Position numbers and translations under genes: made by a program. From the IMG/VR virus record IMGVR_UViG_3300021964_000170, positions 1 to 40,285 of that record: a DNA stretch of 40,285 nucleotides. One strand, given 5' to 3'. This document shows positions 1 through 40,285 of this stretch, piece after piece. This DNA comes from a virus. The stretch's first letter is position 1. The number at the start of each line of letters is the position of its first letter. Under the pieces are notes generated by a model that was not told where the DNA came from, did not search any database, and was given only the letters and a program-made list of their open reading frames with translations.

Positions 1-148
1 CGCTGGACAACCAGAAGACATGGACGATGCAGAGTGGGCAGACTGCGTTCAGCGCAACGTCGATCACCTGAAGATTATGGTGGCTAAAGACTTCTGGACC
101 GACGAAGACATGACCGCTGTAAATGCTGCAATAGCTGCTAACGAGTAA
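1..148 (+). CDS. C-terminal end of an unidentified virion-region protein (partial)
   Basis: The reading frame is open from base 2 to a TAA at 146-148 and gives the last 48 residues of a protein whose start lies before the window. The fragment is acidic and soluble-looking, with an AEWADCVQRNVDHL stretch and an alanine-rich end; I recognise no domain. It lies 11 bases ahead of a tail fibre gene on the same strand, so it probably belongs to the late structural or fibre operon. The function cannot be called from this fragment. Confidence 0.6.
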   Translation, partial: AGQPEDMDDAEWADCVQRNVDHLKIMVAKDFWTDEDMTAVNAAIAANE

Positions 149-159
149 GGACCCAGCCA

Positions 160-1260
160 ATGGCACTCAGCACAATCCAGAACAACAGCTTTGCAGACAC
201 AGCGGTACACGGGTATCGGAACCTGCTGATTAATGGTGCTATGCAAATATATCAGAGGGGCGCAGGAACTCTTGCCAGCGGTCAGTTTGGGCCAGATAGG
301 TTTCAATGGGGTAGTGCTAATTTAGACAATTTGGCAGGAACGCTAACACAAGACAGTGATGCACCAGATAATTTTGGTTCTAGTTTAAAGGTAACTGTTA
401 CCACCGCTGAAACAGCGATAGCTTCTGACGAGTACGCTTATCTCAACCAACGCATTGAGGCTCAAAATCTTCAAGGTTTAGGTTACGGTACAAGTTCAGC
501 GAAACAAGTAACACTGTCTTTTTGGGTAAAATCTAGTGTAACTGGAACTTTTGCCGTAGGTTTATACAAAGGTGACAATACCGGACAGATACACAACAAA
601 ACATATACAATAAATTCTGCGGGTACTTGGGAATATAAAACTGTTACTTTTTCTGCTAACACTCTTGCTGGTGGTGCTATAGATAATGACAATGGAATCG
701 GTCTTTATGTAAATTGGCATTTAGGTGCTGGAAGTAATTTTAAAGGTACTTCATCTTCTTCTGGTTGGATTTCATATGTTGTTTCATCGTGGGCAGACGG
801 ACAAGATACAGACGCTGTTCTAACTACGACAAACGCTACATGGCAACTTGCAGGAGCCCAACTAGAGGTCGGCTCTGAAGCAACCCCGTTCGAGCATCGC
901 AGCTATGGGGATGAGCTTGCACGGTGCCAGAGGTATTTTAACAAAGTTAATTCAAGTGGAGCATATCATGTATTTGGACATGGAATAGCTTGGAATACAG
1001 GAACAGGTGATATATCAATAGGAATTAGGCATCCCGTCACGATGCGTACAACTCCAACTCTTGGCAACAGCGGTTTAAGCGGGTTTGGTGTCGACCCTTC
1101 CAATAAAACTATAAGCGCAATGACTTTATATCACCACAATGAAAGCCAATCTACTCTTAAATTAACTGCGGCTTCAGGTTACAGCGCTGGAGATGCATTA
1201 CAGTTAATTGATAGAGATACAACACCGAATGCTAATTTAACATTTGATGCGGAGTTATAA
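160..1260 (+). CDS. Tail fibre or receptor-binding protein with carbohydrate-binding-like fold
   Basis: A 366-residue protein with ATG start. Near residue 20 it carries NLLINGAMQIYQRG, followed by a Ser/Thr/Gly-rich beta-type body and then QLEVGSEATPFEHRSYGDELARC around residues 235-257. This pattern recurs in fibre-like proteins of marine phages and prophages and usually precedes a variable C-terminal receptor-binding part. The role is inferred to be adhesion to the host surface at the virion tail. A 57-residue gene follows after 3 bases, resembling the fibre plus small partner arrangement. No catalytic motif or S74 domain is visible here. It is the first of two fibre units in the window; the second is at 5328-7370. 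Confidence 0.75.
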   Translation: MALSTIQNNSFADTAVHGYRNLLINGAMQIYQRGAGTLASGQFGPDRFQWGSANLDNLAGTLTQDSDAPDNFGSSLKVTVTTAETAIASDEYAYLNQRIEAQNLQGLGYGTSSAKQVTLSFWVKSSVTGTFAVGLYKGDNTGQIHNKTYTINSAGTWEYKTVTFSANTLAGGAIDNDNGIGLYVNWHLGAGSNFKGTSSSSGWISYVVSSWADGQDTDAVLTTTNATWQLAGAQLEVGSEATPFEHRSYGDELARCQRYFNKVNSSGAYHVFGHGIAWNTGTGDISIGIRHPVTMRTTPTLGNSGLSGFGVDPSNKTISAMTLYHHNESQSTLKLTAASGYSAGDALQLIDRDTTPNANLTFDAEL

Positions 1261-1263
1261 GCA

Positions 1264-1437
1264 ATGAACATTACATCAGCACAGTACATTGCAGGGCGTG
1301 GAGGTAATAACTCAAGCATCACCGCAACCATAGACGGACAGGAGCTATCCGTCCCACTCGATCCAGCCAACCGCCACTACGCTGAAATTTTGCGCCAAGT
1401 AGAAGAAGGCGTGTTAACAATTCAAGAAGCCGAGTAA
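1264..1437 (+). CDS. Small fibre-associated protein, 57 aa
   Basis: The ATG lies 3 bases after the fibre stop and the frame ends at TAA 1435-1437. The product is MNITSAQYIAG, then a short beta-like stretch (ITATIDGQELSVPLD), then a helical end (HYAEILRQVEEG). Small proteins of this type commonly follow fibre genes in marine phages, possibly as assembly partners, but the function is not established. Tight coupling to the fibre gene suggests co-translation. Confidence 0.65.
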   Translation: MNITSAQYIAGRGGNNSSITATIDGQELSVPLDPANRHYAEILRQVEEGVLTIQEAE

Positions 1438-1447
1438 GGCATAACAT

Positions 1448-2131
1448 ATGACCGCTATATCACCTCTAGCTTCATTTCCATTAGCTAGTAGCGCCTACAT
1501 AGACGCTGATGTAGCTGTCACGGGTGTATCTGCTACCGGTAGTATAGGTACTATTACACTAAACCTTACTGCTAATGTAGGTATAAACGGTGTATCTGGT
1601 ACAGGTAGTTCTGGAAGTGTCACTGTACCGGTAGAACAGCCCTCTACAGGCGTATCTGCTACAGGTAGCGTAGGTACCCTTACCGTACCAATAACACAGC
1701 CTGTAAGCGGCGTAGAAGGCACTAGCAGTGCTGGTACAGTAGCACCTAACTTAACATACTCTGTAGATGGTGTTGACGCTACAGGCTCTGTAGGAACGCT
1801 TCAAACTAATGTTGTTACAAATGTTAGCGGTGTTTCTGCAACAGGTGCATCAGGTACAGCACAACCAAATGTTGCTGTAGTACCGACAGGCGTTGAAGCT
1901 ACAGGCTCTATTGGCGTACCGTTTATTACGTACTTGGTAGATAGCTTTGTAGGGGTAGAAGCTACAGGTTCTGTAGGTACACCTACACTGCATGTAACGC
2001 ATGTTCTTACTACTAATGCCTTAAACCTTACGGTTGGTTCACCTACACCAATAGGCGTAGTATTTAATTTTGATGCAGTTAAAACACAGTATAGTAGAAG
2101 GCGCTGTGTGTATATACCGAGAGTTGCATAA
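1448..2131 (+). CDS. Glycine/threonine repeat protein, probable fibre-shaft or virion decoration protein
   Basis: A 227-residue protein dominated by eight copies of a roughly 20-residue unit with core GV(S/E/D)(A/G)TGS(V/I)GT. The GV pairs begin at about residues 26, 48, 68, 88, 108, 128, 148 and 169. Between cores lie alternating hydrophobic stretches such as TLTVPITQPV, which suggest stacked beta strands. The C-terminal 45 residues are non-repetitive and end in the basic segment YSRRRCVYIPRVA. It sits among fibre and tail genes, so a virion location is likely. I do not recognise a named family. It overlaps the next ATG by one base (TAATG). Confidence 0.7.
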   Translation: MTAISPLASFPLASSAYIDADVAVTGVSATGSIGTITLNLTANVGINGVSGTGSSGSVTVPVEQPSTGVSATGSVGTLTVPITQPVSGVEGTSSAGTVAPNLTYSVDGVDATGSVGTLQTNVVTNVSGVSATGASGTAQPNVAVVPTGVEATGSIGVPFITYLVDSFVGVEATGSVGTPTLHVTHVLTTNALNLTVGSPTPIGVVFNFDAVKTQYSRRRCVYIPRVA

Positions 2132-2238
2132 TGTCTACAACATATGAAAGAACTATACGAGTACCTAAAGAACAACGTACTGTATATGTAGAAAGAAAAA
2201 CTGATTCGTATGATCGAACTGTTTACGTAGCGGAGTAG
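2131..2238 (+). CDS. Very small conserved tail-region protein, 35 aa
   Basis: The ATG overlaps the preceding stop by one base and the frame ends at TAG 2236-2238. The 35-residue product repeats an RT(I/V)-x-V-x-E pattern (RTIRVPKEQ, RTVYVERK, RTVYVAE), so it looks like three short beta strands of the same design. Small proteins with this pattern sit between fibre-region and adaptor genes in marine podoviruses. The function is unknown; a structural peptide is the simplest inference. Confidence 0.55.
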   Translation: MSTTYERTIRVPKEQRTVYVERKTDSYDRTVYVAE

Positions 2239-2242
2239 TAGA

Positions 2243-2593
2243 ATGTCTTTTAGATGGCCTGTTAAAGATCCTGATGAAACACTAGACTATAGTGTAGATT
2301 GGTCACGCTTTTTAGAAGCGGAAGACACAACAATCAGTTCTGTTATTTGGTACGTTAAAACCAATGAGATTGGTAAGACTACACTAGCAGACGGTGAAGA
2401 CTTAACCACTGCATCTGGTAATTCAGTTACAGACAGTATACAAAATGTATCATCATCAAACACTAACACTGTTGCTACAATTAACATTGGTGGTGGTGTT
2501 CTTAATCGTGAATATACCTTCATGTGCAGAATGACAGACAATACAGGAAGCACTGCTGAACGGTCTATTAAACTAACTATAAGAGAGAAATAA
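2243..2593 (+). CDS. Fibre-tail adaptor-like protein
   Basis: A 116-residue protein opening MSFRWPVKDPDETLDYSVDWSRFL and closing with a typical Ig-like beta end (REYTFMCRMTDNTGSTAERSIKLTI). The DPDExLDYxxDWS opening is seen in phage proteins annotated as fibre-tail adaptors (Gp77-like), which link receptor-binding fibres to the tail. The position between fibre genes and the adaptor/nozzle pair fits that role. TAATG overlap with the next gene indicates translational coupling. The family assignment is from memory of the N-terminal motif and needs a profile search. Confidence 0.6.
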   Translation: MSFRWPVKDPDETLDYSVDWSRFLEAEDTTISSVIWYVKTNEIGKTTLADGEDLTTASGNSVTDSIQNVSSSNTNTVATINIGGGVLNREYTFMCRMTDNTGSTAERSIKLTIREK

Positions 2594-3345
2594 TGGCATA
2601 CAATTTTCTCGGTCTTGTAAACGAAATAAACAGACGGCTTAACGAAGTTGAGCTAACGTCATCTAACTTTAGTACAGCTAAAGGTTTTTATGCTCATGCT
2701 AAAGACTCAGTTAATGCGTCACTTAGGCATATCAATCAGTCTGAGTATAGCTGGCCATTTAACCATGTTATGCAAGAAGATATTCTTAGTGCAGGCATAA
2801 CACGCTATCCATTTCCGTATGACTGTAAGATTATATCATTTGATAGTTTTAGAATTAAAGAAGATAGTTCTATAAGTGCTAATACTAAAAAATTAAAGGT
2901 ATTAGATTATGAAGAATATTTAGAGAAAGCTATATCACAAGAGTATAAGACACTTACTGAAAGTAACAGCTTACCTAATTATGTATTTCATGCACCGTCA
3001 TTAGAGTACGGAATGGTTCCTCCACCAGATAAAGCGTATACCGTTGTTTATGAATATTATCGTATACCGGTAGATTTAGAACTAGCTACAGACGTTCCCA
3101 ATGTACCTGAACGCTTTAAACATATTATTGTAGATGGGTCAATGTACTACGCGTATTTGTTTAGGGGTGACACACAGATGGCTACAGTTTCATTACAGAA
3201 GTTTGAAGACGGTATTAAGAATATGCGTAGTATGCTTATTAATAGATATGAGTATCTACGTAGCTATATGGTCAGTAATAATCAGGGTGGCGCACGTTTA
3301 GCTGCTTCATCTTCTAACGCAGGTTCATCGTTGGATTCACTATAA
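2593..3345 (+). CDS. Head-tail adaptor (SU10 adaptor-like, tail tube A equivalent)
   Basis: A 250-residue protein starting MAYNFLGLVNEINRRLNEVEL, followed by a helical segment with NASLRHINQSEYSWPFN and a closing helical half (VPERFKHIIVDGSMYYAYLFRGDTQMA). This architecture matches adaptor proteins of Vibrio phage SU10 and HMO-2011-like phages, which form the ring between portal and nozzle. The gene is followed without a gap by the nozzle gene (TAATG overlap), the usual adaptor-nozzle pairing. The length is typical for the family. The alternative T7 gp11-like name is functionally equivalent. Confidence 0.75.
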   Translation: MAYNFLGLVNEINRRLNEVELTSSNFSTAKGFYAHAKDSVNASLRHINQSEYSWPFNHVMQEDILSAGITRYPFPYDCKIISFDSFRIKEDSSISANTKKLKVLDYEEYLEKAISQEYKTLTESNSLPNYVFHAPSLEYGMVPPPDKAYTVVYEYYRIPVDLELATDVPNVPERFKHIIVDGSMYYAYLFRGDTQMATVSLQKFEDGIKNMRSMLINRYEYLRSYMVSNNQGGARLAASSSNAGSSLDSL

Positions 3346-5324
3346 TGGAAACATGGCAAACTTACCCTATTGAGTTTAGAGGTGGTTTAATAACTAATCT
3401 TAGTCCTTTACAGCAGGGTCTAAACGCTCCGGGTAGTGCTACAATATTACGTAACTTTGAGCCATCTATTGAAGGTGGCTATAGACGTATTAATGGTTAT
3501 ACTAAATATGAGAGTACACTAGTGCCGCCATATGGTAAGCCTGTTGTTCATGGTGCTTCACAAACAGGCACAACATTAATTATAGGAAACATACACAAAA
3601 CACCAGAAGCGGATGACACGTTTACTATAGCAGGTGTTACCGGAACATATACTATAAGTAGTCTTAGTTTTGACGCTACAAATAATAGAGCAACATTAAC
3701 ACTAGCTGAGTCACTAGATAGTAGTCCTGCTAATGCCGCAGAACTTACATTTGTAACTACAGCAACAAAACATTTAATGACGGGCATAGCTGTATTTGAA
3801 GACACGGTGTTAGTGCAGCGTAATTTTGATATGTTTAAAACAACAGGATCTGGTTTTACTCATATTAATTTACCTTCATATGGCAGTGTACTAATTAATG
3901 GCGGATCACAAACAGGCTCTAGTTTAGTGGTAGATGGTTTAACCGCAGCACCGCAGGCCGGTGACGTATTTAAAATAGCTGGAGTAGATAAAGTATATAC
4001 TATAACTGCTGACGCAACGGTTACTTCAGGTGGCGCTACGTTAGCAATTAATCCTGCATTAGCTAGCAGTCCAGCAGACAATGCAGCTATAACATTCTTA
4101 TCCGTATCTCGCGACGGTGCTGGGAGGCTTCGCTTTGATCGGTATAACTTTAATGGGACAGATAAAATTATATTTGTTGATGGAGCTAACAATCCAGCAA
4201 TATATGATGGTACTACATATACCGTTTTAGATAGTGCGCCGACTGACGTTAATGCAGCTACGCACGTAAAAAACTTTAAAAATAGCTTGTTTTTTGCTAA
4301 AGGTTCTGATATAACTTTCACAGCAGTATATACAGATTCAGACTTTAGTGCTGCCAATGGTGCTGGTACACTAAATGTAGGTGACGACATTGTTGGATTA
4401 TCTGTATTTAGAGAGCAATTATTTATCTTTACGGAAAATTCAATCTTTAAGATAGCAGGTTCTACTATAGCAGACTTTAGATTAGATCCTGTAACTAGAG
4501 ACATTGGTTGTATAGCAGGTGACAGTATTCAAGAAATAGGTACTGACGTAATGTTTTTAGCACCAGACGGCTTAAGACTATTGGGTGCTACAGACAGAGT
4601 AGGCGACTTTAGTTTTCAAAATGTGTCAAAGACTATACAGAGTAAGTTTAGTAACTTTACAGCTTCTAGTACCAGTTACTCTAGTGTAGTTATTAGGGGT
4701 AAGTCTCAGTATAGATTATTAGGATACAACGCATCTTACACGCAGGAAAATGCTTTAGGTATTATTGTAACACAGTTAGCTGAAGAAGGCGGTGGAGGAT
4801 TTGGCTGTTCAGAAACAAGAGGCATTCAAGTCTACGTAGCAGACAGTCATTTAAATGAAGGAACAGAATTAATTGTTTTTGGCAATAATAATGGTTATGT
4901 TTATCAGTTAGAGCAGGGCAATAGCTTCGATGGTTCTGATATATACGCAGTATTTGCTACACCTAATTTACCTTTAACAGATCCGAGAGTACGTAAGACA
5001 TTTTATAAAATGTTTTTATATACAGATCCATCAGGCATTGTTTCATTTGATGCGTATTTAAAACTAGACTTTGACCAAGTAGATGGAATACAGCCTGAAG
5101 GTGTTCTTATAAATAATATATTAGAAACTTCAGGTTCAGTTTCATTATATGGTTTAGGTACGTATGGATCTGGTTTGTTTGGTGGTAAGTTACAATACGT
5201 ATTTGAAGCACAATTAATAGGATCTGGCTATACAGGGTCTTTAGTATTTGAAAGTAACAATACTAACCCATCTTACACATTAGACGCTGTTACGATAGAA
5301 TACGCTAACAACGCAAGGAGATAA
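3345..5324 (+). CDS. Tail nozzle protein (tail tube B equivalent) with duplicated inserted domain
   Basis: A 659-residue protein beginning METWQTYPIEFRGGLITNLSPLQQG, the form typical of nozzle proteins in SU10/HMO-2011-like podoviruses. Predicted role: distal tail tube through which DNA leaves the virion. A later beta-propeller-like region contains NPAIYDGTTY, LFIFTENSIFKI and TRDIGCIAGDSIQEIGTDVMFLAPDGL. Two related segments, about residues 69-137 and 185-252, share the frame GxSQTGxxL...AGDxFxIAGVxxxYTI...LxxSPAxxAxxTF. They look like tandem copies of one beta domain inserted in the N-terminal part. The downstream gene starts 4 bases after the stop. Confidence 0.78.
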   Translation: METWQTYPIEFRGGLITNLSPLQQGLNAPGSATILRNFEPSIEGGYRRINGYTKYESTLVPPYGKPVVHGASQTGTTLIIGNIHKTPEADDTFTIAGVTGTYTISSLSFDATNNRATLTLAESLDSSPANAAELTFVTTATKHLMTGIAVFEDTVLVQRNFDMFKTTGSGFTHINLPSYGSVLINGGSQTGSSLVVDGLTAAPQAGDVFKIAGVDKVYTITADATVTSGGATLAINPALASSPADNAAITFLSVSRDGAGRLRFDRYNFNGTDKIIFVDGANNPAIYDGTTYTVLDSAPTDVNAATHVKNFKNSLFFAKGSDITFTAVYTDSDFSAANGAGTLNVGDDIVGLSVFREQLFIFTENSIFKIAGSTIADFRLDPVTRDIGCIAGDSIQEIGTDVMFLAPDGLRLLGATDRVGDFSFQNVSKTIQSKFSNFTASSTSYSSVVIRGKSQYRLLGYNASYTQENALGIIVTQLAEEGGGGFGCSETRGIQVYVADSHLNEGTELIVFGNNNGYVYQLEQGNSFDGSDIYAVFATPNLPLTDPRVRKTFYKMFLYTDPSGIVSFDAYLKLDFDQVDGIQPEGVLINNILETSGSVSLYGLGTYGSGLFGGKLQYVFEAQLIGSGYTGSLVFESNNTNPSYTLDAVTIEYANNARR

Positions 5325-5327
5325 CAT

Positions 5328-7370
5328 ATGGGTACGGGATATACAAGAAACGACACGTCTAATAATATATCTGACGGTAATGTTATTAACAGTGCGGATC
5401 TTGACGGTGAATTTGACGCTATCGTAACTGCCTTTAGTACGTCTGGTCATACGCATGACGGTACTGCTGCTGAAGGTGGTGCAATTACTTTTGTTGGTCC
5501 TGTACAAGATCTTGTTGTTAGCGCTACTGAAGTTAAACCTAAGACCACAAACACACTTAGCATTGGCACTAATGTACTACAATTTAAAGATTTGTATATT
5601 GACGGTAAAGCGTACATTGATGGTTTAGGTGAAAGCATTCTTGTAGATACTGACAAAAAGATTGAGTTTCGTAGTGCTTCTAACTTTATTAATTCCAGTA
5701 CTACCGGTCAATTAGATATTGATGCGGGTAGTGAAGTAGAAATTACTACTACTACATTAGATATTAATGCTACTACTACAGACATTAGTAGTGCGCTTAC
5801 TGTAGGTGGTGCAATAACTGCTAGTAGTGGCGGATCATTAACAGGTACATGGTCAGATTTAGGTACAGTTACTACTATTGATATTAATGGTGGTACTATT
5901 GATGGTGCTACTATTAATGCTACACCTATTGGTGGCTCTACTGCTGCGGCAGGTTCGTTTACAACACTTGCTGCAAGTGGCGCACTTACCTCTGCAAGTT
6001 TAAATGTTAATAGCTCTACTACAATTACAGGAGTTCGTAATAGTAGTACACTATCCGGTGCATCTGCTAGTGCTACGCATTTAGCTACAGAGCAAGCTAT
6101 TAAAGCATATGTAGATGCTCAAGTAGATACTGTAGATACATTATCTGAAATTCTTGCAATAGGTAATACAACAGGCAGCAACAATATTGTTGTTAGCTCT
6201 GGTCAAGCTATTACCACAAACACTATTAATGAAACTACAGCAGCATCTGGTGTAACTGTTGACAGCGTATTGCTTAAAGACGGTGTTGTAACTGGTGCAT
6301 TAACTGGTAACGTAACTGGTAATGTAACAGGTAATCTTACGGGCGATGTCGCAGGTAACGTAACTTCAACGGGAACATCTACATTTACTACTGTAGACAT
6401 TAACGGTGGTGCTATTGACGGTACTTCAATAGGTTCTAGCTCTACGTCAAGTGGTGCCTTTACTACACTTAGTGCTAGTAGTACAGCTACGTTTTATAGT
6501 TCTACTAGTCATCGAGATAATGTTCCTGCATATTTTGGTAATAGTAATGACTTACAAATTTTGCATAATGGTACTGACTCAGTTATACAAGAACAGGGGA
6601 CTGGCAGCTTATACATTCAAAGTACAGGCGGAGATATTATCCTTCGTACTAGTAGTACTGATAATGCTATTTACATAGATCAAGATAATGCTGTTACACT
6701 GTATTACGATAATGCTGCAAAGCTTGCAACAAATACTTCTGGTATTAGTGTTACAGGCAACATTACAGTATCCGGTACTGTTGATGGTCGTGACGTTGCT
6801 ACTGATGGTGCAAAATTAGATACTATTGCTACTAGTGCTAATAACTATACACACCCAACGCATCCGGGTGATGACATTAATATAGACACAGGCGCATTGT
6901 CTGGTGTTACAGTTATCAGTGATTTAAACTTTAACATAACTACAGATACGCTCGGTCACGTTACAGACGCTAATGGAGCAGTTTCAACTAGAAGCATTAC
7001 ATTAGGTGACTTTGGTATTACCGCAACGGCAGGTGAAATTAACGCGCTAGATGGGATAGGAACAATATGGCATAATGGTAATGACGCATTAAGTTATAGT
7101 AGTTCTAATACGTCTAGCGGATATGTGAAGTTACCTAATGGGCTTTATATTCAATGGGGCTTTGATTCTTCTACCTCTGGTTATCATACTGTTACTTTTC
7201 CGATTGCCTTCCCAAGCTATTGTTTTTCGGTAGTAACTTCTATTGCAGAGCAATATGCAGGAGAGGCTTGGACCGTCTATCACTCTAACTGGAATCGTTC
7301 TAGAACCGGTTTTACTACGTACAGTTCGTCTGCAATATCAGATACAATATATATAGCAATAGGGATTTAA
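5328..7370 (+). CDS. Tail fibre protein with gp53-like C-terminal domain
   Basis: A 680-residue protein. The N-terminus (MGTGYTRNDTSNNISDGNVINSADLDGEFDAIVTAF) is the usual virion-attachment start of marine phage fibres. The body is a low-complexity shaft rich in GT, DING and NVTGN repeats, for example TGNVTGNVTGNLTGDVAGNVT around residue 330. The last roughly 95 residues (SSGYVKLPNGLYIQWG... VTFPIAFPSYCFSVV... IYIAIGI) match the gp53-like tail fibre C-terminal domain, which would form the receptor-binding tip. A tail assembly chaperone-like gene follows after 2 bases. The SD AAGGAGATAA ahead of the ATG supports the start. Confidence 0.8.
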   Translation: MGTGYTRNDTSNNISDGNVINSADLDGEFDAIVTAFSTSGHTHDGTAAEGGAITFVGPVQDLVVSATEVKPKTTNTLSIGTNVLQFKDLYIDGKAYIDGLGESILVDTDKKIEFRSASNFINSSTTGQLDIDAGSEVEITTTTLDINATTTDISSALTVGGAITASSGGSLTGTWSDLGTVTTIDINGGTIDGATINATPIGGSTAAAGSFTTLAASGALTSASLNVNSSTTITGVRNSSTLSGASASATHLATEQAIKAYVDAQVDTVDTLSEILAIGNTTGSNNIVVSSGQAITTNTINETTAASGVTVDSVLLKDGVVTGALTGNVTGNVTGNLTGDVAGNVTSTGTSTFTTVDINGGAIDGTSIGSSSTSSGAFTTLSASSTATFYSSTSHRDNVPAYFGNSNDLQILHNGTDSVIQEQGTGSLYIQSTGGDIILRTSSTDNAIYIDQDNAVTLYYDNAAKLATNTSGISVTGNITVSGTVDGRDVATDGAKLDTIATSANNYTHPTHPGDDINIDTGALSGVTVISDLNFNITTDTLGHVTDANGAVSTRSITLGDFGITATAGEINALDGIGTIWHNGNDALSYSSSNTSSGYVKLPNGLYIQWGFDSSTSGYHTVTFPIAFPSYCFSVVTSIAEQYAGEAWTVYHSNWNRSRTGFTTYSSSAISDTIYIAIGI

Positions 7371-7372
7371 CC

Positions 7373-7753
7373 ATGAAATATGCACACGTAGAAAACAACG
7401 GTCAAATATTAGGCTGGTATGAAAGTGAAATACATGATACAATACCAGAACCTAATGTTCAAGTCTCAGAAGAGACTTGGCAAAATGCTATAAACTCTAG
7501 TCACAATACAATCATCGACGGTGTAACTAGCCAAGTTGACTACGGAAGCGAAGAGCAAAAAGCTCAAAGTATCAGAACGATGCGGGACGAACTTCTAGTT
7601 CGCGAAGTTGACCCCATTGTTACAAACCCTCTCCGCTGGGCAGAACTGTCTTCAGCAGAGCAACAAGCATGGGCAGACTATCGTATAGCTTTGCTCGATG
7701 TGCCACAACAGGCTGGTTTTCCTAACACGATTACATGGCCAACTAAACCATAG
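7373..7753 (+). CDS. Phage tail assembly chaperone-like protein
   Basis: A 126-residue protein. The N-terminal half is a small beta domain (MKYAHVENNGQILGWYES). The C-terminal half contains MRDELLVREVDPIVTNPLRWAELS, then QQAWADYRIALLDVP and the ending NTITWPTKP, the signature of the Phage_tail_APC family (R-x-x-LL ... W-x-x-YR-x-x-LxD-x-P ... WP-x-KP). Such proteins help fold or attach tail fibres. The immediately upstream fibre gene is the obvious client. Confidence 0.72.
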   Translation: MKYAHVENNGQILGWYESEIHDTIPEPNVQVSEETWQNAINSSHNTIIDGVTSQVDYGSEEQKAQSIRTMRDELLVREVDPIVTNPLRWAELSSAEQQAWADYRIALLDVPQQAGFPNTITWPTKP

Positions 7754-7766
7754 AAAGGACTAAACA

Positions 7767-7985
7767 ATGGGACAAGATAAAAAGAACCCTATTGTAGTTA
7801 ATGACGTACAATACGAATTAGAAAACTTTAGCGATCAACAAAGGACTATGGTTAATCATATTGCTGATCTTGATCGTAAGTTATCAAGCGCACGTTTTAA
7901 CGTACAGCAGCTTGAAGTAGGTAGAGAAGCGTTTGTCAATATGCTAGCGCAATCTCTAGAACAACAACCAGAAAAGGCTGCATAA
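7767..7985 (+). CDS. DUF6447-like small protein
   Basis: A 72-residue protein with a short beta hairpin (IVVNDVQYELENFSDQQRTMVNHI) followed by a helix with heptad character (ADLDRKLSSARFNVQQLEVGREAFVNMLAQSLEQ). This resembles DUF6447, small proteins found beside structural genes in cyanophages and other marine phages. The role is unknown. The start is preceded by AAAGGAC. It lies between the fibre chaperone and the holin. Confidence 0.55.
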   Translation: MGQDKKNPIVVNDVQYELENFSDQQRTMVNHIADLDRKLSSARFNVQQLEVGREAFVNMLAQSLEQQPEKAA

Positions 7986-7989
7986 ATAA

Positions 7990-8151
7990 ATGTTAGACCC
8001 GTCAGAAAAAACTATTATTGACTGGTCTGCTGTCACAGTGGCAGTAGGCACTCTATTTGAAATACTGCCTGCTGTGGCTTCATTGCTATCCGTAATTTGG
8101 TTGTCGTTAAGAATATATCAGACGATTAAAGAATTAAGATCTAAGGAATAA
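7990..8151 (+). CDS. Putative holin, 53 aa
   Basis: The ATG at 7990 and TAA at 8149-8151 give a 53-residue protein. A polar start (MLDPSEKTIIDWSAV) is followed by a long hydrophobic span (about residues 15-44, VAVGTLFEILPAVASLLSVIWLSL) and a charged end (IKELRSKE). Size, topology and an IDW-SAV-TVAVGTL start match small holins of marine podoviruses, which open the inner membrane for lysis. It is the only lysis-type gene on the late strand; the two wall hydrolases are on the opposite strand (26471-26926 and 32783-33178). Confidence 0.68.
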   Translation: MLDPSEKTIIDWSAVTVAVGTLFEILPAVASLLSVIWLSLRIYQTIKELRSKE

Positions 8152-8154
8152 AAT

Positions 8155-10533
8155 ATGGCTGCACCGTATACTAATATTAAATTTTCAGATGCCGCTATGC
8201 CGCGCATTGCATCGGCAGCAGGCTATAGCGCTACGCCATATAATAAAGAAGGCTTTCAACAGTTTCTAGCTCAGAACCCAGACGCTAAAGCTAAGTACGA
8301 ACAGTTTCAACAGCAAGCTGTAGGAACTATGATGGCCGCTAGAGGCGGTGTAGTTAGGTTTGCTGAAGGTGGTATCTTAACCACAAGAGAACAAGATGAG
8401 CTTCAACGATTAGGTTCTATAAGTCAAGATAAATTAACGGACGAAGAAACACAAAGACTGACAGATTTACGTAGTTCCGTAGATTTTACATTTGGAGATG
8501 AGACACTTTCAGGTGGAGATGCTCTTAATCGTTATAATGAAATTGGTAGAAAAAGATCAGATCAAATAACTGATGCAGATAGAGATTATCTTTCTCAATA
8601 TAGAAATTTTTATGGCTATGCTCCTGTGCCTTCTGGTACAGTAGATAGTCCTGAAATTGTAAATAGAACTACTGCTATGATGGAAGGGCTTACTCCAGAA
8701 GGTGAGCCTATTCTTACAAAAGAAATGACAGTAGATGCGTTTGGGGTACCATTAGAACAAGAACAATTAATAGGTGATGGTGTTGGACAGGCAGCAGAAG
8801 CCGCACCAACAGCTGGTGTAACAACAGCCGAAGCTACGCAAGCCGGAACAATTAAAACAACTCCAGCCGCTCAAATGGGTGTAGAAACTACACAAGAAGG
8901 TGTAGAAGAAGAGCTTGCTGGTTTAAGTCCAGCACAGGGTACAGTAACTCAAGCTACGGCAGCGGCAGAAGAATATGACACAAATGTATCATCTTTAAAA
9001 GCCCAAGAAGGACAGGGTATTCTTCTTAACAATGAAGTAACAAGAGAAATTCAGAATGGTGAACTTGTAAGTCCAGTAGCTAATGCCGAAAGGGCAGCGC
9101 AATTTACTGAAAGTATTCAAGCAGCTACGGCCACACCTACAGAAAAAGCTACTGTGCGTGGTCAGCTTGAAGATTTATATGCAGACTTTGACGCTAAAGA
9201 TCCGCCTGCATGGGCAGCAGGTGCTATGCGTGCAGCTAATGCTACTATGGCAGCGAGAGGTTTATCTGCTTCAAGTTTAGCAGGACAAGCTGTAGTGCAG
9301 GCTGCAATGGAAGCTGCTGTGCCTATAGCACAAGCTGATGCTTCTGTGTTTGCACAATTTGAATCTCAGAACTTGAGTAATCGTCAACAACGTGCTATGC
9401 TTGCGGCACAGCAACGCGCTCAGTTTATGGGACAAGAATTTGATCAGGCGTTTCAATCTAGAGTAATGAATGCTAGTAAGATTTCTGATATAGCTAACAT
9501 GAATTTTAATGCAGAGCAACAGGTGCAGTTAGAAAATTCTCGTATTGCAAATACAATTAACTTGCAGAACCTGAGTAATAGACAGGCTGTAACTATGGCA
9601 GAAGCTGCTGCACTAGCTAATTTAGAAATGGCAAGCTTAAACAATAGACAACAAGCAGCTGTACAAAACGCACAGAACTTTTTGCAGATGGACTTAGCTA
9701 ATTTAAATAACAGGCAACAGACATCTATCTTTAGTTCTCAGCAAGCTATTCAGTCTATGTTTACTGATGCTGCTGCTGCTAATGCTGCTGCACAGTTTAA
9801 TGCACAGAGTGAAAATCAAACTACTCAGTTCTTTGCTAATCTAAGAGCAACGACAGATCAGTTTAATGTAGCTCAAGCAAATGCAATTAGTCAGTTTAAT
9901 GCAGGACAAACAAATGCAAATGCTCAGTTCAATGCTGGTATACAAGCACAACGTGATCAGTTTAATGCACAGAACGCTCTTGTAATTGCACAGTCTAACG
10001 CTACATGGCGTAGGCAAATAGCTACGGCAGATACAGCAGCACTGAATAGAGCTAACGAACTTAATGCACGTTCTACACTAGAGCTTTCTACATTAGCATA
10101 TAACAATATGTGGCAGCTTTATAAAGACGTATTTGAGTTTGCATTTCAAGCTGAAGAGGGCAGGCTTCAAAGAGAAAACAATCTTTCTATTGCTGAGATT
10201 AAAGCAAGAGCAGAAGCAGGTTCAGACAGTGGTAGTGGTTTTGGTAAGATTGCTGGTACTGTTATTGGTAGTATTGCCTCTAGCTTTTTCGCATCTGATA
10301 TACGACTAAAGAAAAACATACAAGAAATTAAAGATTATGGTAACGGCATTAAGATGTATAAGTGGGAATGGAAAGATAAAGCTAAAACATTAGGTGTAAA
10401 CACGCATCAAAATAGAGGCTTTATAGCGCAGAATATTCTGAAATATTATCCAGAGCTTGTACACGAAGACGAAGAAGCTGGTTATCTACGAGTAGATTAT
10501 TTAGGAGTAGTCAAAAATGTTGGGATTAACTAG
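8155..10533 (+). CDS. Virion protein with Ala/Gln/Asn-rich repeats and C-terminal S74 self-cleaving chaperone domain
   Basis: A 792-residue protein. The N-terminus (MAAPYTNIKFSDAAMPRIASAAGYSATPYNKEGFQQFL) is followed by an acidic/Ala-rich linker. A helical region at about 395-660 repeats L(S/N)NRQQ four times and QFN(A/V) five times. From S714 (SDIRLKKN) to the end is a peptidase S74 domain: SD cleavage site, lysines after RLK, YKWEWKDKA and GFIAQNILKYYPELV. S74 domains fold trimeric fibres and then cut themselves off. Here the rest looks like a long helical internal virion or ejection protein rather than a beta fibre, so the client is unclear. A holin lies upstream and internal virion genes lie downstream. 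Its end overlaps the next ATG by 17 bases. Confidence 0.72.
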   Translation: MAAPYTNIKFSDAAMPRIASAAGYSATPYNKEGFQQFLAQNPDAKAKYEQFQQQAVGTMMAARGGVVRFAEGGILTTREQDELQRLGSISQDKLTDEETQRLTDLRSSVDFTFGDETLSGGDALNRYNEIGRKRSDQITDADRDYLSQYRNFYGYAPVPSGTVDSPEIVNRTTAMMEGLTPEGEPILTKEMTVDAFGVPLEQEQLIGDGVGQAAEAAPTAGVTTAEATQAGTIKTTPAAQMGVETTQEGVEEELAGLSPAQGTVTQATAAAEEYDTNVSSLKAQEGQGILLNNEVTREIQNGELVSPVANAERAAQFTESIQAATATPTEKATVRGQLEDLYADFDAKDPPAWAAGAMRAANATMAARGLSASSLAGQAVVQAAMEAAVPIAQADASVFAQFESQNLSNRQQRAMLAAQQRAQFMGQEFDQAFQSRVMNASKISDIANMNFNAEQQVQLENSRIANTINLQNLSNRQAVTMAEAAALANLEMASLNNRQQAAVQNAQNFLQMDLANLNNRQQTSIFSSQQAIQSMFTDAAAANAAAQFNAQSENQTTQFFANLRATTDQFNVAQANAISQFNAGQTNANAQFNAGIQAQRDQFNAQNALVIAQSNATWRRQIATADTAALNRANELNARSTLELSTLAYNNMWQLYKDVFEFAFQAEEGRLQRENNLSIAEIKARAEAGSDSGSGFGKIAGTVIGSIASSFFASDIRLKKNIQEIKDYGNGIKMYKWEWKDKAKTLGVNTHQNRGFIAQNILKYYPELVHEDEEAGYLRVDYLGVVKNVGIN

Positions 10534-10738
10534 ACAGGCATATGCCGCTTTCAAAAAAACGTATGAACCACCAAAGAAAGAAAATACTGTTAGAACAGGA
10601 GGTTTAGCAGGGCGCATAGGTGTTACTTACAATACACCAAAAGATTCTAGTCCTAAAACATTAAAAGGTTCTGAGAACACCGCAGCAAAAAATATGTTTG
10701 CGCTATTAAAAAATTTTAATGATAGGTACATTGTATAA
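10517..10738 (+). CDS. Small basic protein, 73 aa, unknown
   Basis: The ATG at 10517 is preceded by TTAGGAG inside the end of the S74 gene, and the stop overlaps the following ATG (TAATG). The product is basic and mostly disordered-looking (KKTYEPPKKENTVRTGG) with a helical end (NMFALLKNFNDRY). I recognise no family. The context of co-translated virion genes suggests a minor structural component. Confidence 0.55.
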   Translation: MLGLTRQAYAAFKKTYEPPKKENTVRTGGLAGRIGVTYNTPKDSSPKTLKGSENTAAKNMFALLKNFNDRYIV

Positions 10739-11313
10739 TGGCATATACTTTAGAAGAAATAGAACAGGCCCAAGAGCCAAACTTTGAAGCTCCCATTCCG
10801 GGTATGGGCTTAACTACAGAGTTAGGTTCTAGACCTTGGGAGCAACCGCCGCAATTTAGTAGTGTAGGTGAAGCTGCTGACTACTATCTTGAAAATCTGT
10901 TTTCTCCCCAAGGTGTAGATACTATAGTTAGTGTAGCTGAAATGGGTGGCTCTGCAATAGACATAGCGGAACAAATGACAATGGTAGGAGTGCAGAACGG
11001 TTTACATAGTGTAGACGTTGGTGTGCTTGTGTCTCCTATTTTAATAGAAGGCATTAAGACTGTAGCTAACTTTACGGATATTTCTATTGAGACAGGTGAT
11101 GAAGACGACGAAAACAGGTTCAGTGAGTCTATGGCTATGGTAGTACAGAAGCGTATGTCAGATAGCGTTGCTGCCGGTGAAGATCCTACAGAACTTGATA
11201 TGGAAGACTTTGCTATGTCTGATAAAGAGATGGCTGAGTTTGAAATGGACGACGAAGATATATCCTCTGAAGTTGAAGCGCCGTCATCAGGTCTTATGAG
11301 TAGGAGAGTATAA
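10738..11313 (+). CDS. Acidic virion-module protein, 191 aa, unknown
   Basis: Features include a proline-rich start, a helical middle with mild hydrophobicity (VDTIVSVAEMGGSAIDIAEQM and VGVLVSPILIEGIKTVANF, about residues 60-117) and a strongly acidic tail (GDEDDENRFSES, DMEDFAMSDKEMAEFEMDDEDISSE). The gene overlaps both neighbours by one base. Its place between the S74 protein and two large internal virion proteins suggests an internal or ejected component. The acidic tail might contact the basic portion of a neighbour or DNA. No family is recognised. Confidence 0.55.
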   Translation: MAYTLEEIEQAQEPNFEAPIPGMGLTTELGSRPWEQPPQFSSVGEAADYYLENLFSPQGVDTIVSVAEMGGSAIDIAEQMTMVGVQNGLHSVDVGVLVSPILIEGIKTVANFTDISIETGDEDDENRFSESMAMVVQKRMSDSVAAGEDPTELDMEDFAMSDKEMAEFEMDDEDISSEVEAPSSGLMSRRV

Positions 11314-13094
11314 TGAGCTTCTGGAAAAACTTTTTAATAGGTGCTGCTGAAGGCGCAGCAACATCCATAGGTAAAAGTATTTTAGGTGGTCTCGGTGAAA
11401 AAACAGATCTCGGTACTATGCTTACTGAAGGTACGCAAAAAGACTTTGATGAATATTTAGACCGTCGAAGGTCAGCGGTTAAAGGTGAGTACGATAAATA
11501 CGTTACGAAATTTGATGCTTTTGAAGAACAAGCTAAACAGTTTGCGGCATTAGTTGGAAGCCCTTCTTCAGACCAATTAGGTACAGAGCTAGACGGTATG
11601 GAAGCTGCTGCTAGAATTATGCAGGGCAAATCTACTGCACAGGTTAATGGCATTATTGAAAAGCTTAAAGCATTACGCGATCAAGAAAATAAAAGTTTAC
11701 GGGACATAGCACCGCATCTGTTTAAGCGTGGTGCAGATCAAGAGATCAGAAGCTACACATCGGACGACATTGCACGTATGCAAGTAGGCGGGGCATTTAA
11801 GTATACACCACAACCATATGATCTTAGCAAACGTCGTACTGGTATGGCTAGATTTCTCCGCGACGATATGGGTCTTTTCGGTGAAACATTTGCTAAACAA
11901 CGTGCTGATGTTGCGGAGAGACAGGCTAGTGCTATTACCGATGAGTTATCTGGCTATCAAAAGTACGCCTCTACAGGACAATATGATAGAGCGCAAGCAG
12001 CTTTATCACTTGCAGGTGTAGATCTAAGAACAGCATCGACTAAGCGCGGTATAGAAAAAGACATAGCGGAAACAGAAAAAGCAAAATTTGATTACGACCA
12101 AGCAAAGATTAAAGCAGAACAAGATATAGAAAAGTTTAATCTAGATATAAAACGCCTTAAGGGGGAAGCTAAAGACGCAGAGACAAATAGAAGACTAGAG
12201 GCCACTAAAAGGTATTTAGCTGGCGAAGAAGAAATGTATGCGTTAGATCAAGCGCGAAAAACATTGGCTGATAATCCTTCTGTTGAAAACGAAAGAAAAG
12301 TACGTGAAGCAGAAGTAGCCTACGATAGTGTTGTACGAGTAAGAAACTTCTACAAGAATACTAGCGCACGAGTAGACGAACTTAAAAGTCTAGACAAAAG
12401 ATTTAGCACAAATAAAACAGCTAGTGCTTTTGAAATACAGGGAATGCCAACAATCCGTGCGTACGATGCAAAAGAAGCACGAGAAGCAGAGATTGAACTT
12501 TGGCAACAAGCTACTCTTGAACAATTTAGTGCTATGGCACCACAATATAGAAACACAACAAACCTGTTACCTGTGGCAGCAATAGTAGGGCGGGACTATG
12601 TGACTGACATGCGAGACTATGCTAATGTTTCTACATCAGGTAGAAATGTAGCTGGCTCAGAAGCTACACCTTTAGAAATAATTGTAGCCGGTGTAGACTC
12701 AACCTTCCCAGATCTTTCTGCTGAAGAAAAGGCAGTTAAAAAGAAACGTGTACTACAGTTTGCAAAAGACAGAGGCTTTATAAAAGATCAAGCCGGTGGT
12801 AAAAAAGGAGATACACAACAGCAGGATACAAAGATACAACCATCAGACGTAGATGTCGGTGATGTTAACAGAAGGTTTACTATACCTGAAGGTACTGGAT
12901 CAGAAGAAGGCTTGTCCACTGAAGATATAGCCCGTGCAGAAAGGCTAAGAGACCGCCGTAAAGGCCAAATAAAAAATCTGATGGGGCAAATTCGTATGAT
13001 GAATGAAGACGGTAAAGCTAGAGTTAGAGGGTTAATAGGTACATACGAAACAGAGATTGATAACTTAGTGCGTAAATATGGCATAGAAAGATAG
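11313..13094 (+). CDS. Internal virion protein with long coiled coil
   Basis: A 593-residue soluble protein. The N-terminus (MSFWKNFLIGAAEGAATSIGKSILGGLG) is a short amphipathic Gly/Ala helix of the kind that can enter membranes. Residues about 245-340 form a long charged coiled coil (IAETEKAKFDYDQAKIKAEQ and REAEVAYDSVV). The C-terminal part is Gln/Asp-rich, then basic. The gene sits directly before the 1297-residue giant, the order of the ejection-protein cluster of podoviruses. I infer that it helps form the trans-envelope conduit at infection. No enzymatic motif is seen. Confidence 0.6.
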   Translation: MSFWKNFLIGAAEGAATSIGKSILGGLGEKTDLGTMLTEGTQKDFDEYLDRRRSAVKGEYDKYVTKFDAFEEQAKQFAALVGSPSSDQLGTELDGMEAAARIMQGKSTAQVNGIIEKLKALRDQENKSLRDIAPHLFKRGADQEIRSYTSDDIARMQVGGAFKYTPQPYDLSKRRTGMARFLRDDMGLFGETFAKQRADVAERQASAITDELSGYQKYASTGQYDRAQAALSLAGVDLRTASTKRGIEKDIAETEKAKFDYDQAKIKAEQDIEKFNLDIKRLKGEAKDAETNRRLEATKRYLAGEEEMYALDQARKTLADNPSVENERKVREAEVAYDSVVRVRNFYKNTSARVDELKSLDKRFSTNKTASAFEIQGMPTIRAYDAKEAREAEIELWQQATLEQFSAMAPQYRNTTNLLPVAAIVGRDYVTDMRDYANVSTSGRNVAGSEATPLEIIVAGVDSTFPDLSAEEKAVKKKRVLQFAKDRGFIKDQAGGKKGDTQQQDTKIQPSDVDVGDVNRRFTIPEGTGSEEGLSTEDIARAERLRDRRKGQIKNLMGQIRMMNEDGKARVRGLIGTYETEIDNLVRKYGIER

Positions 13095-13102
13095 GACTCT
13101 TT

Positions 13103-16100
13103 ATGGCAAACGTAGAAATTACACAAGAAGACTTAGACATTTTCAATTCTGTATTTGAAAAGCCTGACGAACAACAAATTGATACCGCCATAACAGATCC
13201 TTTATCTGCTACACAAGACGGTTATCAGTTTGAACGTGCCGCTACTCTGACAGGCGAAGAGGAAGACTACAAAGCTAAAATACTTAGCAATGAGTCTGTT
13301 ATGGCCGCAATGCGTAGGTATATGTATGATCGTTTTGGCGAAGATGGTAAACAAGAAGATGCTGAAACAGACGAAGATTTCTATGATAGGTACATGAATC
13401 ATCATAGATATATGACAACTAACAGCTATTCATTGGGTAAAGAAATTAGTTTCTTACGTGATGCTTCACCTGAGACCAAGCAAGCGATGGGTACTGTATA
13501 TTCATATATAGAAAATAATGCACCTGAGTTATATGAGCAACACTTAGGTGACGCAGGTAACAGTTTTCTAGACTATGCTAGCGCTGTTATTACTGACCCA
13601 TTAAATTTTGCTCAGGCTTTAATAGCTGGTGCATTTACTGGTGGTGCAGGTGCGCCTATAGCTATAGGTGCTAGTCGTGCAGCAGCTAGTCAAATTATTA
13701 AGAAAGCTATCACCGTTAACGTATTAGGTGCGAATCTATCTAAGCATGGTCTTAGAGGCACTGTATCTCATGCAGCATTAGGTGCTGCACAGGGTTCTCT
13801 TGAAAACGCTATGCTTCAAGAAATGGAAATGCAGGGTAAGGTACAGTTAGTAGAAGATGAAAACGGTAACTTAAAGTATGAAGTAGATCCAGATCTAAAC
13901 TATGAAGATATGCACACGGACATGAACAGTGTAATTATGCAGGGCGGTTTTGGTGCGCTGTTAGGTGGTGTTGAAGGTTTAGTAGCAGGTCGTGCCGCTA
14001 AGAGACAGACACTAAATTACTACAACAATTTTGTTAAAGCTAGATTTGGTCAGATTGATAATGAGCTTACAGTAGAAAAGCTTCTTGTAGATGCAGTAAC
14101 TAATGACCCTGTACAGGGTGATGTAACAGGGCGTTTATTAAAGGCTACAGATCTTGAAACAGAAGCTGCTAAAGACGCGGCTGACACTGTTGATACTATC
14201 AAGAAACATATAGGGCTAGATGAAACCACTGGTGTAAACCCTAATGCAGATGCAGATAGGCGTTTACTTGATTCGATTGGTACTGAGACAGACAGTGAAC
14301 CGTTTACACAAGCACAGCTTCGGGTCGATATATCTAAAAAGATGGGCGGCATTGTTACAGATATTGTAGAACTTAAAATAAAAGAATTTGACGATGCTGC
14401 TAAAATGGGTTTACCCCAAACAGAAGATGCTCTCACTAAAATTATTCTTGATGGTGTAACTGCATCTAAACGTAATGACAATGTAGCTACAGACTTGATT
14501 GTAGATATTTATAAATACATACGTGACAAATCCTTAAACGCTACAAGAGATGAAGACGGCGTTGATGAAGTTATGAGCCTACTAGAAGCAACGGGTAGGG
14601 TAGACGACTTTGTTGACATACTTAAAAAGTTTTCAGACAAGACGTTTGAAGGTGACGAGATGTATAACGCTGTACTAAAAGCGTTTGATGAAACTATGTC
14701 TCAGGCAGGGCGCACACTTAATGTACCTTCTCGGTTAGGTAGGGTATTAAAAGAGCATGGTTCTTTAAATAGAAAACAGCGTAAGATGCTTAATGATTAC
14801 TTTAGTTCTGTAGATGGTACACAACTTACGTATGAATCTCTGTATGATATGTATAATAAGTTTGGACGGTTTAGACGTTCGATGATGACTATCACTCCAG
14901 CTACTACAGCACGTAACATATTCTCTGGCTTAACAAATATAACATTTGCTACAGGTGCAAACGCTATTGAGTCTATTGTATTTAATATAGGTAGAGTTGC
15001 TAGAGATAAAGACTTTACTTTTGGTAATGGCTTGCGTGATATTTGGTTAGATAGCTCTGGTCTATTACTTAATCTCTGGAGATCAAACGCTACAGGTGCT
15101 AGAGCTTTTATAGATTTAGCGTTGGTAAATGATCCCGCTTTAACACGTAGATTATTTAGAAACAATGCAGAGTTTGGTGAAGGCAAAAATCTTCCCGCCG
15201 TAGCTAATTTCTTAAACGGTTTAAATATAGCATCAGATGGTTTCTTTCGTAGATCTTTGTTTGCATACGAGCTTGACAAAAGCTTTAGACGTGCAGGTAT
15301 CAAAGAAGGTATGAATGATGTTCTACTATCTGGCAAAACAATACCATCAAAGTTTCTACAACAAGCTGCTGAAGATACATTGAAAGGTACTTTCAGTTAT
15401 AGCTTTAAGAAAGGCAAAGGTGTATCAGAAGATATTGCAGCTACTACAATAGACTTTATTGAGAAGATACCAATGGGTACTGTCGTATTCCCATTTGCTA
15501 GATTTATGTTTAACGCAATGGCATTTCAATATCAATACAGCCCGTTGAATACAGCTATGAATGCTGTTCAGGCTATTACTACTGCCACAGCTAACTTAGG
15601 CCGTAAGGCAGATCAGAAAAAAGCTATTGATTACGCAAGTCTTAATCGTTCGTTTAGTAGAGGTATGGTAGGTACAGCTGCACTGTATGCCGCTATGCGT
15701 ATGAGATCTGACCAACAAGAGAATCCTTACTGGAAACTACGTATCGGTGATTCCGATGTTGATACACGGCCTTTATTTCCACTAGCTCCATACCTACTTG
15801 TTGCTGACTTGATACTTAAAACACAGGGTATGACTGAAGAACAGATAAAAGTTAATCTTAAAAACGGAATGAGAGGCCAAGCAATAACGGAAGGTGGTCC
15901 GACTACAGGACTATCCGACATAGCTGAAGCCATTGCAGGTTTGAATATGCGTGCTACAGGACAGCTACCTATGTTTGAAGCGCTGTTTAGTTTAGCGCAA
16001 CAAGACGAGACAGGCGGTTACTTTGGTGAAGATAAAGTTGGTACAGCAGTAGGGCAATTCTTTTCTGCCTATGTCAAGTCTCCATTTGTAGGAACAAACT

Positions 16101-16996
16101 TTGTTAAAGACGTGATGGCATCATTCGATGAAACCGAAGCTGTTATTCGGGACACTAAAGCTAACATAGAAGGTTTTGGCCTACAAGAAAGAGCGGTATC
16201 TGCTTTCGGAGAAGATGTTAAAGGTGTGTTGCCTGTTGCCGCACAAGAGGCTTTAGGTTTTGAAGCTGCACCTATACGTAAGTTTGCTTACAGAGAGAAT
16301 CCTGCCTACAGACAGAACACACTAGCTAAACAAACATTAGGTACTCGTATGGAGCTACCACCTAATGATGTAGAGGCAGAGATGAATGCACTTGGCTTAC
16401 CAGAGTGGCAGAAGTTTAGACCTTCAGGAGATAGAGTGGCAGACTCTTATATAAGACAAGCACACTCAGACCATATGCTTACTGCGATCAGAGGTATCAT
16501 GGCCAGTGATACATATATGAATATGTCTAAGCAGCAGCGTAGTCTGTTTATGAATAGTGTTATTAGCAGTACTAAAAAAGAAGCTAAAAAAATAGGTGAA
16601 TATTTTAACATCAAAGCTATTCAAGCTAAATTAGGAGAAGACACTCCTAAAATGAGAGAAGAGATCATGCGTCTGAAGGACAAGAATCCTGAGAAAGCGT
16701 ATGAGATATTAAATAACTTGAAGCAGCGTAGCTTGTACATATATACAGGTCCATTCGCAAGAATGCGCTGGCTAGATAATATTGATAAACGAACTAAGGC
16801 TGTAGTTAATAACCATTTACTTACACTGTATGAAAATATGGTGGCTAATGGCACACTGTACGATACAACATACGGACAGATACTAGCGTACTACGCACAA
16901 AAAGATGGCCCAGAAAACTTGACTGTCGAGAAGACAGGCTTGTATGGTCTGGGCCATGAGTTGGGTAAAGTTTTTAAAGGGGCTTATAAACCTTAA
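13103..16996 (+). CDS. Large internal virion (ejection) protein, 1297 aa
   Basis: The longest gene in the window and the last of the late strand. Residues about 155-200 contain a Gly/Ala-rich hydrophobic stretch (DPLNFAQALIAGAFTGGAGAPIA), and a second (MQGGFGALLGGVEGLVAGRAAKR) follows around 278-300; both could insert in the membrane. The rest is helical, with many charged segments and a basic C-terminus. Size and position parallel T7 gp16 or the giant ejection proteins of marine podoviruses, but I find no lysozyme or transglycosylase signature. The start is supported by AGGAC 8 bases upstream. Its TAA stop shares TTAA with the stop of the convergent mazG-like gene. Confidence 0.65.
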   Translation: MANVEITQEDLDIFNSVFEKPDEQQIDTAITDPLSATQDGYQFERAATLTGEEEDYKAKILSNESVMAAMRRYMYDRFGEDGKQEDAETDEDFYDRYMNHHRYMTTNSYSLGKEISFLRDASPETKQAMGTVYSYIENNAPELYEQHLGDAGNSFLDYASAVITDPLNFAQALIAGAFTGGAGAPIAIGASRAAASQIIKKAITVNVLGANLSKHGLRGTVSHAALGAAQGSLENAMLQEMEMQGKVQLVEDENGNLKYEVDPDLNYEDMHTDMNSVIMQGGFGALLGGVEGLVAGRAAKRQTLNYYNNFVKARFGQIDNELTVEKLLVDAVTNDPVQGDVTGRLLKATDLETEAAKDAADTVDTIKKHIGLDETTGVNPNADADRRLLDSIGTETDSEPFTQAQLRVDISKKMGGIVTDIVELKIKEFDDAAKMGLPQTEDALTKIILDGVTASKRNDNVATDLIVDIYKYIRDKSLNATRDEDGVDEVMSLLEATGRVDDFVDILKKFSDKTFEGDEMYNAVLKAFDETMSQAGRTLNVPSRLGRVLKEHGSLNRKQRKMLNDYFSSVDGTQLTYESLYDMYNKFGRFRRSMMTITPATTARNIFSGLTNITFATGANAIESIVFNIGRVARDKDFTFGNGLRDIWLDSSGLLLNLWRSNATGARAFIDLALVNDPALTRRLFRNNAEFGEGKNLPAVANFLNGLNIASDGFFRRSLFAYELDKSFRRAGIKEGMNDVLLSGKTIPSKFLQQAAEDTLKGTFSYSFKKGKGVSEDIAATTIDFIEKIPMGTVVFPFARFMFNAMAFQYQYSPLNTAMNAVQAITTATANLGRKADQKKAIDYASLNRSFSRGMVGTAALYAAMRMRSDQQENPYWKLRIGDSDVDTRPLFPLAPYLLVADLILKTQGMTEEQIKVNLKNGMRGQAITEGGPTTGLSDIAEAIAGLNMRATGQLPMFEALFSLAQQDETGGYFGEDKVGTAVGQFFSAYVKSPFVGTNFVKDVMASFDETEAVIRDTKANIEGFGLQERAVSAFGEDVKGVLPVAAQEALGFEAAPIRKFAYRENPAYRQNTLAKQTLGTRMELPPNDVEAEMNALGLPEWQKFRPSGDRVADSYIRQAHSDHMLTAIRGIMASDTYMNMSKQQRSLFMNSVISSTKKEAKKIGEYFNIKAIQAKLGEDTPKMREEIMRLKDKNPEKAYEILNNLKQRSLYIYTGPFARMRWLDNIDKRTKAVVNNHLLTLYENMVANGTLYDTTYGQILAYYAQKDGPENLTVEKTGLYGLGHELGKVFKGAYKP

Positions 16997-17379
16997 CGGT
17001 TATCACCAGAGCCACCTATCTTACCGCGTTCTTTACGGGACGTAAGCTTGTCCATGTTGTCTTTAGCTACACGGCCTAAAGAAACATCTAGATCACTAGC
17101 GAGTGCTGCACAGTACCACAGTACGTCGCCAAGCTCTGCTGCTATCTGTTCTTTAGCGGCGTCTAAATCCTTACGTTCTTTAGGTACTCCATCCCTGACT
17201 AATTTCTTAATCTTGTTGGCTACTTCACCAGCTTCACCTGTTAAACCTAATGCTGGATACATCAGCTTAGTGGTTTCAGGGTAGATAGCTGTTGTCTTAC
17301 AGAACTTCTGGTATTCTTCAAAGGTCATAGCTGCACCTTTCTTTTCCATAAAAGCTTTAACGTCGTCCAGTAGTGCCAT
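16993..17379 (-). CDS. mazG: MazG-like nucleotide pyrophosphohydrolase
   Basis: 128 residues from the ATG at 17379, which has GGAG 7 bases upstream; longer readings use a non-ATG start with no benefit. The MazG metal-binding pattern is complete: LTGEAGEVANKIKK then AAELGDVLWY (E-x-x-E ... E-x-x-D). The end, KLTSRKERGKIGGSGDNR, is typical of phage MazG proteins. These hydrolyse NTPs or dNTPs to monophosphates and have been proposed to alter alarmone levels or recycle host nucleotides. It is the last gene of the leftward operon and overlaps the RMF-like gene start-to-end by 23 bases. Confidence 0.88.
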   Translation of the reverse strand: MALLDDVKAFMEKKGAAMTFEEYQKFCKTTAIYPETTKLMYPALGLTGEAGEVANKIKKLVRDGVPKERKDLDAAKEQIAAELGDVLWYCAALASDLDVSLGRVAKDNMDKLTSRKERGKIGGSGDNR

Positions 17380-17602
17380 GCAGTTTCTCCAGATTGTCAA
17401 AGTAAGCTGTGTTGTAGCCCCTTTGCCATTCACGAGCCTGCGGTGTGTGTTCTTTGAACGGGCAGGCCGTCACAATAACAGTTGCATCATTAACCCTTTG
17501 TGTCCATTGTCTACTGTTAAAGAAAGCATCATAACCTTTTTGATACTGTAGTCTTAAAGGTGGTTCATTCTTATGTTTGTTGAATCGAAACGTCTTCTTC
17601 AT
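17357..17602 (-). CDS. Ribosome modulation factor (RMF)/CrpP-like small protein
   Basis: 81 residues, basic N-terminus (MKKTFRFNKHKN). The core pattern is GYDAFF ... ACPFKEHTPQAREWQRGYNTAYFDN, which follows the RMF-type order G-Y-x-A ... C-P-(Y/F) ... W-x-x-G-(W/Y)-x-x-A. RMF dimerises and silences ribosomes; phage-borne relatives are of unproven role. The start is the ATG at 17602, overlapping the upstream stop (ATGA). Next to mazG, it hints at manipulation of host growth state. The family call rests on a short pattern. Confidence 0.62.
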   Translation of the reverse strand: MKKTFRFNKHKNEPPLRLQYQKGYDAFFNSRQWTQRVNDATVIVTACPFKEHTPQAREWQRGYNTAYFDNLEKLHGTTGRR

Positions 17603-18072
17603 ATTGTGTCCCGTAGATCATGTATAAGTGTTTCGTAGCAATCACCTTTATAAACAAACCCTGACGCATGTAACTCTCCTTTTTTAAAGTACTCTGCTAT
17701 GTCAAAAAATTCTTCCTTCTTTAACAGACCTAAATGCCAACCGACAGTTAGATCTTTCTTAACTCGGACAAAACAATAGGCGTCACACTTTTGTTTTGTG
17801 TTATAAGCAGGTACTGTACACGTATAGTTTTCTTTAGGCGCAACGGTAGTCGCTTTAGTCTTAACGTCTATCTTTGTACCATCATCTAATACTAGATCGT
17901 AGTCATACGTGTTAACTAATTCACCGCCTAAACATTGCTGGGCAATCTTTTCCCCAATGAAACCTATTAGATTACCACCACCTTTAGTAATTGAATTGCG
18001 TAAACGTCCGAGTTCTTTTGCTTTAACTCTTGCGTTGTCAATCATCTGGGTAGTTATTTCTACTTCAATCAT
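17599..18072 (-). CDS. PD-(D/E)XK superfamily nuclease-like protein
   Basis: 157 residues. NLIGFIGEKIAQQ places a glutamate at E41. YDYDLVLDDGTKIDVKTK gives D59 and the D69-V-K71 pair: together the E ... D ... D-x-K layout of PD-(D/E)XK enzymes. The rest is a compact alpha/beta fold. Such small phage proteins may be nicking or resolving nucleases or anti-restriction factors. The start is supported by AAAGGAC. It lies 27 bases after the ribonucleotide reductase gene and overlaps the RMF-like gene by ATGA, so it is co-translated. Confidence 0.6.
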   Translation of the reverse strand: MIEVEITTQMIDNARVKAKELGRLRNSITKGGGNLIGFIGEKIAQQCLGGELVNTYDYDLVLDDGTKIDVKTKATTVAPKENYTCTVPAYNTKQKCDAYCFVRVKKDLTVGWHLGLLKKEEFFDIAEYFKKGELHASGFVYKGDCYETLIHDLRDTI

Positions 18073-18099
18073 TGCACGTCCTTTAAAGTTCCGGTTGCT

Positions 18100-20064
18100 T
18101 TATCTACTGGCGATGTCAACGACTTCGCATACTCCTGCTGTACATGCGAGTTCTTGCGAACCCGTAGTGTTGTCTTCACGTTCGTACTCACGTAGCTTAG
18201 TCCAATCAATAGCCTTTGGCATCTTTGCAATAAGCGTATCATATTCTTCTTTAGAACAATCTTGATATGGAGCTTGCTTATAAGAATGCTCAACATGGGG
18301 TAAGAAACTAATGCCCGAAATGCTGTCAAAGTTTTCATATACCCAGTCTCCTACCTTTAGCCATTCTTCTTCACGTACACTCACAGTAATACTTGGCTTG
18401 TGTTCACACCAATGGTTTTGATATGTAAGCCATAACTGTAGATGCTCTAGTGCAGACATGTCATTGCGACATACAGCATTGTCTGGTGACTTCATTGGGA
18501 ATGAGAACACTGTTGTGCTTTCTGGTTTCATAAAGTCTGGCTCTGCTGGTATGCCTGAGTCAATCATAAACTGTGTCATAGGATCTTTATTGTCAGCACG
18601 TACAGTACGAATGTAGTGTGGGTTATGACGAGCGTGAATACCACTAGCACTGTCCACTAACTGTGATACAGTACCGCTCGGCTTCACACAAGTAATAGCC
18701 GCTGACTGATTGATACCTAAGTCATTAGAAATCTTAGCGTTTGTCTTAACAGCTTCATTACGTAATTGTATCAGAAGTCTGCCGCATTCGTCAAGTCCTT
18801 TAGAACCATTCAAAACGGGATGATCCATAATGCCAGTTAAGCTAACGCCCAGTAGTCTTTCATCTTCTGTATTCTTTTTCCATATGGAACGAAGATACTT
18901 GAAGTTAGTCAAGCAAGACTGAAGTGTGCCAAGTACAGTTGCATTACGTACCTTACGTAGTAAATCCGTAGTTGAATCTGTTGATCGCACTACAACTTCA
19001 GATAGATTACAGAATTGATATGGGCGCAGTATAATTTCAGAACATGGGTTCGTACCCCACTGTATTTGCTTCGTTTCTTCTTCATCTAAGAAGTTACTAC
19101 GTCTACCGTTCTTAGCTACTTGTTTCTTAGCGGCTTGTCTGTTGAAGATCCCGCGCTCACCAGACTTGCTTTCGTATAGTGAATGCCATTCAGAGAAGAA
19201 CACTTCCATAGAAGGCTTCTCTTTGTACGATACACTGTTATTTGCTAGTGCGCGTTGTGCTTCGTGTACCCACCACTCACCAGACTTAGCCTTACGCATA
19301 GATGTGTCATTAAGATTTGATAGTGAAATCAATGCACTGCGTCGTACACCACCAACGACTACAATTTCACCAATCTTACACATAAGGTCATGTGCCTCTA
19401 CAGGATACAATCTACGCCCTGCTGCACCTTTAAATTTCTCTACACAGAAATTAAATAAATCTTCTAATGGCTCTGGGCCTGATGCCCTACCACCAAATGT
19501 CTTTAGTCTCGCACCTGCGGGACGTACAAGAGACACATCCCACTTAGGTACTTGACCTGCATACAGACAGGCAATCAATTCACGTAGGGCTTTACACCAG
19601 CCAGCTTTGCTGTCGTCTACAATGATGATTGTATTGCTGTCATGGAAGTCTTCATTTACTATAGGAAGCTTGTCTACATTCTCACGTTCTACGCTGAAAC
19701 CTACACCAGTACCACACATAAGAATGTACATAGCTTCATCAAACGAACGGGGGCTATCTACGGGTATATAACTACAGTTGTACGCACCTACGTGGCAGCG
19801 ATCTAGTGCTGGACCTGCTGTCATTACAGCGCGCATAGAAGGCATGGTGTCTAGATTGAGAACACCTTCCTCTAGATCTTTACGATACTTGTTGAAGGAC
19901 TTCTCATCGAAGTTAAACTTCTTACTGACGTAGCTACCTATGTAATCAAAGTAACGGCTGACAGTTTCATCCCAACTCTCACGTCGTTGTTCATCTTCTT
20001 TCCATCTAGCATAACGGCTAAGTGCAATAAAGTTTTGATAGTCTGTAGGTAGCATGTTTCCCAT
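18100..20064 (-). CDS. nrdJ: Class II (adenosylcobalamin-dependent) ribonucleotide reductase
   Basis: 654 residues from the ATG at 20064, chosen because GGGGA lies 7 bases upstream and the preceding small gene ends at 20066; a TTG 33 bases earlier would overlap it. Active-site residues are all visible: N-terminal cysteine in GAYNCSY (C97), NPCSEI (C341, E343) and FCNLSE (C352). The protein ends with a CTAGVC redox pair near the C-terminus, as in monomeric class II triphosphate reductases. It converts ribonucleotides to deoxyribonucleotides using vitamin B12 and needs no oxygen, supplying dNTPs for phage replication. It is somewhat shorter than the Lactobacillus enzyme (about 740 residues). 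Confidence 0.93.
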   Translation of the reverse strand: MGNMLPTDYQNFIALSRYARWKEDEQRRESWDETVSRYFDYIGSYVSKKFNFDEKSFNKYRKDLEEGVLNLDTMPSMRAVMTAGPALDRCHVGAYNCSYIPVDSPRSFDEAMYILMCGTGVGFSVERENVDKLPIVNEDFHDSNTIIIVDDSKAGWCKALRELIACLYAGQVPKWDVSLVRPAGARLKTFGGRASGPEPLEDLFNFCVEKFKGAAGRRLYPVEAHDLMCKIGEIVVVGGVRRSALISLSNLNDTSMRKAKSGEWWVHEAQRALANNSVSYKEKPSMEVFFSEWHSLYESKSGERGIFNRQAAKKQVAKNGRRSNFLDEEETKQIQWGTNPCSEIILRPYQFCNLSEVVVRSTDSTTDLLRKVRNATVLGTLQSCLTNFKYLRSIWKKNTEDERLLGVSLTGIMDHPVLNGSKGLDECGRLLIQLRNEAVKTNAKISNDLGINQSAAITCVKPSGTVSQLVDSASGIHARHNPHYIRTVRADNKDPMTQFMIDSGIPAEPDFMKPESTTVFSFPMKSPDNAVCRNDMSALEHLQLWLTYQNHWCEHKPSITVSVREEEWLKVGDWVYENFDSISGISFLPHVEHSYKQAPYQDCSKEEYDTLIAKMPKAIDWTKLREYEREDNTTGSQELACTAGVCEVVDIASR

Positions 20065-20065
20065 A

Positions 20066-20230
20066 TTAGTTCCCCGTCTGTGTAGTTTTGAAGCCAAGTA
20101 TGTTTAGGCCATTTATGTCGTAGATGATCTCCGTAAAGGTAGACTCTAACTCCGCTGCAACATTGTCGTCACACGGCATTGGATACTCTTCTGTATCCAC
20201 CTCTATGGTAATCATCATACGTATCTTCAT
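20066..20230 (-). CDS. Small conserved protein, 54 aa
   Basis: ATG at 20230, TAA at 20068-20066. Product MKIRMMITIEVDTEEYPMPCDD ... VAAELESTFTEIIYDINGLNILGFKTTQ: a beta-alpha-beta pattern with strand IRMMITIEV, helix ELESTFTEII and strand LNILGFKT. Similar tiny proteins are common near nucleotide-metabolism genes of marine phages. The ATG overlaps the upstream DUF3310 stop (ATGA). The end of this gene contains the RBS of the reductase gene, so the two are probably coupled. Function unknown. Confidence 0.7.
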   Translation of the reverse strand: MKIRMMITIEVDTEEYPMPCDDNVAAELESTFTEIIYDINGLNILGFKTTQTGN

Positions 20231-20457
20231 GTTCTGTTTTCAACAACCTCTATTAGTTTATTCAAGTACCATCTAGCTTTTAGCAGATCCTTCAATGGAT
20301 CTTCTTCGTGTTTAAATCTGTAGCGTGTAACATACTTTAACACATTACCTTTTAAATAACCTTCAAACTCATCACCAAGCATAGAGTCAAATATAATTTC
20401 AATAGTCTCCCTGCCTGTCTTGTTGTAATGTTCTGGCTTGTTTACGTCATCAATCAT
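20227..20457 (-). CDS. DUF3310 protein
   Basis: 76 residues with the DUF3310 signature: NKPEHYN near residue 6, then the helical part GYLKGNVLKYVTRYRFKHEEDPLKDLLKARWYLNKLIE. DUF3310 proteins are widespread in phages and have been called nucleotide kinase-like, but without firm biochemical proof. Its position in the nucleotide-metabolism operon fits. It overlaps both neighbours. Confidence 0.85.
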   Translation of the reverse strand: MIDDVNKPEHYNKTGRETIEIIFDSMLGDEFEGYLKGNVLKYVTRYRFKHEEDPLKDLLKARWYLNKLIEVVENRT

Positions 20458-20806
20458 TCTTAAAGTTCAACGTCACGACGTTGCCTTCCGTAGTTATGGT
20501 TGGCTTGTTATCTTTTGGTTGTTCACTTCCAAACATATATTCAGAGTCAGGGTTATTCATGGATGTCTCAACTATGGCACTAGCTTTCTCACGTATTTCA
20601 TCGTCGTCTTCATAAAGCTTTATGCTGGCACACATCATATTAACTACCTGTAGCATGTCGCCAAGCTCTTCAGTTTCTAGACCATTGTCGTCATGTATAA
20701 TAGCTGATATATCTATCTCGCCTTCCCACTTACCAGAGTTGTTACGTATAGGTTGTAACTTTATATAGAAGCTATCTGTAGTGAACTCCTCCAAAAAGCT
20801 ATTCAT
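20450..20806 (-). CDS. Hypothetical acidic protein, 118 aa
   Basis: A soluble acidic protein: FYIKLQPIRNNSGKWEGEIDISAI (beta), then EELGDMLQVVNMMCASIKLYEDDDEIREKA (helical), then a polar end with beta strand NVVTLNF. No family recognised. It overlaps the endonuclease I gene upstream (4 bases) and the DUF3310 gene downstream (8 bases), so it is translated as part of the operon. Confidence 0.6.
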   Translation of the reverse strand: MNSFLEEFTTDSFYIKLQPIRNNSGKWEGEIDISAIIHDDNGLETEELGDMLQVVNMMCASIKLYEDDDEIREKASAIVETSMNNPDSEYMFGSEQPKDNKPTITTEGNVVTLNFKND

Positions 20807-21249
20807 TTTCGTTTTACCCCTTTGAAGGTTACGAACTTTGCTATAGCAGGATTAGGCTCTTCCGTCAACCAATCTTCCGGTATGATCCGGTCATAGTATA
20901 GAAAGCCCTTTTGTATGCACCACTTAGCGTAAGTATTCTTAGCGCCTTTGTAAAGCTTACGTCTGCTATTCTCGAATATAAATCTTATATCAAGTTCAGG
21001 ATGTTGTTTCTTAATCTCAACATGCTTACGCCTGTCGGCTGAAGTAAACAACCCTTTAGTCTCGATAATAATATTGTTAGCCAAAACAAAATCAGGGGTA
21101 TAGGTTCTGTATGCTAGATCTTCCCACTCAATCTTGAGCTTCTCGTATGTATACTTGACGCCCGTTTGATCTAATGATTGAGCTATCTTTAGCTCTAGCC
21201 CTGACCTATACCCCTTCTTTCGCGCAGCCCGAAACCGCTTTGCGTCCAT
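20803..21249 (-). CDS. T7-type endonuclease I (Holliday junction resolvase)
   Basis: 148 residues, close to T7 gp3 in length. The catalytic set of the family is visible: RSGLELKIAQ (E19), YTPDFVL (D53), IIIETKG (E63, K65). It cuts four-way junctions and branched DNA, resolving replication intermediates and in T7 helping degrade host DNA. The ATG overlaps the upstream stop by one base (TAATG). It lies between the Cas4-like exonuclease and the reductase group. Confidence 0.9.
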   Translation of the reverse strand: MDAKRFRAARKKGYRSGLELKIAQSLDQTGVKYTYEKLKIEWEDLAYRTYTPDFVLANNIIIETKGLFTSADRRKHVEIKKQHPELDIRFIFENSRRKLYKGAKNTYAKWCIQKGFLYYDRIIPEDWLTEEPNPAIAKFVTFKGVKRK

Positions 21250-21473
21250 TAGAAAGACCAGATGTTTCCTGCTGTCTTGAAAGTTTTGTATCCGAGATTC
21301 ATCATCTCTTCACGGATAGCACGTTCAGTTTCTCTACGTGTTTCCATTAGGCTACGTAGATTAGCTGTGCGCTTCTCATTGTATTCCTTACGTGCAGCAG
21401 TAAGTTCCTCCTGCATGTTCTGAATACGCTCCGCTAGTTCTTCTAGCGATAGTTCATCGTATAAGTTAGTCAT
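21249..21473 (-). CDS. Small coiled-coil protein, 74 aa
   Basis: Almost entirely helical with heptad pattern (ELSLEELAERIQNMQEELTAARKEYNEKR), then a short C-terminal beta-like end (LGYKTFKTAGNIWSF). No family recognised. The ATG at 21473 lies within the end of the exonuclease gene. It could be an accessory subunit of the neighbouring nucleases, but this is only positional inference. Confidence 0.6.
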   Translation of the reverse strand: MTNLYDELSLEELAERIQNMQEELTAARKEYNEKRTANLRSLMETRRETERAIREEMMNLGYKTFKTAGNIWSF

Positions 21474-22326
21474 TATATTTATCCTCTATGTATACGTAGT
21501 CCACCTCTGGTGGCTCTTTAGCAGATGAAGGTATTGATGGGCGAGTTACTAACGTCTCCCAACAATCTTCTTTAAAGTCACAGAATTTACAGACACTGCC
21601 GAGTACTTTGTTACCCGTAGGCTTGCCCCTGAAGAACTCAGGTACTGGCTCATAGCAACGCTCAAACTCGTTGGCGTCCATGCGCTGTGCTGTATCTTCT
21701 AATTTAGTAACTTCTTCATCAATTTCAAGACCCTGTGCAGGAACATATTTGAATTGTCCGTTAGCTTTATTGACAACCCACCATCCACCTGCACGTTTGT
21801 TTAAGGCTTTAGCATAGCCTGCTAGCTGACCTACATATCCAAAGGCGTCACCTTTCTTTAGTGTGTCATAGTCTACAAATTTATATGTGTATGACCACGG
21901 TGACGCAGACTTGATGTCATCAACAGCACCGTCGATACTGAGATCTGTAGTCCCATTAATTTTTGTGCCATCTTTTAATTCAAGCGTTGCTTGCTCACTG
22001 TTGTCATACGAAACACCAGCTTCGGTAAGAAGACCCTTAAACACTGCTTCAACAATGTCGCCCAACATCATGTTCATAATAAAGGTAGTTGGTAAGGACC
22101 GACCTTTCTCCGGTTTGTTCTTCTGATACCAAAGCTGGCAGTAGGGACGCCCGACGTTAGACATACGCAATCTAAATTCGTGCTGTCCCCTCCCACCAAA
22201 CTGACGCTGCAATGCATCTCGCACGTCAGACACAATCTGTTCAATGGAGGAATCAGTCATTGAAGCTGTGCCATCGCGCAACTCTGAGAGCAATTTGTGC
22301 AACGTCAGTTCAGCGGGATGGTTCAT
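21466..22326 (-). CDS. Cas4/RecB-like PD-(D/E)XK exonuclease with predicted Fe-S cluster
   Basis: 286 residues. Nuclease motifs run in order: E93 in LGDIVEAVF, D128 in GTTDLSIDG, D137-I-K139 in VDDIKSAS, and Q167 with Y171 in GQLAGYAKA. Four cysteines, C63 (GRPYC) and C246, C249, C255 (CKFCDFKEDC), match the iron-sulphur arrangement of Cas4/AddB-type nucleases. Probable role: 5' to 3' end resection or host DNA breakdown in recombination and replication. It is adjacent to the probable SSB and DNA polymerase and overlaps the SSB stop by one base. Confidence 0.82.
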   Translation of the reverse strand: MNHPAELTLHKLLSELRDGTASMTDSSIEQIVSDVRDALQRQFGGRGQHEFRLRMSNVGRPYCQLWYQKNKPEKGRSLPTTFIMNMMLGDIVEAVFKGLLTEAGVSYDNSEQATLELKDGTKINGTTDLSIDGAVDDIKSASPWSYTYKFVDYDTLKKGDAFGYVGQLAGYAKALNKRAGGWWVVNKANGQFKYVPAQGLEIDEEVTKLEDTAQRMDANEFERCYEPVPEFFRGKPTGNKVLGSVCKFCDFKEDCWETLVTRPSIPSSAKEPPEVDYVYIEDKYND

Positions 22327-23225
22327 TACGCAGCCTCCTCTGAAGCTACGTCGATGAACTCGTCCACTAACTCCTTAACGTCAGGGTCAACGTCTTCGAC
22401 GTTACTCTGATCCCATCTATTCAAGACATAGGAGTTGTGGTCCTTCACCCATTCAAGAAAGTTAGAGAATGTTTCTTCGTCACTGTCTTGTAGGTCAAGC
22501 TTGGTGCTAAGATCAAGAGCAACACGCGGTAAATAGAAGCTATCACCATTAGGTAATGACCTCTCTTCCGTAGAGAGCTTAATGTTGTAGCTCATTGGAA
22601 GCTGTTGCATCTTGTATAGCTTAGTGAAAGGTGCGTTCACAGTAGTGTATGCATCTTTGTTGTCAACTTCCCAGATAGCTGGTATCGGATCTGGTGTGTC
22701 AACTGGATTACCTTCAGCATCCAATGCGTCCTTAACATTAATCGTACCGAATATAGCACGAGTACGTTTAGTTGAACGTATGATTGCTTTAATTTTATCA
22801 GGAACCTGATTCCAGTCTTCAAAGAATTGACTTGGCTTACCACAGTTGAAGCCGCCTTCAGTATCTTTTAGTTCAGACTTCAGGTCATTCGCCATCACAG
22901 TTTTAATAAACCTGTTAGGTGAATCACCGTCACCCATCACAAAGCGTTTGTAATACACACGCTGCATGAAGGGACGAAGTGACACGTTACTGGAATAGAT
23001 TTTCTTGCCGTCAGCGGCAGGCTCTTCGATACGGAAGCTGCCACCTTCGACTACTTCTACATTTACTTTCTTACCTTTCACTTCTTGCTTCGCAGAGATA
23101 GGCTTGTGTTGTAGGGCAAGCCGCATGAGTGAAGATACTTTCTTCTGTCCAGTTGGTGTACCCATACCTGCAAGTCTAGCAAGTTCAGCAAAGTTTCCGT
23201 TGTTTAATGTTGCGATCTGATTCAT
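22326..23225 (-). CDS. Probable single-stranded DNA-binding protein
   Basis: 299 residues with a strong SD (AAGGAG). The centre is beta-rich and basic (VYYKRFVMGDGDSPNRFIKTV and STKRTRAIFGTINV). The C-terminus is strongly acidic (DVDPDVKELVDEFIDVASEEAA), the usual protein-interaction tail of phage SSBs. Its place between the DNA polymerase and the exonuclease is where HMO-2011-like phages carry their SSB-type protein. No sequence motif is decisive, so the call rests on tail, composition and context. Confidence 0.55.
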   Translation of the reverse strand: MNQIATLNNGNFAELARLAGMGTPTGQKKVSSLMRLALQHKPISAKQEVKGKKVNVEVVEGGSFRIEEPAADGKKIYSSNVSLRPFMQRVYYKRFVMGDGDSPNRFIKTVMANDLKSELKDTEGGFNCGKPSQFFEDWNQVPDKIKAIIRSTKRTRAIFGTINVKDALDAEGNPVDTPDPIPAIWEVDNKDAYTTVNAPFTKLYKMQQLPMSYNIKLSTEERSLPNGDSFYLPRVALDLSTKLDLQDSDEETFSNFLEWVKDHNSYVLNRWDQSNVEDVDPDVKELVDEFIDVASEEAA

Positions 23226-23255
23226 AGTGATCTCCTTTCAAGAGCCGAAGTTATA

Positions 23256-25292
23256 TCAGGTAACATCTTTAGTGTCAAGCCAGTTAGGCCCGATTTTTGC
23301 CTCTAATAATAAAGGCACGTTGAAGTCTATCCCCCATTGAATATCAATGAGAGACTTTAGGTTTTTGTTTGTGTCTTGAATTACATTTAATGCAAAGTTT
23401 ATCTCCGCTGGATGCACGTCTAATACGATTGAATCATGCACAGTATTCACAATGCATGTGTCTTTCCGCTCAAGCTGCTTCTCTATGTACAGCAACGCAA
23501 GCGGAACAATGTCTGCCGTAGCAAACGATTGTACTGGATAGTTCTTAATCTGTGTGAAGTACGTAGGAGTACCGTTGGCACGTCGTATCACATCAGGAAA
23601 AGCAAATGATCTACCAGACGGTGTTCTTATTCGTCCGTCGTTGAGTGCTTCTCTTGCAAGTTCTTTGTGCCATCTTGCGATTCCTCTGTACTTCTCGCCG
23701 AAGTGTTCATAATATCTCGCCTCTGAAGGAGAGCGTCCGAACCCTGTTGCTCCGTAGAGTGGGGCGAATGTGTGTGCCTTCGCCTGTTGGCGCGACGTAG
23801 GCTGTCCTGCATCACTGATAACCTGTGCAGTATAGGAGTGTACATCAAAACCATTACTTACTTCCTCTATGGCTAGTTTATCTTGTGATAAGAATGCAGC
23901 TACACGAAACTCTAGTTGTGCAAAGTCAGCTTCGAGTATGCTGCCGCCCTTCCAACGAGACACGAAACATTTCTTAACCGGAAACGTACCGCCTCTCGGC
24001 ATGTTCTGCATGTTAGGATTACGACCAGAGAATCTACCTGTAGAAGTAATCGTCTGCGTAAGTTGTACGTGCAGCATACCGTCAGACTTAGTGAAGGTAT
24101 CTATACCGTCAACGAATGAAGATAGGTATGTCTCCACTGCACTCAGGCGTGTCACCTTACTAAGAAAGTTCTGTGCGACTGTATTATTAGTGCGTGTAGC
24201 CGTAGCTGCAAGCAACGTAAGGTCTTGCTTATTGGTGCTGAAGCCATTGGCACTAACCCATTTAGGATTTGGTGGACGAAACTTCAGGCCAGCAATCTCA
24301 TCTGTTGACTCATAAAGATAGCCTTCACCATTGCACATACTACATCTAGTAGGTCTAGCAAATGGTTCTCCATTCTTTTTAGTCTTGCGTACCTTACCAG
24401 ACCCGAAACAATCTTTACATTGCTTCGCCTTCTGCTTGTACATGATAGTGGACAGGCTGTTTACAGTAGATCTAAAGTCACCGTCAGCCATACGATCATG
24501 GAAGTTATCTGCCCAATCTTTTTTGTCTTTAGGTTTACGAGAGTAGATCAACCACGACAGTTGCTCTGGACTGTTGAGATTGAGTGGGTAGTCACCCATC
24601 AGATCACGAGCAATATGATCCAACTCTGTAACCAAATCGTTACGCTCACGCACAAACTCATCACGTACTTGCTCAAGTGCATCTCGATCTACCTTTATAC
24701 CAGCACGGTTCATACGAGCCAGTGTCTTAGTTACTTGATTGGTAAGCTCAACCGTAGGCATGAGCCTGCTGTACTCAGCCGACAACAGACGAGTGCGTTG
24801 CTTCAGGGCTAACTCTTGCGTGGCTTTGAGATCTGCGATCAGATACTCTGACAGTTCTGCGTGTGGTATGTCAGCCACACTGTAGCCCTGCTTGAGATAG
24901 TTATGAAGTGTGTCTTGCTTCTTGACAGTAAGATCATAACGCTCAGAGCAAGCGTCTAACGAGAGCGGATTCTTCTGACCTTCCTGAAGAATGTACTCAG
25001 CGACCATCGTGTCCCAGATTGGACCGTCGTATTGGAAGCCCGTCTCCCATAGCCATGTGAGATCGTGTAAAAGATTGTGTCCGATGAGAACAGTGCAGTC
25101 CGAAAGTATGTTATGTAGTTGATCAGTGCTGTCAGATTGTTTCTCAGAGTGGTTAAATGTGAATACACGATGCTCTCCCGTGTCAAATAAAAGACCCACC
25201 ATCACTAGTGCGTTGGTGGGTTCGTAAGGATCGAGATGAAGCTTACCACCTCTCTCGGTAACGGTATTCTCTACGTCGAGAACGACCTTCAT
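23256..25292 (-). CDS. polA: Family A DNA polymerase with inserted DnaJ-type zinc finger
   Basis: 678 residues with strong SD (AAGGAG). The 3'-5' exonuclease domain is intact: D6-x-E8 (LDVENT), N73/D77 (GHNLLHDL), Y150/D154 (YLIADL). Residues about 290-322 hold CKDCFGSGK and CSMCNGEGY (C292, C295, C317, C320), a partial DnaJ central zinc finger. The polymerase domain then shows motif A DFAQLEFR (D456), motif B RQQAKAHTFAPLYG (R501, K505, F509, Y513) and motif C VHDS (H619, D620). The residue equivalent to E. coli 762 is Phe. It replicates the phage genome. The finger insertion is the HMO-2011-group hallmark. Confidence 0.96.
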   Translation of the reverse strand: MKVVLDVENTVTERGGKLHLDPYEPTNALVMVGLLFDTGEHRVFTFNHSEKQSDSTDQLHNILSDCTVLIGHNLLHDLTWLWETGFQYDGPIWDTMVAEYILQEGQKNPLSLDACSERYDLTVKKQDTLHNYLKQGYSVADIPHAELSEYLIADLKATQELALKQRTRLLSAEYSRLMPTVELTNQVTKTLARMNRAGIKVDRDALEQVRDEFVRERNDLVTELDHIARDLMGDYPLNLNSPEQLSWLIYSRKPKDKKDWADNFHDRMADGDFRSTVNSLSTIMYKQKAKQCKDCFGSGKVRKTKKNGEPFARPTRCSMCNGEGYLYESTDEIAGLKFRPPNPKWVSANGFSTNKQDLTLLAATATRTNNTVAQNFLSKVTRLSAVETYLSSFVDGIDTFTKSDGMLHVQLTQTITSTGRFSGRNPNMQNMPRGGTFPVKKCFVSRWKGGSILEADFAQLEFRVAAFLSQDKLAIEEVSNGFDVHSYTAQVISDAGQPTSRQQAKAHTFAPLYGATGFGRSPSEARYYEHFGEKYRGIARWHKELAREALNDGRIRTPSGRSFAFPDVIRRANGTPTYFTQIKNYPVQSFATADIVPLALLYIEKQLERKDTCIVNTVHDSIVLDVHPAEINFALNVIQDTNKNLKSLIDIQWGIDFNVPLLLEAKIGPNWLDTKDVT

Positions 25293-25302
25293 GTTTCTCT
25301 CC

Positions 25303-25482
25303 TTAATGCACTTCGTCGTCTACCCTATACTCTAGAATCATATTCCAAAAGTCAAGTAGGTTTTGATGTGCTTCCCATAAGGCTAACATTTCTTCTTGTT
25401 CAAAGCTGTCACCATACATTTGTTTTGTCTTAACTAACTTAGCAAGTCTAGTTAGCATCTCAACTTCAGGTGACATAGCCAT
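25303..25482 (-). CDS. Small helical protein, 59 aa
   Basis: The ATG at 25482 is preferred over a TTG 60 bases upstream, which would overlap the membrane-peptide gene. Product MAMSPEVEMLTRLAKLVKTKQM ... EEMLALWEAHQNLLDFWNMILEYRVDDEVH: two amphipathic helices. The SD is weak (AAGAAG). It ends 10 bases before the polymerase ATG, whose AAGGAG lies in that gap. Function unknown. Confidence 0.5.
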   Translation of the reverse strand: MAMSPEVEMLTRLAKLVKTKQMYGDSFEQEEMLALWEAHQNLLDFWNMILEYRVDDEVH

Positions 25483-25486
25483 CTTC

Positions 25487-25594
25487 TTATACTGGACGTA
25501 CCGACAGGGCAAGCAGCCAGATAAGCGCCCAGCCCACACCAACTATTGTTGTTGCGCTCAGTACGTCTACTGTTGATTTCATAAATCGTTTCAT
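25487..25594 (-). CDS. Single-span membrane peptide, 35 aa
   Basis: ATG at 25594, immediately after the thyX TAA, with AGAGAGGTG upstream; stop TAA at 25489-25487. Product MKRFMKSTVDVLSATTIVG then VGWALIWLLALSVRPV: a basic start and one hydrophobic span of about 20 residues. Size and topology fit a small inner-membrane peptide (regulator, antiholin-like or superinfection factor); nothing in the sequence chooses between these. Confidence 0.55.
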   Translation of the reverse strand: MKRFMKSTVDVLSATTIVGVGWALIWLLALSVRPV

Positions 25595-26278
25595 TTAATT
25601 CACCTCTCTTTCTTTTTCATATCCCCACTCAAACTCCCGTATCTTTGGGAAGATTGGTGAGATTGCGTCAGCGCATTGTGTCGCTACAATGCGATGCTCT
25701 TTCTGTGTAGCTGGATCTGATCGTAGTTCAATGTAATGTATCCAACTACGTAGTGATCCATTCATATAAAGTCTAGTGCGTGTTAAACCTTCTGGTAATA
25801 TCACACGCGCCTGTTCTTTGGCTATGCCTTTCTTCAGTGCAGCGTCATACAACCTATGTGCTGTGTCCATAACGTCAGACTGTTGTCCAATCCACCACTT
25901 GTCTAGAACTTCATTGTCATTCTCAAGAGAGTTCTGTCTGTTGGTAGTGTCCTGTAGTCTAGTCTCACGTATTTCATTTACAACTTCCGTTGCTGAGTAC
26001 CGCTGACTAAACTCCTGAAATGAGAAAGTTCTGTGCCTGATAATCTGGTGTGATATGTCCCGTGTAGTTACGATATCGAGACATATGTTTACCATCTCAA
26101 ACGGAGACCAGTGCTTGTGCTTAATTAAATAATTAATTAGCTTGTCATTATTCAATGCACTTATCTGCGACGTTGGATTAGACACACGGGCATAGTAGGC
26201 GACGAGATCTACAAGATTGTTAGTTACTGATCCACCTTCTACTGCCCGTGTGAAACCTGCTAATTTAACTTCTGACAT
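25595..26278 (-). CDS. thyX: Flavin-dependent thymidylate synthase ThyX
   Basis: 227 residues from the ATG at 26278; the longer reading begins at a TTG without benefit. The ThyX motif RHRxxSxxxxSxR is exact: RHRTFSFQEFSQR at residues 81-93. It is followed by the family end region LPEGLTRTRLYMNGSLRSWIHYIELR. It converts dUMP to dTMP using FAD, NADPH and methylene-tetrahydrofolate and complements the reductase for dNTP supply. Typical length. Its start overlaps the end of the upstream 65-aa gene by 14 bases. Confidence 0.96.
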   Translation of the reverse strand: MSEVKLAGFTRAVEGGSVTNNLVDLVAYYARVSNPTSQISALNNDKLINYLIKHKHWSPFEMVNICLDIVTTRDISHQIIRHRTFSFQEFSQRYSATEVVNEIRETRLQDTTNRQNSLENDNEVLDKWWIGQQSDVMDTAHRLYDAALKKGIAKEQARVILPEGLTRTRLYMNGSLRSWIHYIELRSDPATQKEHRIVATQCADAISPIFPKIREFEWGYEKEREVN

Positions 26279-26462
26279 TTGGTCTCTTTCTCCAGATCTT
26301 ATAGTCAAACAATTTGTTCCCTGTTATCTCACCCAGAGCTAGTCCATTGTCGGGCAACCATTCATATACTTTATCGAGTGTTATGTGTGACGGAATACGT
26401 TTAGGAAAGCCATACTTCCATCCGTTGATTGGTTCAATCCAGTACTCCCATTCGTCTTCCAT
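26265..26462 (-). CDS. Small hypothetical protein, 65 aa
   Basis: ATG at 26462 with TAGGTG upstream; the GTG one codon earlier is possible. Product EDEWEYWIEPINGWKYGFPKRIP ... LDKVYEWLPDNGLALGE ... FDYKIWRKRP. It is rich in Trp and Tyr and looks like a compact beta domain. It overlaps thyX and follows the M15 peptidase by 8 bases. No family recognised. Confidence 0.6.
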   Translation of the reverse strand: MEDEWEYWIEPINGWKYGFPKRIPSHITLDKVYEWLPDNGLALGEITGNKLFDYKIWRKRPNVRS

Positions 26463-26470
26463 CACAACAC

Positions 26471-26926
26471 CTATATTAATTCAAAGTGTGGGGCATCAAT
26501 GAACGGCCTACGCCCTTCGTTGCGTCGAGTGTCAATGTAATAGTTCATTGCTTCGTCCATAGTGTCGCCCCAATTACGAAGGTCATTCACGTTCCATGCT
26601 GCACCCCACCGGATGCCTATGTTCTTTTCGATTGCAGCTTCCTTCATTGCGTCTGCAATGTCGTCATACAAGTTAAGTTCCCATGAACCACGCGAACCTA
26701 TGTACGCCATCAAGTCTACTGCGTCGCCTGTGAGATGCTTAGACTTCATGGTTTGTGACGCACCAGAAGCAAGCAATTCTTTCTGACGCTTTTCCGTACG
26801 TAATCCTTCGATCACACCAAAGTCTACTTTAGTTAATTCAATTGCGCGTGTGACCACATCACGTAGTTCATCCTTCACACCATTCAATCTCAATAAAGAT
26901 CTACCACTGAGTTTGAAGTTAGGCAT
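26471..26926 (-). CDS. M15-family peptidase, probable endolysin
   Basis: 151 residues. The zinc-peptidase pattern of the VanY/T5-lysin type is complete: R43 in IEGLRT, S62-K-H64-L-T-G-D-A-V-D71 (first ligands), and H147 in APHFEL. There is no signal peptide or membrane span. Predicted action: cleavage of peptide stems in peptidoglycan (L-alanyl-D-glutamate or D-Ala-D-Ala type) for lysis. It lies on the replication strand, far from the holin at 7990. A second wall hydrolase of a different class lies at 32783-33178. Confidence 0.87.
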   Translation of the reverse strand: MPNFKLSGRSLLRLNGVKDELRDVVTRAIELTKVDFGVIEGLRTEKRQKELLASGASQTMKSKHLTGDAVDLMAYIGSRGSWELNLYDDIADAMKEAAIEKNIGIRWGAAWNVNDLRNWGDTMDEAMNYYIDTRRNEGRRPFIDAPHFELI

Positions 26927-27164
26927 TCATCGGCTCCGTAGCAAAGTACTTCATCGTTTCATAGCGTATGAATATGACATGCTCATCGTGTCTGTGTAAC
27001 TGTATACCTTTATCGGCATACACAATCCCAATGATGTTATCACAGACAAGCTGCGGTACTTGGTTGTTAGATGTTGTTGAGTCCGTAGTTGATATGAACA
27101 CTTTGACTGGTGTTTCAAATACAGACTTCAACTTCGGAAGCTTAGAGGGTGTACGTTCTACCAT
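26919..27164 (-). CDS. Small hypothetical protein, 81 aa
   Basis: Strong SD (AGGAGA) before the ATG at 27164. The sequence is beta-rich (VKVFISTTD, NIIGIVYADKGIQLHRHDEHVIFIRYETMKYF). The end overlaps the M15 gene start by 8 bases. No family recognised. It lies between the helicase and the endolysin. Confidence 0.6.
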   Translation of the reverse strand: MVERTPSKLPKLKSVFETPVKVFISTTDSTTSNNQVPQLVCDNIIGIVYADKGIQLHRHDEHVIFIRYETMKYFATEPMNA

Positions 27165-27173
27165 GTATATCTC

Positions 27174-28397
27174 CTATGCCGTATATCTGGCTACTTTATA
27201 ATCAAGATCACAATGCACTATGCCATGCCATCCTGTCAACTTATTCTTAACAATGTTAAGGTGACGTTGTGTGTCTTCTTCGTCTTGACCTTCTACTTGT
27301 GGGTTCTTGGCAATGAGTACCATCAGGTCAGCTTCTGCTGCCTTACCTGTACGACTACCTTCCATCATGCTCTGGTTCAGTACGACTTTGTTCTCTGCTT
27401 CCGCAGATAGCTGTGACATATACAGTACAGCACAGTCATACATCTTAGCGATCTGTCGTGCATAGATTGCATTAGCTTTGAGTGCTTCGTCCATACGTGC
27501 ATAGCCACCAGTCTTAGCAAACTTATCGCCCATATCAAGCACAAGTATGTCAGGCTTGAATGTCTTAGCTAGTGACTCAACCCATGTCATGTCTTTGCCC
27601 GTTGCGTCTGTAATGAACACGCTTTGCTTCATGGCTTGCCACTTTTGTAACAGTGCCTGCTTGTTGTTAGCTATGTCCTTCAACTCTTTGCCTAACGCAG
27701 CCGTCAGGTAACGAGAGCCTACACGGTGTGCTCCTTCTTCATTACAAAGTATAGCGCATTTAGCGCCTTGATCTGCAAAGCCACCCGGTCCTGCTACAAG
27801 ACTAGCATGGAACGAAGTCTTACCCGTGTTAGGTCTAGCTCCTATCTCAAGCAGGTGTCCACCGTTGATACCCGGAACCTTACGGGTAAGGGTGGGTATG
27901 TTGAAAGCCCATCTAGTTTCGAGAGCATTCTTAGCCAGCAAAGAATCGAGCGACAGATCTTCCCACTCGATACGTAGCTGCGGCAGGAAGTTATCCTGAT
28001 AGTTATCAAGTAACTCACGCAATGGTTCGAGACTAGACTTGTCACCGTTGACATAATCGAATCCGAGATTGGCTATGTCTTCACCAACTACCTGACGAAA
28101 CATCTTAACGAACACGTCCTGTGCTACGTCTGTACCCATTGGTGTTTGGTTACGTATCTTATCAAACAGCGCAGAGTACGCAGTCTTCTGTGCTGTAGTC
28201 ATTGAAGGATTGTCTGCCATGAAGATGGCTTCTATCTCGTCAGGCTGCACGGCTCTCTTATAGTTCTCCATCGCATTGTCGATGGCTCTCTTAATCTTCT
28301 TACCATCAGAAGAAAAGATACGGTCAGGACACTTAGCTCCACGATGGTCATCGTAGAACTCTTTGTCCATTAAAGATCTTAGTATTGCTAGTTCCAT
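27174..28397 (-). CDS. DnaB-like replicative helicase
   Basis: 407 residues. A helical N-terminal domain (about 1-150) is followed by a RecA-type ATPase core: Walker A GARPNTGKTS (K193, T194), Walker B DILVLDMGD (D288), motif H3 YMSQLSAE (Q329), and SRTGKAAEADLMVLI. This is a hexameric 5'-3' helicase driving the replication fork. It overlaps the primase gene by 10 bases, matching separate primase and helicase genes rather than the T7 fusion. Confidence 0.9.
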   Translation of the reverse strand: MELAILRSLMDKEFYDDHRGAKCPDRIFSSDGKKIKRAIDNAMENYKRAVQPDEIEAIFMADNPSMTTAQKTAYSALFDKIRNQTPMGTDVAQDVFVKMFRQVVGEDIANLGFDYVNGDKSSLEPLRELLDNYQDNFLPQLRIEWEDLSLDSLLAKNALETRWAFNIPTLTRKVPGINGGHLLEIGARPNTGKTSFHASLVAGPGGFADQGAKCAILCNEEGAHRVGSRYLTAALGKELKDIANNKQALLQKWQAMKQSVFITDATGKDMTWVESLAKTFKPDILVLDMGDKFAKTGGYARMDEALKANAIYARQIAKMYDCAVLYMSQLSAEAENKVVLNQSMMEGSRTGKAAEADLMVLIAKNPQVEGQDEEDTQRHLNIVKNKLTGWHGIVHCDLDYKVARYTA

Positions 28398-29185
28398 ATG
28401 AGTCTCTCCAACTCTTCTAAGTCCACAGTTTTACCATACTTCAGGTCATCAGACAAACGCAAAACACGCACATCTGCTATGACTGATCGTAACTTCCCCG
28501 CTATTTGAAGTGTCTTTGGTAGGGCATCAGGATCGAGAGCGACGATTACTTTATCGAAGCGGGAGAGAAACACAGAGTGCAACTCCGACAAAGACGTACC
28601 GAGTAATGCTACTCCTACCCGTTCGTCGCTCCCGACCAGATACGCGCTGATGCAATCTTCCACCAGCACTGCTACCGTACCACCACCTTTGTGATATGGC
28701 AACCCCGAAGCGTTATAGCGTTTCCACTTAGGCAACCTGTGGCCCATCGCGCGACCTGCTGCATCCACTAGCTTGCCGTCATGTATGATTGGAAACACAA
28801 CGCGATTGTCTCTAACATCGTACAAAACATCTTCATAGTCAATACCCCACATGTCACAAAACTGGAATAGTTGCGGGGGTTTATCGTTAGTTATGTACGT
28901 AGGTCTTACAAATTCTTGGTTCGTGTTACTAGTATATAGTGGGGATTCATACGAAGGTAGTTGATCCCAGCGTGTAGATACCATCTTAGCTTTAATGTCT
29001 TTGGCTGACATAGCTACCTTCGATCTACCTTTCGTACCACAGTTAGCTTTGTAACAGTTCCATAGTAATTCACCAGCCATGTTAGTAGCTGTAAACGTAT
29101 TGACTCCATTACATACAGGACAATTAGTCCTTAATGTTCTACCAATACTAATGTTTAAGTCTTTAATATATTCTAATACATTCAT
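28388..29185 (-). CDS. DNA primase
   Basis: 265 residues from the ATG at 29185, chosen for GGGAGAG 7-8 bases upstream; a TTG 39 bases earlier lacks this. An N-terminal zinc finger is visible: CPVC (C22, C25) then NCYKANC (C44, C49). The TOPRIM half shows VLVEDCIS (E176) and VALDPD (D218, D220). It makes RNA primers for lagging-strand synthesis. Compact, single-domain-pair phage type, next to the helicase. Confidence 0.88.
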   Translation of the reverse strand: MNVLEYIKDLNISIGRTLRTNCPVCNGVNTFTATNMAGELLWNCYKANCGTKGRSKVAMSAKDIKAKMVSTRWDQLPSYESPLYTSNTNQEFVRPTYITNDKPPQLFQFCDMWGIDYEDVLYDVRDNRVVFPIIHDGKLVDAAGRAMGHRLPKWKRYNASGLPYHKGGGTVAVLVEDCISAYLVGSDERVGVALLGTSLSELHSVFLSRFDKVIVALDPDALPKTLQIAGKLRSVIADVRVLRLSDDLKYGKTVDLEELERLIWN

Positions 29186-29227
29186 GTCTATCTCTCCCGT
29201 GCTAAACACACTTGTATCATGCAACTA

Positions 29228-30313
29228 TCATACTGTCAACCTACCTTTTAAAGCTTCGGTTGCACCACGTAAAGTATTTTTAAGATATGGTTTAAGTGAT
29301 GTAGGATTTGCATGACCTGTAACCTGCATGATTGAAGTCGTAGGTACACCACCTTCTACCATCTGTGTAGCCCCTGTCCTACGTAGATCACTAACCCGTA
29401 GTTCTGTAGGTAGCTCTGCGTACTCAAGAATTTCTTTGACAACCTTTGAAATATCATGTATGCCATAAGGTCTGAACTCACCAGCAACAGGAGAAGGTCT
29501 CGGTGCTACATACTTTTGAAACCCAAAGTCAGGCTCTTGCTGGTCTACTAGCATCTGGTGCAACTCATCTGATATTGGTAGGTGTACTCTTGCCCGTCGC
29601 TTTGACTGCGTTAGCGTCACGGTTTTCTTACTCAAGTCGAGACTACTCCACTCCAGCATCCGTATATCACCAACCCGTTGCACCCACTCATACGTCATCT
29701 GTACAATCAGACCTACATTCCGCCACTCGAATGAAGAATACGCTGCCTGTAGAAACTCAAGCACCTGCTCATGTTCCCACACAACCTTACGTTGGACGGG
29801 CATCTTACGTTTCACACGGGAGAAAGGATTGAGAGGTATGAAGTCATGGTCAAGCGCATGGTTAAACAACACACTAGCTATGCGACACAGCTTGTTAGCT
29901 CTGTACACACCATGCTCCAACCATCTTTCATAGTGCTGCTTCGCATCTTGCACCGTGATACCACCAATAGATTCATCCCCAATGTACTCAAGTAAACAGC
30001 GCATAACATATTCATATTCTTTCTGAGAAGAATCCCGTAAGGCTTTGAAAGAATACGAATGTTTGTAGTGTGTAATCAGATCAGATAGCTTGTCATTTAC
30101 ACGTAGCCTACGAACATTCTTCTGCTGTTGTCGGTACTCATCTATCTTAGCGGTAAGCTCATCAGCCATACGCCGAGATGAACGAATGTCATTTGTCAAT
30201 ACCTGCCTACGTGCTAGTCCCAGATCAATGTACTTCTGTGGCGGCACGTAGTGGTAGATCACAGTCCTGTCCCTCTTGACAATGCGACGGACGTAGCGTG
30301 GTAAGTCAGTCAT
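29228..30313 (-). CDS. int: Tyrosine recombinase (phage integrase)
   Basis: 361 residues. A SAM-like core-binding domain lies at about 75-165, with the catalytic domain after 180. Catalytic residues seen: R213 in VQRVGDIRML, a lysine in QSKRR (about 238), R311 in VSDLRRTGA, H334 in VTGHAN and Y343 in KPYLKNT. The usual HxxR box reads S308-D-L-R311, so the histidine is replaced by serine. It would integrate the genome at a host site, implying temperate capacity. I see no tRNA-like attP beside it. Its start overlaps the end of the HNH gene by 8 bases. Confidence 0.9.
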   Translation of the reverse strand: MTDLPRYVRRIVKRDRTVIYHYVPPQKYIDLGLARRQVLTNDIRSSRRMADELTAKIDEYRQQQKNVRRLRVNDKLSDLITHYKHSYSFKALRDSSQKEYEYVMRCLLEYIGDESIGGITVQDAKQHYERWLEHGVYRANKLCRIASVLFNHALDHDFIPLNPFSRVKRKMPVQRKVVWEHEQVLEFLQAAYSSFEWRNVGLIVQMTYEWVQRVGDIRMLEWSSLDLSKKTVTLTQSKRRARVHLPISDELHQMLVDQQEPDFGFQKYVAPRPSPVAGEFRPYGIHDISKVVKEILEYAELPTELRVSDLRRTGATQMVEGGVPTTSIMQVTGHANPTSLKPYLKNTLRGATEALKGRLTV

Positions 30314-30782
30314 TTAAGGCTCTCCTGTCATTGTATTTGATAACAGCATTACGAACAGCGTTGTAAGGTATATCTAGTTCTCTACTTATACTACGTAAAG
30401 TATTGCCTTTCTTATATAGATGTAGCAGTTCATCTACTAAAGCTTTGTGTATAGTGGTTTGTGGTCTTCCTGCCTTTTTATGTACGCCAACATTTTGTTT
30501 TTGCTCGTAGGTTTTAACAGCGTGACAGACCGCACAGCGCACTTCACATTTACGTATTTCGGCAAATAGTTTTTTTAAACTACTTGAATACATTTTAGAT
30601 ACAGGTTTTACCTTTAACTTTCTGTCTACATGGTCAAAGTGTAAAGCAGCATGGTGTTCATTGTATCCACAATCTATGCAGCCAAATAATGTTTTTATAT
30701 ACTTTACCCAGCGACTGCGTCTGGCGCGGCGTCTGGTAGAATACTGCCGGATTATTGCAGCTTCTTTTTTATATAGCTCCAT
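30306..30782 (-). CDS. HNH endonuclease-like protein with C-terminal helix-turn-helix
   Basis: 158 residues, basic N-terminus (STRRRARRSRW). Zinc-binding HNH module: C35-x-x-C38, LHFDH (H48, D50, H51), C79 and CAVCH (C83, C86, H87). Residues about 112-150 form a resolvase-type HTH (LVDELLHLYKKGNTLRSISRELDIPYNAVRNAV). The architecture resembles free-standing phage homing-type endonucleases. The start has a G-run SD. It lies upstream of, and overlaps, the integrase, so it might have arrived as a mobile gene or act as a DNA-binding regulator. Confidence 0.7.
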   Translation of the reverse strand: MELYKKEAAIIRQYSTRRRARRSRWVKYIKTLFGCIDCGYNEHHAALHFDHVDRKLKVKPVSKMYSSSLKKLFAEIRKCEVRCAVCHAVKTYEQKQNVGVHKKAGRPQTTIHKALVDELLHLYKKGNTLRSISRELDIPYNAVRNAVIKYNDRRALND

Positions 30783-30793
30783 GTTATCCCCCC

Positions 30794-30818
30794 AAAGAAG
30801 GAAGGGGCCGAAGCCCCC
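30794..30818 (-). terminator. Intrinsic terminator-like hairpin with UUCG tetraloop
   Basis: Read on the minus strand: GGGGC-TTCG-GCCCC (30817-30804) followed by the T-rich run TTCCTTCTTT. It stands 6 bases after the stop of the DUF932 gene and ahead of the HNH gene start. The cUUCGg loop and GC stem are typical of stable terminators; the U-run is interrupted by C residues, so termination may be partial. Confidence 0.6.
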
Positions 30819-30823
30819 ACCAG

Positions 30824-31702
30824 TTAAGCTGCTAGTACTTTGAATGCAGGGTGACTAATCCACTGCGATACGTGCTGTTCTCTACCGAACATATTGATAG
30901 CTTCGTTATCGTTGTCACTCTTCTTCAGCTTGAATCCATTACGCTCGTCAGCATACGTAGCGTAGTTAGTCATCGCACTGTACAAAGCAAAGACATTGTG
31001 ACCCCGTGTGTTAGCTTCCGCTAAGTACAGGTCAGACATCTTCTTAGCCAGACGGTCAGACTTCATAATGGAAGCAAGCGTGTACCGCACATCGTGAAGG
31101 TTAGTCTCACGGTCAGCCCATGTCTGGAGCATACGTCCATGCTCATGGAAGTCTGTCTTCGCTTCGTTCAATTCTTGTATGAATTTTTCTAAGCTGAAGT
31201 TAGATGTGTTCTTACGGCGTACCTTACCCCAATCACCACTGATGTTACCATTGGTACAGAAGCTATCAATAGCACCGAAGTACACTTGATTAGAACACAG
31301 CCCGTCTACCCCATGCAGGGCTACGATGCGCTGTGCTACATCTGTCTGGTGCTTCTTAGTTGTGACGGGATAACGTACGTTTGGTAGGGTTATGTCCATC
31401 AATGCAAAGGCACCCCAACGTGCAGTCTTCCAGCGTACATCTGCACCTGCAAGATCATTAGCTGACAGGTTTTCTGCTATAGCATTCTGCACTTCTTTGA
31501 AGTACTCAGGATGCGGGTTGTATGGGTATGTCTTACCGACAATACCAATCACGTCATCCGTGTTCTTGTTTACGACGTAGTTCTTACCCGACATACGGGT
31601 AGGTTGGAATTCAACGTCGAAGTCAATAGCTTCGGGTATATCTCCGAACATATTGTCAGTAAGATTGGTATTGAGTTGAAAGATGTTGCTATCTAATGGC
31701 AT
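30824..31702 (-). CDS. DUF932 family protein
   Basis: 292 residues with strong SD (AAGGAG). Features typical of DUF932 phage proteins: MSGKNYVVNKNTDDVIGIVGKTYPYNPHPE near residue 40, YVV/IVG strands, and a middle segment QRIVALHGVDGLCSNQVYFG ... FCTNGNISGDWGKVRRKNT. The function of DUF932 is not established; members occur in phage early regions. It has its own downstream terminator-like hairpin, which suggests it may be expressed at a different level from the integrase. Confidence 0.78.
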   Translation of the reverse strand: MPLDSNIFQLNTNLTDNMFGDIPEAIDFDVEFQPTRMSGKNYVVNKNTDDVIGIVGKTYPYNPHPEYFKEVQNAIAENLSANDLAGADVRWKTARWGAFALMDITLPNVRYPVTTKKHQTDVAQRIVALHGVDGLCSNQVYFGAIDSFCTNGNISGDWGKVRRKNTSNFSLEKFIQELNEAKTDFHEHGRMLQTWADRETNLHDVRYTLASIMKSDRLAKKMSDLYLAEANTRGHNVFALYSAMTNYATYADERNGFKLKKSDNDNEAINMFGREQHVSQWISHPAFKVLAA

Positions 31703-31752
31703 AGGTTCTCTCCTTAATTGCCGTGTTTCATTTAGTAGTATAGGAAAACAGT

Positions 31753-31768
31753 CAGGCCGTCAAGCCTG
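31753..31768 (-). terminator. Short hairpin overlapping a stop codon, possible weak terminator
   Basis: Minus strand: CAGGC-TTGACG-GCCTG followed by ACTGTTTT. The loop contains the TGA stop of the 81-residue gene (31760-32005). Four U residues follow, so any termination would be weak. The loop also reads TTGACG, close to a -35 box, but the nearest TATACT lies only 15 bases on. Confidence 0.35.
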
Positions 31769-32005
31769 TTTGTTATCGTCTAGCATTTTAAGGATGGACT
31801 TAATCCTCCATGATGCGTCAACCAACTTTTGATAGTCAGACATCATCATGTCACCGTCAAGATCCTGCATACTTTTGACTGGTTCTGTAATTAACGGTGC
31901 TATTCTTCTAACACACTCTTCAAGAGTTATCATAATTGGTTCATTTGTGTCTTCGTCCCAACCCCAACGATATGTAACTTCTTTTTGTTTAGTAACTTTA
32001 GGCAT
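31760..32005 (-). CDS. Small hypothetical protein, 81 aa
   Basis: AAGGAG precedes the ATG at 32005. Basic start (MPKVTKQKEVTYRW), then acidic and helical (ITLEECVRRIAPLITEPVKSMQDLDGDMMMSDYQKLVDASWRIKSILKML). No family recognised. It stands alone between two short non-coding gaps, with a hairpin at its stop. Confidence 0.6.
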   Translation of the reverse strand: MPKVTKQKEVTYRWGWDEDTNEPIMITLEECVRRIAPLITEPVKSMQDLDGDMMMSDYQKLVDASWRIKSILKMLDDNKQA

Positions 32006-32067
32006 AACTTAGTTCTCCTTACAGATTGTATTTGTTAGATGGTGTTTCAAACAGACTGAGTAGTACA

Positions 32068-32568
32068 CTAATAAACTCTAGCATAATCTTCTGCCCCCGT
32101 GTACCAAGTAGGTGTAGCACTATATTTCCATACAGCAAAGCTGGCTTTGTCTCCGTTGTAATAGTTACGATAAGCCTGCACTGCATCTTCACACTTGTAC
32201 TCATCAGGCATACATTGTGGCGGTGGTGTGAACCCATCCAAAGGTATGTTGTTAGGTAGTTTAAGTAGCGTGTCTTTGAGTCTCGCTGTCGCATGTTCTC
32301 GAACATACCTACGTTTGTACTCGTCTAAACATTCTACAAATAAATCATATAGCCACGCGTAGTGACCTGATGATTGTCTAGCCCATACTGCTGATGGATG
32401 GTTCTTGTGTGTGCATTTGTAGATACCTTCCGGTGCGTCGTCCCCGTCAAGTACATGGTGTGCTGTACTGAGTAGCTGTGCATACTCCAGTATCATCTTC
32501 ACTACGTGCTTGTCACAGTGAAAACTTGCTGCGTCAACTGGACAACTGCTGAGATAGAATATGTTCAT
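32068..32568 (-). CDS. Conserved marine phage protein, 166 aa, unknown function
   Basis: The opening NIFYLSSCPVDAASFHCDKHVVKMILEYAQLLSTAHH is a pattern I associate with a family of hypothetical proteins in cyanophages and other marine phages. Conserved-looking His/Cys (HCDKH), NHPSAVWARQSSGHYAWLYDLF and KASFAVWKYSATPTWY follow. It is soluble and mainly helical. The conserved C, D, K and H residues suggest an enzyme, but I cannot name the reaction. The start overlaps the upstream stop (ATGA). Confidence 0.65.
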   Translation of the reverse strand: MNIFYLSSCPVDAASFHCDKHVVKMILEYAQLLSTAHHVLDGDDAPEGIYKCTHKNHPSAVWARQSSGHYAWLYDLFVECLDEYKRRYVREHATARLKDTLLKLPNNIPLDGFTPPPQCMPDEYKCEDAVQAYRNYYNGDKASFAVWKYSATPTWYTGAEDYARVY

Positions 32569-32786
32569 TTGAATGCTCCGTTAGCTTTGTTAGCTACCTT
32601 AGTGAGTGTATCACCAGCACCACCTACTATGGTGTGGCATGTCATCGAGTCAAAGAATGGTGGCTTGAGCGTCATTATATTTATAACCCAATAGTCCAGC
32701 CCAATGGTGTCACCTCTCTGGTACTGTATGTCTAAGTTTCCGCCTTTGTCTTTCACTCGTTTAGCTAGTGTGTCTATGCTACTCAT
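32565..32786 (-). CDS. Small hypothetical protein, 73 aa
   Basis: Product SSIDTLAKRVKDKGGNLDIQYQRGDTIGLDYWVINIMTLKPPF ... LTKVANKANGAFK. It overlaps the upstream wall hydrolase gene and the downstream gene by ATGA, so the three are translated together. No family recognised. Confidence 0.6.
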   Translation of the reverse strand: MSSIDTLAKRVKDKGGNLDIQYQRGDTIGLDYWVINIMTLKPPFFDSMTCHTIVGGAGDTLTKVANKANGAFK

Positions 32787-33178
32787 CTCATTATTACTCC
32801 TATGTCTTTGTGGTCTGCGTAGAATATGTGATCGCCTATCTGCCCCAACTCATAGAAGTCAACGGACCAGTATGGCTGGACGTATGTGGCATGATAGTGT
32901 GTCGCCCCCATGTTCTCATACGGATGGTCATAGGCATCTATGACTGCTTGCTGTGCTGCCTTCCATGCACGTTTGTCTCTTGGTCTTTCAGGTTTACCGT
33001 CCCAATAGAATGAGAATTGATGGCGTTCCTTCACCACTTCACACACTGTATCGGGAAAGCCCCAATGATCTACACGATTTTGTATGACATGCACCACCTG
33101 CCGCTGACCTTCCGGCGGCTGATTACGTGCTTCATAGTACACGGCCAACGCCGCACACAGAAAAGATGCAGTAAGCAT
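32783..33178 (-). CDS. SleB/CwlJ-type cell wall hydrolase
   Basis: 131 residues. The Hydrolase_2 pattern is clear: AVYYEARNQPPEGQRQVVHV (E16 candidate catalytic), QFSFYWDG (54-61), ATHYHATYVQPYW (92-104) and GDHIFY (115-120). The N-terminus MLTASFLCAALAVYY is hydrophobic and could act as a short signal or anchor, although in this family it is also part of the fold. It would cut the glycan backbone of peptidoglycan (lytic transglycosylase-like). It is the second lysin of this phage, in the early region; a role in entry, superinfection or lysis cannot be chosen from sequence. Confidence 0.8.
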   Translation of the reverse strand: MLTASFLCAALAVYYEARNQPPEGQRQVVHVIQNRVDHWGFPDTVCEVVKERHQFSFYWDGKPERPRDKRAWKAAQQAVIDAYDHPYENMGATHYHATYVQPYWSVDFYELGQIGDHIFYADHKDIGVIMR

Positions 33179-33212
33179 ATGTCACTCCATTAAAGTTATT
33201 GGTCGGACAATC

Positions 33213-33446
33213 TCAATATCTATTCCACCCGTTGTAGCCCATGATCTTAGGTAGTCTGTCGCCTTCTTCAGAGCGATCAAACTCCTTTGCAAACTTAAAT
33301 TCTACCTTCGCGTCTGGGTAGCAGGACTGAACAATATCTCCAGCCCTACAGATAGCCGTGTCAAAGTCCATGTTATAGACTTCGACTTTAGTGTCATGCA
33401 CTTCGTCAATACGAAAGTGTACTTCGTGTGTGTTACTGTACATCAT
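33213..33446 (-). CDS. Small hypothetical protein, 77 aa
   Basis: GAAGGAAT precedes the ATG at 33446; a second ATG follows at once. The sequence is beta-alpha: HEVHFRIDEVHDTKVEVYN, then DFDTAICRAGDIVQSCYP, then DAKVEFKF. No family recognised. The first copy of the 17-base hairpin family stands 16 bases upstream of its ATG. Confidence 0.6.
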   Translation of the reverse strand: MMYSNTHEVHFRIDEVHDTKVEVYNMDFDTAICRAGDIVQSCYPDAKVEFKFAKEFDRSEEGDRLPKIMGYNGWNRY

Positions 33447-33462
33447 TTGATTCCTTCTGATT

Positions 33463-33479
33463 GGTCCAATCGTTGGACC
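33463..33479 (-). repeat. Intercistronic hairpin, family copy 1
   Basis: Minus strand GGTCCAA-CGA-TTGGACC: seven perfect pairs around a three-base loop. It lies between the stop of the 102-aa gene (33500) and the RBS of the 77-aa gene (ATG 33446). It is one of five related elements (33463, 34851, 36416, 36735, 37736). Confidence 0.8.
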
Positions 33480-33499
33480 GTTTGTAACTACCTTTACCC

Positions 33500-33808
33500 T
33501 TACGCGGCCTTACGACTGCGGGTTTTCTTAGTCGTAGGCTTTTTGCTGGTATGTTTGGTGGTCTCACGATAGACCCGTGAGTAGCCCGGTCCTTCTTCAA
33601 TGCAGTATATACCTCTCTGTAACATGGGATCACGGTGACGCTTGCTATATGGGTAGTAGAGTACCCACTTCCCGTCCGTCACCTTCATGTAATGCTCAAG
33701 CGACTCCACTTTGTAGCCACTAGAATGGATGTTCTCCCGTACAATACGGGGAGCCATACGTTTGATCCTGTAATTTATTAGCTGTAGTTTTACTTTTAAA
33801 AAGCTCAT
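33500..33808 (-). CDS. Basic hypothetical protein, 102 aa
   Basis: The ATG at 33808 has AAAGGAG at good spacing; an in-frame TTG upstream would overlap the Api92-like gene. A basic helical start (MSFLKVKLQLINYRIKRMAPRIVRENI) is followed by a beta part (DGKWVLYYPYSKRHRDP) and a very basic end (TSKKPTTKKTRSRKAA) suited to nucleic-acid binding. No family recognised. Confidence 0.6.
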   Translation of the reverse strand: MSFLKVKLQLINYRIKRMAPRIVRENIHSSGYKVESLEHYMKVTDGKWVLYYPYSKRHRDPMLQRGIYCIEEGPGYSRVYRETTKHTSKKPTTKKTRSRKAA

Positions 33809-33821
33809 TGTCAAATCTCCT

Positions 33822-34274
33822 TTATGCACATTCTTTTTGGTCAATGTCTATGTCGAGCATCATGCTCACCATAGTTGCAGCACCAGAGTCCCGCATGTCG
33901 TCACCATCTTCATAGAACCCATACAGGTCCATCATTGTGTCAGCATAGGCTGCGGATACACGAAGTCCCAAACGGAATAGATGATCCCATACAGGCTGCG
34001 GTGCAGTGTTAGCTGTGTTGCATGTGAACGTCAGCTTACCAGTGTCGTTGTCATAAGTCTTGAGTGTGACGTCGCTTATATCGGAAACTTCCCATTTAGT
34101 ACCCCAATTTAGTATAGTCCAATCCCTCCAGCCATCATCCAGAGATGAAGCATGTACGAAGGGCATAGGTAAAACAGTATTGCAAAACTCTTTTTTATGT
34201 AAGCCACCCTGTAGGTGTCGTAGTCGTACTATGTCACCCCTGATAACTACTTTTTGTTGTACCCAATTTGGCAT
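33822..34274 (-). CDS. Api92/YubB-like ferredoxin-fold protein
   Basis: 150 residues starting MPNWVQQKVVIRGD, the start of the Api92/DUF1281 family (MPNW, then a beta strand ending in G). LNWGTKWEVSD and TCNTANTAPQPVWDHLFRLG are further family features. The canonical cysteine after MPNW is Val here. The fold is ferredoxin-like; function unproven, common on plasmids and phages. Strong SD (AGGAGAG). Confidence 0.72.
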   Translation of the reverse strand: MPNWVQQKVVIRGDIVRLRHLQGGLHKKEFCNTVLPMPFVHASSLDDGWRDWTILNWGTKWEVSDISDVTLKTYDNDTGKLTFTCNTANTAPQPVWDHLFRLGLRVSAAYADTMMDLYGFYEDGDDMRDSGAATMVSMMLDIDIDQKECA

Positions 34275-34292
34275 GTCATATCTCTCCTGTAA

Positions 34293-34523
34293 TTAAACGT
34301 CAAAAAAATCGTCGTATTCAACTTCGTCAGTCCACAATATTACTCGTGGATATTGTTTTTTTAAGTTTCTCAGGTTTTTTATTTTAGATTTCATTAGCTT
34401 TCTATAGACTCTAGTTTCTTTACGTAGCTCATCAATTTCATTTAAAAGATTGAGCATCTTGTCGCCCATCTTTTTGTCTTTGTCGGGCGCAAAAACAAAG
34501 TTTACTGTCTCGCTAGTCCACAT
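34293..34523 (-). CDS. Coiled-coil protein, 76 aa
   Basis: Helical and charged: KMLNLLNEIDELRKETRVYRKLMKSKIKNLRNLKKQY, with a short beta end (RVILWTDEVEYDDFFDV). TAGGAG precedes the start. No family recognised. Confidence 0.55.
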   Translation of the reverse strand: MWTSETVNFVFAPDKDKKMGDKMLNLLNEIDELRKETRVYRKLMKSKIKNLRNLKKQYPRVILWTDEVEYDDFFDV

Positions 34524-34533
34524 GCATTGTCTC

Positions 34534-34611
34534 CTATATGATGTTGAGTGCTAACGCTATGTTGATGGCTAACGTAGCCACCATGCCGATAAGAATTAAT
34601 TCCGTACCCAT
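34534..34611 (-). CDS. Tiny membrane peptide, 25 aa
   Basis: ATG at 34611 overlaps the upstream stop by one base (TAATG); TAG at 34536-34534. Product MGTELILIGM then VATLAINIALALNII: hydrophobic almost throughout, one membrane span. No independent SD, so translation would depend on the upstream gene. Length makes this tentative. Confidence 0.42.
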   Translation of the reverse strand: MGTELILIGMVATLAINIALALNII

Positions 34612-34832
34612 TATGCCACTAGCTCCAACTCTCCCTGTACAGGCTGACGTTCTGGTACACGAGCGCAGAGCTTGTCCCAGTTATCGTAGCGAGACATGAA
34701 TACTTTAGCTACCTTTCTAGTCTTGAATGGGACTTGCATGTATAGCCTGCCTTCCCCATAAAGATTAACTACGTAGACAGGGCCACTCTTGAAAGGCCGT
34801 GTGGCATAGATGTTTTGATTATTTAAAGTCAT
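34611..34832 (-). CDS. Small hypothetical protein, 73 aa
   Basis: AAAGGAGAG precedes the ATG at 34832. A beta-rich basic core (GPVYVVNLYGEGRLYMQVPFKTRKVAKVFMSRYDNWDKLC) ends in QGELELVA. No family recognised. Hairpin copy 2 stands 18 bases upstream of its ATG, directly after the stop of the GP88 gene. Confidence 0.6.
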   Translation of the reverse strand: MTLNNQNIYATRPFKSGPVYVVNLYGEGRLYMQVPFKTRKVAKVFMSRYDNWDKLCARVPERQPVQGELELVA

Positions 34833-34850
34833 GTATACTCTCCTTTGAAT

Positions 34851-34867
34851 GGTCCAACCGTTGGACC
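34851..34867 (-). repeat. Intercistronic hairpin, family copy 2
   Basis: Minus strand GGTCCAA-CGG-TTGGACC, seven perfect pairs. It starts one base after the TAA of the GP88 gene and ends ahead of the AAAGGAGAG of the next gene. Confidence 0.82.
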
Positions 34868-34868
34868 G

Positions 34869-35486
34869 TTAGTGTAATGGATAGACTACGTGCTGCACGT
34901 TACTGTCCCAACAGTCACGGCATGTACCGCATGAGTTGCCGTTGTCACGAGCGAAACATGTAACCGTAGACTTGTCTTGAGATACTCCAGACGTATTGGC
35001 ATAGTTAGGTGTTTTGCCGTTAATCTTAGATGCACTCAATCGAATTGTTAGATTAGCTGGTATCTCTCCCGTGTAGGCTTTGAGTATGTCACGCTCTTGT
35101 GTAGGCAACCAATGACGTACATTAGGCGTCATGCGGCATACTTGTACAATGGCGTCGAGCATCTCAACTGATTGCAAGTCACCACTGTCAAACCAACGAT
35201 GGTAGCCATCGCTGTTGTAACGGATGATCTGGAAAGCCATAGCTTGTGACCATTGCTCCGGCTCACTGGCTTCCCATTTAGCTAGATTGGCCTTCCACCC
35301 CTGATCGACTGATGGGCGTAGCTTCTGCAAGCGACGGGCATAGCAGCTATAGCACGGCGTACCTTTCACCTTCGCAAGCTTCGAGCCTGTCTTGCAAGCA
35401 AAGGCGTCGATGGCAAACGTAGTGCCGGGCATCTTCGTGTTACCAGTAGATACATTGCCAAATTGTTTAGCTTCTTTAACTAGCAT
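34869..35486 (-). CDS. GP88-family cysteine-rich protein
   Basis: 205 residues with the GP88 family pattern: KMPGTTFAIDAFACKTGSKL, GTPCYSCYARR, the aromatic block YHRWFDSGDLQSVEML, RHWLPTQER and a cysteine-rich end. Cysteines C31, C45, C48, C177, C186, C189 and C192 could hold a metal or Fe-S centre. The family is named for a mycobacteriophage gene; its function is not established. It abuts the PP-loop gene upstream with no spacer, and both begin with the same 12 bases (ATGCTAGTTAAA). Confidence 0.75.
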   Translation of the reverse strand: MLVKEAKQFGNVSTGNTKMPGTTFAIDAFACKTGSKLAKVKGTPCYSCYARRLQKLRPSVDQGWKANLAKWEASEPEQWSQAMAFQIIRYNSDGYHRWFDSGDLQSVEMLDAIVQVCRMTPNVRHWLPTQERDILKAYTGEIPANLTIRLSASKINGKTPNYANTSGVSQDKSTVTCFARDNGNSCGTCRDCWDSNVQHVVYPLH

Positions 35487-36245
35487 CTATTCTCTCTCTT
35501 CACAAAATATTCCGCAATCTATTTCGTATTCCTTCATAGCTCTACCTTTAGCCTTCGGATCTAAGTCTTCTAGTTGTATGCGTTTACCTTTAACTAAAAC
35601 AAGTTTAGCTCCAATCTGTTTTGATTGTTCCAAACGATCTTGGAAAGTGTCTGGGTACATCTTGCGGACGTGATTCCAGTATGTAGGCGAACTAGCTTTA
35701 ACACAACCAATGCAGTTTGCATTCGGTAAACCATTTAAATAAGCCTCCGGTAATTTTATGCCTGCATCTTGTATAACGTCAAAGCACGCTTGCTTGTCGA
35801 AGCCACAATTTATTAATGGTGTTAATAAACTTTCTCTTTCTGTTAGCCTAAACCTATCTGCTCTTTTCGCTTCATCCGCCGTGAATCCCAAAACGGTCCA
35901 GTCAGGCTTATGAATTTCTTCCCACTCCTGTCTCGGTTTTTTCTTCAGTTCATACGTGCATGGCGCACCAGCAACACCTGACATATATTTTCTCTTATCC
36001 CAAACTTCTTTGACAGATTGGTTAGGGAAAGTTTTAGATGTCACATGCTGGATAGGATATTGTAGCCACTCAGACACATCCCGTAGAAATCTCTGATTAT
36101 CTTCATCTTCTTCTAGAATGGGATTATTTAGAATGTGTATTTCATTAGTATCTTTGTACATATCCAAAGTTATCTTTGCAGCAACAGCACTAGCTGCACC
36201 ACATGAAAACCATACAGCAATCTTTTGACCGGGTTTAACTAGCAT
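35487..36245 (-). CDS. PAPS reductase-like PP-loop ATPase
   Basis: 252 residues. A PP-loop at residues 12-20 (WFSCGAASA, a variant of SGGxDS) and the later segments VLGFTADEAKRADRF and NANCIGCVKASSPTYWNHVRK place it in the adenine nucleotide alpha-hydrolase / PAPS reductase group. C96, C178, C181, C244 and C248 could bind metal or sulphur. Members adenylate or sulphurate diverse substrates, including DNA (DndC) and tRNA; phage members are mostly uncharacterised. It is translationally linked to a 53-aa gene upstream and a GP88 gene downstream. Confidence 0.75.
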   Translation of the reverse strand: MLVKPGQKIAVWFSCGAASAVAAKITLDMYKDTNEIHILNNPILEEDEDNQRFLRDVSEWLQYPIQHVTSKTFPNQSVKEVWDKRKYMSGVAGAPCTYELKKKPRQEWEEIHKPDWTVLGFTADEAKRADRFRLTERESLLTPLINCGFDKQACFDVIQDAGIKLPEAYLNGLPNANCIGCVKASSPTYWNHVRKMYPDTFQDRLEQSKQIGAKLVLVKGKRIQLEDLDPKAKGRAMKEYEIDCGIFCEERE

Positions 36246-36396
36246 CTTCGTATCTCACTACGATGTCAAAAGAAATATTCTTTGGGTTCTTTCCCAAATC
36301 TAAAAGATAAGTGTATACGAAATCGTCTATCAACCCGCTCTCCGGGTCAGCCCATGTTTGAACCTGTTGCATCGTAACTTTTTTTGCTTGATCCAT
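36235..36396 (-). CDS. Small hypothetical protein, 53 aa
   Basis: ATG at 36396 with AAGGAGAG upstream; TAA at 36237-36235, overlapping the PP-loop gene start by 11 bases. Product MDQAKKVTMQQVQTWADPES ... LIDDFVYTYLLDLGKNP ... SFDIVVRYEDAS. It looks like a small alpha-beta fold. No family recognised. It heads the three-gene cassette with the PP-loop and GP88 genes, and hairpin copy 3 stands 19 bases before its ATG. Confidence 0.65.
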   Translation of the reverse strand: MDQAKKVTMQQVQTWADPESGLIDDFVYTYLLDLGKNPKNISFDIVVRYEDAS

Positions 36397-36415
36397 GTAA
36401 ACTCTCCTTCGGAAT

Positions 36416-36432
36416 GGTCCAACCGTTGGACC
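36416..36432 (-). repeat. Intercistronic hairpin, family copy 3
   Basis: Minus strand GGTCCAA-CGG-TTGGACC, identical in its 17 bases to copy 2. Flanks are also alike: AAAC before and ATTC after, then an AAGGAGAG RBS. Confidence 0.82.
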
Positions 36433-36442
36433 GTTTAAGGTG

Positions 36443-36493
36443 GTCTAAGTATATACACTCTTCACTACGTTAAGAGAGTGTATAGACTAAGAC
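36443..36493 (-). repeat. Long imperfect inverted repeat (arms of about 20 bases)
   Basis: Arms at 36443-36462 and 36472-36493 pair along GTCT-AGT-TATACACTCT-TT with two mismatches and a two-base bulge; the loop is nine bases (36463-36471). It fills most of the 104-base gap between the 68-aa and 53-aa genes. On the minus strand an SD-like TAGGAGG leads into it but no ATG follows. There is no U-run after it, so a plain intrinsic terminator is unlikely. Confidence 0.7.
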
Positions 36494-36500
36494 CTCCTAA

Positions 36501-36707
36501 CTAAAGCAAATTGGCAAGAGCATTGTCAAGCTCTGTCTCAAACTTTTTTTGGGCTTGCTTCTCAAGCCACTCACGTTTGCGGCCTTCGGCTATGATGTCC
36601 AGTCTATGCCATTCGGGTTGCTTGCCATCTTCGATGCCATGCAGAATGTCAAACCGAGCAAAGTTAGAGCGGATCTTAGGACCGAAGGTCTTGATGTGGG
36701 TTCGCAT
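36501..36707 (-). CDS. Basic small protein, 68 aa
   Basis: The ATG at 36707 is preferred because GGAG lies 7 bases upstream; an in-frame ATG two codons earlier is only one base from that SD. Product MRTHIKTFGPKIRSNFARFDILHG ... EWHRLDIIAEGRKREWLEKQAQKKFETELDNALANLL: helical, basic, possible nucleic-acid binder. No family recognised. Hairpin copy 4 lies upstream. Confidence 0.58.
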   Translation of the reverse strand: MRTHIKTFGPKIRSNFARFDILHGIEDGKQPEWHRLDIIAEGRKREWLEKQAQKKFETELDNALANLL

Positions 36708-36734
36708 AATCATTCTCCGAATGGAAGGCTGAAC

Positions 36735-36767
36735 AGTCCAATCGCTGGACCGTTCAACCGTAGGTTG
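36735..36767 (-). repeat. Intercistronic hairpin, family copy 4, with a second hairpin beside it
   Basis: Copy 4 spans 36735-36751, minus strand GGTCCAG-CGA-TTGGACT. Two positions that differ from copies 2 and 3 form G-U pairs in minus-strand RNA, and flanking GAAC/GTTC extends the stem. A separate CAACC-TAC-GGTTG hairpin occupies 36755-36767 just after the stop of the 195-aa gene. Confidence 0.75.
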
Positions 36768-36770
36768 GAA

Positions 36771-37358
36771 TTAGGCTGAGATAGCAACTACGTTGGTAGC
36801 TTTCTCGTCCTGACGCTGCATGGCAGCAGAGAGGTGAGCCATCATCTCTTCAACCGCTTTGCGGTCTTTAGCGACTGACAGGATTAGCGTAGCTAATTGC
36901 TTGCCGTCTAAGCTGTTAGGTTCTATCGAACCTGTTGCAGCTTTGCCGTCACTAGCTTTGCTAGACTTAGTGTCGTTGTCACTGGAAGCCGTAGGCTTAA
37001 CAGTAGCTTTCTTCCAATCGGCTAGAAGCCGAGTAGTGTGATTGCCTTTCCACTTTGTGGACTTGATGAAGTCCTGAATCTCTACGAGATTGGTAGCGAG
37101 TTGTACAGCGTCGGAACGACGCCGCTTGTCGATGTTGGCAACTCCAGCTTGTGATAACAAGCCAGACTTCGCTTTGCCTTTCAGGCCATGCTGTTCGGCA
37201 AGCTTGTTCAATTCCATTAGGAATTTACCCAACCGAACGTCGATTGACTTTCCTTCCAGAATTGCTTTAGCAAAGGCTCCGTCGAATTGACGAATAGCTT
37301 TAGCTATAAACTTACCTTCGGTAACGACTTCGGCGTTGAGAGTGATTTGGTTTGTCAT
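36771..37358 (-). CDS. First leftward early gene, hypothetical protein, 195 aa
   Basis: AAAGGAC precedes the ATG at 37358. The N-terminal half is helical and basic (GKFIAKAIRQFDGAFAKAILEGKSIDVRLGKFLMELNKLAEQHGLKGK ... ANIDKRRRSDAVQLATNL). A Ser/Thr/Lys-rich linker lies at about 118-145 (TASSDNDTKSSKASDGK), followed by a second helical segment (GKQLATLILSVAKDRKAVEEMMAHLSAAMQ). The layout suggests a two-domain DNA-associated protein. No family recognised. As the first gene after the structured control region it is a candidate early regulator. Confidence 0.65.
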   Translation of the reverse strand: MTNQITLNAEVVTEGKFIAKAIRQFDGAFAKAILEGKSIDVRLGKFLMELNKLAEQHGLKGKAKSGLLSQAGVANIDKRRRSDAVQLATNLVEIQDFIKSTKWKGNHTTRLLADWKKATVKPTASSDNDTKSSKASDGKAATGSIEPNSLDGKQLATLILSVAKDRKAVEEMMAHLSAAMQRQDEKATNVVAISA

Positions 37359-37439
37359 GGTACTAAGTCCTTTCTAAGTTTTATGTCTTTCACTAAAGTT
37401 CAAGACAGAAAACGTAAGAAAGGACGTAAGGGGTTCTGA

Positions 37440-37860
37440 GTTGGAGCTTGAAGGGTAGCTGGCAATCGAAGATTGCTGTGCATGTGCGATCTTCGGCGCA
37501 GGTCGTTTCGTTGCGGTTGCAGGATTTACAAGTAAATCCGAAACTCGTGCGCTAAACTCGCGAGACTGAGCCAACCGAATTGGTGATGGTAGGGTAGGAC
37601 AGCTAAAGCTGTATTCCAACATCTGATACTTCGACACCTTCAGTGTCGCATGGTCGGATTCGGTCTGAGATATCTGGAGGAATTGTAAATTCCTTGGAGT
37701 ATTTGAATAAATCCTTAACTCTCAATGAGTTAAACAGTCCAACGATTGGACCGATTGCTGCTCTCATGCATACGGCAACGCTTACGCATCATACGCACCA
37801 TTGCCGCGCGCACATATGAGAGAGGGGACGGGCATGGGCCACCCCCGGGTGTGACGTTAT
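37440..37860 (-). ncRNA. Candidate structured leader RNA or non-coding RNA with many hairpins
   Basis: No convincing gene occupies 37359-38204. In 37440-37860, inverted repeats follow one another: GCAATC/GATTGC (37462-37476), GGATTTAC/GTAAATCC (37522-37539), ACAGCT/AGCTGT (37599-37612), CGACAC/GTGTCG (37632-37648), AGGAATT/AATTCCT (37678-37694), TTAACTC/GAGTTAA (37715-37733), hairpin copy 5 (37736-37752) and CACCC/GGGTG (37840-37851). A nested pair CTCTCAT/ATGAGAG (37761-37767 with 37816-37822) encloses CGGCAA/TTGCCG (37773-37778 with 37801-37806). ACCGAAT (37574-37580) and ATTCGGT (37658-37664) could close a multibranch loop around two of the hairpins. If transcribed leftward it is the leader of the early operon; the strand is inferred. 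Confidence 0.5.
37736..37752 (-). repeat. Hairpin family copy 5, inside the leader
   Basis: Minus strand GGTCCAA-TCG-TTGGACT: six Watson-Crick pairs and one G-U, extended by an outer C-G pair. Unlike copies 1-4 it is not next to a start codon; it lies about 380 bases before the first leftward ATG. Confidence 0.75.
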
Positions 37861-38029
37861 TGTGTATGTACCCCTACACAGATCAGGTTTTTTATACTGT
37901 TAACCACTTATGTATTTAAGCGCTGTTATATAAAGCTGGAAAGTGTTGCATTTGTGAAACAGTATTGAGTTTGTGTACCTTATATGTGTGTCTTTTATGC
38001 AACAGTTTATATTTATTTTACGATACCGA
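37861..38029. promoter_or_regulatory. AT-rich part of the divergent control region; weak leftward promoter candidate
   Basis: This stretch has no gene. It begins with the hairpin TGTGTA/TACACA (37861-37880), followed by a six-T run at 37888-37893. On the minus strand, TATAAA (37896-37891) with TTAAAT (37919-37914) 17 bases upstream is the best -10/-35 pair I can find for the leftward operon, and the -35 match is poor. The AT-rich composition would also suit a replication origin, but I see no clear iteron array. Confidence 0.35.
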
Positions 38030-38058
38030 TTGACACGGCGGGGTAAATCGGGTATAAT
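38030..38058 (+). promoter_or_regulatory. Perfect consensus sigma70 promoter, rightward
   Basis: TTGACA at 38030-38035 and TATAAT at 38053-38058, separated by exactly 17 bases. Both hexamers match the consensus completely. Predicted start near 38065. It points to the 38205-40285 genes and presumably to the packaging and late genes beyond. It would be used by host RNA polymerase without a phage factor. Confidence 0.85.
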
Positions 38059-38074
38059 TATAGAAACTTAGGAC

Positions 38075-38142
38075 AGTGTTACAACACTAATGTTAAAACA
38101 TTTATAATTTATTAACTTAATAATACTTAAACATTAAATGTT
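38075..38142 (+). repeat. Nested inverted repeats just downstream of the strong promoter
   Basis: AGTGTT-AC-AACACT at 38075-38088 lies about 10 bases after the expected start site. Further on, AACATTTA (38097-38104) pairs with TAAATGTT (38135-38142), and between them TTATTAA-C-TTAATAA (38109-38123) forms an inner palindrome. They could be operators for a repressor or RNA hairpins in the leader. Confidence 0.6.
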
Positions 38143-38152
38143 ATAACGCTGA

Positions 38153-38178
38153 GTACAGTATATATCTGTACATATAAT
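38153..38178 (+). promoter_or_regulatory. Second rightward -10 element with an adjoining operator-like palindrome
   Basis: GTACAG (38153-38158) and CTGTAC (38166-38171) form a perfect palindrome with a seven-base AT spacer. TATAAT follows at 38173-38178, with only a weak -35 (TGAGTA, 17 bases upstream). A palindrome filling the spacer ahead of a -10 is a common operator position. Transcripts from it would start about 20 bases before the first ATG. Confidence 0.5.
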
Positions 38179-38204
38179 AAATAAATCCCATATCCGTATT
38201 GACA

Positions 38205-38411
38205 ATGCAAAACAAATCCGTAAAACTATGTCCAGAAACTAATATTCTAGATAGTTTCTATCAAGCTATCGTATCAGATAACTTACGTAGCTTACATCTG
38301 TATCATTCTGACGTGCATTATATCCGTGCTGCTTTACAAGAGCGCACGGGTAAAACATTTAAGCTGTCAGAGATTGAAGAAGCCTTAGAGGAATTTAACA
38401 ATGGCACGTAA
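38205..38411 (+). CDS. Small hypothetical protein, 68 aa
   Basis: The ATG at 38205 is chosen; a TTG two codons earlier is possible. Neither has a visible SD, which is unusual for this genome. Product MQNKSVKLCPETNILDSFYQAIVSDNLRSLHLYHSDVHYIRAALQERTGKTFKLSEIEEALEEF: helical. It overlaps the next gene by 11 bases. It is the first gene after the rightward promoters, where regulatory proteins often sit, but no family is recognised. Confidence 0.6.
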   Translation: MQNKSVKLCPETNILDSFYQAIVSDNLRSLHLYHSDVHYIRAALQERTGKTFKLSEIEEALEEFNNGT

Positions 38412-38649
38412 ACCTTTACCGCCCGGTGTAACCATTGGTGACGTAAACGAAGCTGGTGGCAATCCTATGGAACGAGTACCCAGAAATCCCCGTAAAGATT
38501 CTGCTGACGTACCGCGTAGACCGCACAGCGTTACTATTCATCAGTATGAAGACGGTGGTTATGTATGTGCGCCTAATCAACGTACAGGTAACATAGACAT
38601 GCGTAAAGACAAAGGCATGGTACGTCATACTCGTAATAATTTAAAGTAG
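38401..38649 (+). CDS. Basic hypothetical protein, 82 aa
   Basis: ATG inside the end of the upstream gene. Proline- and arginine-rich, largely disordered-looking (RKPLPPGVTIGDVNEAGG, VPRNPRKDSADVPRRPHSVTI) with a short beta stretch (HQYEDGGYVCAP). No family recognised. Confidence 0.55.
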   Translation: MARKPLPPGVTIGDVNEAGGNPMERVPRNPRKDSADVPRRPHSVTIHQYEDGGYVCAPNQRTGNIDMRKDKGMVRHTRNNLK

Positions 38650-38658
38650 TATATAGCT

Positions 38659-39048
38659 ATGGAAAAATTAGGTTCTACTAAGTACACTATGTTAGGTAAA
38701 GGGGCTTCTGCTGGGAACAAGCCTCCTAAAATTACAGCAAATGTATTAGATGCTTTTAGAAAAGCACAAAATTTAGGTGTTAATAGTTTTAGAATAGATG
38801 GCAATAATTATACTGTATCGGGGCTTAAGTCTCAATTACGTGAGATTATTGCCCCAGCAGACTTAGCAAGAATGTCTCAGGGTCAGAAAGTTCAAAGATT
38901 CAGACTACCTACAGGTGGCGGTCGTATGGACGTTATATTTGCAAACGACGGTGTGTTAGTATCTAAAAAGAAACGCCCGTCTAAAGCCAACAATAAAAAG
39001 AAATCTAGAACAGGCAGTACAAAGTATGGCTGCGGTCTGTTTAAATAA
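38659..39048 (+). CDS. Basic hypothetical protein, 129 aa
   Basis: The N-terminal part resembles a small alpha-beta domain (LDAFRKAQNLGVNSFRIDGNNYTVSGLKSQL), then FRLPTGGGRMDVIFANDGVLV. A very basic tail (SKKKRPSKANNKKKSRTGSTKYGCGLFK) follows, suited to DNA or capsid-interior contact. The end, KYGCGLFK, resembles the end of the next gene. Weak SD. No family recognised. Confidence 0.55.
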   Translation: MEKLGSTKYTMLGKGASAGNKPPKITANVLDAFRKAQNLGVNSFRIDGNNYTVSGLKSQLREIIAPADLARMSQGQKVQRFRLPTGGGRMDVIFANDGVLVSKKKRPSKANNKKKSRTGSTKYGCGLFK

Positions 39049-39065
39049 ATGAAAGGGTAATAACT

Positions 39066-39542
39066 ATGGCAAGTACAAAAGCAGGCCGTATGATGTTAGG
39101 CGCTGCCAGAAAAGCATCTGATAGCGGCAATAAGGCTTTTAACAATAAGGTTAGCGTCTTAGAAAATATTATGGAAAAAGTAAAAAGTGGTAAAGACTTT
39201 GATGCAGAGCGGTATATGATGAATCGTAATGCAGCTATAGACATGGCAAGTAGATATAATACGGGAAAGATGACAGCCTCCAAAGTTAAAGGTATGTTTC
39301 CTCCTGTAAAGGAACTACAGCAAATAGCTAAAGAAGCTAAACAATCTAAAGACTCTAGTGTAGCAGAAAAGTTAATTCAAGAAATGGACCCACGTAAGTT
39401 GGGTCTCACGTCACGCGGTGAAGACGGTATCCGTAAACATAAGTATGGTGGTACCAGTAAGCCTAAGAAAATGAACATGGGCGGTCAGATGCAAAATCGC
39501 TTTAGTAAAAAAGACTATCGTAAAGGCGGTCTCTTTAGGTAA
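39066..39542 (+). CDS. Basic hypothetical virion-type protein, 158 aa
   Basis: AAAGGG precedes the ATG. The first 115 residues are helical and basic (GRMMLGAARKASDSGNKAFNNKVSVLENIMEKVKSGKD). The end is glycine/lysine-rich (KYGGTSKPKKMNMGGQMQNRFSKKDYRKGGLFR). Such KYGG/MNMGGQ ends are common in small proteins next to packaging genes of marine phages. Function unknown. Confidence 0.55.
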   Translation: MASTKAGRMMLGAARKASDSGNKAFNNKVSVLENIMEKVKSGKDFDAERYMMNRNAAIDMASRYNTGKMTASKVKGMFPPVKELQQIAKEAKQSKDSSVAEKLIQEMDPRKLGLTSRGEDGIRKHKYGGTSKPKKMNMGGQMQNRFSKKDYRKGGLFR

Positions 39543-39547
39543 GACTA

Positions 39548-39928
39548 ATGCCTGAACGTACGGTCTATAAATACCACACACAAGGCTATACCCTTTCAGC
39601 TACAACTGGTGGTGCAAGTGCTGATGTTATATACACTTGCCCACCTAACTATAATGGTACTGTACGGTATTTGCATATAAGCAATAGTGATAATTCCACA
39701 CAAAACTGTAGTGTGCAGTTTTATCATCAAGAAGAGAATGTGTATCATTATATTATGAGAGATACAGGATTAGCCGGTAAAAGTATTCTTAACTTAGTCA
39801 ATGGTGGCTATTTCTTTATGCACGCTGGTGACAAGATTGTAGCTTATAGTGCAGGATCTCCATCGGCATTTGATATTCTAGTGTCAGTAGAAGAAGAACC
39901 TGCACAATATACCTTTACAGGTGCCTAA
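39548..39928 (+). CDS. Probable small beta-sandwich virion protein, 126 aa
   Basis: Beta-rich throughout: VYKYHTQGYTLSATTGGASADVIYTCP, TVRYLHISNSDNSTQNCSVQFYHQEENVYHYIMRD, then FFMHAGDKIVAYSAG and FDILVSVEEE. This looks like a capsid-decoration or tail accessory jelly-roll. It overlaps the next ATG by one base. No named family is recognised. Confidence 0.55.
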   Translation: MPERTVYKYHTQGYTLSATTGGASADVIYTCPPNYNGTVRYLHISNSDNSTQNCSVQFYHQEENVYHYIMRDTGLAGKSILNLVNGGYFFMHAGDKIVAYSAGSPSAFDILVSVEEEPAQYTFTGA

Positions 39929-40113
39929 TGCCTAAAGCTAAAGCAAAATCCAAAGTAAATGAAGCTGGTAATTATACTAAGCCTACTATGCGTAAACGGC
40001 TTTTTGAAAAGATCAAAGCTGGTACAAAAGGTGGTAATGCTGGTCAGTGGTCTGCTAGAAAAGCGCAACTCTTAGCTAGTGAATACAAGAAAGCGGGAGG
40101 CGGCTATAAATAA
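39928..40113 (+). CDS. DUF5872-like basic protein, 61 aa
   Basis: Lysine-rich start followed by KPTMRKRLFEKIKAGTKGGNAGQWSARKAQLLASEYKKAGGGYK, the conserved block (RKR ... GGxxGQWSARKAQLLAxEYKKxGGGY) of a small family I know as DUF5872, frequent near structural genes of marine phages. Function unknown; nucleic-acid binding is plausible from its charge. Confidence 0.68.
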   Translation: MPKAKAKSKVNEAGNYTKPTMRKRLFEKIKAGTKGGNAGQWSARKAQLLASEYKKAGGGYK

Positions 40114-40139
40114 TCTATTTGTATCAGGAGAGAATACGA

Positions 40140-40285
40140 GTGGACATCATAAATCTACTGGAGACATTCGGTATACCTGTAACAATGACCATAGCATTTG
40201 GTTACTTTATATGGAAACAGAATAACTGGATACAAAAAGAACTAGCTGAAAACTTAGACGAAAAGCATAAAAGACTAGAAGCTAT
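40140..40285 (+). CDS. Single-span membrane protein, N-terminal part (runs off the window)
   Basis: GTG start at 40140 with a strong SD (CAGGAGAG); the frame is open to the window end. Visible product: MDIINLLETFGIPVTMTIAFGYFIW (membrane span) then KQNNWIQKELAENLDEKHKRLEAI (charged helix). Size and layout suit a holin/spanin-like or membrane anchor protein, but the rest is missing. Confidence 0.6.
   Translation, partial: MDIINLLETFGIPVTMTIAFGYFIWKQNNWIQKELAENLDEKHKRLEA

Follow-up and report, generated by a model that had tools for sequence, protein, structure and literature searches.

Short palindromes recur between the early genes of a marine bacteriophage, raising the question of whether they act as RNA or as DNA and what recognizes them. 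The window analyzed here (40,285 nucleotides, positions 1-40,285 of IMG/VR record IMGVR_UViG_3300021964_000170) covers only part of the genome of an HMO-2011-type phage, with approximately 14 kb missing. Our favored answer, which we consider rather probable, is that each palindrome is an operator recognized as double-stranded DNA by gp01, which probably represses early genes or acts as a roadblock; the case is built from sequence comparison.

A Palindrome Family in the Early Region

An earlier note on this DNA described five copies of GGTCCAAN3TTGGACC or close variants, and we found all five in place, with 0, 0, 0, 2, and 1 departures from the consensus. Copies 1-4 lie between leftward genes, as described, at 16, 18, 19, and 21 nt from a minus-strand start codon: copy 1 (GGTCCAATCGTTGGACC, 33463..33479) ahead of the gene at 33213-33446; copy 2 (GGTCCAACCGTTGGACC, 34851..34867) ahead of 34611-34832 and 1 nt past the stop codon of the GP88-family gene at 34869-35486; copy 3 (GGTCCAACCGTTGGACC, 36416..36432) ahead of 36235-36396; and copy 4 (AGTCCAATCGCTGGACC, 36735..36751) ahead of 36501-36713 and 19 nt beyond the end of gp01. 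The gp01 gene (36771..37358, minus strand; 195 aa), the first of the leftward early cluster, encodes the proposed palindrome binder. Copy 5 (AGTCCAACGATTGGACC, 37736..37752) is not start-linked and precedes the gp01 start by 377 nt; read on the plus strand, its centre (CGA) and AAAC flank are closer to those of copies 1 and 4. The family exceeds chance expectation: 100 dinucleotide shuffles searched with up to 3 mismatches gave a mean of 0.98 matches and a maximum of 3, never reaching five, and a motif-free search for identical 6-base arms returned at most 4 copies in the window vs. at most 2 in 30 shuffles. The window has an additional GTCC-N7-GGAC at 15897, inside a virion gene and without the inner AA/TT, which is probably a chance palindrome.

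Related Phages Carry Their Own Palindromes at Similar Places

The exact window pattern is not what the relatives share. It matched 100 stretches in IMG/VR, with a single site each in the 80 listed, and matches to proteins of the window numbered only 11, scattered among those 100; given the single sites and the few protein matches, most of these palindromes probably arose by chance. The window motif was also sought in 40 records of relatives, where it was matched once in 4 and repeated in none. The relatives' own palindromes are mostly GTCC-N6-GGAC, compared with N7 in the window, so that the GTCCAA half-sites, 3 bp apart in the window, are 2 bp apart in nearly all of them; at least two copies of a palindrome were present in 23 of 166 sequences of relatives, some of which are the same contig counted twice. 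A single-query search of IMG/VR with gp01 found nothing, and 142 gp01 relatives were retrieved via a 5-sequence alignment and two peptide patterns, one containing RR. We kept 80 of these gp01 loci, some near-identical, and counted a total of 433 GTCC-N6-GGAC sites, with at least two sites in 80/80 loci and at least three in 76/80. As controls, the same loci contained 9 CCTG-N6-CAGG palindromes and, after one base shuffle per locus, a single GTCC-N6-GGAC. The core spacing was 6 in 433 of the 476 cases counted at spacings of 2-12; spacers of 2 and 4 occur in other family members.

Site placement follows a recurrent plan. Among 359 unique sites of relatives, 157 are start-linked, and 124 of 158 start-linked sites (a class that admits sites 12-33 nt before a start codon) end 19-23 nt ahead of it; 48 of the 158 directly follow a stop codon. 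Another 57 sites fall within the gp01 codons, in the linker of the protein, and 47 lie approximately 300 nt upstream of gp01, the position of which copy 5 is the window counterpart. The asymmetric centre is found in both orientations. Many sites also mark the 5' edge of small genes, as expected if they were module-boundary sequences kept through recombination between phages and devoid of a regulatory role. We consider such an origin very improbable, given the conserved dyad, the presence of sites in gp01 and its leader, and the association with gp01 presence and helix type described below. We found no report of these palindromes in the portions available of the open-licence literature on HMO-2011-type phages (including PMC6918029 and PMC4981710).

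The Palindromes Go With gp01

In a comparison of 15 genomes that are long or complete, gp01 and the sites occur in the same 5, with 5 or 6 sites each. A close relative (L235/G030; 80% ortholog of 38199-38411) has neither gp01 nor sites, and its early region, which is present, had no repeated palindrome even by a looser search. In a set of 36 records, gp01 was found in 8, at least one site in 12, and both in 7. One gp01-bearing record (G010) has GCTCTA sites in place of GTCC; records G009 and G036, both fragments, have 5 sites each without gp01, and three others (G007, G022, G025) have 1-2 sites without it. We also compiled 167 loci from polymerase, primase, and GP88 searches and from annotated stretches (gp01 and at least three sites in 5, sites only in 6, neither in 156), which we did not use as a test because most are short or lack the gp01 end. 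Two of the six sites-only loci (HMO-2011 and L147) have gp01 in their full records, and in the others (L248, L260, and L124/L246, a single contig) the sequence starts or stops close to the first site. These co-occurrences suggest that the palindromes go with one gene, gp01, and support the earlier proposal of the protein at 36771-37358 as a possible partner. Searches for gp01 elsewhere had a narrow yield: a consensus-like query of annotated phages recovered only CRP-345 and CRP-1, which infect Roseobacter hosts (the HMO-2011 homolog, gp74, needs a profile), and the peptide patterns matched 81 stretches of bacterial and archaeal genomes, none confirmed as a relative.

DNA Dyad or RNA Hairpin

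The earlier note had read the palindromes as RNA hairpins of leftward transcripts. Its description of early-strand elements at a fixed distance from start codons holds, and the tight distance would also fit an RNA or translational role, in which gp01 or a host factor would bind hairpins in the 5' leaders of early cistrons to control translation or stability. The hairpins of the window do fold in the sense RNA (-6.4 to -8.3 kcal/mol), and the wobble arithmetic for copies 4 and 5 was correct (-6.4 and -6.6 kcal/mol in minus-strand RNA vs. -5.8 and -6.0 in plus-strand RNA), with a small difference between strands. Further, all 5 one-sided transitions at the innermost pair of the relatives' sites give G.U in the sense RNA and none gives A.C. 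The pair beside the GTCC/GGAC core (-1/+14) behaves differently: in the sense RNA it is A.C in 60% and G.U in 4% of the 157 start-linked sites, 70% and 0% of the 57 inside gp01, and 26% and 21% of the 47 that precede gp01. Substitutions at -1/+14 of start-linked sites thus do not keep sense pairing, and the A.C excess is the kind of pairing-breaking change in relatives that the note had named as counting against its own reading.

Beyond this pair, position -2/+15 is mostly unpaired, yet symmetry resumes at -3/+16. The two bases there are complementary in 75% of start-linked sites, against 46% predicted by column composition; the figures are 74% against 53% for sites inside gp01 and 53% against 44% for those upstream of gp01, the class in which the flank dyad is weak. 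An A/T dyad conserved past unpaired positions speaks against a hairpin, as does a phage-specific family of the same lay-out in L133 that has no RNA fold (20-base piece), although gp01 is missing from that phage. The preference for an RNA hairpin over a DNA operator is therefore weakened by the A.C mispairs and by the sites inside gp01 and approximately 300 nt before it, and we regard an RNA role as unlikely. The dyad beyond the core, the centre in both orientations, the A.C pairs, and the sites at the gp01 locus itself, both upstream and in the linker codons, argue instead for operators in DNA.

A hairpin could also serve as a promoter. The hairpin promoters of phage N4 have a 7-bp stem and a 3-base loop, the stem and loop size of the window palindromes, and a location just ahead of start codons would suit promoters for a phage or virion RNA polymerase, each giving rise to a short-leader mRNA. 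The spacers of 2 and 4 elsewhere, the symmetric flanks, the sites in gp01 codons, and the fact that part of the sites follow sigma70-like promoters make this highly unlikely; no RNA polymerase domain was found by Pfam in 5 proteins of the window, which lacks approximately 14 kb of the genome.

A Putative Recognition Helix

The AlphaFold2 model of gp01 (mean pLDDT 77.7) has a helical domain (9-119), a linker (124-146), and C-terminal helices (152-193). Within the domain, a helix (62-71), a turn, and a second helix (78-89) have the spacing of a helix-turn-helix, and the model points to helix 78-89, with R80 and R81, as the putative recognition helix. No convincing family or fold match was found for gp01, and no sequence match in the PDB, so this helix-turn-helix is deduced solely from where the helices lie in the model. 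The best family match was Dodecin (E 8.8e-4, on the L271 homolog), below the Pfam cut-off; fold searches gave VIA (best, Z 4.6) and the LEAFY DNA-binding domain (Z 3.2-3.6 over 100-105 residues), neither above background, and TetR regulators at low Z only.

Both arginines are kept in 88/88 gp01 sequences from phages with GTCC half-sites (window included; not de-duplicated), an invariance that is partly ascertained because one of the two search patterns contains RR. In one clade gp01 carries D77S, R79A, R80L, and A84W, a rewriting of the putative recognition helix, and the palindrome is GCTCTA-N2-TAGAGC at similar places in both members compared. This single clade was noticed as an exception, and D40 and G44 also differ there by eye. 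The comparison suggests that the putative recognition helix and the half-site changed jointly. The helix does not distinguish phages with GTCCAA from those with GTCCGA, and a helix change in L271 (DIPKQRR), considered as the cause of GTCCGA half-sites, was dropped after the common helix was found in other GTCCGA phages.

Promoters and a Model for Early Control

The window has a candidate leftward early promoter (TTGTAA-16-TATAAT, 38057..38084, minus strand; consensus match only), overlapped by a rightward TTGACA-17-TATAAT (38030-38058). A leftward transcript from the former would run for approximately 300 nt before reaching copy 5. Between copy 5 and gp01, covariation reveals a conserved structured RNA in the gp01 mRNA leader (37450..37599, minus strand). 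Sequences from four loci (L278, L330, L356, L340) had no Rfam match at gathering scores, and the sole match in window positions 33000-38600 (mir-504, E 0.57) is due to chance. Near the window sites, promoter matches were not above chance (8 found, 10.2 expected). Among relatives, a sigma70-like pair lies within 100 nt upstream of 61/158 start-linked sites (base shuffles: mean 18, maximum 28), with -10 hexamers at scattered distances from the sites; for -10-like hexamers alone (56/158 near sites vs. 22, 45, and 14 in other windows) a concentration is not clear.

The promoter-like pairs are left unobstructed by the sites, as might be expected if gp01 bound the sites for activation, antitermination, ParB/centromere-like spreading, or DNA organization. 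Scattered multiple 16-bp palindromes also resemble parS-type sites in form. The placement at early-gene start codons and the absence of a ParB family match among 7 gp01 proteins speak against these other DNA roles, to which we assign a low probability.

The palindrome families, their place, their tie to gp01, and, in a single clade, a half-site that changed together with the helix are results at the sequence level; from them we infer gp01 binding, a dimer, a helix-turn-helix, and repression by roadblock. Each palindrome would be a dyad of two short half-sites with A/T flanks, bound as double-stranded DNA by a gp01 dimer, formed probably through the C-terminal helices, whose helix-turn-helix would contact the operator through R80 and R81, both on its second helix. 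The protein would occupy sites ahead of early cistrons and in the leader of its own gene, as well as within that gene in many relatives. Some of these sites follow sigma70-like promoters, whereas others separate genes of the same direction that leave hardly any space for a promoter. Bound gp01 would stop or slow the host RNA polymerase. We propose that such a block limits early transcription by feedback. We favor repression over activation or DNA partition from site placement only.

Relation to Known Operators

Phage Cro/CI-type operators are dyads of 14-17 bp with phage-specific sequence, bound by dimeric helix-turn-helix proteins that autoregulate. The palindromes described here share the dyad length and phage-specific sequence; the dimer, helix-turn-helix, and autoregulation are putative for gp01. 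Unlike Cro/CI operators, the sites are spread cistron by cistron rather than clustered at one divergent promoter, and gp01 has no match to Cro/CI-type families.

The closest known kind comes from cluster K mycobacteriophages, whose Extended Start-Associated Sequences (ESAS; Pope et al., 2011, PMC3203893; Adephagia, PMC11373665) are inverted repeats just before the start codons of non-structural genes, with subcluster-specific sequence and departures that do not support mRNA pairing, for which the authors favor a DNA-binding protein (PMC3203893, PMC11373665); the Adephagia ESAS has a SigA-like promoter (PMC11373665). The likeness is in the inverted repeats ahead of starts (window copies 1-4 and 157/359 sites of relatives). 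However, each ESAS half-repeat spans 17 bp, or 15 bp in Adephagia, with spacers of 4-14 bp, beside a 13-bp SAS (PMC3203893, PMC11373665), whereas the half-sites here are 6-7 bp with spacers of 2-3 bp, and a search of the window for the SAS consensus GGGATAGGAGCCC found no copy even with 2 mismatches allowed.

The proposed roadblock is analogous to the stoperators of L5-like phages. In cluster A mycobacteriophages (L5, TipsytheTRex), an immunity repressor binds many stoperators in short intergenic spaces and promoters, as a monomer on asymmetric 13-mers active in one orientation, with a specificity that evolves between phages (PMC9283540). Many sites, one (proposed) phage protein, and a specificity varying between phages are common to both. 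The sites here are, in contrast, symmetric dyads with the centre in either orientation, and gp01, unlike stoperator repressors such as L5 gp71, is the product of an early-strand gene and had no match among PDB sequences.

Start-linked inverted repeats have been described in mycobacteriophages since 2011, with no regulator named in the sections available (PMC3203893) and its identity given as unclear in those of the later paper (PMC11373665). Here a candidate regulator, gp01, is in hand for repeats of this kind. Tentatively, gp01 may be the founding member of a new family of DNA-binding phage regulators, which would control early genes cistron by cistron via start-linked dyad operators and via sites in the leader and coding region of the gp01 gene; the gp01 mRNA would begin with an undescribed structured RNA. 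Half-site specificity and spacing would diverge among related phages of a highly abundant ocean group, and co-infecting relatives could thus be regulated separately.

Palindrome families in the window and its relatives

Direct checks of the window sequence bore out the earlier description of five palindromes, GGTCCAA-N3-TTGGACC or close variants, at 33463, 34851, 36416, 36735 and 37736 (copies 1 to 5). The window DNA polymerase shares 62-63% identity with its counterparts in the Roseobacter phages CRP-345 and CRP-1 and the Puniceispirillum phage HMO-2011, and the gene content (integrase, primase, DnaB-like helicase, endonuclease, ribonucleotide reductase and thymidylate synthase) agrees with this kinship. 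Because the 11 annotated relatives fetched span 52.7-55.3 kb, against 40,285 bases here, ~14 kb is apparently absent from the window record. The window motif (≤2 mismatches) was repeated in none of 40 relative records. Sequences of ≥4 kb, 166 in all, were searched with no motif preset for palindromes with 6-base arms and a spacer of 0-8 that were present three or more times; the set comprised the window and the loci from L105 on, with some contigs in twice and many loci stopping short of the early region. Repeated palindromes turned up in 23, versus 0/166 after shuffling. The families include GTCCAA-N2-TTGGAC (CRP-345, CRP-1 and others), AGTCCG-N4-CGGACT (HMO-2011), GTCCGA-N2-TCGGAC, TCCCAA-N1, ATTTAC-N2, TTGCTA-N2 and TTCTAG-N5-CTAGAA, with many copies ~20 nt ahead of an ATG and some within genes.

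The GP88-bearing phages L211 (3205-11328) and L225 carry TTCTAGAAATTCTAGAA seven or six times, with a form that differs by 1 base, and in L211 a gene (3568-4221) directly follows the first copy; the arrangement is a gp01-type layout with another specificity, the likeness to gp01 itself not being significant (E 0.1-0.2). L133, an HMO-2011-type phage without gp01, has five copies of AAATTTACTGGTAAATATTT (126-2407), the first followed by a 253-aa gene built alike (domain, low-complexity linker, C-terminal part). Longer repeated hairpins with bulges (TAGTAAC-N5-GTTACTA, AGTATC-N4-GATACT) in five further GP88-bearing loci (L207, L208, L214, L231 and L230) look more RNA-like than the window palindromes, and their outer arms seem by eye to covary. 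GTCCAAGGTTGGAC lies inside coding sequence at L289:11721, L296:12674, L321:12637, CRP-1 6868 and CRP-345 7079 (the integrase gene in the two named phages); given the similar encoded context, it may reflect protein constraint or a kept site.

Association of gp01 with the sites

The leftward early cluster opens with the gene for gp01 (36771-37358, minus strand), homologs of which are the first genes of CRP-1 and CRP-345 and occur also in loci L253 and L271 and as gp74 of HMO-2011 (63 bits; E 7.4e-11). An alignment search found 142 relatives. In the loci of the best 80 of these, some near-identical, GTCC-N6-GGAC occurred at least twice in 80/80 and at least three times in 76/80, for a total of 433 sites versus 1 in shuffled sequence. 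Among 15 long or complete genomes, gp01 was present in CRP-345 and CRP-1, which were part of the search alignment, and in HMO-2011, G020 and G026, which were outside it; GTCC sites were found in these five only. By our own arithmetic, free shuffling would produce this agreement with a probability of 1 in 3003, a figure that overstates the case because the genomes are related. CRP-3, whose lysogeny is treated in PMC6918029, has neither gp01 nor sites; therefore, lysogeny across the wider group does not require the gp01/site system.

The genome G010 encodes gp01 and has no GTCC site in its record. It carries five exact copies of GCTCTA-N2-TAGAGC, 18-23 nt ahead of ATGs, and a sixth site, CTCTAGCTAGAG, 206 nt upstream of gp01; L367, a second contig of this clade (gp01 82% identical), has four GCTCTA-N2-TAGAGC copies. 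The gp01 segment GIxxIDRRRRSEALWFVEN is G(I/L)DKVSSALRSEWVWFVQN in the clade, with D77 replaced by S, R79 by A, R80 by L and A84 by W, and other positions of G010 gp01 are changed too. All 88 gp01 sequences from GTCC phages, that of the window among them, retain R80 and R81; this set is not de-duplicated, and RR is part of one of two peptide patterns used to retrieve the 80 loci. At residues 86-87 the window alone among 90 has QL in place of WF, HMO-2011 (DF) being the sole other departure, and the window half-sites are separated by a spacer one base longer than in nearly all relatives. The helix/half-site switch and the pairing of QL with a longer spacer are correlations, one event each.

An AlphaFold2 model of gp01 (42 sequences; mean pLDDT 77.7) comprises a helical domain (9-119), a linker and C-terminal helices. 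Predicted helices 62-71 and 78-89 are spaced like a helix-turn-helix, and a model of a homolog's N-terminal domain kept the helix order at lower confidence (mean 74.3). No confident relative was found in the PDB by sequence or fold; the best BFVD match was S4S2E1 (E 4.1e-4), of the same length as HMO-2011 gp74.

DNA site or RNA hairpin

The earlier note favoured an RNA element over a DNA operator. We sorted 359 unique GTCC-N6-GGAC sites into 157 start-linked (shortly before a start codon), 57 inside gp01, 47 some 100-420 nt upstream of gp01 and 98 others. For start-linked sites, sense RNA has A.C at the -1/+14 pair, which adjoins the core, in 60% of cases and G.U in 4%. Complementarity is 20% at -2/+15, and then 75% at -3/+16 (46% expected from columns), 63% at -4/+17 (46%) and 56% at -5/+18 (49%). 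Sites inside gp01 behave similarly (A.C 70%, G.U 0; -3/+16 complementary in 74% versus 53% expected), whereas the upstream class has A.C in 26%, G.U in 21% and a weak dyad (-3/+16, 53% versus 44%). TG forms the centre of 86 start-linked sites and CA that of 26; in the upstream class the counts are 11 and 23. As read from these alignments, the pairing and centre orientation fit a dyad DNA site. The excess of A.C over G.U next to the core in start-linked sites counts against the RNA element. In its favour stand the inner pair, where each of the five one-sided transitions gives G.U in the sense transcript, and the tight distance to the start codon (19-23 nt in 124/158 sites, admitted at 12-33 nt), although this spacing may simply result from stop codon, site, ribosome-binding site and start being tightly packed.

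Promoters and site placement

Sigma70-like pairs lay ≤100 nt upstream of 61/158 start-linked sites, at spread distances, versus a mean of 18 and a maximum of 28 in base shuffles. In 48/158, the site comes straight after the stop codon of a reading frame ≥40 codons long, and 4 of these sites also have a promoter-like pair; 53/158 have neither. Hexamers resembling -10 alone showed no clear concentration at -34 to -14 (56 versus 22, 45 and 14 in other intervals). A ACTTTAGTGAA-type block precedes 44/158 sites and lies between the hexamers in the examples read. This conserved block, also given as ACTTTAGTGAAAGT type and an imperfect dyad in its own right, stands 40-63 nt before sites in L106, L260, L280, L349 and other loci, between -35 and -10 in the examples read, and may be the site of another regulator. 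Near the window copies no promoter-like match exceeded chance. The strong matches in the window form a divergent pair (38030-38084), and thus copy 5 would lie ~300 nt inside the leftward transcript; a protein bound there might serve as a roadblock or exert its effect from a distance.

A structured leader and an inverted repeat

Between copy 5 and gp01 lies a conserved structured RNA (37450-37599, minus strand; alignment A6). Over 14 pairs in 29 sequences (the window plus 28 loci, every member of the non-redundant set of 29 except L310), 98.8% of cells were paired (84.7% in shuffles), 60 were changed on both sides (15.8) and covariation was 0.419 (0.144; slid versions ≤0.085). Pairs with a double change (7 versus 5.7) and pair types (13 versus 14.5) were not above shuffles, and the outer GUUU/AAAC helix is invariant. 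The strict motif occurs in 51/85 gp01 loci, the pool from which the aligned sequences came; Rfam gave no match to the leader in the window and four loci. Separately, an inverted repeat seen by eye, TATACACTCT / AGAGTGTATA (36452-36484, 13 bases between arms), occupies the gap that separates 36501-36713 from 36235-36396, upstream of copy 3; a weak Rfam mir-504 match over it (E 0.57) was dismissed as chance.

Relation to known elements

Among mycobacteriophage repeats, ESAS elements are described in PMC3203893, with a cluster K survey in PMC12699233, and stoperators in PMC9283540; the account of ESAS promoters in PMC11373665 leaves the identity of the regulator unclear. The SAS consensus had no match in the window. 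The window element would work like ESAS and stoperators and belongs to neither. The palindromes are real and explained in outline, and gp01 provides a concrete candidate regulator for such start-linked palindromes.

Follow-up and report, generated by a model that had tools for sequence, protein, structure and literature searches.

A probable structured leader RNA with a conserved core at the start of the early operon of HMO-2011-type marine phages

The DNA analysed here, called the window, is the whole of a virus record of 40,285 bases (IMGVR_UViG_3300021964_000170). Its DNA polymerase is 62–63% identical to those of the Roseobacter phages CRP-345 and CRP-1 and of Puniceispirillum phage HMO-2011. 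Judged by this protein, the window therefore belongs to an HMO-2011-type marine phage, of which it is a fragment; an initial annotation had already assigned it to this group. HMO-2011-type phages have been described as forming a dominant and broadly distributed marine viral group (PMC9038755). The early and replication genes are read leftward from 37358 to approximately 17 kb, with an early gene cluster of about 20 kb, and the structural genes are read rightward from 38199. An integrase gene is present, and no tRNA gene was found in the window. The first early gene, gp01 (36771–37358, minus strand), encodes a protein of 195 amino acids which forms a family of its own. The hairpin-rich segment described below is located in the divergent control region between the early and the structural genes.

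In this control region a perfect sigma-70 consensus sequence, TTGACA-17-TATAAT (38030–38058, plus strand), faces the structural genes, and a weaker candidate early promoter, TTGTAA-16-TATAAT (38057–38084, minus strand), faces the early genes; both are consensus matches only. Initially the segment was placed between the rightward promoter and the first leftward ATG; the map of genes and promoters agrees and shows it between this ATG and the divergent promoters. No terminator-like site (a G+C-rich hairpin followed by a U run) was detected in 36400–38700. AT-rich palindromic repeats of the AACATTAATGTT / ACACTTAAGTGT type, which are possible operators or iterons, occur at 38080–38175 of the window and in relatives, between the structural promoter and the first structural gene. 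Another palindrome, TGTGATCACA, is present in four copies in the control region of CRP-603, in two copies in those of CRP-1 and CRP-345 and in one copy in that of CRP-2, and is a probable operator of a regulator. The more distant relatives CRP-235, CRP-3, CRP-738 and CRP-212 each possess a gene-free gap of 750–860 bases inside the leftward gene cluster.

The aligned leaders of the relatives revealed a conserved DNA box, GTGGTTAACA ... ATCTGTGTA ... CCC..TGGCCC.TGCC, at 37830–37907 (minus strand), which covers upstream sequence and the start of the leader. The box is C-rich in the early sense, and the stretch after the ATCTGTGT box is C-rich and G-poor. The DNA box is kept, as GTGGTTAACA...ATCTGTGTA...ATACGTACACCCCC..TGGCCCCTGCC, in the clade that bears the core domain described below, and its second half is recognisable even in the core-less control regions of CRP-2, CRP-207 and CRP-603. 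It is possibly a promoter, a rut-like element or a packaging element.

The segment 37440–37860 was compared with dinucleotide shuffles of its sequence. It contains seven inverted repeats with perfect arms of 5 or more bases and loops of 3–8, against 2.0 ± 1.4 in the shuffles, 3 of 500 of which reached seven. Two perfect pairs with longer loops, CGAAGAT/ATCTTCG (37467–37473 with 37489–37495) and CTCTCAT/ATGAGAG (37761–37767 with 37816–37822), bring the number to nine, where at least eight had been reported initially. A count of seven is not unique to this segment: 37 of 399 stretches of 421 nt along the contig reach it, many of them in the early region. The contrast is sharper for longer arms: hairpins whose arms have 6 or more bases and whose loops have 3–5 peak at 7–10 per kb in the leader and the first early gene, compared with 0–4 per kb in the rest of the contig. 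In the window contig, HMO-2011 and CRP-1 alike, the density of short perfect hairpins is highest in the leader and the initial few kb of early genes, several-fold above that of shuffles, and few such hairpins occur in other places. The hairpin-rich region exceeds the segment first noted and extends into the early genes.

The structured 5' leader of the early operon, delimited with the aligned leaders of relatives, runs on the minus strand from the ATCTGTGT box to the base before the gp01 ATG (37359–37883) and folds with a z of −6.0. The minus-strand RNA of 37359–37860 folds 5.15 standard deviations better than shuffles, and the plus strand of 37440–37860 folds 2.28 standard deviations better. 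Sense and antisense strands of the leaders have approximately the same folding energy (mean z −5.4 and −5.1, respectively). Comparison with dinucleotide-shuffled controls had been suggested in the initial annotation; the leader of the window and those of its relatives fold better than shuffles.

The first leader domain (37761–37822, minus strand) is closed by the CTCTCAT/ATGAGAG pair. This nested pair had been recognised before; it is part of the minimum-energy fold, and about seven HMO-like relatives carry stems of differing sequence at the same place. Across all leaders the closing stem is no longer than in shuffles, and only its position recurs, in the HMO-like leaders. A multibranch closing helix postulated between 37574–37580 and 37658–37664 was not seen in relatives and is unsupported. 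An inverted-repeat search located four short perfect hairpins in 37599–37733 (minus strand; 37599–37612, 37632–37648, 37678–37694 and 37715–37733). At 37367–37425 (minus strand) a long bulged hairpin ends just before the Shine-Dalgarno sequence (SD) of gp01. Single-sequence folds showed this hairpin in all 20 relatives examined, with arms changed beyond alignment, folding z values from −3.8 to −8.2 (mean −6.1) and 12 G-U among 767 pairs. RNAalifold recovers just its inner part, as sequence alignment of the arms fails, whereas the single-sequence folds display the hairpin. Further conserved hairpins occur upstream in the leaders of relatives; one example, CAACTG-loop-CAGTTG, is lost in the window. 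When the leader was folded as a whole by consensus, the core and a few short hairpins emerged; a long-range UCUGU/GCAGA pair in this fold hardly varies and is unproven.

The core motif was first spotted by eye in a comparison of the matching regions of CRP-1, CRP-345 and HMO-2011, which share the pattern GCACNARYTTCG-hairpin-TGCANNCNC...GAAACG. Searching 2.9 million viral contigs for this motif yielded 29 matching stretches where about one was expected by estimate. Early leaders of the same kind, that of HMO-2011 itself included, account for 28 of them; the remaining match (L032) was taken as chance. In bacterial and archaeal genomes (257 billion bases) the motif matched three times, each time on a contig from unrelated bacteria; these matches were likewise taken as chance. 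At the level of DNA similarity, the region gave one match of 56 nt to phage records.

In the window the core (77 nt, covariance model R1) lies at 37485–37563 on the minus strand, and a profile built without the window finds it there at an E value of 3e-12. Helix P1 is formed by GUUU (37554–37557) and AAAC (37505–37508). Since P1 is invariant, it is plausible but unproven. The two-base helix P2 joins 37543–37544 to 37516–37517 and reads GT/AC in the window; with AC/GT, AT/AT and GC/GC in relatives it occurs in four matched combinations. The hairpin P3, GGATTTACTTGTAAATCC (37522–37539), varies freely among relatives in its arms, its length and its loop length, and its pairing is kept.

RNAalifold found the core fold unaided. 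In 22 core sequences aligned by MAFFT without structure, 308 of 308 cells of this fold were paired, with two-sided changes at 7 pairs and no one-sided change. The core was recovered from at least 65 distinct relatives, in which 900 of 901 pair cells are kept, with 146 two-sided and 0 one-sided changes. This alignment of 65 sequences was fitted to the covariance model; a structure-free MAFFT alignment gives the same result. When the partner strand was slid by one to three bases, pairing in the 65 sequences fell to 26–56%. The covariation score was 0.41–0.43, against 0.13 for shuffled columns and at most 0.10 for slid partners. Covariation in relatives had also been named at the outset as a check, and the compensatory changes in P2 and P3 stand above both the shuffled and the slid controls. 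Judged from these alignments, P2 and P3 are kept by compensatory changes. The covarying pairs show zero one-sided G-U changes in the 65 sequences. The sole non-canonical core pair, T.C, changes jointly to G.T in 7 of 7 cases, and this is a G-U pair only in the early-sense RNA. Columns of the core are on average 78% identical, with no variation at its unpaired bases.

A coding function of the core was considered and rejected, because the open reading frames that cross it differ in frame, strand and length between relatives. No conserved reading frame spans the core, in line with the initial remark that the segment holds no convincing gene. Searches of Rfam 15 gave no match at the gathering score in the window or in 11 relatives, and permissive scans of the window and relatives returned sub-threshold matches only, so that the earlier statement that no known structured RNA class is matched holds. 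The article that describes the HMO-2011-type group (PMC9038755) does not contain the terms intergenic, non-coding, promoter or secondary structure. The leader RNA family is new. Its reading as a structured RNA or leader is upheld by a region that is kept in relatives, covaries, folds better than shuffles and lacks a conserved reading frame across its core.

The core and gp01 were found to occur together. A protein search of the viral contigs with the window gp01 alone gave no match; gp01 loci were obtained only with a gp01 alignment, and the core played no part in their choice. The gp01 proteins of relatives have approximately 190–210 amino acids and are 19–30% identical to the window protein. 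Of 80 loci selected solely by their gp01 protein, 66 carry the core upstream of the gp01 match and on its strand, as detected with the covariance model; some of these loci are contigs already present in the first core set, and hence not all are independent. Four of the 14 core-less loci end within 200 nt of the gp01 match. The others comprise a few rearranged types, some with TTGACA just before gp01. Such a TTGACA-like sequence stands shortly before gp01 in L073, L091, L092 and L115, and loss of the leader may follow a change of promoter at core-less loci. The tested regions of CRP-2, CRP-207, CRP-603, CRP-3 and HTVC033P lack both the core and gp01. No Pfam family was found for gp01. Its predicted structure is a moderate model (pLDDT 72.5) without a recognisable fold, and no PDB entry matched it at E ≤0.001.

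Another explanation is that the leader works in trans, in the manner of GOLLD or ROOL, as a separate noncoding RNA of about 450 nt released from the early transcript by cleavage at the long hairpin. These RNAs resemble the leader as large, phage-borne structured RNAs of unknown function that also occur in marine metagenomes (PMC12286853; Rfam). The large size, the many conserved hairpins and the strongly conserved core would suit such an RNA, and its 3' end, a long double-stranded hairpin, could provide a site for RNase III. Unlike GOLLD and ROOL, the leader has no Rfam match, is a 5' leader before an early gene and occurs in a window without a tRNA gene. Moreover, it always stands directly before gp01, no terminator was found, and the known large RNAs gave no match. 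We consider a stand-alone RNA unlikely.

Two further hairpin types recur in the early operon. A repeat search detected five copies of a GGTCC-GGAC(C/T) hairpin in the window, all on the minus strand. One is situated in the leader (37736–37752), and four are found 17–28 bases before early start codons: at 36735–36751 before the gene at 36501–36713, at 36416–36432 before 36235–36396, at 34851–34867 before 34611–34832, and at 33463–33479 before 33213–33446. In 71 early regions together, GTCC-N-GGAC was observed in 114 distinct contexts, compared with 1 in 134 kb of late and replication genes. The hairpins precede an SD and ATG in 51 of 114 early-sense contexts versus 0 of 118 antisense contexts, and their centre is oriented 66 to 11. 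A scan of viral contigs for the GTCC hairpin of the window with its flanking DNA gave three matches.

The second type was identified by a hairpin search at starts, which demanded perfect arms. In the window the SD of the gene at 36501–36713 is the GGA triloop of CATTC-GGA-GAATG (36711–36723, minus strand). Many early SDs are formed in this way by the GGA of a C-GGA-G triloop hairpin whose arms change, as in AAACGGAGTTT, AATACGGAGTATT and TTATCGGAGATAA. It was found at 16 of 217 early starts versus 6 of 914 other early GGAs (P = 5e-8, indicative only, as are all P values for hairpin contexts, since related contigs are not fully independent) and at 0 of 130 late or replication starts. As read from the sequence, predicted early transcripts would carry the long bulged hairpin right before the gp01 RBS together with the GTCC-GGAC and SD-in-loop hairpins.

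Hairpins that recur between early genes would also be expected of an antitermination (put/nut-like) or Rho-controlled leader, whose C-rich 5' part recruits Rho and whose hairpins allow read-through of a long early operon. The C-rich, G-poor stretch after the ATCTGTGT box and the length of the early gene cluster fit this explanation. The hairpins are located at SDs, rather than at terminators, which speaks against it. There is perhaps a small chance that it applies, and it is compatible with a cis-acting leader that controls translation.

A different explanation is that the hairpins act in DNA, as an origin, packaging or recombination site at which proteins of replication or recombination bind extruded or single-stranded hairpins. 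In favour of this, the core has exclusively Watson-Crick pairs and the long hairpin nearly so, the two strands fold equally well, the hairpins run on into coding sequence, and an integrase gene and the conserved DNA box are present. In addition, relatives carry some hairpin loops in reverse-complement form (CTTG/CAAG, CGTAG/CTACG and ACAG/CTGT; L029/L037, L021/L022 and the HMO-2011 GTCC hairpins L047 and L048), as if inverted or rebuilt by template switching. Watson-Crick-only stems, strand-equal folding and inverted loops fit DNA hairpins or template-switch repair as well as RNA. Loop composition gave no clear strand signal, and neither did the counts of G-U versus A-C in near-perfect hairpins. 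The near-perfect pairing is taken, on a weak argument, as a trait of hairpin origin or selection rather than as proof of a function in DNA, because the SD-in-loop hairpins, which are sensible only in mRNA, show it too; the argument is weak because the search required perfect arms. Against DNA hairpins speak further that the GTCC hairpins are oriented and stand before SDs in the early sense only, that the long hairpin always ends at the gp01 SD and that the orientation of the core relative to gp01 is constant. SD placement, the orientation bias of the hairpins and the T.C to G.T switch are strand-specific and for this reason favour an RNA of the early strand. Overall, we regard a function in DNA as rather improbable. 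An origin, packaging site or attachment site, as listed in the initial annotation, is disfavoured for the hairpins and stays in consideration for the upstream DNA box. A mutational process such as template switching in this part of the genome might also leave perfect arms, inverted loops and intragenic hairpins, with no function at all. Functionless hairpins are highly improbable, because conservation of the core exceeds that of the neighbouring gene and the unpaired core bases do not change.

In our opinion the segment is likely a cis-acting structured 5' leader of the leftward early mRNA, accompanied by translational hairpins in the early mRNA. The leader probably helps to control when and how the first phage proteins are made. 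It would be transcribed first, leftward, as the start of the predicted early mRNA. In the nascent RNA the core would serve as a putative binding site, most likely for a phage protein. As the core and the gp01 gene are present or absent together, gp01 is the foremost candidate for this protein. The hairpin before the gp01 SD would set message processing and ribosome access, and the downstream hairpins may place other early genes under the same post-transcriptional control. Early protein synthesis could in this manner be timed or shut down as a regulon, as by RegA in T4 and CsrA in bacteria. A phage-wide RNA regulon is a tentative extension of the cis-acting leader and may well prove too far-reaching: early translation in this dominant group of marine phages would be co-ordinated by a new RNA-binding protein, either gp01 or a different early protein, that reads both a new class of leader RNA and the SD-linked hairpins.

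The presumed control is probably of a familiar type, as a variant of the leader and operator mechanisms already known. Like the leader, the operators of T4 RegA, gp32 and gp43 control phage early mRNAs at or just upstream of the RBS (PMC3014915). The RegA sites are without structure and the gp43 site is one short hairpin (PMC3014915), whereas the leader described here exceeds 500 nt and has a conserved core and repeated hairpins. No homologue of a known repressor was found. The early SD hairpins share with CsrA/RsmA targets a GGA that overlaps the SD in a hairpin loop, paired AC..GU flanks and a second hairpin just upstream, as in glgC (PMC7652899). CsrA/RsmA targets are hexaloops with the consensus RUACARGGAUGU (PMC7652899); in contrast, the early SD hairpins are C-GGA-G triloops with variable stems of 5–6 pairs. 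Among the early proteins of the window that were scanned against Pfam, no CsrA domain was detected. Ribosomal-protein-type and riboswitch leaders also are long structured 5' UTRs directly before the regulated gene, but no known class matches the present leader and no expression-platform terminator was found.

The early control region of HMO-2011-type phages was previously unannotated. The conserved leader RNA may offer a starting point for learning how SAR116 and Roseobacter cells are taken over by these phages. It could be used as a clade marker in metatranscriptomes and as a defined target in the search for an RNA-binding protein. For RNA evolution it is puzzling that the covariation is purely Watson-Crick, without a single G-U intermediate in 65 sequences. 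Two annotated open reading frames of HMO-2011, gp72 (53665–53928) and gp73 (53776–53907), lie inside its structured leader and are probably not genes.
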